DNA of 64,000 nucleotides. Source: Porpolomopsis calyptriformis (taxonomy: Eukaryota > Basidiomycota > Agaricomycetes > Agaricales > Hygrophoraceae). The position numbers and the translations under genes were made by a program. Where the stretch lies: contig OX621173.1 in NCBI GenBank assembly GCA_951640195.1, forward strand, positions 413,780 through 477,779, written 5' to 3'. The notes under the pieces are model-generated. The model saw only the letters and a list, made by a program, of their open reading frames with translations, searched no databases and was not told the origin of the DNA. Below are positions 1 through 64,000 of the stretch, piece after piece. Every line of letters starts with the position of its first letter. Position 1 is the stretch's first letter.

Positions 1-769
1 TTGAGTATGTGCATTTGAGCTATATACTTGGACTTGGTTATTGATAGTGCTATAATGGGTTGCTTCTTTGAGCTCCAGGTCACTGCACTATTTCCAATCA
101 TCATGGTATAGCCAGAGATGGAGTGGCAATCTACCTGAGATCCCCAGTCAGAATCTACATAGGTTTTTGGTTCTACCTCTTTTTCTCCTTCTTGAGTTAG
201 CCAGAGATTTTTCATCATGAATTGGGCTAGCTAACCTACCTAGAAGGCAACATCTGGGGGTGATATAATAGCTAGCCAGAGTACATGGCTAATGGCTTCA
301 GTGTATGGAACATTTTTCATTTCAGATTGTTCTATTGGAGTGGATAGGGAGTCAGCATGGGCAAGCATTTGACCAGGTTGAGTGGGGAGGAGCACTAGTT
401 TGACTTTTTCAAGGTTGAATTTGGTAGCTATAGCATCTATATATGCTTGTTGATTGATAGAGATAGTTTAAGCAGGGTGATCTCTCTTAATCTCAAATCT
501 AAGGTACCAGTGGATCTCTCCTAGATCAGCAATGTTGAAGTGGGATGTAAGTTGGCATTTAAATTTGGTGATTGCATCAAGTATGGATCCTGCAATAGCT
601 ATGTTATCAGTTGCAATAGCAATGACAAGATTGGCAAGTTCAGTTTTGTAGGATATGGAGTAGTCAATATTGGATCTTATGAATCTGAGCTGATCAAGCA
701 CAGATATGAGCATTTCATACTACTCACAACCAGCCTGTTTAAGGCTATACATAGCTTTTAATAGATGAC
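1..769 (-). pseudogene. Ty1/copia polyprotein relic: end of reverse transcriptase and RNase H
   Basis: Read on the minus strand this is the C-terminal half of a copia-type polyprotein. From 769 leftwards one sees LLKAMYSLKQAG, then the late RT block ending DLGEIHWYLRFEIKRD (468-713), a SINQQAYIDAIATKFNLEKV linker, and RNase H motifs such as YVDSDWGSQVDCHSISGYT and SSKKQPIIALSITKSKYIA close to position 1. Several in-frame stops (for example the TAG just before YEML and TAA after the RT block) make it dead. The relic is cut at 769/770 by an E1.7 element; its missing N-terminal half lies at 3785-3980 on the other strand. It continues beyond the left edge of the window. The family assignment is secure from motif order; activity is excluded. 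Confidence 0.9.
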
Positions 770-3007
770 TGTTATGAAATTGGCATTCACTCTCTTCAAA
801 ATTCTGCTCTTTTCTTTGTCTTTCTTTGTTTTCATACCTTTTCTCTCTGAAGGTGGCTGTCTTTATTAGCAGCAGAGACTATTTGTACAAAGGGGAGTCT
901 ATGTCTGATTAGCTATTTAGACTAGTCCGTCTTGGCAATCTCCTGCACCATACTATCCCTCAAAAACTCTACAAAACTCAAGACTACTTGACCATCTAAT
1001 GCAGCTAATTTATTTCCCCAATAGATCACCCCATTGGTGTCTCCACCAGAGGCCTGCAACTTAGCAGCCTTCCCCTCTACAAAACTCATCGCAATCTTTC
1101 TTGCCTCCTCACCTAGCCAATTGTTCACAACAAACTGGGAGGAACCTCCTCATCCTCAATCTTGATGTTGACATTGGTCAACGACATTGACAAATCTTCA
1201 ACTAAGGAATAAGGAGTCAACAATCATGAAGAGAGCGAGAGAGTTTAGAGCTTACTACTAGACAAAGAACTCAATGGACCAGGGGTCCAAGGATGGAAGG
1301 GGGGACTGACAGCCCAGTGGACTGGCTCCTTCTTAATGGAGGGAAGAGAGTCAGCCCACTTATCAGACCCCCAATTAACCTGCTCCTGTAAAGGGAGCTG
1401 GGAAGTAGGGGGAGGGGCGTCATCATCCCAAGCTAAGAAAGGGAAAGCCTGTTATCAACAAACACAGACTGATAAAAATAAAACAAGGTACTCACCAAGC
1501 AGTGATGCGATGTGGAGCTGTCTAAGCTCTGGAATCTACCCTGAGAGATGATGGGAGGTATAATAGAAAGGAGCTATCAAAGAAATCATGAAAATTGAAG
1601 AAATAGAAGAAATAGGAAAATCGGAGCACTCTCTAGAGTGCTAGAGGCAGTCAAAGAGGCTCAAACATGAAGGACTAGATGTAGGACGATGGAATCTATC
1701 TTCCTTCTCTCTGATACAAATATATCTACAAGTAAATATATCTGTGAAAACAAAGATCCCTTTATATGCTATATAGTAAAGGGATGAGACTTCTGAACGA
1801 AGCCACCAGTGAAAGGGATGATGGAAATGATGAGAATCTACACAATAGACATCTGGCTATCAGATGCATCCTTTGATATGAGCTGCGATTGCGAATCGAA
1901 GGATCGAAGAATTTGGAGATAAATCGCTGGACAGGAAGCTGAATTGCGTAGTCAGGGACATTGTAGCAGTGTAGTAGATGTCTGGGGGATCACGTAGATA
2001 TATGAAACATGTCCTCCGGAGCTCAGTGGACCAAGGGGTCATATCAGTGGATCCTCTATTAAACCACAAGCATGCTGGATCGGCCAGTGAACATATGGAT
2101 ACTTCTTGACTTTGTACTTGCCACTGCAAGCGAAACAGGAAAAGGATGACCAACAGAGATCAGGGTCAGAAGGAATATGCTGGAGATAATAGCGAAAGGA
2201 ATTGCAATTGAGAAAGACAGGGGTAGTGTGGTGCACCACCCTAGACTGCTTGAAGAATCAGATGTAGTGGCCTTGGTGGGAGGGAGTTATAATGATTGAC
2301 AAGGATTGAACTGAAGTATAGGGATATAATCCCACACCTTTTATATGCTCAAATACAAAGGAAAGACCAAAAGGAGCTTCCTCAGTCAAAGAAGAGAAAC
2401 CTGATATGCCAGACAAGAAATAGAAACAATGGTGATCTCATAGCCAGAAGAACAATAGGAACCAGTTATGAGACAATACAGCCAGTGCTGTGGAAGGCTA
2501 TGCTCAATAGAGTTGAGTCATCAGAAGCACACAGCCTTATGCAGCATGACTAGGAACAATGGCAAACCTTAAACTGGAGGCTGTGAATAATAGAAAATGG
2601 GGTGACTGTGGAGGCTGACTCATAATGACTCCTATTTTAGAAATACTATATAAACCCTGAGGGTGAAGCGGATCATCACTTCGTCCTCCTGTGAGATTAC
2701 TTGTAGTAGCACGAACGCAATCAGAATCATCAGACTTCCTTTCTATCAGACAAGGAAAGAGAAACACAAACTTGAAAACAATTGAGCTAACTGTTTATGC
2801 CTATATTCCCTAAACTCTCAGCAGAGGCATGCAACAGATTTAACCCACAACAGAACTTCTGCATAGAAGTCAAACTTAACACTGAAGGAATTATTACCCT
2901 TTACAAAGATGTTCCTGTTAAAACCTTCTTCTATATCCTCTTAAACCTATTAAGCTCCAAGGCCTGCCTTGTGATTAACAAAAAGACTTGCAACTACAGT
3001 TGTGACA
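770..3007 (-). mobile_element. E1.7 element, copy A (carries a 540-bp insertion)
   Basis: This is a minus-strand copy of a 1.7-kb repeat that begins TGTCACAACTG (at 3007 reading left) and ends in TGACA-like sequence (TAACA here, at 770). Without the nested insertion it is about 1.69 kb, matching copies B, C and D over their whole length. It lies inside the copia relic. Its 5-bp flanks do not match each other (GTCAT on its 3' side, CCCCT on its 5' side) but are shared crosswise with copy B, showing that copies A and B recombined. It holds the decayed rightward zinc-knuckle gene (residues such as NDWLGEEARKIAMSFVEGKA on the minus strand at 922-1128) and the outward ORF (plus strand, from 2797). 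Confidence 0.93.
1505..2044. mobile_element. 540-bp insertion nested in E1.7 copy A
   Basis: Aligning copy A with copies B, C and D shows a block present only here, flanked by the direct repeat CAGTG (1500-1504 and 2045-2049), which looks like a 5-bp target duplication. It sits at the exon 1/intron 1 border of the zinc-knuckle gene of the host element. No transposase or clear terminal repeats are visible. The right part contains a short minus-strand open frame (MTPWSTELRRTCFIYLRDPP) that I cannot assign. It could be a solo LTR or a small non-autonomous element. Confidence 0.6.
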
Positions 3008-3262
3008 AGGGGAAGGGTTGGTGGAAGTGGGAGGAGTGATTTCGAATGCAAGGTGGGAGAACTCGAGCACAAGAGCTGCGAGTTGGGCCTGTTCAATGTC
3101 TAAGGCATTGACAGCTTGCTGCTTGGAGTAGCTAATGAGCTGACTTGAGGAAGCCTGAGGGGATTGATGAGAAGGGGAGTAGGATGGGGGCAGATCAAAG
3201 GAGGACAGGTCCAGGGTGGTGGTCGAGTTTGATACCATGTGGATTGTCTCCATGGTTCTCAA
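3008..3262 (-). pseudogene. 5' part of an unknown gene split by an E1.7 insertion
   Basis: A minus-strand open frame (MVSNSTTTLDLSSFDLPPSY and following Ser/Gln-rich sequence) runs up to the E1.7 boundary at 3007 with the target sequence CCCCT. Its reading frame continues exactly after the CCCCT on the far side of copy B (5693 onward, VSSCSSLSLDSFYTAPSPPD), so the two pieces were one ORF before an insertion and the later inversion. The product is unknown: low-complexity, Ser/Pro-rich, no recognisable domain. Confidence 0.6.
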
Positions 3263-3499
3263 AATGAGAGAGGATGGGTCTGTCGAGGGGGAGCCTATTG
3301 GTCTTCTGGGGAGGCAACAGCAACAGCCTTGTTTGATAACTCAAAACAAGGCAGTCAGTATCAGATGAAGATTGACCAGCAACTCTTGTGGAGAAAAGCT
3401 AGGTGAGAGGAGAGTTTTGAACTTCTGTTACATCAGCAGTTGAGGTCTCAGGTGGCTTTCTGGGGACAACAAAGAGTCTGGTGCATAAACTAGAGGTAA

Positions 3500-3784
3500 C
3501 AATGTTGAAGTTCAAAACTAGGGAGATACAAGCATATCATACTCTACTTATATCTATCCAAGTCCTGATTGTGATTGTGATTGCTATGGAGACAATCCAT
3601 GGAACAGCTGACAAATACTAACTGATGGCACAGCCTTGCGCAGCTACTGCAGAGCATGTCTTCAGTAGCCAATAGCGTAATTACCTCTGATCTATAAGTA
3701 TCAATGATTAGATAAGGGAAGATAAGATAAGAAAGATTAGATAAGATAACAAGGAAAGTGAATAAAGATGATGAAAAAGCGAAG
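3500..3784 (-). repeat. LTR-like block shared with 41316-41575
   Basis: On the minus strand this block has pyrimidine-rich TCTTATCTTATC runs followed by CTGCAGTAGCTGCGCA, TCCATGGAT and a CCCTAGTTT...CTTCAACA tail. The same order of motifs occurs on the plus strand at 41316-41575. It abuts the truncated copia RT piece at about 3785. I interpret it as part of a decayed LTR or leader, perhaps of the copia family; the exact ends are not clear. Confidence 0.45.
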
Positions 3785-3980
3785 CATCCATAACACCTTC
3801 TCATGTACTGTAAAAATGCCATCTGTTCAAGCAATACTTGCTGTAGTAGCCAAATTGAACTGGGACATCTATCAAATTGATGTAAAGAGTGTATATCTCA
3901 ATACCCCACTCACTGAGGAAGTCTATATAATCCCCCCACCTACTGTTCTAAAGCCTAGGCAGGAGGGAATAGTATATCAT
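3785..3980 (+). pseudogene. Ty1/copia reverse transcriptase relic, N-terminal part
   Basis: Plus-strand translation gives NTFSCTVKMPSVQAILAVVA, IYQIDVKSVYLNTPLTEEVY and LKPRQEGIVYH, the conserved start of copia RT (family: ETFAPTVKM, then the catalytic-aspartate block QxDVKSAYLNG). It stops at ATCAT where E1.7 copy B begins. The next residues of the family (LLKAxYGLKQAG) are found on the opposite strand ending at 769, with the matching target sequence GTCAT. So this is the missing N-terminal half of the relic at 1-769, turned around by an inversion between E1.7 copies A and B. It is too short and isolated to function. Confidence 0.88.
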
Positions 3981-5687
3981 TGTCACAACTGTAGTTGCAA
4001 GTCTTTTCATTAATTACAAGGCAGGCCTTGGAGCTCAATAGGTCTAAGAGGATATAGAAGAAGGTTCTGACAGGAATGTCTTTGTAAAGGGTAATGATTC
4101 CTTTAGTGTTAAGTTTGACTTCTATGCAGAAGTTCTGTTGTGGGTTAAATCCATTGCATGCCTCTGCTGAGAGTTTAGGGAATATAGGCATGAACAGTTG
4201 GCTCAATTGTTTTTGAGTTTGTGTTTCTCTTCCCTTCTCTAATGGAAAGGAAGTCTGATAATTCTGATTGCGTTCGTGCTACTACAAGTAATCTCACAGG
4301 AGGACAAAGTGATGATCTGCTTTGCCTTCAGGGTTTATATAGTATTTCTAAAATAGGAGTTATTATGAGTCAGCCTCTGTAGTTACTTCTTTTTCTATTG
4401 TTCATAGCCTTCGATTAAGGTTTGCCATTGTTCCTAGTCATCCTGTGGAAAGCTGTGTGCTTCTGATGACTTGACTCTATTGAGCATAGCCTTCCACAGT
4501 ATGAGGCTGTGTTGTCTCATAACTTGCTCTTATTGTTCTTCTGGTTATGAGATCGCTGTTGTTTCTATTTCTTGTCTGGCATATTGGGTTTCTCTTCTTC
4601 AGCTGAGGAAGCTCCTTTTGGTCCTCCCTTTGTCCATAGGCATATAAAAGGTGAGGGGTTGTATCCCTATCCTTCAGTTCAATCCTTGTTCGATTATTAT
4701 GACTTCCTCCTACTAAGGCCACTATATTTGATTCTTCAAGCAGTCTGGGGTTGTGCATCACACTGCCTCCGTCTTTCTCAACTGCAATTTGTTTCATTAC
4801 TACCTTCAGCGTATCCCTTCTCATGCCAACCTCTGCTGGTCCTCCTTCTCCTGTTTCACTTGCAGTGGTAAGCACAAAGTCAAGAAGTGTCCATTCGTTC
4901 GCTGGCCAATCCAGCATGCTTGTGGTCTAATGGAGGATCTGCTTAGTAAGTATCTTGTTTTGTCTTTATTAGTTGTTGTTTGTTGATAATGGGCCTTTCC
5001 CTTCTTTAGCTTGGGATGATAATGCCCCTCCCCCTACTTCCCTGCTCCCTTTGGAGGAACAGGTTAATTGGGGGTTAGACAAGTGGGCAGACTCCCTTCC
5101 AGTTACTAAAGGGAAGGTTGTTGACTGGGCTACCAGTCCCCCCTTCTATCCTTGGACCCCTAGTCTATTAAGTCCTATATCTAGTAGTAATGCTCTCAAC
5201 TCTCTCACCTTCTTCGTGATTGCTAACTCCTTATCTTTCAGTTGAAGATCTGTCCTTGTCATCAACCAATGTTAATGTCAAGATTGAGGAGGAAGAAGTT
5301 CCTCCTAGTTTGTTGTGGAGTTCTACTAATGATTGGTTGGGTAAAGAAGCAAGGAAGATAGCAATGAGTTTCATTGAAGGGAAGGCTGCTGAGTTGCAGG
5401 CCTCCGGTGGTAATACCAATGGGGCAATCTATTGGGGGAATAAGTTGGCCACATTAGATGGTCAAGTAGTCTCTAGTTTTGTGGAGTTCTTGAGAGATAG
5501 TATGGTGTAGGAGATAGCCAAGATGGATTAGTTTAATACAGCTAATTAGACATGGACTCCCCTTCCTGTATAAATAGTCTCCACTGCTAATAAAGACAGC
5601 CCCCTTCCTGAAGAGAAAAGATGCAAAAACAAAGAAAAGCAAAGAAAAGAGCGGAATTTCAAGAGAGTGAATGCCAATTTCATGACA
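3981..5687 (+). mobile_element. E1.7 element, copy B
   Basis: A 1707-bp copy with TGTCACAACTG start and CATGACA end. The left flank is ATCAT (3976-3980, copia-derived) and the right flank is CCCCT (5688-5692), the reverse of the pairing at copy A. The zinc-knuckle gene is dead: the sixth codon of MTSSY is followed by TAA, although the knuckle (CFTCSGKHKVKKC) and the last exon (NDWLGKEARKIAMSFIEGKA) are still readable. An AATAAA signal lies near 5588. The outward ORF (4206 leftwards, MPIFPKLSAEACNGFNPQQN) reads out of the element into flanking copia DNA. Confidence 0.93.
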
Positions 5688-5692
5688 CCCCT

Positions 5693-5833
5693 GTCTCATC
5701 TTGTTCTTCACTTTCTTTGGACTCATTTTACACTGCTCCCTCACCCCCAGATTCATTAGATGACAGTCTTGGCCCCTTTGTCGAAATTGAACCACGCATG
5801 TTTAATCGTGTATGTGTCAGGATTTACTAGTCT
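5693..5833 (+). pseudogene. 3' part of the unknown gene split by E1.7
   Basis: Continuation, in the same frame, of the open frame seen on the minus strand at 3262-3008 once one CCCCT target copy and the E1.7 sequence are discounted. It reads VSSCSSLSLDSFYTAPSPPD then DSLDDSLGPFVEIEPRMFNR and stops at TAG. Ser/Pro/acidic-rich, no known domain. From about 5834 to 6055 I see only unassigned sequence, including a block near 5990-6040 (CCCTAATGTATTTG on the minus strand) that is similar to 32259-32305. Confidence 0.55.
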
Positions 5834-6054
5834 CCAACCCTCATTGCAAACTTCCTTGCCTCCTCTCTCCATGTGTTTTACCATTGCAGATCCTCTGGTT
5901 ATATCAGGGAGATCCATGTCTGAGACAACCTTCCATCATACCTCCCCATGCAGGATCCTGATTTTATTCTGTTCAGAAAGGAGGATAATTGTTAGACATA
6001 TTTTTCAAATACATTAGGGTCAGCCCTAGCAATAGCTAGAAATTATTGACAGAA

Positions 6055-6690
6055 AGTGTGCCATTTGAGTAAACTCACATTGGTACACACACTAAATTAA
6101 TATCATTATAAGGTATCACATTTCAGAAGGTTGCTTATACTTAACTTGCGCCAGAGCTTTGAATTGGTGGCAACTTGAGATTTGACCTGTGGGCAGGTGT
6201 GCAATAAATAAAAATATTAAATAGTATGCACCATGCAAGTAAACTCAGATTGTGAACTTTATTTGTAAATCAAGAAATTAGTACCTTCTAGGTGAAGTGT
6301 GCCATACAAGTGTACTGGGATGGCGCATTTGATTTTATTAGTTTATTTGTTGAACACTTTTTTATTTTTTATCATAATATAAAGTGCGCTATCCAAACAT
6401 ACTTGGATAGCACAAATGGAAGTCTGTATGCTGATAAAATTACATGTGCCATCCAAGCATACTCAGATGGAGCATATGGATTTACATGTGCTATCCGAGC
6501 ACATCATGTAATAGTCCATGTCAATAATACAAATTGCATGCGCCATCCAAACACACTTGGATAGCGCATGTAAACTTATTCACATACACACTTCCATATG
6601 CGCTATCAGAGTATGCTTGGATGGCGCATGTAATTTTATCTACATATGGACTTTCATTTATGCTATCCAAGTATGTTTGGATGGCGCATG
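6055..6690. repeat. Array of ~30-bp palindromes (TGCGCCATCC... family)
   Basis: At least six clear and three degenerate copies of a near-perfect palindrome: the arm TGCGCCATCCAAGYA is followed by its own reverse complement. Clear copies lie at about 6298-6328, 6384-6415, 6445-6476, 6538-6570, 6597-6630 and 6659-6690, a half copy at 6487-6508, and degenerate copies near 6055-6088 and 6224-6256. Spacing is close to 60 bp. Spacers are related: the one after the 6597 copy (TAATTTTATCTACATATGGA) is the reverse complement of the one before the 6445 copy, so units occur in both orientations. Many mismatches leave pairing intact. Not a CRISPR: eukaryotic context and related spacers. Confidence 0.8.
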
Positions 6691-7708
6691 CAATTTGTGT
6701 TATCTGAGCAATGACAAATAGAGTCAGAATAATAACTAGTTCACTAACTCAAGGTAAAATTTCCTCATATGATTATAATTAATTAATACCATTAACTAAA
6801 TCTATCATTCATTCATCAATGCTGAGAAATTGAGATATGATTAAAATACACCTACTATTGTCAATGGGAAGGACTTCCAAAATGCCCAGCTTGCAGACTG
6901 CAACCACCCCTAGAGTAACACCAGATCCCATTCGCCTTCAGTATCATTTTAACCACAGTGCATCATTGGTGGTGGTGGCGGCTATCGAGTCAGTGATTGG
7001 TGCAATAGGTTACTAAAGGCTGCCTGTGTTGCCCACAGAGAAATATTAATATATACACTCTGCACATAGTCTAGACCGAATAAGCTAAATCCAATGAAAC
7101 AACAAATTAATGCTTACCTGTAATATTTAAGCTGCAGTGAGGTGTTTAAGGGTGATGTTGGATGGGCTTGAACAGTAGTGTAATTGGGATGCTTCGTGTG
7201 ATGTGACAATTCGCATGATGGCCTATGTGATATGACTATCTGGTCAATCAGATGAATACTTATTTAGGGCTGAGACACAATTATCTGTGCCATTCAAATA
7301 TACTTGAATGGCGCAAGTGAGCAGATGTTGATCATGTATAACATATGGCTGCCTTAATATTGAACTGGAATCAGATTACTGGTCATTGATAATAACTTTA
7401 TACCTATGTGCTATCCCAACATGCTCGAATGGCATGTATGATTTACTGGTCCAAATGGCTCACACATCTTGCATGTGCTAATGTATGATTGGAGATCCCA
7501 CTAGCTATGCAAACAAATACATCAACCTGTAAATCTCAAGTCCAACAATCATTTGAAGCCAAGAATTGATAATTGTATATATTACTGTAGTACTATGTAT
7601 ATTGGGATAGCCTACTTACATCATCAGCAGCATTTGCCAAAATAACATAATAGGTTTTAATTCAAACTTAACACTTTCGCCATGTAACAGAGCCCTTCCA
7701 CACTCATA
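6691..7708. other. Intergenic region with two further palindromes
   Basis: No credible gene seen. Two more members of the palindrome family lie at 7286-7315 and 7406-7438. The stretch leads up to the ATG of the decayed gene at 7709. A short GC-richer patch near 6890-7020 (GGTGGTGGTGGCGGC) may be an old exon but has no clear frame. Confidence 0.5.
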
Positions 7709-7989
7709 ATGCCTCCCAAAGGTTTCAATGCCAAGACTACAAAGACTAAGGCTGTGAAAGAGGCCTTGAGTACAACCATTGACCAACAGGCCTCTAGTTC
7801 TGCCACGAATGCACTAACTGAAATGGATGAGCCTACAGAGACAACTCCAATGGAGTCTCTGGAGCAAGAGGAGTAGGAGGAGGTGATAGATTGAGGCCTT
7901 AACACAGAGCTAACAAAGGTATAGGACTCAATGGGCAAAGACAAGGCTGCAATGGTGACATCGGAGGCCAAGCATCAGTTTGTGATAAT

Positions 7990-8200
7990 TGTCACAACTG
8001 TAGTTGCAAGTCTTTTCGTCAATCACAAGGCAGGCCTTGGAGCTTAATAAGTCTAGTAGGATGTAGAAGAAAGTTCTGACGGGGACGTCCTCGTAAAGGG
8101 TGATGATTCCTCCTGAGTTAAGTTTTACTTCTACAAAGAAGTTGTTCTGTGAGTTGAATCCGTTGCGTGCCTCTGCTGAGAGTTTAGGGAATATGGGCAT
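7990..8200 (-). CDS. Outward E1.7 ORF, 3' open at the element edge
   Basis: Conserved in all four copies: starts MPIFPKLSAEARNGFNSQNN, continues FFVEVKLNSGGIITLYEDVP and ends with CLVIDEKTCNYSCD at the element terminus, with no stop codon of its own; translation runs into flanking DNA. A TATAAA-type box lies about 145 nt upstream (8344-8351 on the minus strand, CTATATAAACC). No known domain. If E1.7 is an LTR, this would be a gag-like ORF starting inside the LTR, as in Ty1; otherwise it could make fusion proteins with whatever lies next to the insertion. Conservation across copies is clear; translation is inference. Confidence 0.5.
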
Positions 8201-8339
8201 GAACGATTGGCTCAGTAGTTATGGGTTTATGTTTCTCTTTTCTTGTTCTGATGGAAGAGAAGTCTGATGATTCTGATTGCGTTCATGCTACTACAAGTAA
8301 TCTCACAGGAGGACGAAGTGATGATCCGCTTCGCCCTCA

Positions 8340-8355
8340 GGGTTTATATAGTATT
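8340..8355 (-). promoter_or_regulatory. Leftward TATA box of E1.7
   Basis: CTATATAAACC on the minus strand, present in equivalent position in all four copies (for example near 2646 in copy A), upstream of the outward MPIFPKL ORF. Assignment as a promoter is by position and sequence only. Confidence 0.5.
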
Positions 8356-8650
8356 TCTAAAATAGGAGTCACTATGAGTCAGCTTCCGCAGTCACCCCAT
8401 TTTCTATTGTTCACAGCCTCCGGTTTAAGGTTTGCCATTGTTCTTAGTCATACTGCAGAAGGCTGTGTTGTTTTGATGACTCAACTCTATTGGGTATAGC
8501 CTTCTGCAGTATTAGGCTGTGCTGTCTCATGACTGGTTCCTATTGTTCTTCTAGTCATGAGATCACCATTGTTTCTATCTCTTGTCCGGCGTATCGGGTT
8601 TCTCTTCTTTGACTGAGGAACCTCCTTTTGGTCTTCCCTTTGTGTCTGAG

Positions 8651-8660
8651 CATATAAAAG
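8651..8660 (+). promoter_or_regulatory. Rightward TATA box of E1.7 (CATATAAAAGG)
   Basis: CATATAAAAGG about 55 bp upstream of the ATG at 8709 of the zinc-knuckle gene, with a pyrimidine-rich start region (CGCTTCAGTTCAATCC) at the expected distance. The same box is readable in copy B (near 4642) and is lost by a short deletion in copy D. Confidence 0.55.
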
Positions 8661-8708
8661 GTGTGGGGTTGTATCCCTACGCTTCAGTTCAATCCTTGTC
8701 AATTCATC

Positions 8709-9541
8709 ATGACTCCCTCCCACCAAGGCCACTACATCCGATTCTTCAAGCAGTCTGGAGTGGTGCATCGCACTGCTCCTGTCTTTCTCGATTGCAATTC
8801 ATTTCATTATTACCTTCAGCGCATCCCTTCCGACGCCGACCTCTGCTGGTCTTCCTTCTCTTGTTTTGCTTGCGGTGGCAAGCATAAGGTCAGAAAGTGT
8901 CCGTATGTTCGCTGGCCAATCCAGCATGTTTGTGGCTTGATGGAGGATCCGCTTGGTATGTATCTTGTTTTGTCTTTATTAGTTCGTGTTTATTGATAAT
9001 AGGCTTTCCCTTTTTAGCTTGGGATGATGACGCCCCTCCTCCCACCTCCAAGCTCCCTTTGGAGGAGCGAGTTGATTGGAGTTCTGACCGTTGGGGGTAT
9101 CCCCTCCCCTTTGATGATGCTAAGCCTGAGGACTTGGCTACCAGCCCCCCTTTCCATCCTTGGACCCCTGGTCCAACAAGTGTTTTGTCTAGTGGTGAGC
9201 CTTTTAACTCTCTTGCTCTCTTCATAGTTGCTGATTCCCTATCTTTTTTAGTCGAAGATTTGTCGTCGTCGTTGACCAATGTCAACGTCAAGATTGAGGA
9301 GGAAGAAGTTCCTCCCAGTTTGTTATAGAGTCCCACCAACGATTGGTTGGGTGAGGAAGCGAGAAAGATAGCGATGAGTTTCATTGAAGGGAAGGCTGCC
9401 GAGTTGCAGGCCTCCGGTGGTGACACCAATGGGGCAATCTACTAGGGTAATAAGTTGGCTGCAATAGATGGTCAAGTAGTGTCGAGTTTTGTAGAGTTCT
9501 TGAGGGACAGTATGGTGCAGGAGATTGCCAAGATGGACTAG
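8709..9541 (+). pseudogene. E1.7 zinc-knuckle gene (three exons, two stops in this copy)
   Basis: Exons 8709-8955, 9018-9194 and 9252-9541; introns start GTATGT and GTGAGC and end in TTTAG, and phase is kept across both. About 240 residues: MTPSHQGHYIRFFKQSGVVH at the start, a CCHC-like knuckle CFACGGKHKVRKC (C-x2-C-x3-H-x4-C, one residue shorter than the retroviral knuckle), Trp/Pro-rich middle (SPPFHPWTPGP), acidic stretch KIEEEEVPPSLL, and a C-terminal helix-rich block SFIEGKAAELQASGGDTNGA. Two TAG stops (9326-9328, 9443-9445) stand where copies A, B and D have TGG (Trp), i.e. G-to-A changes. Copy D has lost the ATG. No copy here is intact. A nucleic-acid-binding, gag-like role is a guess from the knuckle. 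AATAAA follows at 9598-9603. Confidence 0.7.
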
Positions 9542-10212
9542 TATAATTAGCTAGTCAGACATGGATTCCTCCTTTTGTACAAGTAGTTTCTGCTGCCAAT
9601 AAAGACAGCCTCCCCTCCAAAAGAACTGGTATAAGAAAGAAAAGAAAAGAACGAAGAAAAGAGAGGAATTTAAGAGAGTGAACGCCAATTTCATGACAAT
9701 AATTAGCAAAGCTACCATTGGCTTTGCCAAGATCAAGCCAACAGATCCAGAGATTCAAGTCCAATTCAGCAAGTACAACCCTCACCCTACCGATGCTGCA
9801 CAAGTCAAAAAACTGTGTGCAGATATGAAGATGAATGGGGTGCAATGCTACAAGGGGGAGGCCATACTCCCCCTTTTAGTGCCTAATGCCAAAATCTTGT
9901 CAAATGGTACATATACAAAGGATGCAACACTGGGGGAAGCGGTCCCCTGTCTGGGGTTAACCGATGAAGGCAAAAAAGTATACCCATAGTTCGTGATGGC
10001 AAGTGGGCAGCATTGCTATGCTGCCTTGAAACAATTAGTGAAGGAGAGGCAGGACAAACTAGAGAAGTCACAAGCCAAGTTGGCAAAGATAATCAAGCAG
10101 GATAGGAATCAACCAGTGCAAGATGCGATGTTGGAACAGGAGGAGACGGTGAAGGTGGCAGAGGAAGCACTGGAGGAATTGGGGTGGTGGGGAGTGATAA
10201 TATATGATGAAG

Positions 10213-10312
10213 GTATGTTTGGTAGCAAAGAATATGTGTGCCATCCAAACATATTCTGATGGCACATTGTATAAGCACATCTCTATTCTTTTTCTTACCA
10301 TTCATATCATAG
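10213..10312 (+). repeat. Intron containing one palindrome (10235-10267)
   Basis: GTATGT...CATAG intron (phase 1: GAA codon restored across the junction) of the gene starting at 7709. Most of its first half is a palindrome of the 6.3-kb family, arms TGTGCCATC / GATGGCACA. Confidence 0.75.
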
Positions 10313-11262
10313 AACAATTGACCCAACATGGCAAGGATGTGGCATACGAGCTCGCACGTAACAAAACTATGTTCAAATATGGTGAAACTGAAGGAGAGAA
10401 GTTGATCATTTATATCAAAAAGATGCTCAAAGCCTCAGACAGCGAAGCTGCAAAAGAAGCCATTTGTCTTGAGGCAAATCGTAGCAATTCCCGACTAGGA
10501 CAGGTATTATCCAACAGCGACTCATTCAATCTCCTATAGACCACATTTCATGTTCCAAAAACTGACACAGATGGCTTGGATTCATAAGCACATATTGAAT
10601 GTTGCTGGCAGGGTAAGCGCACCAAACAAATATGCTCGGATTGTGCAACTCACAAACCACTCCCACAATTTTAGATAATTTGCGAACTGGTTTTACATAT
10701 GTCAGATCAGCTGAATGGGTTGTTTAAACATGTTGCATTTGATTTCACCCAGAAGGAGTACACTTTGCATTCAACCAATATGAAGATCTTGGCCACTTTG
10801 AGCACATATAGTGACTTGGATGAAGATGAAGAACAGTTTATTGAAGGATTTTGGTTGGACTACTCACTCTGATAGAAGACCCTGATCAGTAAAGATGTCA
10901 ACCCTGACTGGAGAATGCTGACCTCAGGTTTGTTGGGCCATTTGGACCACTGCTTTGAGGATGCCTACGACCTGGAAATGGAGGATGGATCGCAAGCAAG
11001 AAAGCTATTAGGGATGAATGAGCCTGCGTCAGTGGAATGTATGGAAAAATACCAAAAGGCAGTGACTGAAGTTTGGAAATTGCATATCTTGAATGAGCCG
11101 CACACTGGAAAAGGGAGGATAGTTTAAATGAACTTAAGACACAAGACTCAATGGGTGCTAGGCCAGACACGTGAAGACTGCAAACTATTACTGCTCTTAT
11201 TAAAAACAGTGGTAATTAGTCTTGCTGAGTCTTTTGAACTAATGGAGGAAGGGTTGAAGGAG

Positions 11263-11398
11263 GTGAGTGATGATGCTCCATCTGGGCACACTCAGATGGC
11301 GCAGTGGTAGACTCATGTTGATATAAATAAATCTCAATGTGCCATCTGAGTATGCTCAGATGGCGTAGTACTGCCTCATTAATCAACATCTATCTCAG
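11263..11398 (+). repeat. Intron containing two palindromes (11272-11304, 11337-11369)
   Basis: GTGAGT...CTCAG intron in phase 0 within the gene starting at 7709. It is made largely of two palindrome copies (CCATCTGGGCACACTCAGATG and CCATCTGAGTATGCTCAGATG types), about 33 bp apart; the first copy begins only 9 nt after the donor. Confidence 0.75.
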
Positions 11399-12861
11399 GT
11401 TTGCAGGTGGTTCGAACCACTCATCAACTACCAGCTCGCAATTAGGACAGGTCTGACTATAGCAGACTACTCATCACTTGTCCTAGCATTGATCAGGAGC
11501 CAGAAGGAGATCTTCAATGATCCCATCAATGTTGCCTTTGAGGTATGCTGTCTTGACACTTGATTATATTATTTATTATACACACTAATATACACCACTC
11601 ATCTAGCTGAGCACCCTCTTGGTAACAAATCATGGGCATATCTTGGCACTAGATAAAGTGATTCGAGAGTTTGATCCAGACTTTGTACAGCCCAATAAGA
11701 AGATGGCTCTAGGAATGCTTTTCAATGATGGTGCAGATTGCCCAACATGGTTTCTGGAGCAGGTTGGGAATCCAGGTGAAGAGTATGATAAAGCTTTTGT
11801 GGCATTGGACAGGTATCGGAGGAGGAAGACGCCAACACTGGTCACGCAAAACAAGTTTCTCCCTAGGACTAGTTGGGAGTACAAGAACACTAAGAATCCA
11901 AGTTGCGACTTGAAGCCTTTGGTACAATTGGCAATCCTGGAGGAAGTATTCATGGCCATTTACCATTGTGAATTGCTCCAAAAGTGTCCACCTGTGATGG
12001 AGCTCTGGCAGGCGATAGAACAGTTGCTGAGTCACATATCGAAGGAGAAGAAGGTACTCACCAAGAACAGTAAGGTTGCAACTGAGAAGGTATGACAATA
12101 GCACTTCCCTGATGGCATCCAATATGTTGAGAGTGTATCAGAGACAACACTTGAGGTATCTGATATGATCGACTCCATCAACCTCCATTGATGTAGGGTG
12201 GTGGATCAAGAAGCGATCGTGGCCATCGTAACAAAAATTGAAGCCCTGACATTTGTGACAATGGATCTGTACCAGCTAGAAGTGTTAGCCCCAGGGGTTT
12301 ACAATGCAATCATGAAGCTCATGAGGGAGCTGTCCTACAACTGGGCTGTGCATGAGCAATTCAACTTCCCTAACCCCAGTCCAAATGATAATCCATACCT
12401 GGCACACTATGAAACCCACCTCCTGAAAACTACTCCCAAATCATTCAACATCTGGCCTCGGAAGAAGCAACCTGATGATGAGAGTAGTGATGATGACAAT
12501 GATAATGATGACAATGTAAGTAGCAAGTTTGGTACTATCAATTATAATCACAGATTGAATGATTTCATTTCAAAGGACGGTACCAAGAGCTCTGCAGTAG
12601 AGACCTAGGACAAGGAGCAGGACAAGAAAAACATGAAGGTGAATTCAAAGCTGAAGACAGCAAAGACAAAGGTAGTACAACTGACTGTGGCAACAGGAGA
12701 TGAGTCTAGCATCACACAGGGCCAGAAGAGTATCGTATCTGGGGAGCCTGTTATTGATAACCAGTCACTGGAATTTAACACAATCATAGCTGCATTAGTC
12801 TCGGGTACAGAGGACATTGCGCAAGGGGCTGAGGAGGATGCTGAACATGAGATTGAGGAAG

Positions 12862-13031
12862 GTGAGTTAGGAATGAAACCTATGCGCCATCCAAGCATGC
12901 TTGCATGGCGCATACTATATTCCCTTCAGTATACGACCAATATAAATAAATGAAAATTACTTTGCTCCATCCGAGTATACTCAGACTGTGCATATAATTG
13001 CTATTTATTACTGACTTTACTTGTTCAACAG
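12862..13031 (+). repeat. Intron containing two palindromes (12881-12914, 12962-12994)
   Basis: GTGAGT...CAACAG intron, phase 1, of the gene starting at 7709. The first palindrome (arms TATGCGCCATCC / GCATGGCGCATA) is near perfect; the second (TGCTCCATCCGAGTATACTC) is degenerate. Confidence 0.72.
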
Positions 13032-13279
13032 CAGCCTCTTGGCAACTCCTCCAATCATCCTTGCCATTGACAGCTGTCCCATCAAGCTCTCGTAAGTTAC
13101 CTAGGCCATCCATGGATGTTCCTTTCGTGCATCTTGGCCCTAACCCACTTCCTGTAGCCCTGAATCCTAATGCTCTTCTGGCTCCCACCGTTGCGATTGA
13201 AAATGATTTTGGGACTGTGGCTTCCACATCTTCCACACTTCCTCCTCAACCATCCCCCCCACCTCCAACCACTAGTTGA

Positions 13280-13931
13280 AAGTGAGCCATGCCTGATTCT
13301 CAATGCAGCCCTGGTATGTATTCAAACAAGTATTATTATTCCCCTCATTGGCTGAGTCCAACTGAAATCACATATCAGATTTGTGTATCATAAAACGAAA
13401 AGCTCTAGTACTGAGGGGTAGCCTATTCAGGGAGCCGCCGCCTCTGTATTAGGTTGTTTAAATGCCGTTTCGATGTACTGTGCCCAATTACTTGTGCAAT
13501 GATGATACTTAAATAATGTTATATAAATCTGAGATTCCTAACTGAACCGATAGCCCATGATCGGCATCTCGCAACCTTATGACATCGGATCTTTAAAATC
13601 CTCTTCTATTGAATATGGATGCCCCATTTAGGGTGCGGAGTCCAAGATCTTTTCTGCAATCTTTGTGGTGTTTGAATCTCATTCCGAAAAGTGTCACATT
13701 CTCCATCAGACTGCAAATCATAGTTCTAAACCGTAGTTCTACAATTAGTATACACAATTTAGTATTGATCCATCGATTTGCAATTTGCACTCTGCATAGC
13801 CTCATGTTTTCATTCATAATATCCCGCCTTCATGGAACTTCATATCAATTCTTCCCCCTTGTTAAACATAAATCCTGACCCCAGGTATAAATCTCACTGA
13901 CACTTACTTCTGGCTTTTCACTTATTTCTTA
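13280..13931 (+). other. Downstream region, no gene supported
   Basis: Follows the TGA at 13277. The open frames here are short and on both strands; none shows codon-like conservation. Probably 3' flank of the decayed gene. Confidence 0.4.
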
Positions 13932-14297
13932 ATGTCCAGTCAGTCCACTATACTCATCAATCATAAGGAGCTGGACCAGGATGAGGCCCTCAATGCACCA
14001 TTCGATATCACCCTTACAGCTGAAGGGCTTACTGCTGATGATGCCCTGTCTCAAGACTAAGTACTTTGAGTTCTTCACAATTTGGGGGACCAATCCAAGC
14101 ATTCTTTATATTATAACAGCCAACCAATCAATATGCCATTATCCATCCTTGCCTCCTACCACAATAACCACAAGATATCAAAGGCTCTTGCCCTCTTATC
14201 AAAGCACGTTAATGTCCAAATCAATGATGAATATATCATACCAAGCAATCACGCCATGCTCTCTTGGAATGCTGATACTCACTTCCTAGCTTATTGA
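13932..14297 (+). pseudogene. Small unknown gene or terminal exon with two stops
   Basis: ATG at 13932 gives MSSQSTILINHKELDQDEAL and ends its first part in SQD-stop. The same frame, after TAA and TGA, continues GDQSKHSLYYNSQPINMPLS to HAMLSWNADTHFLAY-stop. About 120 codons in all. A CTTAATG...CAG-like acceptor context precedes the ATG, so it may instead be a late exon of the gene to its left. No domain recognised. Confidence 0.4.
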
Positions 14298-14554
14298 ACA
14301 TCACATTGGAAGATCCAATGTATTACCTAGGTGACCCCAAAACCCTGTATAATAAAAAATATCCATAAATTCATAGAACATACCCCTGCATCTGAGTAAT
14401 GTACCCTAATATTTTCAGAAAGGTAGTATTACCCATTCCTGAGTTCTTGATTTTACAATCCTTTTAGTCTAGGTTGAAGGTGTGTCAGGCAGCCCATGGG
14501 TCGCCTGGCCTTTTCCACTTGAATACCCTGTCCCCCTAGGAAATAACTATCTAG

Positions 14555-15130
14555 TGTAATATTTTTACAAGTTGGGGGGGGGGTTAAAAAGATAGTAAGC
14601 AAGTGAGAAGTGAGTATATTGATAAAGTAACTAGAATAAGCAAGCAACTAAGGAAGTGAGCAGTAATAACTATATAAGTAAGTAAGTAGCAATTTATAAG
14701 TAAGGAAGTCAGTTAGTAACTAATAACTAACTAAGGAAGTGAGTAACTAACTAACTAAGAAAGTAAGTAAGTAAGGAATTTAAGAAAGTAAGTAAGTAAC
14801 AATATACTAAAGTAAAGTAAGTAAGTAAGTAAGTTAATAAAGAAGTAACTAGAAACTAACTAGGTGAAGAAGCAAGGGCATGAGTAACTTATAATAACAA
14901 AGTGAGGGAGTAACTAATAATAAGAAACTAAGGAAGTAAGTAAAGAAGCAAGTGAAGAAGTAAGTAAAGTAACTAGGTAAATAAGGAAGTAACTTCCTAA
15001 GTGAAGTAAGTGAGTAAGTAGGGAGGAAGAAGAAGAAGAAAGTAAGTATAGGAAGTGAGGGGAGTAAAAGAAGAGAGAGAAGTATAAAGAAGCAGAAGTG
15101 AAGTGAGGTTTAGAGTAAGGTAGTAGGCAA
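14555..15130. repeat. AGTAAG-type degenerate simple-sequence block, copy 1
   Basis: Begins TTTTTACAAGTTGGGGGG and is followed by about 550 bp of variations on AAGTAAGTAACTAAG, purine-rich at the end. It aligns in order with 33055-33615, including non-repetitive words such as AGCAATTTATAAGTAAGGAAG, so the two are copies of one repeat rather than independent microsatellites. Confidence 0.8.
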
Positions 15131-16330
15131 GGAGAGGTATAAGTATAAGTAGCTATAGCCTACTTTAAAAATCAGGGTTTTATATTCAATTGATAGTACT
15201 AGTATCACAGAGGTGGGGCCTGATGTATAGACTATTTGGAGTACTACAATCAGCTAATTATAAGTTACTGAGACACTATAGGTACTAATAATTTTTTCAC
15301 AGAGTAAACCTTTATTATATCTATCATAACTAGGCTTATCCTTTTTATCCAGAGTACTAGCTACTCCCAAAAAGGAGTACAAGTACTCACCTAAGAGCCT
15401 AGGGTTAGGGAAAAGTATAATAAGTATAGCTCAGAGAGGTGTGTAGCCTAGACTGTTTATAACTCAGATTAAGGCTGGTTGGATGAGTGTGAGGTAGAGG
15501 TAGATGGGGGCAGCAAGCTATTTGGGAAGCATCTAGAGGCTGGCCTGTGGCATCTGACAATCTTGCTTCCTCTTTGGCTAGGTAATAACTGGGTGACCAT
15601 TAAGGTGAAGCAGATTTCAGGTCTCCAGAGAGGTCCCACTGAAGTGAAGGTTAATAGCCTGAAAAGCTCTCAGAGGAATGCTGCAGGTGAGGTATATGAG
15701 GGTAGCAATCAGCTTAAGGATTTGCTGATTGGTTTTAAGCTAGGATAAAGATTGCTTTAAGGTAAAAGTAGGTGTGGGAGGTTGTGGGTTGAAAAAGATA
15801 GTTGGGTTTTATTCAAAGATGGAGGTTTGGAGAATAGGATTATCAATAATAGTGTCTAGGGGGAAGGAAGTTAAGTTGACATCAGCCTCTAGCTTTTGGA
15901 GCATAGATGCCAAGAGGTTCTCTAGTAAGTCTTATTAGGCTCTTTACAGCAGAAGCAAAATCTGATAGCGCAATCTTAGCAGACTTGGGATTAGAACCTC
16001 TAGAGAAGAAGGTTAAGGCTTCCCTGTCCAAACAACTATTGACTTGCTTTCAACCTCTTGCCCTGGCTTAAACAGGATCTTCCAGATTGCTTTAAGATAC
16101 TAAAATGAGGTTACACCTGGGAACAAGTTTGTAATATCTAGCCTAGGCTGTAACCATTCTATGTCATTCTTGAGCAGCCTAGGGGGGGTGGTTTAAGTTA
16201 GGTTCAGGGCTGTCAGACTTACTAGCTATGCTTACATCAATGGCTCTTCACATTTACTAGCTGCATCTACACTGACAAGATTCATAGGAGGGAGATCACC
16301 AAGGAGGAGGAGATCATTATCACTAGCTGC
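15131..16330. other. No gene supported; scattered open frames
   Basis: Contains one 89-codon plus-strand frame (15479-15748, MDECEVEVDGGSKLFGKHLE) without recognisable domain. The minus strand may carry the decayed 3' end of the gene at 16337-18058. Repeated CTAG-rich text suggests heavily mutated old sequence. Confidence 0.35.
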
Positions 16331-16336
16331 TACTCT

Positions 16337-18058
16337 TTCCTATTCTTCCTGCTCCTGCTCCTGCTCATCCTGCTCATCTTCAAAAATATCTAGATGCGAA
16401 TCCAGCTTAGAAGGGGTATCAAAGAAGACAAAGGGTTGATGAGGGCCACCTAGTTGCATGCTATAGATGACAACAGATTGGAACATGTACTGAAACATAG
16501 CTAAGGTGCTAGTTATAGAGCATGCATCTACAATGGATCCATTAGGCTTGATGAAGGAGAAAATAAAAGCTACATCTGGGATAGTGCCAATTTGGTTAGT
16601 AGAAGGAGTGATCACATGGAGAAGGGATCCAGCAAAGGTGTGGATAACCTTTACCATCCCCTTAGCATCAGTGGGAGACAGGGAGGCCTTCTAGAGGATT
16701 TCAGTGGCTTGAGTCTGCTTAGAGGTGATATTCAAAATAAAGTTGGCTAGCCTCAGCTAAGGGTTACTTCTGTCTTGCAACCACCAAAGCCAATACCTTA
16801 ATGTGAGAGTGATAGATCTCATTATTACAAGACTGTATCTCTTATAGGCTGCTGGAGAGATGGCAATATCTAGACTTGCTCTCTTTATTAAAAATTGATT
16901 TTGTTGGGAAAGAAAAAAAGGGGGGAAGGGTAGGTTTGCTAACCTTCCAGTAATTGCATATCACACTGCAGGTTGCAATGTGCTGAGATATCTATCTGCC
17001 AACTCAAGATAGACTGTATAGAGCTGTCTCACTAGCCTCAAGCTGTCTTCAAGCTTGCTGCCAAGCTGGGAGCTTAGAGGCTTAACCAAGCCAGCGATAG
17101 TGGCTAGTGTTGTGCAGAGATTCTTGAGGAAGGTTAGCCAACTGAGTAGATCAAGGTAGGAGGGGAAATTGGACCAGATGCTAATGATGGAGGTAGGGAT
17201 TAGCAGTTGAGGTGATAGCATTAGCAGGGGGGAATAAAATGAGGCTCTCACTCTCCTCTGAAATTAGCCTGAGTAGGCCAAGAAAATATCAATGACATAG
17301 GCAAACTTATAGTCCTTCAACTGGTGAGAGGGATTTGGGGACTTGCATGGGTATTTTTCATGATATCTGAGGTTGCTGAGGGGGCCCTTTCAGGAACTAT
17401 GGGGAGGGTTGTAGGACCAGCTGGGGCAGCCTCTGCATTAGTGAGCAGGCTAAGGTTTGAGACCTGGGATAGGAAGGGGGAGGTGGAAGATGTGTTTGAA
17501 AGTGAGGGGGGATTGGGATAGGTCTATGGAGAAAGCCTGCTAGATATAATCTATAATGAGTTGGGAGAGGTGCTTTTAGGATCTAGGAAGCAAAGGCACA
17601 TGCCTTCTATAGTTGAAGTGGGTGTAGAAGGTATCAAAGGGGATAAAGGATAAACACCTTTCACTAAAGAGCATGTGGAGGGGGATGTAGAAGTACATGC
17701 CAAAGTGAGTGAGGGTAGTACATCTGTGATAGTCTAGGCTGTTGGGGTTAGGTGGGAAGGTGTGGTAAGTTCAGGAGGTGGCGGAGGAAGAGAAAATGTT
17801 ATTTGCTAAGGTAAGCTGGGGGAGTGTAAAGGGCAAGTTAGGTATGGGCATGGGCATGGGCGTGGGCCTGTTTTGATAAGGAGAGTGATTTTCCTTGGGA
17901 GGTGTGTATAGAAAGGGTGTGGGAGAAGGGGGTGTGGGAGAAGGGGGTGTGGGAGAAGAGTGCTCTTCTTCCTGCTGCAGGGTAGGTAACTTTTGCCTTT
18001 TGGAGGGAAGGTCTATAAAAGGAATAGGTCTTTTTGTAGAGAGAGACATAGTAGGCAA
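16337..18058 (-). pseudogene. Decayed minus-strand gene of unknown function
   Basis: A plausible start at 18058 or slightly inside gives MSLSTKRPIPFIDLPSKRQK with a basic KRQK cluster and a repeat-encoded SPTPPSPTPP tract. Further frames on the same strand include SDIMKNTHASPQIPLTS, a longer helical piece (16961-17251, e.g. KPLSSQLGSKLEDSLRLVRQ and LYTVYLELADRYLSTLQPAV) and a C-terminal part with PSTNQIGTIPDVAFIFSFIK ending in an acidic DEQDEQEQEQEE tail at 16340. Many stops lie between. No family recognised. The downstream neighbour is AGTAAG DNA; upstream lies a minisatellite and then the Helitron. Confidence 0.4.
17917..17961. repeat. 15-bp tandem repeat x3 (GTGTGGGAGAAGGGG)
   Basis: Three near-identical 15-bp units; on the minus strand they encode the SPTPP repeats of the decayed gene. 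Confidence 0.8.
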
Positions 18059-18061
18059 TGT

Positions 18062-18256
18062 TGAGAGAGTTAGACAATGTTGAGAGAGTTAGTAGTGAGA
18101 AGCAATGTTGAGAGAGTCAGTAGTGAGAGACATGGGTGAAAGAGTTAGTAGCGAGAGGCAATGTTGAGAGAGTCAGTAGTGAGAGATGTGGGTGAGAGAG
18201 TTGGTAGTGAGAGGTAATGTTGAGAGAGTCAGTAGCAAGAGATGTAGGTGAGGGAG
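18062..18256. repeat. Minisatellite, 28-bp half-units in 56-bp units
   Basis: About seven 28-bp half-units related to GTTGAGAGAGTCAGTAGTGA, alternating between GCAATGTT- and GATGTGGGT- linked forms so that the higher-order period is 56 bp. It ends only six bases before the Helitron 5' terminus. Confidence 0.8.
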
Positions 18257-21200
18257 TAAGTATCTATACTATTAAGAGAGCTCCATGAGAAAGTGGATAT
18301 ATATGGGTTAAATATGAATTAGGAAGGTAGTCAGGTGACCAATCGATTCGTCAAGCGTGACTGATGTCACATTGTTACATGCACATGACTAAGCAAAGAT
18401 CTGTTATTTGTTTGTTTGGTTCATTTTGCCAACGATATTTATCAAACAAAAGTAAATATATGAATTAGGAATGTAGCTGACTAATCAATTCAATTTGACT
18501 AAGCATTCCATGGATTGTCCGCAGCATCATTGTTTAACTCCAACCACTATCACCCTCTGACACTTTCCTCTCTGCCAACCCCCCATCCCCTTCCCCCCCT
18601 CCTATTAGTACATATTGTTGTAGGCAGGGTGCTGTGCCCGTGTCACAGGCCAGAAAGCCATAAGTAGGGTAGTAGACACACAGCCACCTATCCCGAAACA
18701 AACTCTTGGAGTTTGCCCTTCAGTGGGTGACTTTGTGGGTTTTATACCCCATCTGTAGAAGTGTGCGCACCCTCACCATGGGGAAACGCGGCCCGGAAAC
18801 AAGTGCGAATTGGGGTAGGTTTGTGCTCCATATATCAAGTCTAGATAGTCCTGTACCTGGTTGAGTCTGGATGGTTATTAGCCAGATCAATCAATCCCTC
18901 TGAGCTATAAATCTCTGAAACCCTGCCTTTAGGAAAAAGGAGTTGTGTGTGTTGTATTTCAGAGTCTTGAATATACACATCTGGGCTGGCTTGATCTGCA
19001 GAGCTCAGTGCAGGGACCCCTAGATTGTGATTATTTTCTTTCCTTATAGAAACCAATCAGCAGACTCCTAGGAGTGCTGCACGTCATGGAGAACGAGAGC
19101 AGCATCAGTTAGATAGTCCTCAGTAGCGTCGTATTCCTCAGCCTTAGCCTTAGCATGGTCCAATTGCTCCTATTGCTTTACCTATTAACCAACAACACCA
19201 TCCTAGACCTATAGGACCTGTTGGACCTGATCCATTTATTGTACCAACTGCTTCACAGTTTGCTGCTATACCTGTGAGGGTTGGGGGGGGGAATAGAGGA
19301 AGAGGAAGAGGAAGAGGAAGAACCATCCAACCTATTAGTGATCTAGGACCTTTACAAGGAGTTTTTGGTCAATTTCAGCTTAATTTGGATATCAATGAGG
19401 GACAACCTATATTACCACCACTACCACCACTACCACCACCTCCTCCCCCTCCTTTGAACCAACAAGATTTGACTATAAATTTCCCACCTTTACTACCACA
19501 ACCAAGGCTGCCTATAGCACGTCATCCTTTCAACAAAAACCAGATTGAGGTTCACAATTTAGGCCCTATGAATGTTCTATGTCCAGATTGTCATGCATTA
19601 CATTGGGTTGCTGAGAAATTAGTACATTCCTCTTTGGTTACTCCTAAGTTTGGTATGTGCTGCTTTAGTGGTAAAATCAGACTAGGCCAGCTTGAAGATT
19701 TGCCACCAGAGCTATATCAGCTATACTATGGTGATGATGACTGTGCCAAAAGGTTCCTTGAAAAGATCCGAAATTACAACTCTGCTTTGGCTTTCACCTC
19801 TGTAGGGCAAGATGCTTATAAACACCTTCAGCTTGATGAGTCTGTTAATGATGGACATAGCCCATGGCTTTACCGACTTCATGGAGAACTTCACCATATT
19901 ACCAGTTCTCTTCTTCCTCCTCATGGAAGGCCTCCATTATATTTACAGCTCTACATCTATGACCCAGACCTTGCTTTAAATTATCGCTTAGGTCACCAGA
20001 GTAACTCAAACTTGGATAGAGCTACTATGCAGATCCTTCAGGATATGCTTTATCGTAAACATCCTTCTGTCCAACTCTATAAACAAGCCTATGAGTTGAC
20101 TAAAAACCTTCCTCTAGAAGAAAACTGCAAAATAGCTCTTAGATTTGATAGTGCATGTGATCAGCAACGTTATAATCTTCCCAATGCTGCTGTCAAAGAG
20201 ATTGCTATTATTCTTCCAGGTACTGGTGACCAGAATACAGAAGTACGTAATATCCTACTCTGGAGACAAGGTGGTGGTCTTAAAAGGATTAATGATCTTA
20301 GCCCTCTATATCACTCCTTGCATTTTGTCTTACTCTTTCCCACTGGGCAGCTTGGTTGGCATCCAGGCTTAAAGCTGACTCTTAGTGATACAAATGATGC
20401 ACCTGGAGAGGGAAATGAAGCTCATCCTTTAGGTGAAGAGCCTGTTGCTGAGGGGCAAGCTATTGTAACTAGAAAAAAGTGTACTAAGATGTCTCAGATT
20501 GAATACTTTGCCTATCATCTTCATCCTAGACTCAATGAGTCTAACCATATTTTCAAGGCTGGAAGACTATTCCAGGAGTTTATTGTTGACTGTTGGGCAG
20601 CTGCTGAACAATCTTGCTTAAACTGGTTAAAAAATAATCAGAACACTATCCGCTCTGATGTTTATAAAGGCTTGGTTGATGCTGTAGCAGCTAATCCTGA
20701 AGTAGAGAGTCATAATCTTGGTCAGCGTACTATTCTCCCTTCTAGCTTTTCTGGAAGTAGTAGAAATATGGTCCAGCATTGTCAGGATGCTTTGGCTATT
20801 AATCGTCATTTCAAGGGTGCTGATCTCTTTATGACTGTTACTGCCAATCCTAATTGGCCAGAAATACAAGCTGAACTGCTTCCAAGGCAAACTGTTGCTG
20901 ATAGACCTGACTTGGTTTCACGTGTCTTCAAATTAAAAGTTGCTGCTATAATTAAAGACTTGGAGAAAGGTGCCCTTGGCAAATCTGTTGCCCATGTCTT
21001 CACTACAGAGTTTCAGAAGAGGAGTCTTCCACATGTACATATGGTTATCTTCTTCCATGAGGATTCTAAGCTTAAAACTGCAGAAGATATTAATAGTTTA
21101 ATCTCTGCAGAGTTCCCAGATAAGGATACTGAACCTGAGCTTTATTCTTTAGTTCTCAAGCATATGGTTCATGGTCCCTGTGGTACTCAGAATCCTCATT

Positions 21201-21762
21201 CTCCATGTATGGTTAATGGAAAATGCTCTAAAAACTTTCCAAAACCTTTTAGAGACCAGACTACTCTATCTGAAGACTCTTATGCCTGTTTGAGGAGATG
21301 TAACAATGGGGTTATTCACAAAGTTGGTGATAAAGATGTTGATAATTGCTGGGTTGTTCCATATTGTCCTTGGCTTACCTGGAAATATCATTGCCATATA
21401 AACATGGAGTGTGTAATCTCTATCAAGGCTATCAAGTACATTTACAAGTACATTTATAAAGGCCATGATCGCACTACTATGGAATTTGGGAAAGCCAAGG
21501 ATGAAATAAAGCATTATCTAGATGCACGCTATGTATCCTCTTGTGAGGCTATTTGGCATATCTTTCAGTTTTCAATGCATATGGAATGGCCTCCTGTAGT
21601 TCGTCTTCACATCCATCTTGAAGGGCAGCACCTGGTGACTTGGAGAGAAGATAGTTCAATTCCTATACAGGAAGTAATAGAGCAGGGTGCTAATAAAGAT
21701 AGTACTTTGATGGCTTGGTTTAAAGCTAATCGGAAATACCCTGCTGCATGTCAACTTCTCTA

Positions 21763-22131
21763 TGTCACGAACACTTTTTCCTTTTTCCTTTTAGTCATAC
21801 TTGATCAGTCTTCATTCCGTTTATCCTTCCGCTTTACCGTTTTATATATAGATTGATCACATGTACCTTCCTTCCGACTCTTTCACGAGTCACATTCCGT
21901 TTCCGCTATTGTTTTCGTGACTCTTCACTAGTCACATTCCGGATTCCGCTTTGTAATCGTACACACGACTGACTCATGGTGACTCAGGTAGTTAGTATAT
22001 AAAGCCTGATCTTTAGTCAGTAAGTTAAGTTCGATTCCTAGTTAGCTCCCCCACTCTTTAGTCGAATTCCATTTCCCTCATCAGCCCCTCCAACGCGAGA
22101 AGTAAAACCCTTCGACTACCGAATCATAACA
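21763..22131 (+). repeat. 5' LTR of chromovirus 1
   Basis: TGTCACGAAC...CATAACA, 369 bp. Holds a TATA box (TATATAAA 21996-22003) and a predicted transcript start near 22026. Differs from the 3' LTR at CGCG versus CACG and at ACCG versus ACTG. Confidence 0.95.
21996..22003 (+). promoter_or_regulatory. LTR TATA box
   Basis: TATATAAA, 31 bp upstream of the 11-nt self-primer word AAGTTCGATTC; the spacing predicts that the mRNA begins at or next to this word. Confidence 0.75.
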
Positions 22132-22132
22132 A

Positions 22133-22143
22133 GAATCGAACTT
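22133..22143 (+). other. Primer-binding site for self-priming (GAATCGAACTT)
   Basis: Starts two bases after the LTR. It is not complementary to initiator tRNA-Met but is exactly complementary to AAGTTCGATTC (22027-22037) in the LTR, the predicted 5' end of the transcript. This is the arrangement known from Tf1/sushi elements, where the mRNA 5' end primes reverse transcription. Confidence 0.8.
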
Positions 22144-22306
22144 CCTTCTTGCGCATCAAACTACCTCCACTCTGGATCCTACTGAAGACTTAACAAGGTC
22201 AATCTTCTCATCCGCAGATTCAGATACTCCCTTTCAACCTATAGTATTCCAAACCCCTGCACAATCCATCATCCCCCTTTCCCCCTCGTCATCATCATTG
22301 ACATCA

Positions 22307-23722
22307 ATGTCTCAACAAGAATACGAAGCTGATCAAAGTGTTCCCGCACCCGGACCCAGTAACATTCCCCCTACCATTCAAGAAGAAGAAGAAGACGTCG
22401 TCCCATTCAATATCGAACAAGAGCTCAAAGATCTAAGAGCACAAATCGATCAATTCCATGGCTGGTACTACAACGAAGTCGACGTCAATGACAAGCTCCG
22501 AAAGGAATTAAAAGCTCTCAAAGAAAGCCGACGAGAAGACTCAGAACCAACCACCCCTCCCCCACGACGACGATCTGTACTTCGGGGACCTGGACTTTCT
22601 CCCTCGAATCCTTTCGTTTACCCTGCAAGAAGAACTGAATCCGTCCAACCTCCATCCCAACCAACCTTTCCCACTCAACTACCCACCCAGACAACTGCTC
22701 CCCCTACATTCCCAGCCCCCACCAAAATCAAAATCGCCGACCCAACCGAATATGATGGAACTTCCGAGAAGCTTGAAGACTTCATTCACCAATGTCGACT
22801 CAACTTTGTGGTCAAAGACTACAACGACAAACAGAAAATTGTCTACATGCTCTCTTATCTCGGTGACGGCAATCCATGGGCTTGGGGATGACTGTTCACG
22901 GAAGGAGTTGATAGAACGAGGAATTTCATATGGGACTACGCAACATTTTTGGACGATTTCAGGGAAGCTTTCGGAAGGATTAACCTGGTGGCGAAGGCGC
23001 GGATCGAGCTAGAAAAGGTGAAGATGACAGGAACGATAGAAGACTACAACCTTCGGTTCATGCAACACGCAGCAAGAACTGAGTACAACGAGACCGCTCT
23101 ACTTCGGTTTTACAAAGCCGGACTCCCCCAGCCAATCCGAACACGGATTTACTCGATGGACAACATGCCATCGACCTTGCTGGACTGGACGACGAAAGCG
23201 GCCCAGTTCGAAGAACAGTACCAGGAGCAACGAGCTGAACAAGCGTTGTGGTCAAGTCGAGATCAAAAAGGAAAGAAGTCTGAAGTCAAATCAAATCCCC
23301 GAGGAAACCCTTCCCGCTCCACCACCACCATCACTTCATCCCCGATCAAACAAGAATCAAGAGAAGCCTCCCTCAAGACAGCGAAACGAGACAACTCCTC
23401 CATCACTTGCTACAACTGTGGCAAAAAGGGACATTACGCCAATGAATGTCGAAGCCCACGTGCTGAAGACGTTCTGGCACGTCAAGAATCCTCAACTTCT
23501 ACTCGAGGAAAAGGAGGAAATCGCGGTCGAGGCAAAGGACGAAATGTCCGAATGATCAATTGGGTCGATACAGAAGAATCGGAAGCGCGGATAGAGGAAG
23601 TACCAGAGGATGACGAAAAAAGGATGGCAAAAGACGACCTGAAGGATATGGGAATCGCGAATTGGGACAAGGAGAGACGGGCTGCGCTAGCTCGAGCGTT
23701 AAAAGAGCAAAAGGATTTTTAG
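22307..23722 (+). pseudogene. gag: gag of chromovirus 1 (one TGA)
   Basis: First ATG in frame gives MSQQEYEADQSVPAPGPSNI; the frame is open further upstream without an ATG. Order: acidic N-terminus, short coiled coil (NIEQELKDLRAQIDQF), Pro-rich linker, capsid domain (KIKIADPTEYDGTSEKLEDF onward), and CCHC knuckle CYNCGKKGHYANEC followed by an Arg/Gly-rich tail (RGKGGNRGRGKGR). A TGA at 22888-22890 within the capsid domain (AWG-stop-LFTEGVD) is the only break, probably from CGA or TGG. Ends KEQKDF-TAG at 23720-23722, which overlaps the -1 shift site into pol. Gag packages the RNA in the virus-like particle. Confidence 0.9.
23714..23722 (+). promoter_or_regulatory. Putative -1 frameshift site at the gag stop (GAT TTT TAG)
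   Basis: The P-site TTT can slip back one base onto T-TT and re-pair perfectly, after which reading continues TTA GTC in the pol frame. The second chromovirus has GGT TTT TAA at the same place (60128-60136), also ending gag in a KEQxF peptide. Conservation of the slippery T run right at the stop in diverged copies supports function. Confidence 0.6.
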
Positions 23723-26700
23723 TCTGGCCAAGTGCTAAATGCCCGAGCACTTTGGCTGTGTCCCACGTATGTGTACCACCATCTATGAAAAGTTTTCGTT
23801 TTCTTGGCACACTTGAACAGGGCAAAGGCGCTCTCGAATTCTATCTTTGGATCACGAGTGCCGACAATCTTCGACGAGTGGCTATCATAGCACTCATTGA
23901 CTCTGGCGCCTCAGGGAATTTTATTGACGAAGCATTCGTTCGTCAAATGGAGATATCGACCTATCCGTTGGATGAGGTTGTACCGGTACGAAATGCTGAT
24001 GGTTCCGAGAACCGAGGAGGTCCCATCACACACGACACAGACCTGTTTATCGAGGCACCAGATCTATCTTTTCGAGAACGAATCCGGTTGGAGGTCACCA
24101 ACTTAGGAAGAAAACAACAGGTCATCCTCGGCTTCCCATGGCTTTTGCGACACAACCCCACCATCAATTGGACAAAAGGCACCTTAACTTTTGCGTCTGG
24201 TGACACGCTGTTCAGTAGTATGCGAGTCGGAGTGTTGCCCCCACAGGAAGAACTCTACGTTTTTGATTCGAGTCTGAAACACGACTCCTTTATCCGTTTG
24301 GTCGGAGTTAACCACTCCCGACCAGTTTCCATCGAGGAGGACATCAAATCCTTCATTCCCAGTCGTTATCACAATTTCTGGTGTGTTTTCCATACCGCAG
24401 AATTCGACAAACTTCCTCCTCGACATTCCTTTGATCATGCGATCAACCTCTACCCGAACACCAAATTTCAAGTCGGAAAACTCTATCCCCTTTCCCCCTA
24501 TGAACAGGTGGAACTTAACAAGTTTATTGACGAAAATCTCAGAACAGGTTGGATACGTCCATCGAAATCACCACAAGCTGCTCCTTTCTTCTTTGCGAAA
24601 AAGGCCGAAGAGATCAATGCTAAAGGTCTCAGTGCTGGTCTACGTCCCATCCAGGACTATCGTTACATCAACTCGAAAACCATTCCTGATCGTTATCCCC
24701 TCCCCCTTCTATCGGAAATTCTCCAAGTGCCGAAGCTTGCTACTGCTTCGCTCTTCACTGTCATCGATATCCGATGGGGATTTAACAACATACGACTCAA
24801 GGAAGGCAACGAATGGAAGGCAGCCTTCATCACCAATCGAGGACTCTTCGAACCAACCGTTATGTTCTTTGGACTACGAAACTCCCCAGCATCTTTTCAA
24901 TGAATGATAGACGTTCTCTTTAAACCCGTTCTGGACTCTGGCTGTGTTCACATCTATATCGACGACATTCTCATTATGGGCGACACCCCCGAAGAAATCC
25001 GCCACTGGACTGACGAAACCCTTAAATTCATGGAGAAGAATCAACTATCCGCCAAACCTGTCAAATGCCAAATGGAGAAGACCTCTGTTACGTACCTTGG
25101 TACAATCATCAGTAAAGGTCAACTCGCTATCAATCCAAAAAAGGTGGACGCCATTATCAATTGGCCGACACCCCAAAAACTACGAGATCTCCAATCCTTC
25201 CTTGGCACCACCAACTTCTGGCGACGTTATATCAAAAGTTTCTCCTCAGTCGTTCGTCCCCTCTGTGGCCTTTTACGGAAAGACCAACCTTGGGATTGGT
25301 CTCCTTTGTGTCAGAAAGCCTTTGAACAACTTAAATATCTCGTCACTACAGCCCCTGTCCTTCTTACCCCACGGCCAGACCTTCCTTACCTCTTGGAAAC
25401 CGATGCCTCTGATTTCGGTATTGGCACGGTTCTATCTCAGAAACACGACAATGGTTGGCACCCCGTTGGCTTTTTCTTGAAGTCCCTACTCCCTGCCGAG
25501 TACAATTATCCTACCCATGACCTGGAGATGCTTGCGATCGTCACTTCCCTCAAGTATTGGCGCTATCTTTTAGAAGGCGCAAGGGATACTGTATTGATAA
25601 AAACAGACAATTTGGCGCTCAAGTACTTCATGCAGAACAGATCCCTCTCCAGACGACAAGCACGTTGGATGGAATACTTAGGCAGATTCGACTTCAAGAT
25701 CGAATACTCTCCTGGAGTCAAGAACAAAGCCGATGGACTCTCCCGCCAACCTGATCACCGTCGTACAGAAAAAGAAGAACTAGAAGGCAAAGCCCTCCTC
25801 CCCCCCGAACGCTTCATCAATGCTATTATTTCCATGTCCGAACCCTCTTTCATGTCAAGACTTCGCTTCCCCGACTTCAATCAAATCCCAGAGGACATTC
25901 GCATCAAATTATCCGATTCCTCTTCCGGCTACTCCTTCACTGACGGAATTGTGAGAGATGCAGGAGATCGTATTGTCGTGCCAGCGGACGTATCGCTACG
26001 CACAGAGATAATTCGATTGACCCACTCCCTACCCCATGGAGGCCATCCCGGAATCGAGAAGACACATGAGCTTGTGTTGCGGAACTACACCTGGAGTAGT
26101 GCTGCCCCTGAAATCCGTGTATTCGTATCATCCTGTCCGACCTGCCAACAAGTCAAGCTCTATCCTTCGAAGCCTGCAGGTCTCCTGGAACCTATTCCCC
26201 CTTCGTCTCGACCTTGGGAAGAAATCACCGCCGATCTGATCGTGGAACTCCCCCAATCATCTGGCTACGATGCTATCTTAGTCGTTGTCGATCGCTTTAC
26301 CAAACGCGCTCACTTTATCCCGACGACTTCGAATATTTCTGCAGAAGGAGTCGCAAAACTCTTCAGGGACAATGTATGGAAACACCACGGCTGGCCAAAG
26401 AAGATCATAACCGATCGAGGAACTCAATTCGCTTCCAAATTCGCGAAAGCTCTCAATACTCATTTGGGAATCATCTCCGGTCTATCCACCGCTTATCATC
26501 CCCAAACTGATGGTCAAACGGAACGCACCAATCAAGAACTTGAACAATACCTTCGTTTATATACAAACTTTATGCAAGACGATTGGTCCAACTGGCTATC
26601 CCCAGCTGAATTCGCGTATAACAACCGACAACACTCCTCGACGAAACACACTCCCTTTTACCTTGACACTGGCCAACATCCCTTCGTCCCGTCTATCCCT

Positions 26701-27270
26701 GCGATCCCTACTTCCAATCCTGCAGCAGATGCCTTTCACAATCATCTCACAGAAGCCCGTAAAGAAGCCACAAAAGCTCTAGAAGCAATGGCCGAAACTA
26801 TGAAACGCTTCGCAGATCGTAAACGGAAAGATACCCAACTCCAAATAGGTCAATTTGCTTATCTTGATACCCGTAACTTAAAAACAGGTCGTCCAACCCT
26901 CAAACTTGATGTCCGACATACTGGACCATTCAAAGTTCTAGAAAAAATCGGAAAAGTCTCTTATCACCTGGCCCTTCCTTTATCATGGAAAATACACGAC
27001 GTCTTTCACGTTTCACTCCTGAGACCCGCTAATATTAACTCCGATCTCCATCCAGAGGAAGTAGATGATAATCTCCGTCCACCTCTGGATGTTATTCAAG
27101 AGAAAGAGGAATACGAGGTCAAACGAATTCTCCAACACCACGGGTCTACCCAACGTCATACGTATTTGGTTAAATGGGTCGGCTATCCCATTGAGGAAGC
27201 AACTTGGGAGCCGAAGAAGAATCTCCTCCATGCGAAAGAACGAATTCTAGAATACGAACACTCAATTTAA
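23723..27270 (+). pseudogene. pol: pol of chromovirus 1 (one TGA in RT)
   Basis: Frame -1 relative to gag; open from 23662. Domains in order: aspartic protease DSGASGNFID (catalytic Asp codon at 23899); RT with IPDRYPLPLL, DIRWGFNNIRL, FGLRNSPASFQ then a TGA (24901-24903, family has Arg) and the catalytic YIDD (24955-24966); RNase H (LETDASDFGIG, HDLEMLAIV, KTDNLALKYF, NKADGLSRQPD); integrase H2C2 finger, catalytic Asp at 26233 and 26413 and Glu at 26521 (35 residues between the last two); GPY/F module (TGPFKVLEKIGKVSYHL); C-terminal chromodomain (YEVKRILQHH...LVKWVGYPIEEATWEP). Ends TAA 27268. The single TGA is the only defect I see. By family knowledge the chromodomain directs integration to modified histones. 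Confidence 0.95.
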
Positions 27271-27400
27271 ACAGTGACCAAATCACTCTTTCACGGTATC
27301 AACTCCCCTCGTTTATATTTTCACTTCATCACCTTTCCAAACTCCGACACATCCTTATAATCTCTTTCATCTCCGTCTTTCACTAGAAATCGACATCACT

Positions 27401-27979
27401 ATGCCCGCAGAACGCTCACACCAAACCGCTCGCAAATCAACCGGTGGTCGTCCACCCTGCGCTCCTCATATGTCCACTGGAGGACAACCCCCTCGCCGCG
27501 CTCCCCCTCCGCTCGCTTCTACCTCCTCCGCCTACGGTGAAGCTGAGCTCGCCGGACAACTCTGGCAACACAACCGACGCGCGCGCAACCGAGACCTTCC
27601 CATATGGCCAGAGGAAATCATCGCACCACCCATCCCACCCGAGCAAATCATTGAGTCGCTGCAGAAGGACGTCGAATACTACAAAAGTGAAATCGCGAGA
27701 CTGAACGAAGAGCTGTACAATCAAGGAATGAGTTTAGATGGAAAGAGAAGAGTGAGTGAGTATTGGCGAGAACAGGCCAAACACTGGGAGACGAAATACG
27801 AGGAAGTCGTAAAGGTACTTCCCCATCTTGATTCCCTGGTCCCTCCTGTTTTCCCAGGTCCACTCATCGTTCCCCCCGGTTCGTCGTCGAACCCCATCAC
27901 CATCCCCAACGACGATGATACTTCCCCGGCCGACATTATTTCCCTGTCAACCGCCGTCTCCGACAAGGACTTAATCTAG
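27401..27979 (+). CDS. ORF3 of chromovirus 1: histone H3-tail-like N-terminus plus coiled coil
   Basis: 192 residues, between pol and the 3' LTR, intact. Residues 8-16 are QTARKSTGG, identical to histone H3 residues 5-13 (includes K9 in ARKS), followed by RPP where H3 has KAP. A second partial copy, STGGQPPRR, is at 25-33 (H3: STGGKAPRK). After a Pro/Ser linker, residues about 83-140 form a likely coiled coil (IIESLQKDVEYYKSEIARLN). The tail has ITIPNDDD (166-173), which resembles a SUMO-interacting motif. No envelope-like features (no signal peptide or membrane segment). The ATG codon and frame are clear; the equivalent ORF begins at 63838 in the second element but lacks the H3-like motif. 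How it is expressed (readthrough, splicing, own promoter) is not visible. Function unknown; chromatin-related role is inference. Confidence 0.8.
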   Translation: MPAERSHQTARKSTGGRPPCAPHMSTGGQPPRRAPPPLASTSSAYGEAELAGQLWQHNRRARNRDLPIWPEEIIAPPIPPEQIIESLQKDVEYYKSEIARLNEELYNQGMSLDGKRRVSEYWREQAKHWETKYEEVVKVLPHLDSLVPPVFPGPLIVPPGSSSNPITIPNDDDTSPADIISLSTAVSDKDLI

Positions 27980-28059
27980 TCCTTCACCTCCTCCGCACCC
28001 TTCAACACTCTCGAAGCCGCCTCGAATTTCGGGATGAAATTCCTTTTAGTGTGGGTGTA

Positions 28060-28428
28060 TGTCACGAACACTTTTTCCTTTTTCCTTTTAGTCATACTTG
28101 ATCAGTCTTCATTCCGTTTATCCTTCCGCTTTACCGTTTTATATATAGATTGATCACATGTACCTTCCTTCCGACTCTTTCACGAGTCACATTCCGTTTC
28201 CGCTATTGTTTTCGTGACTCTTCACTAGTCACATTCCGGATTCCGCTTTGTAATCGTACACACGACTGACTCATGGTGACTCAGGTAGTTAGTATATAAA
28301 GCCTGATCTTTAGTCAGTAAGTTAAGTTCGATTCCTAGTTAGCTCCCCCACTCTTTAGTCGAATTCCATTTCCCTCATCAGCCCCTCCAACACGAGAAGT
28401 AAAACCCTTCGACTACTGAATCATAACA
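28060..28428 (+). repeat. 3' LTR of chromovirus 1
   Basis: 369 bp, same ends as the 5' LTR, preceded by AGTGTGGGTGTA as the likely plus-strand primer region. Two differences from the 5' LTR indicate recent insertion. Confidence 0.95.
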
Positions 28429-30524
28429 CTCTACCAGGATATGCCATTGAAATTTACCTGGAATCTAAAGACAAGAGAGTGGAAACCAAGAAAGAAGAAT
28501 CTTTTTGCTATTGGACGAATGTACTATGTTCATCCTTCCTCTGGAGATCGCTTTTATCTGCGCTTGCTTCTTACAGCAGTCAAAGGTGCTACATCATTTC
28601 AGCATTTACATACTGTAAATGATGTTACTTATAATACCTTTAAAGAAGTATGCATTGCTATGGGTCTTCTAGAGGATGATAGTGAATGGATTCAGTGTCT
28701 TGAAGAAGCTGGACATATGCAAACTGGTAGTCAACTTCACTCTCTTTTTGTTACAATTCTCATTGGTGGCACTCCTACTGAGCCTCATACCCTTTGGGAG
28801 CGCTTTTGCCCTACCATTTGTGATGATTTGCATTATAAGCTTCAACAGAAAGGCATTCCTGATCCTACTAATGATCAAGTTTATGATTATGGTCTTTATT
28901 TAATGGATCAGTTGCTTAAAGCTCAAGGCTCTTCTCTTGAAAAGTTTCCTCCTATGCCTTTATCTCAGATGAATTAGGCACAAATATTGGGTAACCACCT
29001 TATCATGGAGCAGTTAGATTACAATCAAGAAGAACAGCAGCAGTTAGCTACAGAGTGCATTCTTCATCTCAATGCTGATCAGCGCTCTGCCTTTGATCAG
29101 ATTTTACATGCTGTTGAGTCTCACTCAGGTCAATGTTTCTTCCTCCATGGTCCAGGTGGTACTGGAAAGACTTATGTTTACAACACTTTGTGTTATGCTC
29201 TTCGTGCTCAAGGTCTTATTGTTCTCTGTGTTGCTTCCTCAGGTATTGCTGCACTACTATTAAATGGTGGATGCACTTCTCATTCTAGGCTAAAAATCCC
29301 TATCAATATAAATGAGAATTCCTTCTGTGCTATCAAAAAAACTTCTTTAGAAGCTGAATTAATTCAGAAGGCTTCTCTCCTCATTTATGATGAAGTTACT
29401 ATGCAGCATAGACATTGCCAGGAAGCTTTTGACCGTACTTGCAGAGATATTAGAGCTTCAGACAAACTATTTGGTGGTCTAACTGTTGTCTTTGGAGGGG
29501 ACTTTCAGCAAATCCTCCCTGTTATTATCAAAGGCTCTAGACCTATCATTGTCAATGCTTGCATTCAAAGTTCATACATCTGGCACCATCTTAAAATCCT
29601 CCATTTGAAGATGAATATGCGCTTAGGTAGTAATCAAGAAGAAGCTGACTTTGCAAAGTGGCAATTAGAAGTTGGACATGGCAAATATACTGATGCTGAT
29701 AATAATATCACCTTGCCTCCATACTTTGGTTGTTCTCAAAATACTCTGGAGTCTTTGGTGGACACATTATACCCTGGCATTGACCAATTGCCTTACCCCC
29801 CTGATCAGTACTTTATGGAAAGATGCATTCTTTCTGCAAGGAATGATGATGTTGATAATCTTAACTCTAAAATTCTCAACAAATTTCCTGGTGCTGAAAG
29901 AGTGTATTATAGTGCAGACTCTATCAAAGAGGACACAGCTGATCCTGGAGCAGTGTTGATGTATCCCACAGAGTATCTTAATACTATCAATGCCTCAGGT
30001 CTTCCTTTGCATAAGCTTACTTTGAAGACTGGATCTCCAGTTATGGTTCTACATAATCTCAATCCAGCAGAGGGTGTCTGTAATGGCACAAGAGGAATTA
30101 TAACACGTATGAGCCATCGTGTCTTAGAGATTCGTATTCTTGGAGGTGATCATAATGGAAGACATGTTTTCTTACCTAGAATCAAGTGCTATCCTTCTAA
30201 TGCACAGATTCCCTTCCAACTTTGTCGTGTTCAATTTGCAGTTAGGAATGCTTTCTCTATGTCAATTAATAAAGCTCAAGGACAGTCTTTGAAACATATT
30301 GGTCTGGATCTTCATTCTCCTGTTTTTACTCATGGTCAATTTTATGTTGCTATCTCAAGGGCTACTTCTGTCAACAGAATAAAAGCTATCTGGGATTCTA
30401 CCTCTCCTACTCCTGTAACTAAAAATTTTGTATTTCCTGAAGTACTCTTGGATTAGTTGTACTTGCAATATATTTATTTAAGCTGAACTCAAAACCTAAG
30501 AATTGCTGAGTAATAAAATATACA

Positions 30525-30557
30525 GAACCCGTGGTGTCCACAGGTCGTCTTTGCTAG
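30525..30557 (+). other. Helitron 3' terminal hairpin and CTAG end
   Basis: Seven-base-pair stem CCCGTGG/CCACAGG (one mismatch or wobble) with a TGT loop, ten bases, then CTAG. This arrangement is the standard Helitron 3' signal. Confidence 0.85.
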
Positions 30558-30630
30558 TGGAGAGATAATGGTGAGGGAGTAGTAGGGAGATACCTAATAC
30601 AGATAGCAGTAAGACTAATGAGGAAGGTAT

Positions 30631-30782
30631 AGGTGACAGAGTTAGGTGAGTGTAACTAAGGGTGGGATAGGTGACAGAGTTAGGTGACTGTAACTGAGGG
30701 TGGGATGGGTGACAGAGTTAGGTGACTGTAACTGAGGGTGGGATGGGTAACAGAGTCAGGTAACTGTGACTGAGAGTAGGAG
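30631..30782. repeat. 38-bp minisatellite x4
   Basis: Four units related to AGGTGACAGAGTTAGGTGAC followed by TGTAACTGAGGGTGGGAT. Lies 73 bp beyond the Helitron 3' end, mirroring the minisatellite on the other side, so the Helitron inserted into a repeat-rich spot. Confidence 0.85.
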
Positions 30783-30902
30783 TGTGACAGTATAATAGGT
30801 GGTGACTAAGCTATGACTAGACCCCTTTAAGCTTTGGGAAGTAATCATTGCTACCTTAACAGCTCTTTCCTAACTACTTGCAATTAAGCAGTACTCAGCT
30901 TC

Positions 30903-31640
30903 CTATATAAAGATTACTGCTAGATTATTTGGGTCAATAGATTGGGTAGTAAGTTTCATCATTGTGTCAACAGTTTGAATGGTAGCATGGTAGACATCTG
31001 GTATCGAGGAGATTATGATACTGATACTAACATACATATCATCTGAGACAGGTAGGTATTCAACATGTTTAGTTATTTTTGCAAAGTAGGCTTTGACCTT
31101 AGCAAGATAGGTCTTTAGATCTGAGGATGACCCACATTTCATATTCTAGAGAGCATTGAGAATATTGACCTGGTGTAGCCTACTCTTTGTAGTTATATTA
31201 GCTTTTATTACATCCCACATTTCTTTTGCAGTAGTAAGTTTCATGATTTTCTGTGAAAGATGTTAGGAGGTGGACAAGATGATTAGGTGTTGTGCAAAGT
31301 ATTTACACTGTTTGAAATCCATGATTTTCTTCTCTTTTGCCTCTATCTGCTCCTCAATTGCATCTTTACCATCACATTTGGAGACACCTGCTTTATTGGT
31401 AAAGGGTACTAGCTGCTTTACTCAGCCTTCAAGGTGTGGTACTAACCCTTTTGACCCCATAGCTCTTCTCATTCTTAGTTCATAGTTAGCCTAGTTTGAT
31501 CCATTGTTATAAAGTTTTGGGATAACAAGAGTTTGGGAAGTGGAAGTAAGTAATGTGTTAGATATATTTGAACCAGGGCTCATAACCTGTGGTAATGTCT
31601 TAGGGTTTGAAGATGATATGTTTGAGTTGCAGCAGGTGGT
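30903..31640 (-). pseudogene. Ty1/copia gag relic
   Basis: The minus strand reads (after a decayed N-terminus SPGSNISNTLLTSTSQTLVI) ELRMRRAMGSKGLVPHLEG, then TTAKEMWDVIKANITTKSRL, MKCGSSSDLKTYLAKVKAYF and ISSIPDVYHATIQTVDTMMK: the typical copia Gag (UBN2/gag-polypeptide) order, including the TAKEMWDxL and LPxxY-like blocks. Several stops. No protease, integrase or RT follows on its 3' side, which is minisatellite. Probably the same family as the RT relic at 1-3980, since both are similarly decayed, but that link is inference. Confidence 0.85.
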
Positions 31641-31783
31641 CAAAAATAGTTACACCAAACTAACCCTACCTGCTTATATATAGTAGCTTTTGGTGATTGG
31701 TAGATAACAAATCCAAACAATAAACAAGGATGATAGCTTATTCTAAATATAGTAATCATGTGCACACCTTCACATCAGTATAG

Positions 31784-32103
31784 TGCATGAAATGAGCATA
31801 CTTGTTTTGCATGTGTTATTTATTATTTATTATTTATTAGTATTAATTATTATATGCAGATCAAGTATACTCCTTTTGCGCATGTTATTTTACTATTATT
31901 ATCATTATATATTTTGCATATGTTATTTATTATTTATTAGTATTAAGCATGCTCCTTTCACACATGTTATTTTATTATTATTATAATTATATATTATATG
32001 TGAAATGAGCATACTTATTTTGCACATGCTATTTATTTATTATTATTATTACTATTAATTATTATATGCAGAATGAGTATGCTCCTTTCATCCTTTCATG
32101 CAT
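31784..32103. repeat. Second cluster of palindromes separated by (TTA)n-rich spacers
   Basis: Imperfect palindromes at about 31784-31814, 31855-31882, 31998-32027 and 32067-32103, plus a half copy near 31947-31967. Architecture resembles the 6.3-kb family (outer TGCGCA or TGTGCA, centre GTATAC/GCATAC) but the middle arm is AAAAGGA instead of CCATCC. Spacing about 70-140 bp with TATTATTATT runs between. Confidence 0.6.
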
Positions 32104-32106
32104 GTT

Positions 32107-33054
32107 AATTTATTATTATTATTATTATTGTTCAAGTTAATATTGTTAATATTATTATTTACTAACTTGATTTACACTCTCTCCAACAAAATTCCTATAC
32201 TTGCACTACAAATATACACTTCTAGTGCACAAGCTATCTTACAAAGCTGGAATTTCACAGCCCTGACCCTAAATGATTTGTAAAATATGTCTAATAATAG
32301 CTAGGCTGTATAATGGTATAAATGGAGTATTTTAGATATATCTTAAGAATGGGACTACTCATTTTTTTAATTTATGGCTTAAACTAATTGTATTTAAATG
32401 CCCTAATGATCCCCCAAAGAATTTTGAATTAATTTTGTACTAGCATTTTGGTTATTTTGTTAATAATGGGTCCCTGATCATCATTGTTATATCAACACTC
32501 CTATCTCACCTCAGAACTCCAGCTAAAAAGTTTTTTGAAGCTGCAAACAAGGCAGATATATAGTCAGTCTTAATTGGTGGAGGAGCTGTTAAAATGAATG
32601 GTGGACAAGTAACTATGGTTAGATAATTTTTTATAGACTAGTTTTGCAATGATTTTATCAGATGTAGGACCTAGACCTCAATATCATTCAATTTTATGAA
32701 GCACCTCAACCTACACTTTCAGGTGTAGGGTGGATCCTCTCACCTGCATATCACCTAGATCTCATCACAGTCTGTGAAGTTTGACCTTGCAACTTATACC
32801 AATCATCTGTTGCCACAAGTGATAAACTTTACAAAAGTCTATAATAGGGTGTGATATGTATAACTGAATCTGCTCTTGGCAGACAAGATATGAACATACA
32901 CCAAGCAATAGATCAGCAATGAAGGAAAAAAATTTAATAATTTACAAGACATTATGCTCTGTTTAAACAAGATGATTGAAAATGAAAAGACAATACCAAC
33001 CCCTCTGAAGACATCAATTCTCACTAAAGCTGTTCTCTGATAATGTTTTGCAAG
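32107..33054. other. AT-rich region, no gene supported
   Basis: Only short frames. Contains near 32259-32305 a block (CCCTGACCCTAA, AAAATATGTCTAATAAT) also found inverted near 5990-6040, suggesting the end of some old repeat. Confidence 0.4.
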
Positions 33055-33615
33055 TTAGAGGGAGGGGGTTATAAAGATAGTAAGTAGGTTAGAAGTGAGT
33101 ATTTCAATGAAGTAACTAAGATGAGTAAGTAACTAAGGAAGTGAGTAGTAATAAATATATAAGTAAGTAAGTAGCAATTTATAAGTAAGGAAGTGAGTTA
33201 ATAACTAAATAACTAAGTAAGGAAGTAAGTAACTAAGTAACTAAGAAAGTAAGTGAGTAACAAATTTAAGAAAGCTAGTAAGCAAGCAATAATATACTAA
33301 AGTAAGGTAAAGTACAGTAAGTAAGTAAATAAGTTAGCAAGTAAGTTAGTAAAGAAGTAACTAGAAAGTAAGTGGGTGAAGAAGCAAGTGAGTAAAGCTA
33401 GTAAGTGAGTGAGTAACTTATAATAACAAGTGAGTGAGTAACTAATAACAAGAAACTAAGGAAGTGAGTAAAGAAGTAAGTGAAGAAGTAAATGAAGTAA
33501 TTAGGTGAACAAGGAAGTACCTAACTCAATAAAGTAAGTGAGTAAGTAGGGAAGAAGAAGAAGAAGAAGAAAGTAAGTGAAGGAGGGGAGTAAAGGAAGA
33601 GAGGGGAGATATAAG
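33055..33615. repeat. AGTAAG-type degenerate simple-sequence block, copy 2
   Basis: Starts GCAAGTTAGAGGGAGGGGG and follows copy 1 (14555-15130) step by step for about 550 bp, ending in the same GAAGAAGAAGAAG and GGAAGAGAG words before the two diverge. Same orientation as copy 1, 18.5 kb apart. Confidence 0.8.
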
Positions 33616-34661
33616 ATGTGAGATTGAGATAAAATACTATGCTTTCCAGTGTACAAAACTCTGTAATAAAGATTACCAGAGTGTGTAGATAGGTGGTGGT
33701 GGTTGGGAAAGAGGAAGTAGCCTAACATCTGCAAATAAACAAGATCAGTTTTACTTGGGCTAACAGAGATAGATAGGTATCTAGGCAACAATAGGTAGTA
33801 TTCTATCTTCTTCCTCTCATTCTGTTACTACTTCAAAGGATGATTATTATATTATCTACAGATAGTTGATTTCAACCTAGAGAATAGCAAGATTCTATAG
33901 AAACTTCAGAATAGAATCACAAGCTAGACTACACAGGTGCTAGGCTGCAGTACTCGTAGTATAGACTAATAGACAAGTACTTGAACCTAAAGCTCCTAGA
34001 TAAGATAGTGAAGCCCTAGGGGCTAATTCAATAGATAATGTTAAAAGAGGAGGTAAAGATAGTGGTGGGGATAGAGGGCTTAGTATAGGAGGATAGGCTA
34101 TTGGATGTTGGTAATATGAGTATGATGAGTATTGATTTGACAGGTATACTAGGCAAGATGCCCTAACCAGCCCTCATTAGCAAGGCATATACCCTCCTCA
34201 GCTATACCACCTGTGTGTTTCCCCCCAGTTTGATGATGATGCTGATACTAGGAAGAAGCTAATGCCCCTCTGATAGTAGAAAGCAGTGAATCACCCTCAG
34301 CATGTGGGTCTTATCTTCTTTATACCTAGTTAGAAGCAAGGGTAATTATCCAAGAATTCATCCAGAAAAATTGAAATCTATCTGAAAGCCTGCTTATAGG
34401 TCTGGATCTAGAAATAGAGGTTGAGAAAAGGAAAAGGGTATAGTATTTTCTGCATCATGTGCCTTGTGTATGCTTATATGTATGTCTCCTAGGATATGAA
34501 GGGGAAGGGGTGCACTATAGACACCACTCTGGTGGGTATCAGGCTTGTATTCAAGTTATTTGGAGTATAAGTCTAGATGATGGCAATAGTAACTATCCTT
34601 TTTCTTGTAGGTCATGGATAATGGTTATGATAAGCTAGAACTAGAACCTATTCCACATTAG
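33616..34661. other. No gene supported; possible decayed exons
   Basis: Contains scattered protein-like pieces on the plus strand near 34140-34330 (for example FDDDADTRKKLMPL after a CCCCCCAG acceptor-like site) but with many stops. May be upstream exons of the relic at 34662. Confidence 0.3.
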
Positions 34662-34960
34662 GTGAAATTGCTCCTTAAGCTACTTAGTGATAATACAGAT
34701 AACCTTGCAACCCACCTTCTTAATCTATTGGATGCAACAAAAGGATATGATAAGAAAGGCATATGGGTCAATTTGTCACACTTCAATGTAGACATGGTAT
34801 ATCTTTCTGTCAAATATGGGGGTATTGCATCCATCCATTTTTCTAACTAGATCAAGAAGCTGGTAATGGAGTGGAAAAAGTGACAAGAGTTGGCAATTTT
34901 CACTATGTTTGAGGACAACAACAAGTTAGTTTTCATGAAGAGAACATTCAAAGGTATACA
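34662..34960 (+). pseudogene. Relic of an unknown protein-coding gene
   Basis: Plus-strand frame LLKLLSDNTDNLATHLLNLL, GIWVNLSHFNVDMVYLSVKY and, after one stop, IKKLVMEWKK-stop-QELAIF and FEDNNKLVFMKRTFKG. The regular amphipathic pattern and the continuing frame past single stops indicate a former exon. Neighbour of the Ulp1-like relic on the opposite strand. No family recognised. Confidence 0.4.
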
Positions 34961-35156
34961 CCCTCATTGCCAAAGGTGCCATGTACAACTTTCATAAGTA
35001 TATTAAGGAAATGATAAAATGAAGATGAGGTTGCAATGCACAAATAAATAGAATAGCTGAATGAACAAATGCTGAATGAATGCTGAATGCTATCACAGCT
35101 AATAAAGCTACCCCATCTTCAGACAAAAACCAGGTGAATAGGACAGCAAGTGTATA

Positions 35157-36045
35157 TTAAGATTCCTTGCAATCACCAATCCTAAGCTTCCCAGAAACCA
35201 GCTCCATGATCATCATATTCTGAAAATCAGCAACATTAGCCTCTTCTAAAACTGAAGGTATAGCTATACTGTTAACCAGCCACTTGAGATATTGACAGGT
35301 ATACACCCTGCAATCTGTGAATCCTTTTTGTTGTAGCACAGATATATCTGTTTCACAATTCCACCCAGAGAGATTATAATTCACCTTAGTAGTGAGATAA
35401 TCACTGACAGCCTTTTTCAATACTATCAGCATTTAATCAGGAACTCTGTGGCTTGAAAATCTCACCTTAATAATGCCTGCCCAGGTCTTCACATTTCCAT
35501 GTACAGTCATACTATCATAGAACTCCCAGTATCAATCTGTGAAGTTTATCCTCAGCAGCAGCCAGTGGTTTTGGTTTTGGTTTATGGGGATATAAAGTGA
35601 CTTCAAGGTTTCCAACATCTCATTGATGGAGGACAAAGCAGCTGCATAGCATCCATGTTTGACCTTTTAGCTATTCTTGGTAACCTATTAGATTAATAGA
35701 AGGAAGGAAACATTTAGAAAAAGGGCTTACTACCTCTGCAGAGAGCATCCTTGTTGTGCCATCATAATCCTTGTGGTCTAGGTTTGATACCTGAGGCCAG
35801 AAATATGCTGATATTAGTTTTACTCCTTTATCCTTATTTTTAGCCTAATAGAGATTAACATATGAGCCTAGGATAGAGTTATCCAATTTGATGTCTGGGT
35901 TAAGCCTTTGTAGAGCTTTGTAGTTAATGAGGGAGGTGGAGCATGAGCATACCAAGGATGGGTCTGCAAGCAGACATATCCAAGGCATTGTGGAATGCTC
36001 CTCCTTGGAGAACAAGGTATAGATTGGGGTGTCAACAAATTTCAC
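35157..36045 (-). pseudogene. Ulp1/C48-type cysteine protease relic
   Basis: Minus strand, N- to C-terminal: ALQRLNPDIKLDNSILGSYV, the Ulp1 entry motif (family: L.pg.WLnD.vIn.Yl); then a break with a short intron or insertion; YIPINQNQNHWLLLRINFTD with the catalytic His (NHW), followed after one stop by YWEFYDSM (catalytic Asp); and GFTDCRVYTCQYLKWLV around the catalytic Cys (family: nsyDCGvf.c.y), ending MMIMELVSGKLRIG. The Gly after the Cys is Arg here. Three stops break it. Such proteases process SUMO, and are also carried by some large DNA transposons, which is the likelier source in this context. Confidence 0.72.
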
Positions 36046-37213
36046 TAGTTTGTTTGCCTCTTTTACACTAATTTAATCAAATTGTTAGTCTTCAACAAGC
36101 AGAGAAAATGCAATGTCTTACCAGCTGCAATAGTACTACTTGGGCATGCCCCCAACAATATATGGAATTGCTAGGTATAAAGTCTACTCTTTATCTCTAG
36201 GAAGCCTAGGTAGTCTTTTGAAATTTATTGCCACCTGGGCAGATAAACCTGGATACTGGGGGCTTTTAAAGCCCTTTCCCACTCTGTGTTTCAATTAAAA
36301 TTGAAATTGAAATTGAAGTGTGAATAAATATAATATCTCATTACACTCACTTTCCAGGGAGGGTGCAGGCATGCCTTTATCCTTCAGGCACCATATCTCT
36401 TAATGAGTTCCATAAAGTCATTGTGGCCCTCTAGGATATGGGTGCATCCACAGCACATTCACCATAACCATGGGGTGAGGACTTTAGGCAAGTACAAATT
36501 ATGCCTCTTCACTCTCTTGAAGTAGTCTTCTATTGCAGCATGCAACTGAGTGTGGTAGTTGTAGTTATGGTTGTACTAGCCAGGAACATGTGTAGCACTT
36601 GTATACCAATACATGTAGTATATATCAAAGAGTGCAAGCTCAAATGCTGGGAGGCCATCATTATGCAATTCACAGCACATTGTGCCTATCTAGATGAAAT
36701 TATATCCAAAGGTCTATTTAGTGAACTCCCTAACAGGGGTGTTGTCAACTGATTCCAGAGGCTTTCATTATTGGTAAAAACTTCAGCTATTCCTTAATCC
36801 CAGTTTAAGTTGATTCACATACACTAATGGAACCCACACATAAATTCTCACCTCACAAAACAACTCTATGTGAAGCTTTGGGGTTCTTTAGACATGGCTT
36901 CAGTTTCCTAGCAATCCTTATAGGACTAGCCACCAGTTCACTTTACTTCACTTCTTGCAGCCTTTATTTGCCTGTCAATTAAATCAAATTACAACACAAC
37001 TCATGAAACTCACTGTGTAACCCAAAGCCCTTGGGATGACCCACTTATAAGACTGTGAACAAAGTTGCAGAGTTGGTTGTGTATAGTAATATAGAACTAA
37101 CTAGTACATCTTAGTGCATACATTTGCTGAATTCAAAAAAAAGAAATCAAATCATATGAGTCTCTTTTTCCTTAGCACCATTACAACAAACTTTTCATAC
37201 ACAATTAGCTGCA
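36046..37213. other. No gene supported
   Basis: One plus-strand frame (36501-36752, ARNMCSTCIPIHVVYIKECK) could be a relic but has no recognisable domain. Rest is AT-rich with short frames on both strands. Confidence 0.3.
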
Positions 37214-38680
37214 ATGCCCAATACACACTCAGCAACTAGCAACTTTCATAGGGAGGATTACTCTGATAGTAACTCTTCCCAAGGTAACCTGCCCTCTCCA
37301 ATGAATATCTCCCTAACCCAAGGCCACACAACTAATCAACCTTCACCACGCTATACCTCTAAACCCAATGAAGGTGGTTGGAATCTCAATTATTTCCTAA
37401 ACATCTCACCTTCTCCCCAAATTTCCGCATGCAGCATATAGTATGAATAATCAAACAAACATCTCTTTATATCTCTTTATTAATATATCATTACTAACTG
37501 GCATGTAGCCTTTATCCACCAATCACCCTTACCCAAGCTACCTAGCCTTCTTTCAATCTTAATCAAGAGTGCTAATTAGGTGAACAGACCTACAAGTTAG
37601 CTCCATCTCCATCTACCTCCACATCTCAGCTGATCAAACTCATGAAAGACAAGGCTGACTTACACAGGTATATATTGGATCTGATCTGTGGCATAGAAAA
37701 ATGACCTACATTCTGTGGTAGTCTAGAGCCATTGTTAGTAGCATTGGAATAGGTACAAGTTAGAAACAAACTAACACTTGAAAATTTTAAAATACCGGCA
37801 ACAAAGCCACCACCCTAACCCAGCCCATTCCTGCATCTAAACCCACTACCCTAGCCAAACCCACTGCTACTACCAACCCTGCTGCCCTAGCCAAATCCAC
37901 CCCCCCCCCAGCTAAACCTACTACTACTGTCAACCCTACTGCCCCACCCAAATCTACCACCCTAGCCAAACCCATCACTCTAGCCAAATCCACCACCCCT
38001 GCCAAATCCACTGCCCCTGCCAAACCTACCACCCCTGCCAACCCTGCCACCCTAGCCAAGGATACAGCTAATCAACTTGCTGCTGTGATGCATGGCAGTA
38101 TAGCAGAGAACCAGCCTGAGTTCAATTTTGACCTCAGTAACTCAGCAAACATTCCATGTACATCCTACATTCTTTCTTTGATGAACAGTTGTTGATATTA
38201 CACACTCTTTTTAACTAATGCAACTAGCTTGAATAGAGGCAAGCTAACATTACCTCCATTTTAGGATGAAAACTTTGGCATTGAGCTAATACTCATAGCA
38301 TCATCTTCAATCAACAACCATCCATTGCCTGCATCCTCCCCCTCCCAGCATCCACCATCTCAACTCAATATAAAACATGTAGGTGCAGAGAGGAGGAGTT
38401 CATCAAGTGGAGTGACAAAAAAACAGACTTCTAACTATGTGCCTGAGAAGAGGAAGAGGAAGGTTGCTGCAGGTAGCCATGCAGTGAAGCAATGGTGCTA
38501 TAGGTTTGACACATCAAACTGCATCATAGATGCACTACCAGGAAACCCTGGTGAAGACTTTCTCCATTTATCGGAGAACATGGATAAACTGATGTCAGAA
38601 ATGGCATCATCATCTCAAGATGATGATGAAGCACAAGGCAAGGGGTTATCAAAGATAGTAAGAAGAGGAGAGAGAAAATA
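37214..38680 (+). pseudogene. Unknown plus-strand gene with Ala/Pro/Lys/Thr repeats and a basic NLS-like stretch
   Basis: Possible N-terminus MPNTHSATSNFHREDYSDSN (37214). A repeated TTLAKPTATTNPAALAKST-type tract (37795-38060, about 7-residue units) follows, then HGSIAENQPEFNFDLSNSAN, an intron-like gap, and the last exon (38262-38680) with SQHPPSQLNIKHVGAERRSS, PEKRKRKVAAGSHAVKQWCY and DKLMSEMASSSQDDDEAQGK, ending at TAA. PEKRKRK is a plausible nuclear signal. The composition is disordered and nuclear-like. Stops and unclear introns between the pieces suggest decay. Not recognised. Confidence 0.4.
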
Positions 38681-39100
38681 ATTATTATAAGTCCTACTAA
38701 TATGCTGCATGTTTTGGATATTTTTGCCAATATTGTAATGATAGTGGGTTATTTGTGGTATGCAGTAAACCAGGGTGTAGTGTCATACTGTGTGTTTCCT
38801 TGGACTTGACTGCATATGTCCAGTGGGATGTTCCTGAGGGAACTCTATAGTACTGCCTAAGGTATTGTCACCTCAAAAAATGTAACAGATATGGCTATTA
38901 CAGGAGTAGTTATAAGGATGTGATCCTTATTATATAGGATATTCAGCAGGAGGTCTGGGTTATTGCTGGGTTTAGGGGCTACTTTTATAGGGTAAAGTGC
39001 TAAATAAGTAGGATAATATGTGGTAAACTATATAAATGTAACAAGGGGAATTATGGGAAAAGGATCTACATCTAAGGAAAATACCCATTGACAAATGGAT
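38681..39100. other. No gene supported
   Basis: AT-rich sequence with no frame over 70 codons that looks coding. Confidence 0.35.
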
Positions 39101-39200
39101 GGAGGATAAGGAGAATGAGGGTAGAAGGATGTGTAACAAGTCCAAGGTGATCATATCAGACTTGTTACACATCCTTCAACCCTCATTCTCCTCCTCATCC
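39101..39200. repeat. Large hairpin: 42-bp inverted repeat with 16-nt loop
   Basis: Left arm 39101-39142 ends AGAAGGATGTGTAACAAGTC; right arm 39159-39200 starts with its complement GACTTGTTACACATCCTTCA. Only about four mismatches or shifts, mostly at the base of the stem. Same protein-like words appear on both strands only because of the inverted symmetry. Confidence 0.85.
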
Positions 39201-39843
39201 TATAGTATATGCATATATCGGATATGTCTAATATGCACTAATATGACCCCTCCATCCCCTAAGCCCTGTATATTCAACTATACAAATACTAGATGCCTAT
39301 TAAGTCCTTCAAACATGAATACAAACCCTTTGAACACCTCTGATAGCTCCTGAATGTCCTGAACAAGTTTGAGAATCATTGAACTCTCCGAATGCAATCA
39401 AAGCTTTCTGAATGCAAATGAAAGTTTGCATATCAATGGGAAGACACTATACAAAGGCATCGTTTCTCTTCTATTTCTCCCTTTTTATTTGACTTCTTCA
39501 TTCCCATTCACTACATTCCCCTTAGATTATTAGAGAGGCTCCCTTTTATCATATAGACTCAAAGGGATCCTTGTCTTAGAAGATATATATACTGTATGTT
39601 GTAGCTAGTGATCTAACAAGTTAGATATTCATGTAGCTATATAATTGTTCAAGAGTATCAATGGATTGCCTTTCATTCAACATATGCCCTGCCCTTGCTT
39701 TTGCAAAGAAAGTTGGCAGATCTTAGAGATCTGTAGCCCATTCAGTCTTGTACTCTACCTGTGTGGATGTGTTAACATACACAGTTATAATGCACTTGAC
39801 AATGTACCACCAATTTCAGATGTCTTTCATTACTAGTTGAAAC
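39201..39843. other. No gene supported
   Basis: Short frames only. Sequence is unremarkable apart from repeated AATGCAA(A/T)(C/G)AAAG words near 39390-39430. Confidence 0.35.
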
Positions 39844-40250
39844 CTATAAGAAGTCTGGGTTACCAACAAGAGCAGTATTCCTACTACTGGGTAACTCAAA
39901 TTCTCCTACAACACTGAGCTCTCTCAAAACACCTCTCACAGCTGGGGTTAACTTGCTATGAATGTAACTGCACAGTGCTTCTTTATTCCTTACTGTAGTT
40001 GGCTCACTGTAAAGATTTCCAATAGCAAGCTGTGCTCCAAAAGGTAAACCTTGATACTCCATTGCAGAATGGATTGCATGATCAATGTCCAGATGAACAG
40101 ATGCCTATCAGTGGAAAGTATTGAGGTTATTCCTAGGCAGCATGTGAATACTAGTCTTTGCTAAACTCCTAGGTGCTAAAGGATCTGTATGGATACCTAT
40201 ATATAGAAAAGGAAGATCTGGTAGACTTGTTTGCATCATAACCTACAGAT
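39844..40250 (-). pseudogene. Relic of an unknown minus-strand gene
   Basis: The minus strand reads SLPDLPFLYIGIHTDPLAPR, after two stops ASVHLDIDHAIHSAMEYQGL, then PFGAQLAIGNLYSEPTTVRN, KLTPAVRGVLRELSVVGEFE to the TAG-side end at 39844. It is a single consistent frame for about 110 codons with a short interruption, so it was coding. No family recognised. Confidence 0.4.
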
Positions 40251-40309
40251 AAGATAAGGCTGGGACAAGACTGCACAATTGTGGAGATGCATTAGGAAAA
40301 CCTAAATTT

Positions 40310-41106
40310 ACTTGAGGCTACTTGAAGTTACTTAAAGCTTGCTCAATAGCTATTTCAAACAAGTTCAAGCAACATTCTTTCAAGTAAAATTAAACTTAAG
40401 TTGAGTAAAATTAAACTTGAAATAAGTAAAAATTGAACTTAAATTTAGTAGGTCCCTATGCTTGAAACTTTCTTAAGTACTTGAGTACTTGACTTAAGTT
40501 TGTTAAATGAGTAAATTATAATTCTACTTGAGTGTACTTGAGTATACTTGAGTGCATTTGAGTATACTTAAGTGTATATAATTACATAATTACATAATAT
40601 TATATAATCCTACATAATCACTATTTTAATAAATAAAAAAATATTGTACTAAACTAGATTTGGACTCTCACACTCTTAACACTCTTAAATAAAGTACAAA
40701 GTTTATATATATTAACTACTAGACTATTTACTCCTATATAAAAATAATATGGATTCTCTATAAATATGTGTAAGTTTTAGACTTAGTAAATTTCACATTT
40801 TTAGTATAAGTTACTTAAATACTTGAAGTACTTGAAGTATTTGAAGTCACTTGGATTACTTGAAACTACTTCATTTATACTTGAAAAACTTGGAGAATTC
40901 TATATAGATAAGATGATTTTAAGTGGCTTTAAGTAATTTTAAGCAGTTTCAAGTACTTCAAGTAGCTTCAAGTAGCTTTAAGTAGCCTCAAGTACTTCAA
41001 GTATTTAAGTAACTTTATCAAGTACTTCAAGCATTTAAGTAACTTTATCAAGTGCTTCAAGTAGTCTAAGTAACTTTATCAAGTACTTCAATTAGCTTTA
41101 AGTGCT
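40310..41106. repeat. AAGTACTTGA-type palindromic low-complexity block (continues at 41862-41960)
   Basis: Dozens of short words ACTTGAAGTA, AAGTACTTCA and AAGTAGCTTT in both orientations; the basic 10-mer is itself self-complementary, so the block can fold extensively. It is split by the solo LTR at 41107-41856, on whose right side it continues for about 100 bp. A tRNA-like relic (box A TAGTCTAGTAGTTAA and box B-like AGTCCAAATC on the minus strand) lies within it at about 40650-40740. Confidence 0.75.
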
Positions 41107-41856
41107 TGTTAGGACCTGAGCTTGTTTAGGTCTTGAGGCCTAGCTAAGGATGAACTCATTGACAGGGATAACAAATGGATTGAGTATGAAAGCTGTTGTA
41201 ATACTAAGTTCAGGTATGCAGATGAGTAAGTCAAAAACTATGGATACAGGGGTAGCTACTGGTCTTATATAGTAATGGATAATTAGGGGTAGTCACATGT
41301 TACAATGTGTTCTTATTTTCATCTTTATCTTATCGCAACCTTTCTAATCTTATCTTATCCCTCCACTACCTTCCTTTATTGTTCATTGATTAGAGAGGAT
41401 ATCGCCATTGGTTGGCGATAACACCATCTGCAGTTGCGCAGCAGCTGAGTTAGCCATTCCATGGATCACAGTTGAGTCATGGTTTTCAAACTCAGAGTAG
41501 ATAAGTAGCATAGTCAGAGTTTGTAACCCTAGTTTCAATCTCAACAAAGACACCCCCCCTTAGCTTTTAGCTGAGATCTTGGTTCTTTCCATTCAGCACT
41601 CTAAGCCGACCAGGAGACCCCTGCACCTTAACATCACATGTATGTGACTAAGTTAGAATGTCTAGGGTAATCAGTCCTGAGACATGTATAAGACATAGTA
41701 AGCTATCATAAGTCTAAGATGTAGTAAGTCATTATAATACAGATAAGTCTAAGACATGGCAAGTTATTACAAGACAGATAGGTCTAAGATGTAGTAAGAT
41801 GGATAAGTCCTAATAAGGGAAAAGAGTGAAAGTGGATAGAAATAGTAATCCTAACA
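41107..41856 (+). mobile_element. Solo LTR (TGTTAGGACC family), copy 1, with an extra internal block
   Basis: TGTTAGGACCTGAG...TCCTAACA, with inverted 8-bp ends TGTTAGGA, flanked by GTGCT on both sides (41102-41106, 41857-41861). Shares its outer parts, including TCTTATATAGTAATGGA, with 45079-45377. About 340 bp in the middle (41316-41575 core) are absent from the shorter copy and match 3500-3784 in inverse orientation. Confidence 0.88.
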
Positions 41857-41959
41857 GTGCTTCAAGTAGTCTAAGCAACTTCATCAAGTGCTTCAAGTAG
41901 CTTTAAGTACTTCAAGTAACTTCATTACATACTTCAAGTAATGTTAAGTACTTTCATCA

Positions 41960-42544
41960 GCAATCCATGTAACATCTACCATAGATCTACATAGTATCCT
42001 ATAGATACCTGTAGATGCTGTAGATGCTGTAGAAAGGGTTGTGTGTCTGAGGACCTCTCTGTAGTTCCATAAGCCAGCACTGTAGTTTTGTATTATTAAC
42101 TGTGATTCAACATAGTATTACAGAGTTGGGTGATTTCAGTGTAGAACTACACTAGATTACAATGAATTGGTACTCTGGCTTTTGTGGTGATATGAATTGG
42201 AATAATATTTAATTACTCAGCATTACATGCATTGTTCAACATCTACACAACCCAGTTGAAACCTAAAATCAATTGAGTGTCACATTCAGGGCATGGTGAG
42301 CCATCACTTTTGGCCTGCCAAGCTTTATCCTATTGAAAGTTAATTAATTTGTGTGGCTGCAATACAAATATTACTCACATTCTAGCTGCCACCTATTGCT
42401 TGCAGTGCTGATGGAATTTGGTGCCATAGTATTCATAGCATTGAACCCAGTGAATGAGTATCACAGTGAGGGTAAATGCCAACTTATATCTCTCTCTATC
42501 GAATCAGATTGTCTCTTGCACACTAGTTAACTACTCTTCTAATG
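41960..42544. other. No gene supported; possible 3' exons of the DUF6532-like gene
   Basis: On the minus strand a short frame (PHKLINFQ, KAWQAKSDGSPCPECDTQL) near 42240-42360 may be a final exon of the neighbouring decayed gene. Confidence 0.3.
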
Positions 42545-44828
42545 CACAAAGTAGCTAACAAGAATGTCAATGAATTGCAACCACTAGTAAAAGGAATAAC
42601 TCACTGCAGTGACTGCTAATGCAATGAATTCTACAGGCACTTTGTGTTTGAACTTCTCAGGGAATAATTTTGCAAGACACTTTCTTCCAGTGTAAAGAAA
42701 GCTGATAACAAGCTCTTCCAAGGCTTTGTGAGAAAAATTGCTAGTCCAGTTCTGGTAAAAGAGTTAGTGATATAATCAAAAGAAAATAGACCAATTACCT
42801 CATTGTTTACTAGGCCTTTATGAAATGCGCTATCTGTTAGGAGTTCCTTTACCTGAGATTTGATATTACTGTAGTATTCAAGTTACCTATCAGTATCCTC
42901 CATGTTTAGGAAAAGGTCATAAAATGCCTGGACTGATTGACAGGTGCAGTCCTTGAGCTTGCCTTGATGAGCAGTGCTAGTCTTATGGATCTGAGTGAAA
43001 AACAATATGTATTGTAGAATAGACATGATAAATAACATACCAATTGAGCCATCTCTTTCATATATTTGGAATAGCACTTTAAATTCAACAGACTTTGAGT
43101 GCACAATTACTGCAGGTGAATGAAACCATACTGTCTTCAATGAACTATCCTGCAGCTTTGTGTTCCATGAGTGTACTTGTAAGGTATGCAGTAGCTATCA
43201 GAAGGTTTTCTTCTGTAGAGGTAAAGCCATGTTTCATAAAGATTGCCAATACATAGGTATCCTTGGCCTTTTCGAGGACATCCTTCCACTGCAATAGGTA
43301 AAATTGAAGCTGGGTGGGATTAGACTTGCTGGGACAATATGGTTTTCTTGGAATAACACCTAGCTCAGGGCAGACTATTATTTCTATCTCTATCAATCAC
43401 TGTCATCTGCAATCTGACCTGGATTGTCAGATTCATTGTTGGAGTCCTGCTCAGCACTACCATCAATATCACCATTGACATATTCATAGTAACCAGACTG
43501 GGCATTTGCACATCCCTTGAGGCATTTAGGGTCTGGGACATGTGTGGGCTAGTTGCATTTATGATGAGCTTGAAGTATGTCAAATGAATCATTGTTGGAA
43601 TGCTGAGAGAGCAAGTGAGAATTGAAGTTAGAATGAGAGTAATACTTGCCATGTCAACCCATGTGAGAATGTTGTCTCTCTGAGCTGGAAGATTCCATGA
43701 ACTGGTTAATAGAACTGAGTATTGAATGAAGATATCACAGACCTTTGTAGTTAGATACCTTTGTGGGTCAGTGGAGATGGGCTATAGTATTCCTGTCATC
43801 CTCATCAGGTAAGATCTTGTCAATAGGGGGTTCTTCGCCAACACTGGTAGGGGCATCATATGAAGGGGAACTATCTTCAGAATCAGCATTCCTGCTACAG
43901 AAATATCTTGAGCATTATTTCAACTGATAAATGTAACATACTGTAAAGCATTCACTATGTCTTTGGAGTCCTTATGTCTATGGTTATTGTCTTCATTGTC
44001 TTCACCATCATTATCTTCATCTAGTGAATTACTTTCCATCCTGCCATTGGAACTACTGTTATCATCCTGGAACTTGAAGTTAGCAATCTATTCTTAGTGT
44101 GCTTTAGATTTTTCAGAGCACTCCTGGGCTTTCCTCATGGGGGTTGCTAATGTTCTGAGCTGCTGTGCAGAGATAGCAAATAACTTGGGGTCAATAACAG
44201 AAGACATTGTAACTAATGAATTTATGGTAAGTGTTATTTTGGCTCTGGATGTAAAAAGAACATGAGTTGTCCTTCAATCAGTAACTTGATGAAGATAACT
44301 GGCCTTGGCTGCACATCTGTGTAACCAAACTGAGAACCTGGAGCCATGAACTACATTGCTGGTTTGTGAACATGTGAGACATCATGAGAGAATGAGACCT
44401 GTTTGTGGGATAGGGGTGCTTGCATTGTTTTTCTGGTATTCTTGGGCTGTATCCTGTCAGAATGCTTATCTGCTTGAAGCATTGACTAACCTTTGCTTTC
44501 TGAGACTTTGATGAAGGTGGCACTATTGGGTTCAAAGGTGCTGAGTCCAGAATTTCAGCAGAGGTCTTCTTGGCATGCTTTTTGGGATTTGAATCATATA
44601 TGGCATTGGCAACCTTTTCAAGTCAGCTGATAGCACCTCCTTTGCCTTGGTTATGGTAATAGGGTCAGCCCGATGGAACATTCTCTGTGAATGTAAATGT
44701 ATTGAAGATAATTAACAAATCAATTGGTCAGTACCTTTGTTAGTCTTATTGAATAGTGAATTTACATCACCAGATACTGTTGGGTCATTATCAGGAGTTT
44801 TATGCTTCCTTGAGTGATTGTTGGACAT
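42545..44828 (-). pseudogene. DUF6532-like gene, decayed
   Basis: Minus strand. ATG at 44828: MSNNHSRKHKTPDNDPTVSG, then a GTACTG...CACAG intron, KKHAKKTSAEILDSAPLNPI, an acidic disordered part (SLDEDNDGEDNEDNN) and GYYEYVNGDIDGSAEQDSNN. The folded part follows: PTQLQFYLLQWKDVLEKAKD (43145-43396), KTSTAHQGKLKDCTCQSVQA and QVKELLTDSAFHKGLVNNE, and FSHKALEELVISFLYTGRKC with LFPEKFKHKVPVEFIALAVT (near 42610-42730). This order (WxxVLxxAK; R/K-T-x-GKLKD; HPALExLIxxFFY; FPExF...VPxxxIALAxTA) is what I know of DUF6532 proteins of Agaricomycetes. Function unknown. Stops at several sites indicate decay. Confidence 0.65.
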
Positions 44829-45078
44829 CTCAAAACTTTTTGTATATAGGGGTTGAAGTTGAAAACTTGGAGTTGGAGGAAAAAAAGAAGAGCCTGAATA
44901 AATAGTCCTATTAATAACCCTAAATATTATTAAAAAAGGCAACTTGTGGAAAGGACACACTGCCTCCTCAGTAACAGGTGTGTGCCTTACTGCATAGTTG
45001 CCATTGTAAGCTTCAAAGACAATCTTGAACCAACATGCAACCTTCTGCTAATAGAGTTAGGATGTTACAGTGTGTGTA

Positions 45079-45377
45079 TATCAGGACCTGAGCTTGCTGT
45101 GGTCTCAAGGCCTGACTGAGGACAAAGTTACTGATGGAGATAAAGAGTGGATTGAGCATGAGGTTGTCACAAATACCAAGGTCAAGTATGTAGACAAGTA
45201 AGTCAGAAACTGGAGAAACAGGGGTAGGTACTGTCTTATATAGTAATGGACAAATAGGGGTGGTTACATCACATGTGCTGGGTTGGAGTATCTAGGGTGA
45301 TTAGGCCTAAGACATGATAAGACATGATAAGACCTTATAAGGGAAGGGAGTGAAAATGGAAAATAATAGTCCTGACA
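45079..45377 (+). mobile_element. Solo LTR (TGTTAGGACC family), copy 2
   Basis: TATCAGGACCTGAG...CCTGACA, 299 bp, with GTGTA on both sides (45074-45078, 45378-45382); the first base pair TG has become TA. It lies in or next to an intron of the decayed minus-strand gene. Confidence 0.88.
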
Positions 45378-45911
45378 GTGTAGGAATTATAAAAAATGTA
45401 GCAGGAGAATTGATGCCATGATAATTTATTGTCCAATCCCTTAGCTCATTAGCAATACACCCAACATACAGATACATGGGAGCAGAGAAAAGGATGAGAA
45501 TTTATCAGTCTAATAGCACCTTAAGTTTCAATCTGTGCTCCTCATCCTAGGCTAAGAGTTTATCTGCATGCAGGATAAAGTTGTTATAACATTAGACAAA
45601 AGAAATCACTCACTCCCAAAGACTTCAATGCAGACAGCATCTGAGGGACAAGGGGTGACATCATAACTATGGGTCTTCATTTTATCTATGATTTCATTCT
45701 CCCAAAGAGTTGTGTTATATAGCTTCTGCTATACTCTTTTTGCCTAACAATGGTTAAGCTGAATGTGGTAGAAGTTTTCTCTCAAACAAAGCAGAATCAG
45801 GTCTTTCTGTAGTTGGTAGATGGTTCTTTTGGTAGTAACAATTACAAGAAGACACTTCACCTCTTCTAGTATCTTAAAATCAAAATCAATAGAAGTATCC
45901 TGTTAGACCAC

Positions 45912-47603
45912 TGTCACAACTGTAGTTGCAAGTCTTTTCATTAATCACAAGGCAAGCCTTGGAGCTTAATAAATCTAAGAGGATATAGAAAAAGGTTCAG
46001 ACAGGAACGTCTTCATAAAGGGTGATGATTCCTTCACTGTGAAGTTTGACTTCTACAAAGAAGTTCTGTTGTGGGTTAAATCTGTTACATGCCTCTGCTG
46101 AGAGTTTAGGGAATATAGGCATGAACAGTTGGCTCAATGGTTTCAAGCTTTGTGTTTCTCTTTCCTTGTTCTGATAGAAAGGAAGTCTGATGATTCTGAT
46201 TGCGTTTGTACTACTACAAGTAATCTCACAGGAGGATGAAGTGATGATCCGCTTTGCCCTCAGGGTTTATATAGTATTTCTAAAATAGGAGTCATTATGA
46301 GTCAGCCTCCACAGTCACCCCATTTTCTATTGTTCACAGCCTCCAGTTTAAGGTTTGCCATTGTTCCTAGTCATGCTGTGTAAGACTGTGTGCTTCTGAT
46401 GACTCAACTCTATTGAGTATAGCCTTCCACAGCACTGGCTGTGTTATCTCATGACTGGTTCCTATTGTTCTTCTAGTTATGAGATTGCCATTATTGCTAT
46501 TTCTTGTCCGGCATATCAGGTTTCTCTTCTTTGACTGAGGAAGCTCCTTTTGGTCCTTCCTTTGTATGTGAGCATGTGGGGTTGTATCCCTATGCTTCAG
46601 TTCAATCCTCATCAATCATCATAACTCCCCCCTACCAGGCTACCACATCCAATTCTTCAAGCAGTCTAGGGTGGTGCACTGTACTGCCCCTGTCTTTCTT
46701 GATTGCAATTCCTTTCACTATTATCTCCAGTGTATTCCTTCTGACACTAATCTCTGTTGGTCATCCTTTTCCTGTGTTGCTTGCAGTGGCAAGCACAAAG
46801 TCAAGAAGTGTCCATATGTTCACTGGCCAATCCAGCATGCTTGTGGTTTAATAGAGGATCTGCTTGGTGAGTACCTTGTTTTGTTTTTATCAGTCTGTGT
46901 TTGTTGATAACAGGCTTTCCCTTTCTTAACTTAGGATGATGACACCCCTCCCCCTACTTCCTAGCTCCCTTTGTAGGAGTAGGTTAATTGGGGGTCTGAT
47001 AAGTGGGCTGACTCTCTTCCTTCTATTAAGAAGGAGCCAGTCAACTGGGCTGTCAGTCCCCCCTTCTGTCCTTGGACCCCTAGTCCATTAAGTTCTTTGT
47101 CTAGTAGTAAGCTCTAAACTCTCTTGCTCTCTTCATGATTGTTGACTCCTTATTCCTTAGTTGAAGATTTGTCGATGTCATTGACCAATGTCAACATCAA
47201 GATTGAGGATGAGGAGGTTCCTCCCAGTTTGTTGTGGAGTCCTACTAATGATTGGCTAGGTGAGGAGGTGAGAAAGATTGCAATGTGTTTTGTAGAGGGG
47301 AAGGCTACTAAGTTGCAGGCCTCTGGTGGAGATACTAATGGGGCAATCTATTGGGGAAATAAGTTGGCCACATTAGATAGTCAAATAGTCTCAAGTTTTG
47401 TAGAGTTTTTGAGGGATAGTATGGTGCAGGAGATTGCTAAGATGGACTAGTTTAAATAGCTTAATCAGACATGGACTCCCCTTTGTACAAATAGTCTCTG
47501 CTGCCAATACAGACAGCCACCTCCAGAGAGAAAAGGTGTGAAAACAAGGAAAGGCAAAGAAAAGAGTGGAATTTTTAACAGAGTGAATGCCAATTTCATG
47601 ACA
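45912..47603 (+). mobile_element. E1.7 element, copy D
   Basis: 1692 bp, TGTCACAACTG...TTCATGACA, flanked by the perfect duplication ACCAC (45907-45911, 47604-47608). It interrupts the decayed minus-strand gene. The zinc-knuckle gene has lost its ATG (ATA) and its TATA box, but the CX2CX3HX4C segment (CVACSGKHKVKKC) and the last exon (47139-47450, ending KMD-TAG) remain open. The outward ORF again begins MPIFPKLSAEACNRF at the left. Poorer in CpG than copy C, so likely older or more heavily mutated. Confidence 0.95.
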
Positions 47604-47730
47604 ACCACATCAGCAGAGACAATGAATATGAGGTTAGCTGAAGTACACCTACAGAAGCTGAATCTGAATCATCAGATTGAGTTTGGGGTGGAATATGTGA
47701 GCTGGAGTTATCTTGGGTGTTCATAGTTTA

Positions 47731-48709
47731 CAGATCAGATTGTCATTGATAATGAATGTTCAATGTTCCCAAATATATTCACAAGTCACATCTACTTCAA
47801 AACTATGCCTTATTGTCTATGGTGCAATAGGAAATTCAAGTCCAGTGGACACATTCAAAGTCATATGAACCAACTGCACAGTTCCTGCCAGCTGTTAGGT
47901 CTGAAGTTTCAGAGTTGATATTGGAGGTTAGAGATGTGTGAATGTAGGACTTGGTTGATATTCTGTCTACATATACAGGAAAAAATGTGCTACTTATATA
48001 CCTGCTAGATAATTATATCTAAGACATGATGATAATAGAGTGTATTATAAGTAAGACACATGTGAAAAGTCCAGAGTCTTCAGAGTTGTCAGAGTCTTCA
48101 GAACTGGGATGTAACACCAGCTTTATATGGACAAGATGGTCAGGATCTCAATATCTCTTAGGCCATCTGGTATCCAAGGGTTGCAGCAACATGAACCTAT
48201 GTATGACCCAACTGCCCTTGAATTCATAGATATAGATGTGGTTGACAACTCTGTATGCAAAACTGAGCTTGCAATGATGGGTACACAACATGATAAAAGA
48301 CATGGGTAAAATTGCACAGAGGGTGATTGTACATACAGCACAGCCACATGTTTGTGCACTAGCACTAATCTGGTCTGTTATCCTAAATTACTCAGGATAA
48401 GGTGTAATACTACAAATCTATGTGCTCCAGGTAGGCTCCAAGGTGGGTCTGCTCCCACCCATATCCATTTAGCCTTACAAGGCTTGTTATTCCAACCAGT
48501 GTTGGCAAGGACAGTGGGATAACAAGTGGAATGGGAAATGACAAATATAGTTTACCATATGGGATTATACAAGTTCAGGTTGTGGGCATGGCATTCTGAT
48601 AAATTTGGCTTACTTCTTATACATGTAGCCTCAAGGCTGCTGCATGTGTACCTAACCTTTTCATATATGTAAAACTATTATGAGTAATACATTTTCATCC
48701 CCCCTTATT
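47731..48709. other. No gene clearly supported
   Basis: One plus-strand frame at 48127-48309 (QQHEPMYDPTALEFIDIDVV) looks protein-like and could be a relic exon. The rest shows no clear coding. Confidence 0.3.
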
Positions 48710-51700
48710 ATAAGCAAATGAAAATGGTGGTGAAGGCTCTTCCTTGACCACCCAGGCCTTAGCAGTAAACCTCTGGCACAAGAGGCTTTCTATGATCCAT
48801 CCACAAAGGCACCAAAGGCCAAGGTTGCATGTATTCAATGCTGGAATGCTAGATTGGCAGCAGAATGAGCTAGAGATGATGCTGAGATTCACAAAGGAAA
48901 GAGAATAGCAGCTTGAGAGCAAGGTGTTATTGAAGCATGGTGTATGTTGGTTAAACTCTAATCACAAGCATATGAGACATCTAACTAATGCATCTAGTAT
49001 GGGCTATGTTAAAGGATAACTCCAGTGTTGAATTTATACAAGGGCGCAGTGAGAACATCCTTCATCACCTTCACAAATGCAGTAATCAACCTAGTTTGAT
49101 ATGTCAAAATGCCTGCAATGAATGTATAGCCTGTGGATGGCTTCAAGTAACACCTTCATGCATTCAAGCACCTTGCCACATGTTTGTGGAAATGCCCAAT
49201 CAGCCCTATACTAGCCCAGTGTTCAATACTGTGCAAATACTAGCCCAAACTAATCAACTAATTGTTACAAGCACCCCTGGCTTATCAACATCACAATTTG
49301 CAACACACATACCAGCATCTTTTAACCACTCATTCCTTCAATCAAATATGCCATCCCCACTCATCCTTGATTATGCTATTCAGGCTTGTGCACCTAGCCC
49401 AGCCTTATCTCTTGCACCATCTGATATATCCTCATATTGCCTATTAAAATGACCTCACGTTCTTACTCAAACCTCTAGCTCATGAAATGAAAGCCAACTT
49501 AATTCTCCTACATCAATAGCCTAGACATCTGGGTATCAGGCCTGCTTTGCTACTTGTGTGGCCTGGTTAACTGCTTCTTGTGGATTTCCATTCCAATGGG
49601 TTAACAACCCTGAATGGATTGCATTTTGTAATGAGTTTATCCCTAGAGCTACACACATTAACTGCTGAAGTCTAGCAAACAAGTATATTCCTGCTGAGGT
49701 CAAGAAATTTTGTGAAGCCACTATCACTTGTATGAAAGGCTTGGAAGTTACAATCCAGTGTGATGGTTGGCCTGGTGTTAATTTCCACCACTATTTAGCC
49801 TTTATAGTGATGACTGCATCTTATGAGGTAAGTCTAGTTTTGTTATTGTAAAATGTTAGCTTAGGCAGTTATTATAGGATAGGTTTACAGTATTCGTGTT
49901 CATGATACATCATTAGAATGCAAAACTGCAGAGAATCTTCTAAAGGTTATGATCGATGTAAAAGAGGAGTTGGAGAAGGTTTGGGGTGCAATTGTTGTTG
50001 CAATCACATCTGATGCATCAGGAGAGTCTCAGAAAGCTCAGAAAATGGCTGCAACAATGATGCCAGAACTTGTTACTCCCAATTGCTATGCACATCAGGT
50101 GAGAATGATCAATGACATACACACTCTTAAATAATTTATTATTAACAAGATCAACCTTATCATTGGAGATTACTTCAAATGCACAATTTTGGTCCTTATC
50201 GCATTTTCAAATCAAGCAAATGACTTAATTTCATGGCTTTGCAGCAAGACACAGGTTCTTGGCTTGATCTGAGATGTTCAGGTTGCATTGAATCAAGCTA
50301 ATCACCTATCACCCAGTCATGTTCTCTCTATGATCCATGCTATAATATCATGCAGGACTGCTCATTGCCTCACTTACAAATGACTTCTTGACTTGAAGTG
50401 GGTTCTAGAAATAACAATTCAACAAGATACTCTCTGTCCAGTAGATGAGCAGATTCTCATCTCAGGTGATTCAAAAGCAAAGGTGAAAGCTTGAAACATG
50501 ATTCAGATTATAGACAATCCCATATTTTGGAACTCAATTGCAAAGTAAGTGTGTATATTATAGTGCAATAAATAGATACTTATCTCACAAGCAGGGTCAA
50601 AATGCATCTGGAACCCCTTGCTCTTACAGCATACACAACACAAACAGCCCACTGTCAGCTAGATCAAGTACTTCTTACATTTGGACTACTTTATCGTGAA
50701 TACCAGCAACTTCTTGACCAAGATCCTGACAGCTGAGAGCCTCTTCAAGCTATTCTCAACAGTCTGGAGAAATGATGGGCAAAATGTGATCAAGATGTAT
50801 TCATTACAGCACTAATCCTAAATCCAATATATAAGGCTACACCCCTTGCAAAGATTTCGGCATTCAACAATGTAGGGATTTTTGCCCTTCTTACCTGATT
50901 GTGGACTCACTTCTTTCACATATCCCCACCATCAGGTCTATTCCAAGAGTTCATGGATTATCTAGGGGATACAGGTTCATATGGAAACTTTAGCATCTGG
51001 GTAGTAAGTATTGAAAATGAAGCAGAAATGAAGGTACGCCATTTCAAACTTCAGTTGGGTAATCACCAAACCCTTGTTCTAGAATGAGTCTCCTAACCCT
51101 CTCAAGATGTTTGAGGGTATGGCATTTAGAGATGAGATTTCACCATTATGCAAACTTGCCTAGTAGGTTCTCTCAATCTGTGCAAACTCAGCCTCCTGCA
51201 AGCAGCTGTTCAGTATGTTTGGCCTCATTCTCACTCAGTTGTGTTCTCGTCTATGTATAAAAGCTATATCGGACCTAGCTGAACTTCGACTTCACCTGTG
51301 TGATAAACATTTGCATCAAGGTTCCATTAAATCTCACTTATAGTGCAAGATAATAACACTATTTACAGATGAATATGAAACAACCCTACCCAAACCACCC
51401 ACTATAAACAACCTGACCAAGATAACCCTGGGCCCACCAAAACATCACCCTTAAACCCCTCAGACAAATATTCTTTCACAGCTATGACTCACAACTTCAT
51501 ACAGCAAGTCAATGATGATGATGATCTGGAAGGGAGTCATACTGATAAGCACGAGTCCATCAAACTCAAGATTGCACACCTGTTCAACTTTTCAAATGCT
51601 TATTGGGCTGAAAATCTCAAGCACTTCACATTCCGAGGCCTAAATGAAGAGCTGGAATTATATGAGTTAGTTAAGTCTAGCAGTGCTGGAGATGAGTTGG

Positions 51701-51744
51701 CAGGGCCTGAGATAGATGAAATGGGTGAGGCATTACTTTTGTAG
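48710..51744 (+). pseudogene. hAT-type transposase, decayed, with introns
   Basis: Plus strand. An N-terminal BED-like part (KAPKAKVACIQCWNARLAAE; FIQGRSENILHHLHKCSNQP at about 49030-49090) precedes the core: VTIQCDGWPGVNFHHYLAFI (first catalytic Asp), VHDTSLECKTAENLLKVMID, VVAITSDASGESQKAQKMAA (second Asp), CYAHQ, INLIIGDYF, ISCRTAHCLTYK, HLEPLALTAYTTQTAHCQLD, WAKCDQDVFITALILNPIYK. The C-terminal tail (51484-51744) reads KHESIKLKIAHLFNFSNAYW and ELELYELVKSS. Short introns are likely at about 49829-49890 and 50099-50145. Many TGA/TAG/TAA stops. Terminal inverted repeats and the 8-bp duplication were not found. The family call rests on the ordered motifs. Confidence 0.85.
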
Positions 51745-51959
51745 GTATAGATTTGCCTCAATAACAAGCAGATTCTTGAGTTTCATGATTGAGCATGGTG
51801 ACCACAATGATGTGGGAAGTGGTTTCTTATTGTACTTTGCATGTGACTTGACACAACACCATTTGCATACCATTTTGGGAGTGCCAAAGCAAAATGGCTG
51901 TAACTTGCTCAGTTCTTATCATATCACCTAGCGCTTTTAAATTTGGAGTCCCACCATCA

Positions 51960-52800
51960 CCCTTGAGGTGCAGGCGCAATTAGGGATCCTAATTCCGCGT
52001 TTTAGATTTTTTAATTTTTCACATTAGACCCCAATCACTGAAGCGGCCTTGCAGGTGCTGGAGGCCATGTACGGCCGTAAAAATGTGCATACACCCTCCC
52101 TTATATACCTTCTAAGTGCTCGCAAACTTATACATGCCAGGGGTCACTAATTCGCAAGTACCGATCATTATCTATAACCTCCGCAATCAACAACACTCAA
52201 TCCTCCCTGCAACACCTACAGGACCTGTCGCTTCCACTTTGAACCACATTCTGGACCATATCACCTCTGCAGTGCAGTCAAAAAGCTTAACCCCCTCTAG
52301 GTGTTGCATCATGTCTGGTGCAATTCGTCACAATGAGCATGTGCATCCAATCTTTCTAGTTTGATGGGAAACTCATCAGGTAAGGCAAGATTGCCCCTGG
52401 AGATGTTATGTCCATCTTTTGGGCATGCTTGATCACGACCAGTAGCTTGCAGATGTGCATCCTACAAGTATTACCTCAACTAAAGGTAAATCTGCGGCAG
52501 CGCCCCTCCCCAGCCCAGTCGATGCTCCCTCCCCACCTTAGTTGATGCTCCCTCCTCAGCTTAGTTGACACTCCCTCCTCGCCTACCCCTCACACCCATC
52601 CATTCTGGTTCTTGAGAATGTATCCCTCAACCCCTGCACACGAGACAACTTTCATCATCAGCAGTCTGGATCTGCGAAGTTGACAGATGAATACGGCACA
52701 ATCCAACTCACCATCATTATGGTCATCGTTGCCACCTTATTTGCAGGCTTACACCCCCAGTTTTGATTATGGGTCTTAACTTCCATTGATTATACCAGGC
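51960..52800 (+). pseudogene. Decayed exons of an unknown gene, probably the Pumilio-type gene's N-terminal part
   Basis: Pieces such as AALQVLEAMYGRKNVHTPSL (52040-52100), PIIIYNLRNQQHSILPATPT (52155-52215) and YPSHPSILVLENVSLNP occur in varying frames with stops. They lie directly upstream of Pumilio repeats and have the Ser/Pro-rich character of such N-termini, but no conserved motif is visible. The base composition is richer in G+C than the neighbours. Confidence 0.35.
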
Positions 52801-53753
52801 ACAGTATCAACCTCCAGGCTATGAGTAAAGCCTTCGTACTATGCGACATGATGGTGTTGATCCATCTATGGCTCTTCCAAGCGCCATACTTGATGAATTC
52901 CAGACTAATAGGATGCGCAAATGGGGCTTACGGGTAAGCTGTTTATAAGTATACTGTGGCTTCATTCAACTTACTGATAACCTGCACGGGACATATTCGG
53001 CTACGTTGTTGGATTCAGTGGTAATCAACATGGTTCTCCCTTCATTCAGCAGAAGCTAGAAAGTGCTACTAGTGAAGAGAAGCAGAGAGTTTCCGACGAA
53101 ATCATACCAGATACCGCAACTAATCCAAAGATGTTTTTGGTAACTATGTACATATTGGTGCACCCGGTATTGATCTTATCTTACCATAGGTTGCCCAAAA
53201 GTTATTCGAACATGGAACACAGGTGCAAAAAATGATTTTGGCACATACCATGGAATGTCGCGTTCCCTCACTCTCTCTAAATGTATAGCTGTCGGGTAGT
53301 CCAAAAGGTGTTCAATGGATTGGTCATCTCGCTTTGCCTTTTCCTGATAGTTTCATTAGGTGGTTGAATATATCCTACCCAACCAGTAAAGCGCTTTTAT
53401 CAAAGAGCTCGAACACTATGTTCTCAAATGTCTCAAGGATGCCAATGGGAATCATGTATGACTGCTTGCCCAAATATTCATTCAGTCATCCCGCTCACAT
53501 TAACTCAAGGTCATACAAAAGCTAATTGAATGACAATCCATCCTCGAACACAGGCAAATGCTGCCAATGGCTCACCACAAGTTTGTGTTGAACATCTGCA
53601 AAATGCCCCTCGTAACTGGGGATCCTGAAAACTGTCAAATCCTGATCAATGAGATCATAACGCCAAAGCCAGGATTGAGTCCAAAGGTGGATGCATCACT
53701 GGTGCATGTGAGAATGATCTACCTTGTCATGCATCCCCCAATTGGTCAATAGA
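52800..53753 (+). pseudogene. Pumilio (PUF) RNA-binding protein relic
   Basis: Plus-strand repeats in PUF order: [20 protein letters not shown] followed by [19 protein letters not shown] (52990-53110), VFGNYV then an intron (GTACAT...CCATAG) and [20 protein letters not shown] (53130-53260), FIKELEHYVLKCLKDANGNH (53400-53455), and HHKFVLNICKMPLVTGDPEN with INEIITPKPG (53565-53680). Family: eight 36-residue repeats, each reading one RNA base. Here several repeats are missing or frameshifted and stops occur, so it is a non-functional copy. It may be a fragment captured by a transposon or a duplicated host gene. Confidence 0.8.
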
Positions 53754-53900
53754 GGTTCAGAATGAGATAGGCTTACATGTAGATTCACGTAGGACACAAT
53801 TTTACTTTGATTGAGGAGTATGAGACACGCTCGAGTGCCTGAGAGTTAGTCAGCCATCTGATTAGGTATTATCAACACTCAACGTGAATGATCACCATCC

Positions 53901-55098
53901 ATGGGTCAAGGTAAGGCAATCTCAGAACCTGTCCAATGGATCATCCTGCGCCTCAGTGAAACAATGTCTATCCAAGATGTTTGCATGTATACTGATGTCA
54001 GTCAGTGCACTGTGGAACAGATTCTTGCTCACTTTGAGAAAACTGGCGAAATCATGGGCAAGAAGAAATCAGATGTCCCTGTCTCTTATGGGCTTTGTGA
54101 TTATGATGTTCAGGTGTGATGAACATATATATTTCAGAATCTCATATATTTCTAAACACTATTGTCACCAAGCATATGTTCAAGACTGTTGGTGAAAAAC
54201 CAGACATTTTTCTGGATGAACTGCACTTTGAACTAGAAGCAACATGTGGGGTAGCAGTATCTCTTTCAACAGTATGGAGATCACTTCACAGGGGGGGTTA
54301 CACATTGAAGAAAGTACGTTTATATTTCATCTTATTTTTTTATATTACTGATTTCATATTCACTCTAGATGACGCGTCTTGCAATTGAGCGAAGTGAGGA
54401 GAAATGGGCTGTCTTCAAAGCCCACATTGGAACCTACACACCAGACCAGCTGGTCTTCATAGATGAGAGTGCTGTAGACCATCGCACAACTTATTGGGGG
54501 AGAGCATGGGCAATCTGTGGAAAGACAGCATCTCACAAAGCTTTTTTTATTCGTGGTCGATGGTATGTTTGTATAATTCTCATATATGATTTCTGATCCC
54601 TGTTCTCTCTGAAAGATTCTCCATCTTACCCGCAATATCTCTTTATGATGGAATCATATATTGCGATATCATTGAAGGGTCCTTCAATGCAGAACTTTTT
54701 GCCATGTTTATCTCTCATCTTCTCGATAACATGCAGCCATTTCCAGCCCCAAATTCAGTCCTCATCATGGATAACTGCTGGATCCACAAGTCTCCACAAA
54801 TTTTGGAGATGATCATTTTACGGTAAGTCTCTACAAACACCCACTTGCTGGTACTAACTCTGTGTTTCAATTTAGAGGAATGCACTATGAATTTCTGCCC
54901 CCATACTCACCAGATTACAACCCCATCGAGCTGGCCTTCTCTGCCATGAAATACTACCTTCGCTGCAATAGTGAATACATTCGATTTGCGATGACTGAGC
55001 TTCCACCACCTGAGATTATCTGTAGTCTACTGGAGGCACTGTACGAGAGCACTATGGAGGATATCTTTGGATGGTATAGACATTGTGGGTATGTGTAA
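53901..55098 (+). CDS. DDE_3-type (Tc1/pogo-like) transposase gene with four introns
   Basis: Exons about 53901-54113, 54173-54313, 54369-54562, 54616-54821 and 54876-55098. N-terminal helix-turn-helix region (VQWIILRLSETMSIQDVCMY), linker KPDIFLDELHFELEATCGVA, then the catalytic domain: first Asp in QLVFIDESAVDHRT, second in SVLIMDNCWIHKS, Glu in LPPYSPDYNPIELAFSAMKY. Introns have GT...AG ends, and the first has a CTAAAC branch-like site. At the exon 3/4 junction the joined codon would be TGA, possibly a mutated CGA, so the copy may be recently inactivated or the splice site differs. No terminal inverted repeats or TA duplication were seen, which with the introns suggests a resident gene rather than an active Tc1-like element. 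Confidence 0.75.
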
Positions 55099-55369
55099 TA
55101 TGTCCATCATCATTTTTTCTTCTTTCAGAATTGTGTTGCATCAGGTAGCTTTATTCCAATTGGGTTGTATCATTTTTCTTGTCAGTGTATTCCATTGAAT
55201 TATACCTAGCTGTCTTATTTATCATGTGGATAGGCTTTGCAAGGTCTATTATGTGTTTATGCCATACAAGTTATCAATCAAGAGAAATATAAAAATGGAT
55301 TAGTGAGTAATGCTACTGTATAGTTTATACATAAACGCTAATCATCTCTATTCCTTTGCATTACACGAC

Positions 55370-57330
55370 ATGGCTCAAAAGGCTGCTAAAGAGTGAGAGG
55401 TAGCAAGAAGAGCTAGACTCAAAGCTAAGAAATCTCAGCCGAAGTCGAGCACACTAGAGATCTCTGAAGATGAACCTGATATAGACTCTCCAGTTTCTGT
55501 TCAAGTGACACAGCCCACCAATAGCTCATCCATCAAACCAATACCTTTGAAAATTCACATCCATTGCCCACAAACCATGTCTGGGATCAACACTAAATCA
55601 ACATCTACATCTACTCAACCTATCTGCAAATCCGCTCAACCTATTCACGCATCTACTCGACCCACCTGCCCATCTAAGCAAATCCTCAATGCCCTCATGG
55701 AAAAAATAGCGTCAATTGAGAACAATGATGAAGATACTGGTATTACAGATCTCAGTCAATCCAGCACTGCTGTTGAGGAGTCACAAGTTGAGGATGAAGA
55801 TGATCAATCCAAGGATCTTTATGAGGATCTTTACGAGGAAGAAGTCACCAAGGAGATTGAGATTGTCAAGTCAAAACTGCCAACTCAAAAACTTGCACTG
55901 AAGAGTAAGGCCAAGAAAGTACAACCTTGCAAGAAGACTGTGAATAGCGAATTGGAGAACCTTGGTGAGGATGAAGTTGAAGATGGCAATGAGGATAATC
56001 GTGAGTCTTTACAAATATCCCTTCTTTCTCTTATATTATTTGTATTATAGAGCTATTCTCGTTTACCCTTGAGGTGCTCAGCAAGTCAAAAGGGATGCAC
56101 ACAATAGACATTATCTTGTTAAGCATCACCTTGTTCAAACTCTCTGAAAAAACTGCAACTACTTTGAATATCCACCCAAGCATGCTACATCTACAGTATT
56201 GTTTCAGCTTAGACCCAAAGGAGATGTTACCCTGTGATCTTACTACAGACCACCAATTCAAAATGTTCATTGTCCTTCTCCGCCCCCTCATTGTCCCCCC
56301 ATTATTAGCCAGCAGTGTTCATTCCAAGAAGCAAATGAAAACCCTCACTGTCCAGGTATTCAATAAGGGCGATAGCCCATTTTTGGGACAAATCAAGACC
56401 AAGGTAAGTTGCATATGTACTTATACAAAATATATCTAACTTTCCATTACAGGGTGCTGGTTCTATGAAACTAAAATCAGTCAATGCAGAGAAGGATCAG
56501 GCACAGGCTGACGTGGAAGTTTTTTTTGAGAGAAGGATGGCAGTGCATAAGGTCATCTCTGATCATTGGACATGCAACAAGCATAGCACCGAAGGCAAGC
56601 CTGTCTTGTGCTATAAAGAAGCCTCCAATGGGGAATGCTATCCAATCACTGACTACAATCTCAATTTTTGGGCTGCTTGTCATGTATGCAATCATTCAAG
56701 CTACGACTATTCTTATACTGACTCTCTCAAGATTTGAGATCCCATTCTCAACCCGGTTGACCGAAAGCTAGATAAACTCAACCTATTACAGAGTGGTTCA
56801 CGATCTCAAGTACCTGCTACCAAACTTCATGAGTATGAATAAACCCCTGTGGTACCCCTTTATGGGCACAATCCCCCCCACGGCCCACCTTTGTTCTACC
56901 CTTCCTATCATGTCAATCCCGCATATGTTCATCATCTGGGTCCTGGATATGGCCCTCCACCCCCTAGTTATCTTCAGCAACACGTTGGCCCTGCACATGC
57001 ACCTGCCGCCCCAAAGCAAACCATACCATACCCCCCCATACCGGACTGGCTTAAGTACTGTGACCAGCATCCTCATCGCAGTGGTGCAAATCTTAGTACT
57101 TATGCAAATAAGTTTACTGACCAAGGGTATTGCTGTATCAATTAACTCAGCAGGGTGTGTGTTACTATCCAAGATCTCTCAAGCTGGCTTTCGATTGGCC
57201 CAGGAACGGCTGACTTGATTGTTGGCTATGCTGAAGAAGACTGTGACCTTATCAAGATCGGTCAGTTTTCAATGGATGTAGCTGGCGGATTGGAGGCAGG
57301 CGAACATGTGGGGAGTACTTGAAACTTGTG
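55370..57330 (+). pseudogene. Multi-exon gene of an unknown Agaricomycete family, possible SAM-like C-terminus
   Basis: ATG at 55370 (MAQKAAKE, then TGA, probably from CGA), followed by a long open frame rich in Ser/Thr and acidic residues (YEDLYEEEVTKEIEIVKSKL). Introns 56001-56050 (GTGAGT) and 56404-56452 (GTAAGT) keep the frame. The middle has VLSKSKGMHTIDIILLSITL, LQYCFSLDPKEMLPCDLTTD, then EVFFERRMAVHKVISDHWTC and WAACHVCNHS. After a TGA (56735) a Pro/Tyr/His-rich segment (GPGYGPPPPSYLQQH) leads to IPDWLKYCDQHPHRSGANLS, a possible SAM-like helical end (DLSSWLSIGPGTADLIVGYA). Two to three stops only, so decay is recent. Function unknown. Confidence 0.5.
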
Positions 57331-57409
57331 GGTTTTATAGATTTTCTTCCTTCACATCTTTTTTTCGAATGAGTTTAACATTCTCTTTTCGTGTGTTTAA
57401 CCACTGTCC

Positions 57410-58141
57410 TCATGTTATTCTGATACTTATAATGCACTCAACATTGCAGCACTTATTAGAATGCATGTGATTGAGAAGAGTAAACGTATCTAGAAGTTTC
57501 ATCTTCTTTATTTGCAGTTGAAAGGTCTCCATCTCTGCCTTCTGTGCTAAGATAATGTCGGTCTTGTTTGCCTGCTGTTCCCCTTCCTTCTTAGGCAAGT
57601 AATGTTATGTAGCCCCTTGCATCTCCATCATTCCTCAAAACTCGCCATGTCATCCAACTACACAAGATTCTGTGGAACAAGCTGCCGCGGCATATTATAC
57701 TGTTAGCAGGAGTAAATATTATTGAAACAGCTAGAGAAAAGCGACAGACCAGAAGATCATGCTTCTTGTTGCCATGCATAATAAGATGCGCCAGACCCAG
57801 CTGGGGTGTTACTATAGGAGAGTGATAATGCAGATATATCACCGTTTGGTGATTTGGGTGAGGTGTTTGTGGTTGCACCAACTCCCCATAATCATAAATA
57901 AGCCCAGGTTGTTGATGGTGAACATCAACAGGATGTGCCTGGGGACATGCTGTGATACAGGTTGGCCGAGTTGGCACTGGTGAAACCACTAGGTGAAGTG
58001 TAGAGAGAAGGATCTGAAAGACAGTGATATATTTCGTAACCATACAGGTAATCAACGTAAGGCTCACGACCTGGAACATTGGAGTAGTAGGGAGCGAAGT
58101 CGGTCTGTGGATAAGTGTTATAGGGGGCCCAAGGATGTTGT
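57410..58141 (-). pseudogene. 3' part of an unknown minus-strand gene cut by chromovirus 2
   Basis: Minus strand from the LTR edge: Tyr/Pro-rich YPQTDFAPYYSNVPGREPYV, an intron-like GTATGG...TTTCAG, DPSLYTSPSGFTSANSANLY, then the C-terminal exon KTDIILAQKAEMETFQLQIK and KMKLLDTFTLLNHMHSNKCC to the TGA near 57410, which looks like a coiled-coil tail. The start would lie on the other side of the retrotransposon, beyond the window. Convergent with the gene ending near 57330. The 208-codon open frame 57591-58217 in another frame is a shadow. Confidence 0.45.
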
Positions 58142-58542
58142 TGTCATGGTCATAATTTTCTTTTCTTTCTCTTATCTTATCACATGCAAACCTGTATCTT
58201 ATCTTGGGATTCCCCACTGCCTTTCTCCGGGATTCCCTATTGCCTTTCTCCGGGATTCCCCACTACTCTACCTATATGTGGACATACTTCATTTCCATTA
58301 CATTTCAACCCCTTATGATTCGTCATTGATCATGATGACTCATTCTTATCTCTACCTCATGTTATATCACACTGACTCACACAGATAAGTAGTCAGTATA
58401 TAAAGAGTACCTCTTGTACGTATCAGACTTTAAGTCTGATTCCTCGTTAGCTTACTCATAACAAGGACTTGGAACCATACTCTATATCTCTTGGGACAGA
58501 ACACCCGAAGTAAAACGCATTCCGAACAACCAGTTTATAACA
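58142..58542 (+). repeat. 5' LTR of chromovirus 2
   Basis: 401 bp. Contains two GGGATTCCC-containing short tandem units (GGGATTCCCCACTGCC / GGGATTCCCTATTGCC, near 58206-58262), TATATAAA (58397-58404) and the self-primer word AAGTCTGATTC (58432-58442). Confidence 0.88.
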
Positions 58543-58543
58543 A

Positions 58544-58554
58544 GAATCAGACTT
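58544..58554 (+). other. Primer-binding site for self-priming (GAATCAGACTT)
   Basis: Two bases after the LTR; exact complement of AAGTCTGATTC in the LTR, 28-35 bp below the TATA box. Compared with copy 1 both partners have changed together. Confidence 0.8.
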
Positions 58555-58987
58555 CCTTCTGGTTCTCTCCCACTTGCTTATCCAAACACTCTCCGTCACT
58601 GTGATCATCAACATCACCTTTTGACTTCTACCCATTTCCATCCTGGCTTCTACCGACAACTCTGACACTGAACAATATGAAGACCCTCTCTCAAGATCAA
58701 CCTTTTCAGCTACCATCCAAGATCAAGAACCTTCCTTTTCCTCTGATCTTGAAGAAGCTCTAGCTGTTCCAACCCCAACTCCCACTCCTGCCCCCCTAGG
58801 ACCGTGAACTTGATCAAGAACAAGAGGACTCTTCTCTTCATCTTCAGCCCCAGCAACAAGACCAGTTCATCAACAAACTGCTACCCCACCAGGATGATAT
58901 GGTTCCCTTTACTCCCAACTTTCCTCTGTGACATCAACACCAACACCAACAGCTCCAGCGACTCCACAACAACCGACATCTACCAAC

Positions 58988-60136
58988 ATGTCAGGAACAT
59001 CCACCAATGCCCCCACCAACCCCCCTACTATTGATATCACGACCTTGATGGCTACCGTTCACCAACTTGAACAAACCATCACCCAACAACAACAGCTGAT
59101 TGCCCAGCTCCAGCAACAACCTCAACAACCTGTTCCTCCACCCATACAACCTCCCCTACCTCAACAACCTGCTCCTCCCCCCATAAAGATAGCCAAACCC
59201 GATGAATACGACAGGTCTGCAGCCAAGTGTCTCAATTTTATCCAGGCTTGTCGTCTAGTCCTTGACAACAGCCAGTGGTCCAACAGACAAAAGATTACCT
59301 ATGTCTTGTCATTCATGAAGATCGGTGTCGCCCAATCATGGGCTCGACAGCAGACCCGAGAATTCAATCATACCCAATGGGTTGGGGCTGACTACAAGGA
59401 TTTTATGGCGGAAATCGAAGAATGTTTCGGAGATGTTAATGCTAAGGCGACAGCACAGGTTAAGATACAAAAGGTAACGCAAGGATCTTCCACTGTGGAC
59501 AATTATAATGTACGATTTGGAGCTCTTGCAGAAGAAACCGGATTTAACGATGACGCACTCAAAACTTTTTACCGGAATGGCCTTGATCCCTGGATCCTCG
59601 AGAGGATCTATGGTCTTGATCCTATCCCAGCCACCCTCAATGCTTGGAAGCGAAAAGCTTCCATCTTCGATTGACAATGTCTCGAGCTCGCACTTGAGCG
59701 TCATGCCGCTCCCCGGAGTAACTACTATACTCCCAGGGAAACCATGGCTCGAACGACGACCCGAACTCCCTCCTCTGCTCCTGTCAAACAGGAGACAGCT
59801 TCCTCTTCATCAATATCACATGTTCCGAGAGGCAACTGCTATTGCTGCGGAGAACCAGGTCATTGGGTGAACAAGTGTCCAAATACCTCTTTCGCCCCTT
59901 CTTCGTCAGCACACCCACCAAGTAGTGCCCCTGCCGGACGATGAGGAGGAAGACCAAACACAGGGCAAGGTCGAGGACGAAGCATGCAAGGTATCGAAAC
60001 AGAGCAAGCCGACGAAGTGGTTTCCTCAGCTACTATGGAGGAAACTATTCAAGTGGTGGACAACTGCGGGATCGATTGCTGGCCGAAGGAGAGAAAAGCT
60101 CAGCTCGTCAAGGAACTGAAAGAACAGGGTTTTTAA
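58988..60136 (+). pseudogene. gag: gag of chromovirus 2 (two TGA)
   Basis: First in-frame ATG is MSGTSTNAPTNPPTIDITTL; the frame is open upstream without ATG, as in copy 1. A Gln-rich coiled coil (TVHQLEQTITQQQQLIAQLQ) and Pro/Gln linker precede the capsid domain (KIAKPDEYDRSAAKCLNFIQ, VDNYNVRFGALAEETGFNDD). TGA stops at 59672-59674 and about 59941. CCHC knuckle CYCCGEPGHWVNKC. The C-terminus KELKEQGF-TAA (60134-60136) matches the copy 1 ending. Confidence 0.88.
60128..60136 (+). promoter_or_regulatory. Putative -1 frameshift site (GGT TTT TAA)
   Basis: Same configuration as in copy 1: slip of the P-site TTT by one base at the gag stop gives TTT TTA AGG in the pol frame. Confidence 0.6.
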
Positions 60137-63100
60137 GGAGTCCGAACGTTTCGCCTGCTGTTACGGACGAATCTACTCAAGAATGTATCACCACCCCATG
60201 CAATCTATTTCAAATTCTTGGTACTCTTGAAGAAGGCAATCTCAGACTCATTTTGGATGTTTGGATTGAAGCTACTGATACTGGTCGACGTGTTCCGGCC
60301 ACTGCTCTGGTTGATAGTGGAGCCTCTGGAAATTTCATGGATGAATCTTTCGCAACTCGCCACAACTTTACTCTAACACGATTGGAAACCCCAATCCCTG
60401 TACAGAATGCCGATGGATCTGAAAACCGAGGAGGACCCATCGAGAACAATATTGATATTTGGTTAGAGGCTCCTGGAGGACACAATGAATGGATCCGATT
60501 AGAAGTGACTGATCTCGGATCTAAGATGGATATTATCCTCAGCTTCCCGTGGCTCAAAAAGCACAACCCCAACATCGATTGGAAAGAGGCAACACTGGCT
60601 CTGGATAGCAAAGATTTCCCTCTTCCACGATGGATAGTCGATGATGCGGAACCACTGGGAATGGAATCGGTCACGCTGGCCATGAATCGACGTGTATCAA
60701 AGTTGGATGAATCCCGAGCCAGCATGGTGGAAGAAGATATGTGAAAGTTTGTACCGGAGGTATACTGGAGAGACTACTCTAGCATCTTTGCCAAAGAATC
60801 CTTCGACCGCCTTCCACCGCATTTGGAATTCGACCACGCCATAGAACTGGACGAAACTTTCAGACCAGTCAAAGGCACGAAATACGCAATGTCCCCTCTT
60901 GAGATGGATCACCTACACAAATTCATCGACGAAAACCTATCCACTGGATGAATACGGACTTCCAAGTCAAAGCAAGTCTCTCCATTCTTCTTTGGAAAGA
61001 AAGCTGAAGAAGTGAATGCTAAAGGTAAGAACACTGGCTTACGCCCTATTAAAGATTACCACTACCTTAACGAACATACGGTCCCTGACCATTACCCCCT
61101 CCCTCTACTCCACCAAATCCTCCAACGACCAAAGCTTTTGACAGCATCTCTGTTTACGGTCATGGATATCCAATGGGGATTCAATGACATCAGGATTAAG
61201 GAAGGCGATGAATGGAAAGCTGCTTTTATCACTGAAGCAGGTGCCTTTGAACCCACCATTATGTTCTTTGGTTTGCGTAACTCTCCAGCCACCTTTCAAC
61301 GGATGATCGACACAAGATTCAAAGAAGTCCTAGACTCTGGAAATGTTTTCATTTATATTGATGACGTGCTTGTTTGTGGAGATGATTTACAAGAATTGCG
61401 ACATTGGACTTTCAAAACCCTGAACATTATGAAGAGACACGGTCTCTCATGTAAACCCATCAAATGCCAGTTCGAGAAGGAAGAAGTCATTTATCTCGGA
61501 GTTGTCCTATCCAAAGGACAAATCACCACCAATCCAAAGAAGGTCGACGCTATCATGTCTTGGCCTGTTCTAGAAACAGTGAAACAACTCCAATCCTTCT
61601 TAGGCAGTGTGAACTTTTGGCGGAGATATATCAAGGGTTTTTCCAAAGTCGCTACCCCTCTCTACGAACTCTTGCACAATGAAACTGTGTGGGAATGGAC
61701 TCCCCGAAGACAAGAAGCCTTCGACAATATCAAATCCCTTTTGACAAACGCGCCTGTCCTCCATATTCCTGATCGCGATCTCCCTTATTGCCTAGAGACC
61801 AACGCTTCCATCATTGGAATCGCAGGAATACTCTCCCAGCTTCACGACGGACACTGGAAACCTGTTGGCTATTATTCAAGATCTACCTCTCCTGCCGAAA
61901 AGAACTACCCAACCCACGATCTAGAGCTCCTAGTGATCATTGACTCTTTCAAACAGTGGTACCACCTCCTTGAAGGAGCAAGACACGACATTCTCATCAG
62001 GACAGACAGTTTGGCTTTACGATATTTCTCCAAGAATCTTCGCTTATCGAATTGCCAAACTCATTGGTCTGAATATCTGTCCAGATTCGGGTTCAAAATC
62101 AAATACGTTCCAGGTAGGAAGAACAAAGCCAATGGCTTATCCAGACGCCCGGATTACTTGCCCAACGACAAAGCCGATGTGGAGAACGAAGTTCTGATAG
62201 CATGCAACTGATGGGTAAATTCAATTGTCAAATTGTCGAATTCAAGCCTTCTCTCTAGATTACGCTTCAAAATCCCACTCCCACAGAAGATCCAAGATAA
62301 ACTCGAGGATGCCTCACTCACTTGGACCCAAGCTGATGGGCTTGTACGCGATGTTGAAGGTCGAATAGTGGTGCCAGAGGAAGTATCTTTGCACACAGAC
62401 ATTATACGACTGTCCCACGCCTACCCCCACGCTGGCCACCCTGGCATTGAGAAGATGAAGGAACTCGTACTTCGTAATTTTATTTGGGATGGTGCCCCAC
62501 AAGACATCACCAACTACGTTCGATCCTGTCCAGCTTGTCAACAAAACAAGAACTTCCCCTCGAAGCCGTCAGGACTACTCCAACCCATACCCCCTTCTAC
62601 AGAACCATGGAAAGAAATCACTGTCGATCTCATCGTCGAACTCCCCAAGTCACAAGGCTATGATGCTGTGATGGTCATTGTCGATCGCTTCACTAAACGT
62701 GCTCACTTCATTCCGACAACATCCAATCTTTCATCAGAAGGCGCTGCGAAACTCTTTCGGAATCACATCTGGAAACATCATGGATGGCCCCAAAAGGTTA
62801 TATCCGATCGTGGAGTACAATTTGCGTCCAAATTCACAGAAGCCCTCAATAACTCCTTAGGGATCATCTCCGGTCTCTCCACTGCGTATCATCCTCAAAC
62901 AGATGGTCAAACGGAATGTACCAATCAAGAACTCGAAGTTTACTTACGTTTCTATACCAACTTCATGCAGGACGACTGGTCGGAATGGCTCGCTTCTATG
63001 GAATTTGCCTACAACAATTGACAACACTCTGCAACTTCACAATCACCATTCTATATGGAATATGGACGTCATCCCCATCTCCCCACGACTATTCTGGATC

Positions 63101-63678
63101 AAAGCAACGTGCCTGCAGCCAATACCTTTCATGAATGCCTCACACGTGCACAGCAAAACGCCGAATGATCTTTACAGAAGACAATGGAATCGATGAAGAA
63201 ATACGCTGATCATAAACGGAAATCTTCACCCTCCTATGAAGAAGGAGATCTGGTCTGGTTGGATACCAAGAATATCAAGACGACACGACCCTCGAAGAAG
63301 CTGGACAATCGACGAACCGGACCATTCAAGGTCTTGAAGAAGATATCGGACCTTGTCTATCTGATCGACATTCCTAAAACATGGAGACTGCACCCAGTCT
63401 TTCACGTTTCACTCCTGAGACCCAACGTCGGAAATGAATTGCTCCACCCTGATGTCATCAACACATCACAACCTCCTCCTGATCTGATCGAAAATAAAGA
63501 AGAATATGAGGTTGAATCCATATTACAACATTCCGGAGCTAAATGACACCAAAAATACTTGGTCAAATGGAAAGGCTATCTAATCAAAGAAGCCACTTGG
63601 GAAGACCGATTGAACATTTTATGACACACCAAGGAAATTGTGAAGACGTACGAAGATTCAATTCAAACAGCAACCTGA
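60137..63678 (+). pseudogene. pol: pol of chromovirus 2 (seven internal TGA)
   Basis: Frame -1 to gag. Protease DSGASGNFMDESF; RT with VPDHYPLPLL, MDIQWGFNDIRI, FGLRNSPATFQRM and catalytic YIDD (near 61357); RNase H (LETNASIIGIAGI, where the family Asp of TDAS is Asn; HDLELLVIID; RTDSLALRYF; NKANGLSRRPD); integrase HAYPHAGHPGIEKMKELVLR...CPACQ finger and DDE core (VDLIVEL, SDRGVQF, TECTNQELE); GPY/F (TGPFKVLKKISDLVYLID); chromodomain (YEVESILQHSG...YLVKWKGYLIKEATWED). TGA stops at 60742, 60949, 62209, 63019, 63166, 63544 and 63622; end at TGA 63676. Where copy 1 can be compared, several correspond to CGA or TGG. Confidence 0.92.
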
Positions 63679-63837
63679 TTCTATTCATTTGTTTGTCATC
63701 ATCCCATCTGCCAAGAATTGACCTCTATTTTTAGAACCACTCCTTATAAACTACAAGACGTCTCCGCTTTCCTTCACGACTCAATAACTTTGTTGCAACA
63801 ACCAAGACTACTCAACCAAAACCGCAACAACTTCATC

Positions 63838-64000
63838 ATGCCCGCTACACGATCCACACGATCCCCCTCCCCTCAAGTCACCATCCAGCATTCCGGACGA
63901 ATTCCCTTGTCTGCTGCCCACTCCCCTACCCCCAGTCCCTCCACTTCTACCTCCTCCACTCAACAATTACATCGACAAGCTCGTGCTCACACTGAAGATT
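63838..64000 (+). CDS. ORF3 of chromovirus 2, partial at window end
   Basis: ATG at 63838 in the same position after pol as in copy 1. The start MPATRSTRSPSP is basic and Ser/Pro-rich; the later STSSTQQLHRQARAHTED aligns loosely with STSSAYGEAELAGQLWQHNR-RARNRD of copy 1. It lacks the H3-like QTARKSTGG. Open to the window end. Shows that ORF3 is a feature of the lineage rather than a chance frame. Confidence 0.65.
   Translation, partial: MPATRSTRSPSPQVTIQHSGRIPLSAAHSPTPSPSTSTSSTQQLHRQARAHTED

What the first reader, a model, noticed from the sequence alone, without database searches (positions are those of the whole stretch)
27401..27979. Chromovirus ORF3 begins with an exact 9-residue histone H3 tail match around K9
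ORF3 residues 8-16 (QTARKSTGG) equal histone H3 residues 5-13, including the ARKS methylation site, and a second partial STGG-x-PPRR repeat follows, echoing H3 STGGKAPRK. The same element encodes an integrase with a C-terminal chromodomain, a module known in chromoviruses to read H3K9 methylation. A retrotransposon that carries both a reader and a mimic of its own target could recruit or titrate H3K9 methyltransferase/HP1 proteins, tether its pre-integration complex, or self-silence. A coiled coil (about residues 83-140) and a SUMO-interacting-like ITIPNDDD support a chromatin-bound oligomer. The sequence match is direct; the function is inference.
Basis: partly seen in the sequence, partly recalled or inferred. 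Interest (0 to 1): 0.93.

Follow-up and report, generated by a model that had tools for sequence, protein, structure and literature searches.

The report
Retrotransposon protein with histone H3-like tail
A probably fungal jumping gene that carries a reader domain of the kind that binds silencing marks on chromatin also makes a small protein whose start copies, letter for letter, the part of histone H3 where that mark is written, and evolution has kept this copy; what it does has not been tested.

Summary
ORF3 (27401-27979, 192 aa) reads QTARKSTGG at residues 8-16, identical to H3 5-13. Of 70 exact TARKSTGG sites in the 33.5-Mb genome, 67 lie in ORF3 copies and 3 in H3-type genes. Across 93 copies, internal branches show 17 silent and 0 replacement changes in the motif, CpG changes excluded (p = 0.0005 against the rest of ORF3). 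A second chromovirus family, 57% identical over the integrase end and chromodomain, has a very different ORF3 that starts MPREVRYARKSTGRRPPR; lysine stands at 94 of 94 near-matching sites. The shared ARKSTG is H3 7-12 and contains R8-G12, which DIM-5 needs (PMC3248561). Against: a third chromovirus family with an intact chromodomain cage reads mostly AIRR(S/A)GRIP, no lysine at 72 sites; the 'second repeat' is not conserved; with terminal branches included the motif is no more constrained than the coil. Methylation and binding were not tested, and no ORF3 from another genome could be read. Best reading: an H3K9-type mimic that engages the host methyltransferase and chromodomain readers (about 0.5). 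Main rival: a generic basic motif.

The parts
27401..27979 (+). ORF3, 192 aa: H3-like N-terminal tail, Pro/Ser-rich linker, predicted coiled coil, acidic C-terminus
   Evidence: 129 matching stretches in the own genome; purifying selection
27422..27448 (+). QTARKSTGG, identical to histone H3 residues 5-13; Lys12 sits at the H3K9 position (codon 27434-27436)
27473..27499 (+). STGGQPPRR, partial echo; present in this family but not conserved like the core
   Evidence: internal branches 6 silent, 7 replacement; absent in the one second-family ORF3 read
27638..27829 (+). Helical, coiled-coil-like segment of ORF3 (residues 80-143)
   Evidence: low-confidence model; residues 83-140 have internal-branch dN/dS 0.11
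27112..27258 (+). Chromodomain at the integrase C-terminus; aromatic cage Y, W, Y present
   Evidence: Pfam PF00385; aligns with HP1 1kna and other methyl-lysine readers by sequence; Y/W/Y in 50 of 50 gap-free rows, 48 distinct copies; cage positions recalled from HP1 structures
24904..27270 (+). 3' part of pol: RT end, RNase H, integrase, chromodomain; preceded by an in-frame stop at 24901-24903
23662..24903 (+). 5' part of pol: aspartic protease and RT start, ends at the in-frame stop
22298..23722 (+). gag in two pieces (in-frame stop at 22889-22891), CCHC knuckle in the second
21763..22131 (+). 5' LTR, 369 bp, two mismatches to the 3' LTR
28060..28428 (+). 3' LTR; element flanked by the 5-bp duplication CTCTA (21758-21762 and 28429-28433)

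Best explanation
ORF3 is the third gene of a multi-copy chromovirus in a probably fungal genome. Its N-terminus, probably disordered, carries a short linear motif that copies the histone H3 tail around K9, and selection holds it to that sequence. Most likely mechanism (inferred): Lys12 is methylated by the host's SUV39/Clr4/DIM-5-type enzyme, and the methylated tail docks on HP1-type chromodomains (the host's HP1, the chromodomain on the element's own integrase, or both). The coiled coil would make the protein a multivalent adaptor or competitor that steers the element's complexes in heterochromatin or blunts silencing at new copies. Shown: the sequence match, the selection, the reader domain in the same element, the shared core in a second family, and Pre-SET/SET and cytosine-methyltransferase domain matches in the host genome. 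Not shown: expression, methylation, binding, location, effect on transposition.
For: Exact 9-residue match; the 8-residue TARKSTGG occurs in the genome only in ORF3 copies and H3-type genes. Of 93 copies, T9 and T14 are kept in 93, S13 in 92, K12 and Q8 in 91, A10 and G15 in 87, G16 in 86, while most codons vary silently (K: AAG 69, AAA 22; S: TCT 57, TCA 19, TCC 16). Internal branches, CpG changes excluded: motif 17 silent, 0 replacement (p = 4.7e-4 against the rest of ORF3); the lowest windows of 9 codons start at residues 8-11, and one at 138 (6:0). In 55 stop-free copies the motif shows 19 silent, 1 replacement over all branches. R11 is lost in 19 of 93, to H (12), C (6) or Y (1), which fits CpG decay of CGC. 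Second family: ARKSTG at the same place in an ORF3 of 27% identity; at 94 near-matching sites K and T in 94, G in 93. The core shared by both families, H3 7-12, contains R8-G12, the residues that DIM-5 needs in vitro, whereas K14R, A15M and P16A had no significant effect on it (PMC3248561, passages); both families differ from H3 at 14 (R) and 15 (P). Chromodomain cage intact. Host Pre-SET and SET matches side by side on one strand of C14.
Against: The third chromovirus family keeps the cage but has no lysine in the motif, so reader and mimic are not obligate partners and the motif may descend from a basic motif of another role. With terminal branches included, the motif in the 93 copies (38 silent, 21 replacement, dN/dS 0.19) is no more constrained than the coil (0.13); decaying copies dilute the signal, but this is the less selective count. 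In the 55 stop-free copies the internal-branch contrast is not significant (10:0, p = 0.07), and residues 1-24 as a whole are conserved there. K12: 0 K-to-R among 16 changes against 13 K-to-R and 55 silent at other lysines, p = 0.11, so avoidance of Arg is not shown. The second family lacks Q5, T6 and G13, and the DIM-5 paper's discussion also lists G13 as required in vitro. The H3 pool should far outnumber ORF3 (inference), which speaks against global titration. No homologue was found outside this genome. No HP1 gene could be shown (its control rang nowhere).
Confidence: 0.5

Rival explanations
1. Generic basic N-terminal motif. The chromovirus ORF3s share an ancestral Arg-rich motif, roughly A-R-(K/R)-S-x-G-(R/G)-x-P, for nucleic-acid binding or nuclear entry. 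In the window's family evolution within that constraint happened to produce the H3 string; no methyl-lysine chemistry is involved.
For: Third family: at 72 sites within three mismatches, 49 read AIRR(S/A)GRIP with silent codon changes and none has a lysine at the motif's basic positions (tally plus three sites it missed). RPPR follows the core in families 1 and 2. The third family starts MPATRS, like MPAERS of family 1. No significant avoidance of K-to-R at K12 (p = 0.11).
Against: A basic motif does not explain T9 and T14 in 93 of 93 and Q8 in 91, lysine at 91 of 93 and 94 of 94 sites, or a 9-residue exact H3 match. The homology of the third family's motif with the other two rests on eye alignment.
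Confidence: 0.3
2. H3-tail mimic, but not for K9 methylation: the tail copies H3 for nuclear import, kinase recognition (S10/T11) or another H3-tail binder.
For: S13 and T14 are conserved beside K12, and RPPR follows in both families.
Against: The lowest windows start at residues 8-11, so the constraint is not on the RPPR end alone; K14, which I recall as an importin contact of H3, is replaced by R.
Confidence: 0.12
3. The tail is a captured piece of a histone H3 gene that came along by exon capture, with no or little function of its own.
For: In one H3-type gene (L110) a 25-base exon between two apparent introns encodes exactly QTARKSTG plus the first base of G13, the length of the match; in the other two genes an apparent intron follows STGG directly (by eye).
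Against: No transcript evidence for the junctions. Purifying selection on the motif excludes a functionless passenger. DNA similarity is no more than shared codons: the window copy differs from the L109 exon at 1 base and the commonest version from the L108 exon at 2, that is, different subfamilies resemble different genes (by eye). As an origin it is compatible with the best explanation.
Confidence: 0.04
4. Chance resemblance in a neutrally evolving reading frame.
Against: 67 ORF3 sites, 3 H3-type genes and no other site in 33.5 Mb, reversed control 0; 17:0 silent to replacement on internal branches; recurrence in a second family.
Confidence: 0.02

Closest known systems
Viral histone H3 mimics: SARS-CoV-2 ORF8 (ARKS) and influenza A H3N2 NS1 (ARSK) (PMC10208167, passages read)
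   Same: Small non-histone protein of a genetic parasite with a short copy of the H3 tail, aimed at H3-tail enzymes or readers.
   Different: There a 4-residue motif in an animal virus, with function tested; here 9 residues in an LTR retrotransposon that also encodes a chromodomain, function untested.
Cellular H3K9 mimics methylated by G9a/GLP and read by chromodomains, e.g. ATF7IP and MPP8 (PMC6172828, title and start of abstract in the listing)
   Same: Non-histone lysine methylated by an H3K9 methyltransferase and read by a chromodomain protein.
   Different: Host proteins of mammals; no transposon.
VANC anti-silencing proteins of Arabidopsis VANDAL transposons (PMC5735166, PMC10398659, starts of abstracts in the listing)
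   Same: An extra transposon gene that acts on host silencing; comparable only if the decoy version holds.
   Different: VANCs are sequence-specific; no histone-like motif appears in what I saw; they belong to DNA transposons (recalled).
Chromoviruses (Ty3/Gypsy with chromodomain integrase), incl. [quoted passage not shown]
   Same: Gag, protease-RT-RNase H-integrase-chromodomain, extra ORF.
   Different: An H3-like tail on the extra ORF is not mentioned in the passages seen; figures and supplements were not seen.
Extra ORFs of bdelloid LTR retrotransposons (PMC5408684, title and start of abstract in the listing)
   Same: LTR retrotransposon with an additional ORF besides gag and pol.
   Different: Nothing on histone-like motifs in what I saw.

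Membership tests
Chromovirus (Ty3/Gypsy LTR retrotransposon) | Chromodomain at the C-terminus of integrase | tested here: met
   PF00385 E 1.8e-12 at residues 737-785 of the 788-aa frame; aligned with HP1 and other readers
Chromovirus (Ty3/Gypsy LTR retrotransposon) | Order protease, RT, RNase H, integrase; CCHC gag; LTRs with short target duplication | tested here: met
   (domains, in separate frames because of in-frame stops), (369-bp LTRs, CTCTA duplication)
Histone H3K9-type mimic | ARK(S/T) lysine motif in a non-histone protein | tested here: met
Histone H3K9-type mimic | Motif kept by selection | tested here: met
   internal branches 17:0 in 93 copies (all branches 38:21; stop-free set 19:1); second family (conservation only)
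Histone H3K9-type mimic | Accessible, unstructured tail | tested here: inconclusive
   No secondary structure at residues 1-45, but mean pLDDT 56 without alignment
Histone H3K9-type mimic | Methylated by an H3K9 methyltransferase and bound by HP1-type chromodomains | not testable with these tools
   Needs biochemistry
Obligate reader-mimic pair (mimic wherever the chromodomain cage is kept) | Every related chromovirus with a caged chromodomain also carries the K9-like lysine | tested here: not met
   Third family: the copy in the window keeps Y/W/Y; no lysine at 72 motif sites
Histone H3 (as a protein family) | Histone fold | tested here: not met
   No core-histone Pfam match in ORF3 at E up to 1
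ORF3 homologues outside this genome | H3-like tail in chromoviruses of other species | tested here: inconclusive
   Protein searches found none at E 0.001, but families 1 and 2 themselves share only 27%, so diverged ORF3s would be missed; pol relatives of up to 67% identity are in the database, but their contigs could not be fetched

The most novel reading that the evidence does not exclude
The element encodes both halves of an H3K9me switch: a chromodomain reader on its integrase and a mimic on ORF3 that the host's own H3K9 methyltransferase writes. Host silencing activity would thereby assemble or license the integration complex, or be diverted by it, so that the element turns the silencing mark into its own targeting signal.
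Probability: 0.18. Interest if true: 0.93.

Novelty: new variant of a known kind. Interest (0 to 1): 0.72.

Why it matters
Histone-tail mimicry is known from viruses and host proteins. The listings (titles and starts of abstracts, 20 of 106, 20 of 129, 15 of 1,978, 12 of 141, 10 of 10 and 25 of 27 papers; open-licence papers only) showed no transposon-encoded H3 mimic, let alone one beside a chromodomain in the same element. If the tail is methylated, it gives a direct handle on how chromoviruses interact with the machinery that both silences and guides them. It is testable with one peptide and one purified chromodomain.

Tried and rejected
A spliced ORF3 mRNA: the window copy has a pyrimidine-rich AG just before the ATG, but the majority base of 51 aligned copies at that place is not G; rejected. 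An obligate link between cage and mimic: refuted by the third family. DNA-level proof of H3 gene capture: codon matches are close to different H3-type genes in different subfamilies; inconclusive. ORF3 relatives elsewhere: none; pol-based scans of viral contigs none, of genome contigs one distant locus (L113, 35% identity), not followed. Chromo-shadow search for host HP1: no match, but the control rang nowhere, so not evidence. Downstream of two further chromodomain matches (L024, L044) no ORF3 was recognised by eye. Wrong turns: one search translated L029 in the wrong orientation and was dropped; one search gave first counts with a one-way CpG definition (motif 21:2 on internal branches), replaced; one search tallied 69 of the 72 sites because I mistyped two counts, and the three missing sites, recounted by eye, all read AIRR(S/A)GRIP and are added. 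PMC2259100 (chromodomains direct integration to heterochromatin) is not held; I know it by recall and as a reference in PMC3248453.

Rows dropped before counts: one search lists 129 rows, by my count 109 of this ORF3 family and 20 of the distant coil. Of 107 non-H3 loci held, 104 gave a tblastn match; 10 of the non-chromodomain family or fragments and one duplicate (L035) were left out, giving 93. Seven decayed or broken copies (12 rows) were not fetched, and a second partial copy on L035 and the piece on L050 were not used. In the stop-free set 55 of 93 remained after removing copies with stops and six passenger copies. The chromodomain table covers 50 gap-free rows of 52 at 75% identity or more; the window and L001, and L023 and L035, are the same copies, so 48 distinct; rows below 75% were printed apart, and one of them (L036) has a stop at the cage tryptophan.

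Full report
What is there. The window lies in a 33.5-Mb genome held without a name. An LTR retrotransposon occupies 21763-28428. Its 369-bp LTRs differ at two positions and it is flanked by the duplication CTCTA. It sits between a Helitron-type frame (PF14214, 19274-21856) and a PIF1 helicase frame (28987-30456), so it probably split a Helitron. Its protein frames are protease-RT and RT-RNase H-integrase-chromodomain, with a CCHC gag. This copy has in-frame stops in gag (22889-22891) and in RT (24901-24903), so it is not intact. ORF3 (27401-27979) starts 130 bases after the pol stop.

The observation. ORF3 residues 8-16 are QTARKSTGG. Three H3-type genes found in this genome by the same string encode the same residues. 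A fully degenerate TARKSTGG pattern hits the genome 70 times: 67 sites fall in ORF3 matches and 3 in the H3-type genes (assigned by eye), with none in the reversed control. The resemblance is therefore exact, specific and repeated.

Selection. I extracted 93 ORF3 copies. T9 and T14 are kept in 93 of 93, S13 in 92, K12 and Q8 in 91, A10 and G15 in 87, G16 in 86, and R11 in 74. The 19 lost R11 are H (12), C (6) or Y (1), which fits decay of methylated CpG in CGC codons. The codons underneath vary silently at eight of the nine positions (Q8 and G15 in one copy each; G16 in none). On a tree of the copies, counting only internal branches and leaving CpG changes out, residues 8-16 have 17 silent and 0 replacement changes. 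The other parts: residues 1-7 11:8 (dN/dS 0.17), 17-24 13:4 (0.08), STGGxPPRR 6:7 (0.46), 34-82 82:38 (0.15), coil 138:73 (0.11), C-terminus 54:58 (0.39). The motif differs from the rest with p = 4.7e-4; the windows of nine codons without any replacement start at residues 8 to 11 and at 138. Over all branches of the 93 copies the motif stands at 38:21 (0.19), not below the coil (0.13): many of these copies are decaying. In the 55 stop-free copies all branches give 19:1 in the motif (0.02) against 140:57 in the coil (0.09); there the internal-branch contrast is not significant (10:0, p = 0.07), and residues 1-24 as a whole have no internal replacement. Parsimony on related copies overstates precision; the direction is clear. 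Avoidance of K-to-R at K12 is not significant by itself (0 of 16 changes, against 13 K-to-R and 55 silent at other lysines, p = 0.11).

A second family. Searching for ARKSTG (125 sites, 14 in the reversed control, first 100 listed) showed a further set of sites about 150 bases downstream of the chromodomain of another chromovirus family, which is 57% identical over the integrase end and chromodomain. One such ORF3 was fetched: MPREVRYARKSTGRRPPRGNP..., otherwise only 27% identical to ORF3 of the window. At 94 sites within three mismatches of its motif the lysine and the threonine are kept in 94, the glycine in 93, and the full ARKSTG in 50; in 34 of the other 44 the arginine is C or H. This set is biased to near matches, and the lysine codon never varies even silently, so it speaks for conservation, not by itself for selection.

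A third family, against. The 55%-identical family has an ORF3 that begins MPATRSTQSPSPQVAIRRSGRIP. At 72 sites within three mismatches, 49 read AIRR(S/A)GRIP with silent codon changes, the rest are decayed or have T at the S/A place, and none has a lysine in this stretch (plus three sites it missed). A decayed member of that family lies in the window itself at 61303-64000. Its chromodomain still has the Y, W and Y of the cage, and its ORF3 starts at 63838 with MPATRSTRSPSPQVTIQHSGRIP. So a caged chromodomain does not require the mimic, and the three N-termini may share an old basic motif. A non-chromodomain Ty3-like element also has an ORF downstream of pol with a related coil (36% identity over about 75 residues) and no such tail.

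Mechanism. In Neurospora, DIM-5 activity in vitro needs R8 to G12 of H3 and shows no significant loss with K14R, A15M or P16A; G13M was slightly reduced and the discussion also lists G13 as required. The A7M strain has reduced DNA methylation, but unlike R8A it does not show greatly reduced H3K9me3 or mislocalised HP1 (PMC3248561, passages). The core common to both families is H3 7-12; both depart from H3 at 14 and 15, and the second family also at 13. The first family in addition matches Q5 and T6, which belong to the stretch that HP1 chromodomains grip (recalled structures such as 1KNE, whose sequence group appears). The genome has one Pre-SET match next to a SET match on the same strand of C14 and cytosine-methyltransferase matches, so a writer of this class is probably present. 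From this I infer that the tail is written by the host enzyme and read by chromodomains, with the coil giving valency. Which reader, and whether the result is tethering, licensing or decoy, the data do not say. Global titration of H3 readers seems unlikely on numbers; action at the element's own complexes or insertion sites is more plausible.

Origin. One H3-type gene (L110) has what looks like a 25-base exon that encodes exactly QTARKSTG plus one base of G13; in the other two an apparent intron follows STGG (junctions read by eye). The match in ORF3 ends at the same place. This suggests exon capture, but DNA similarity is not beyond shared codons, so it remains an idea.

What is known. Viral H3 mimics with four-residue motifs are reviewed in PMC10208167 (passages; 'transposon' does not occur in its main text). 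Fungal chromoviruses with an additional ORF of unknown function were drawn in PMC2864245 (passages). PMC3248453, a survey of fungal LTR elements, has no occurrence of 'ORF3', 'additional ORF' or 'histone'. The listings showed no transposon-encoded H3 mimic; only open-licence papers are searched, long lists are cut, and most rows were seen as titles and starts of abstracts.

Verdict. Observation confirmed; constraint on the motif shown on internal branches; mimicry of H3K9 as its function is the best single reading at about 0.5, with a generic basic motif as the serious rival.

Noticed in passing
window 61303-64000: A second, decayed chromovirus of another family (57.8% pol identity) with its own ORF3 from 63838, cut by the window end; chromodomain cage kept, no ARKS motif.
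   Followed up: partly
window 19274-21856 and 28987-30456: Helitron_like_N and PIF1 frames on either side of the retrotransposon: it appears to have inserted into a Helitron.
   Followed up: partly
L031, L032, L033, L034, L049 (related: L036): A chromovirus ORF3 piece with QTARKSTGG (G-to-S in L034, R-to-H in L036) is carried inside or beside a non-chromodomain Ty3-like element at several places, as if captured and copied as a passenger.
   Followed up: partly
L037 3003-3524 and similar loci: The non-chromodomain Ty3-like element has its own ORF downstream of pol with a coil related to that of ORF3 but no H3-like tail: extra coiled-coil genes are shared between distant Ty3 groups.
   Followed up: partly
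L110 (H3-type gene, C2:3412800-3413050): An H3-type gene with an apparent 25-base exon that encodes QTARKSTG(G) alone, between two introns.
   Followed up: no
ORF3 copies: Old copies decay largely at CpG (R to C or H), as expected if the elements are cytosine-methylated.
   Followed up: no
window 18033-18256: Tandem repeat of 28-base units upstream of the Helitron frame.
   Followed up: no
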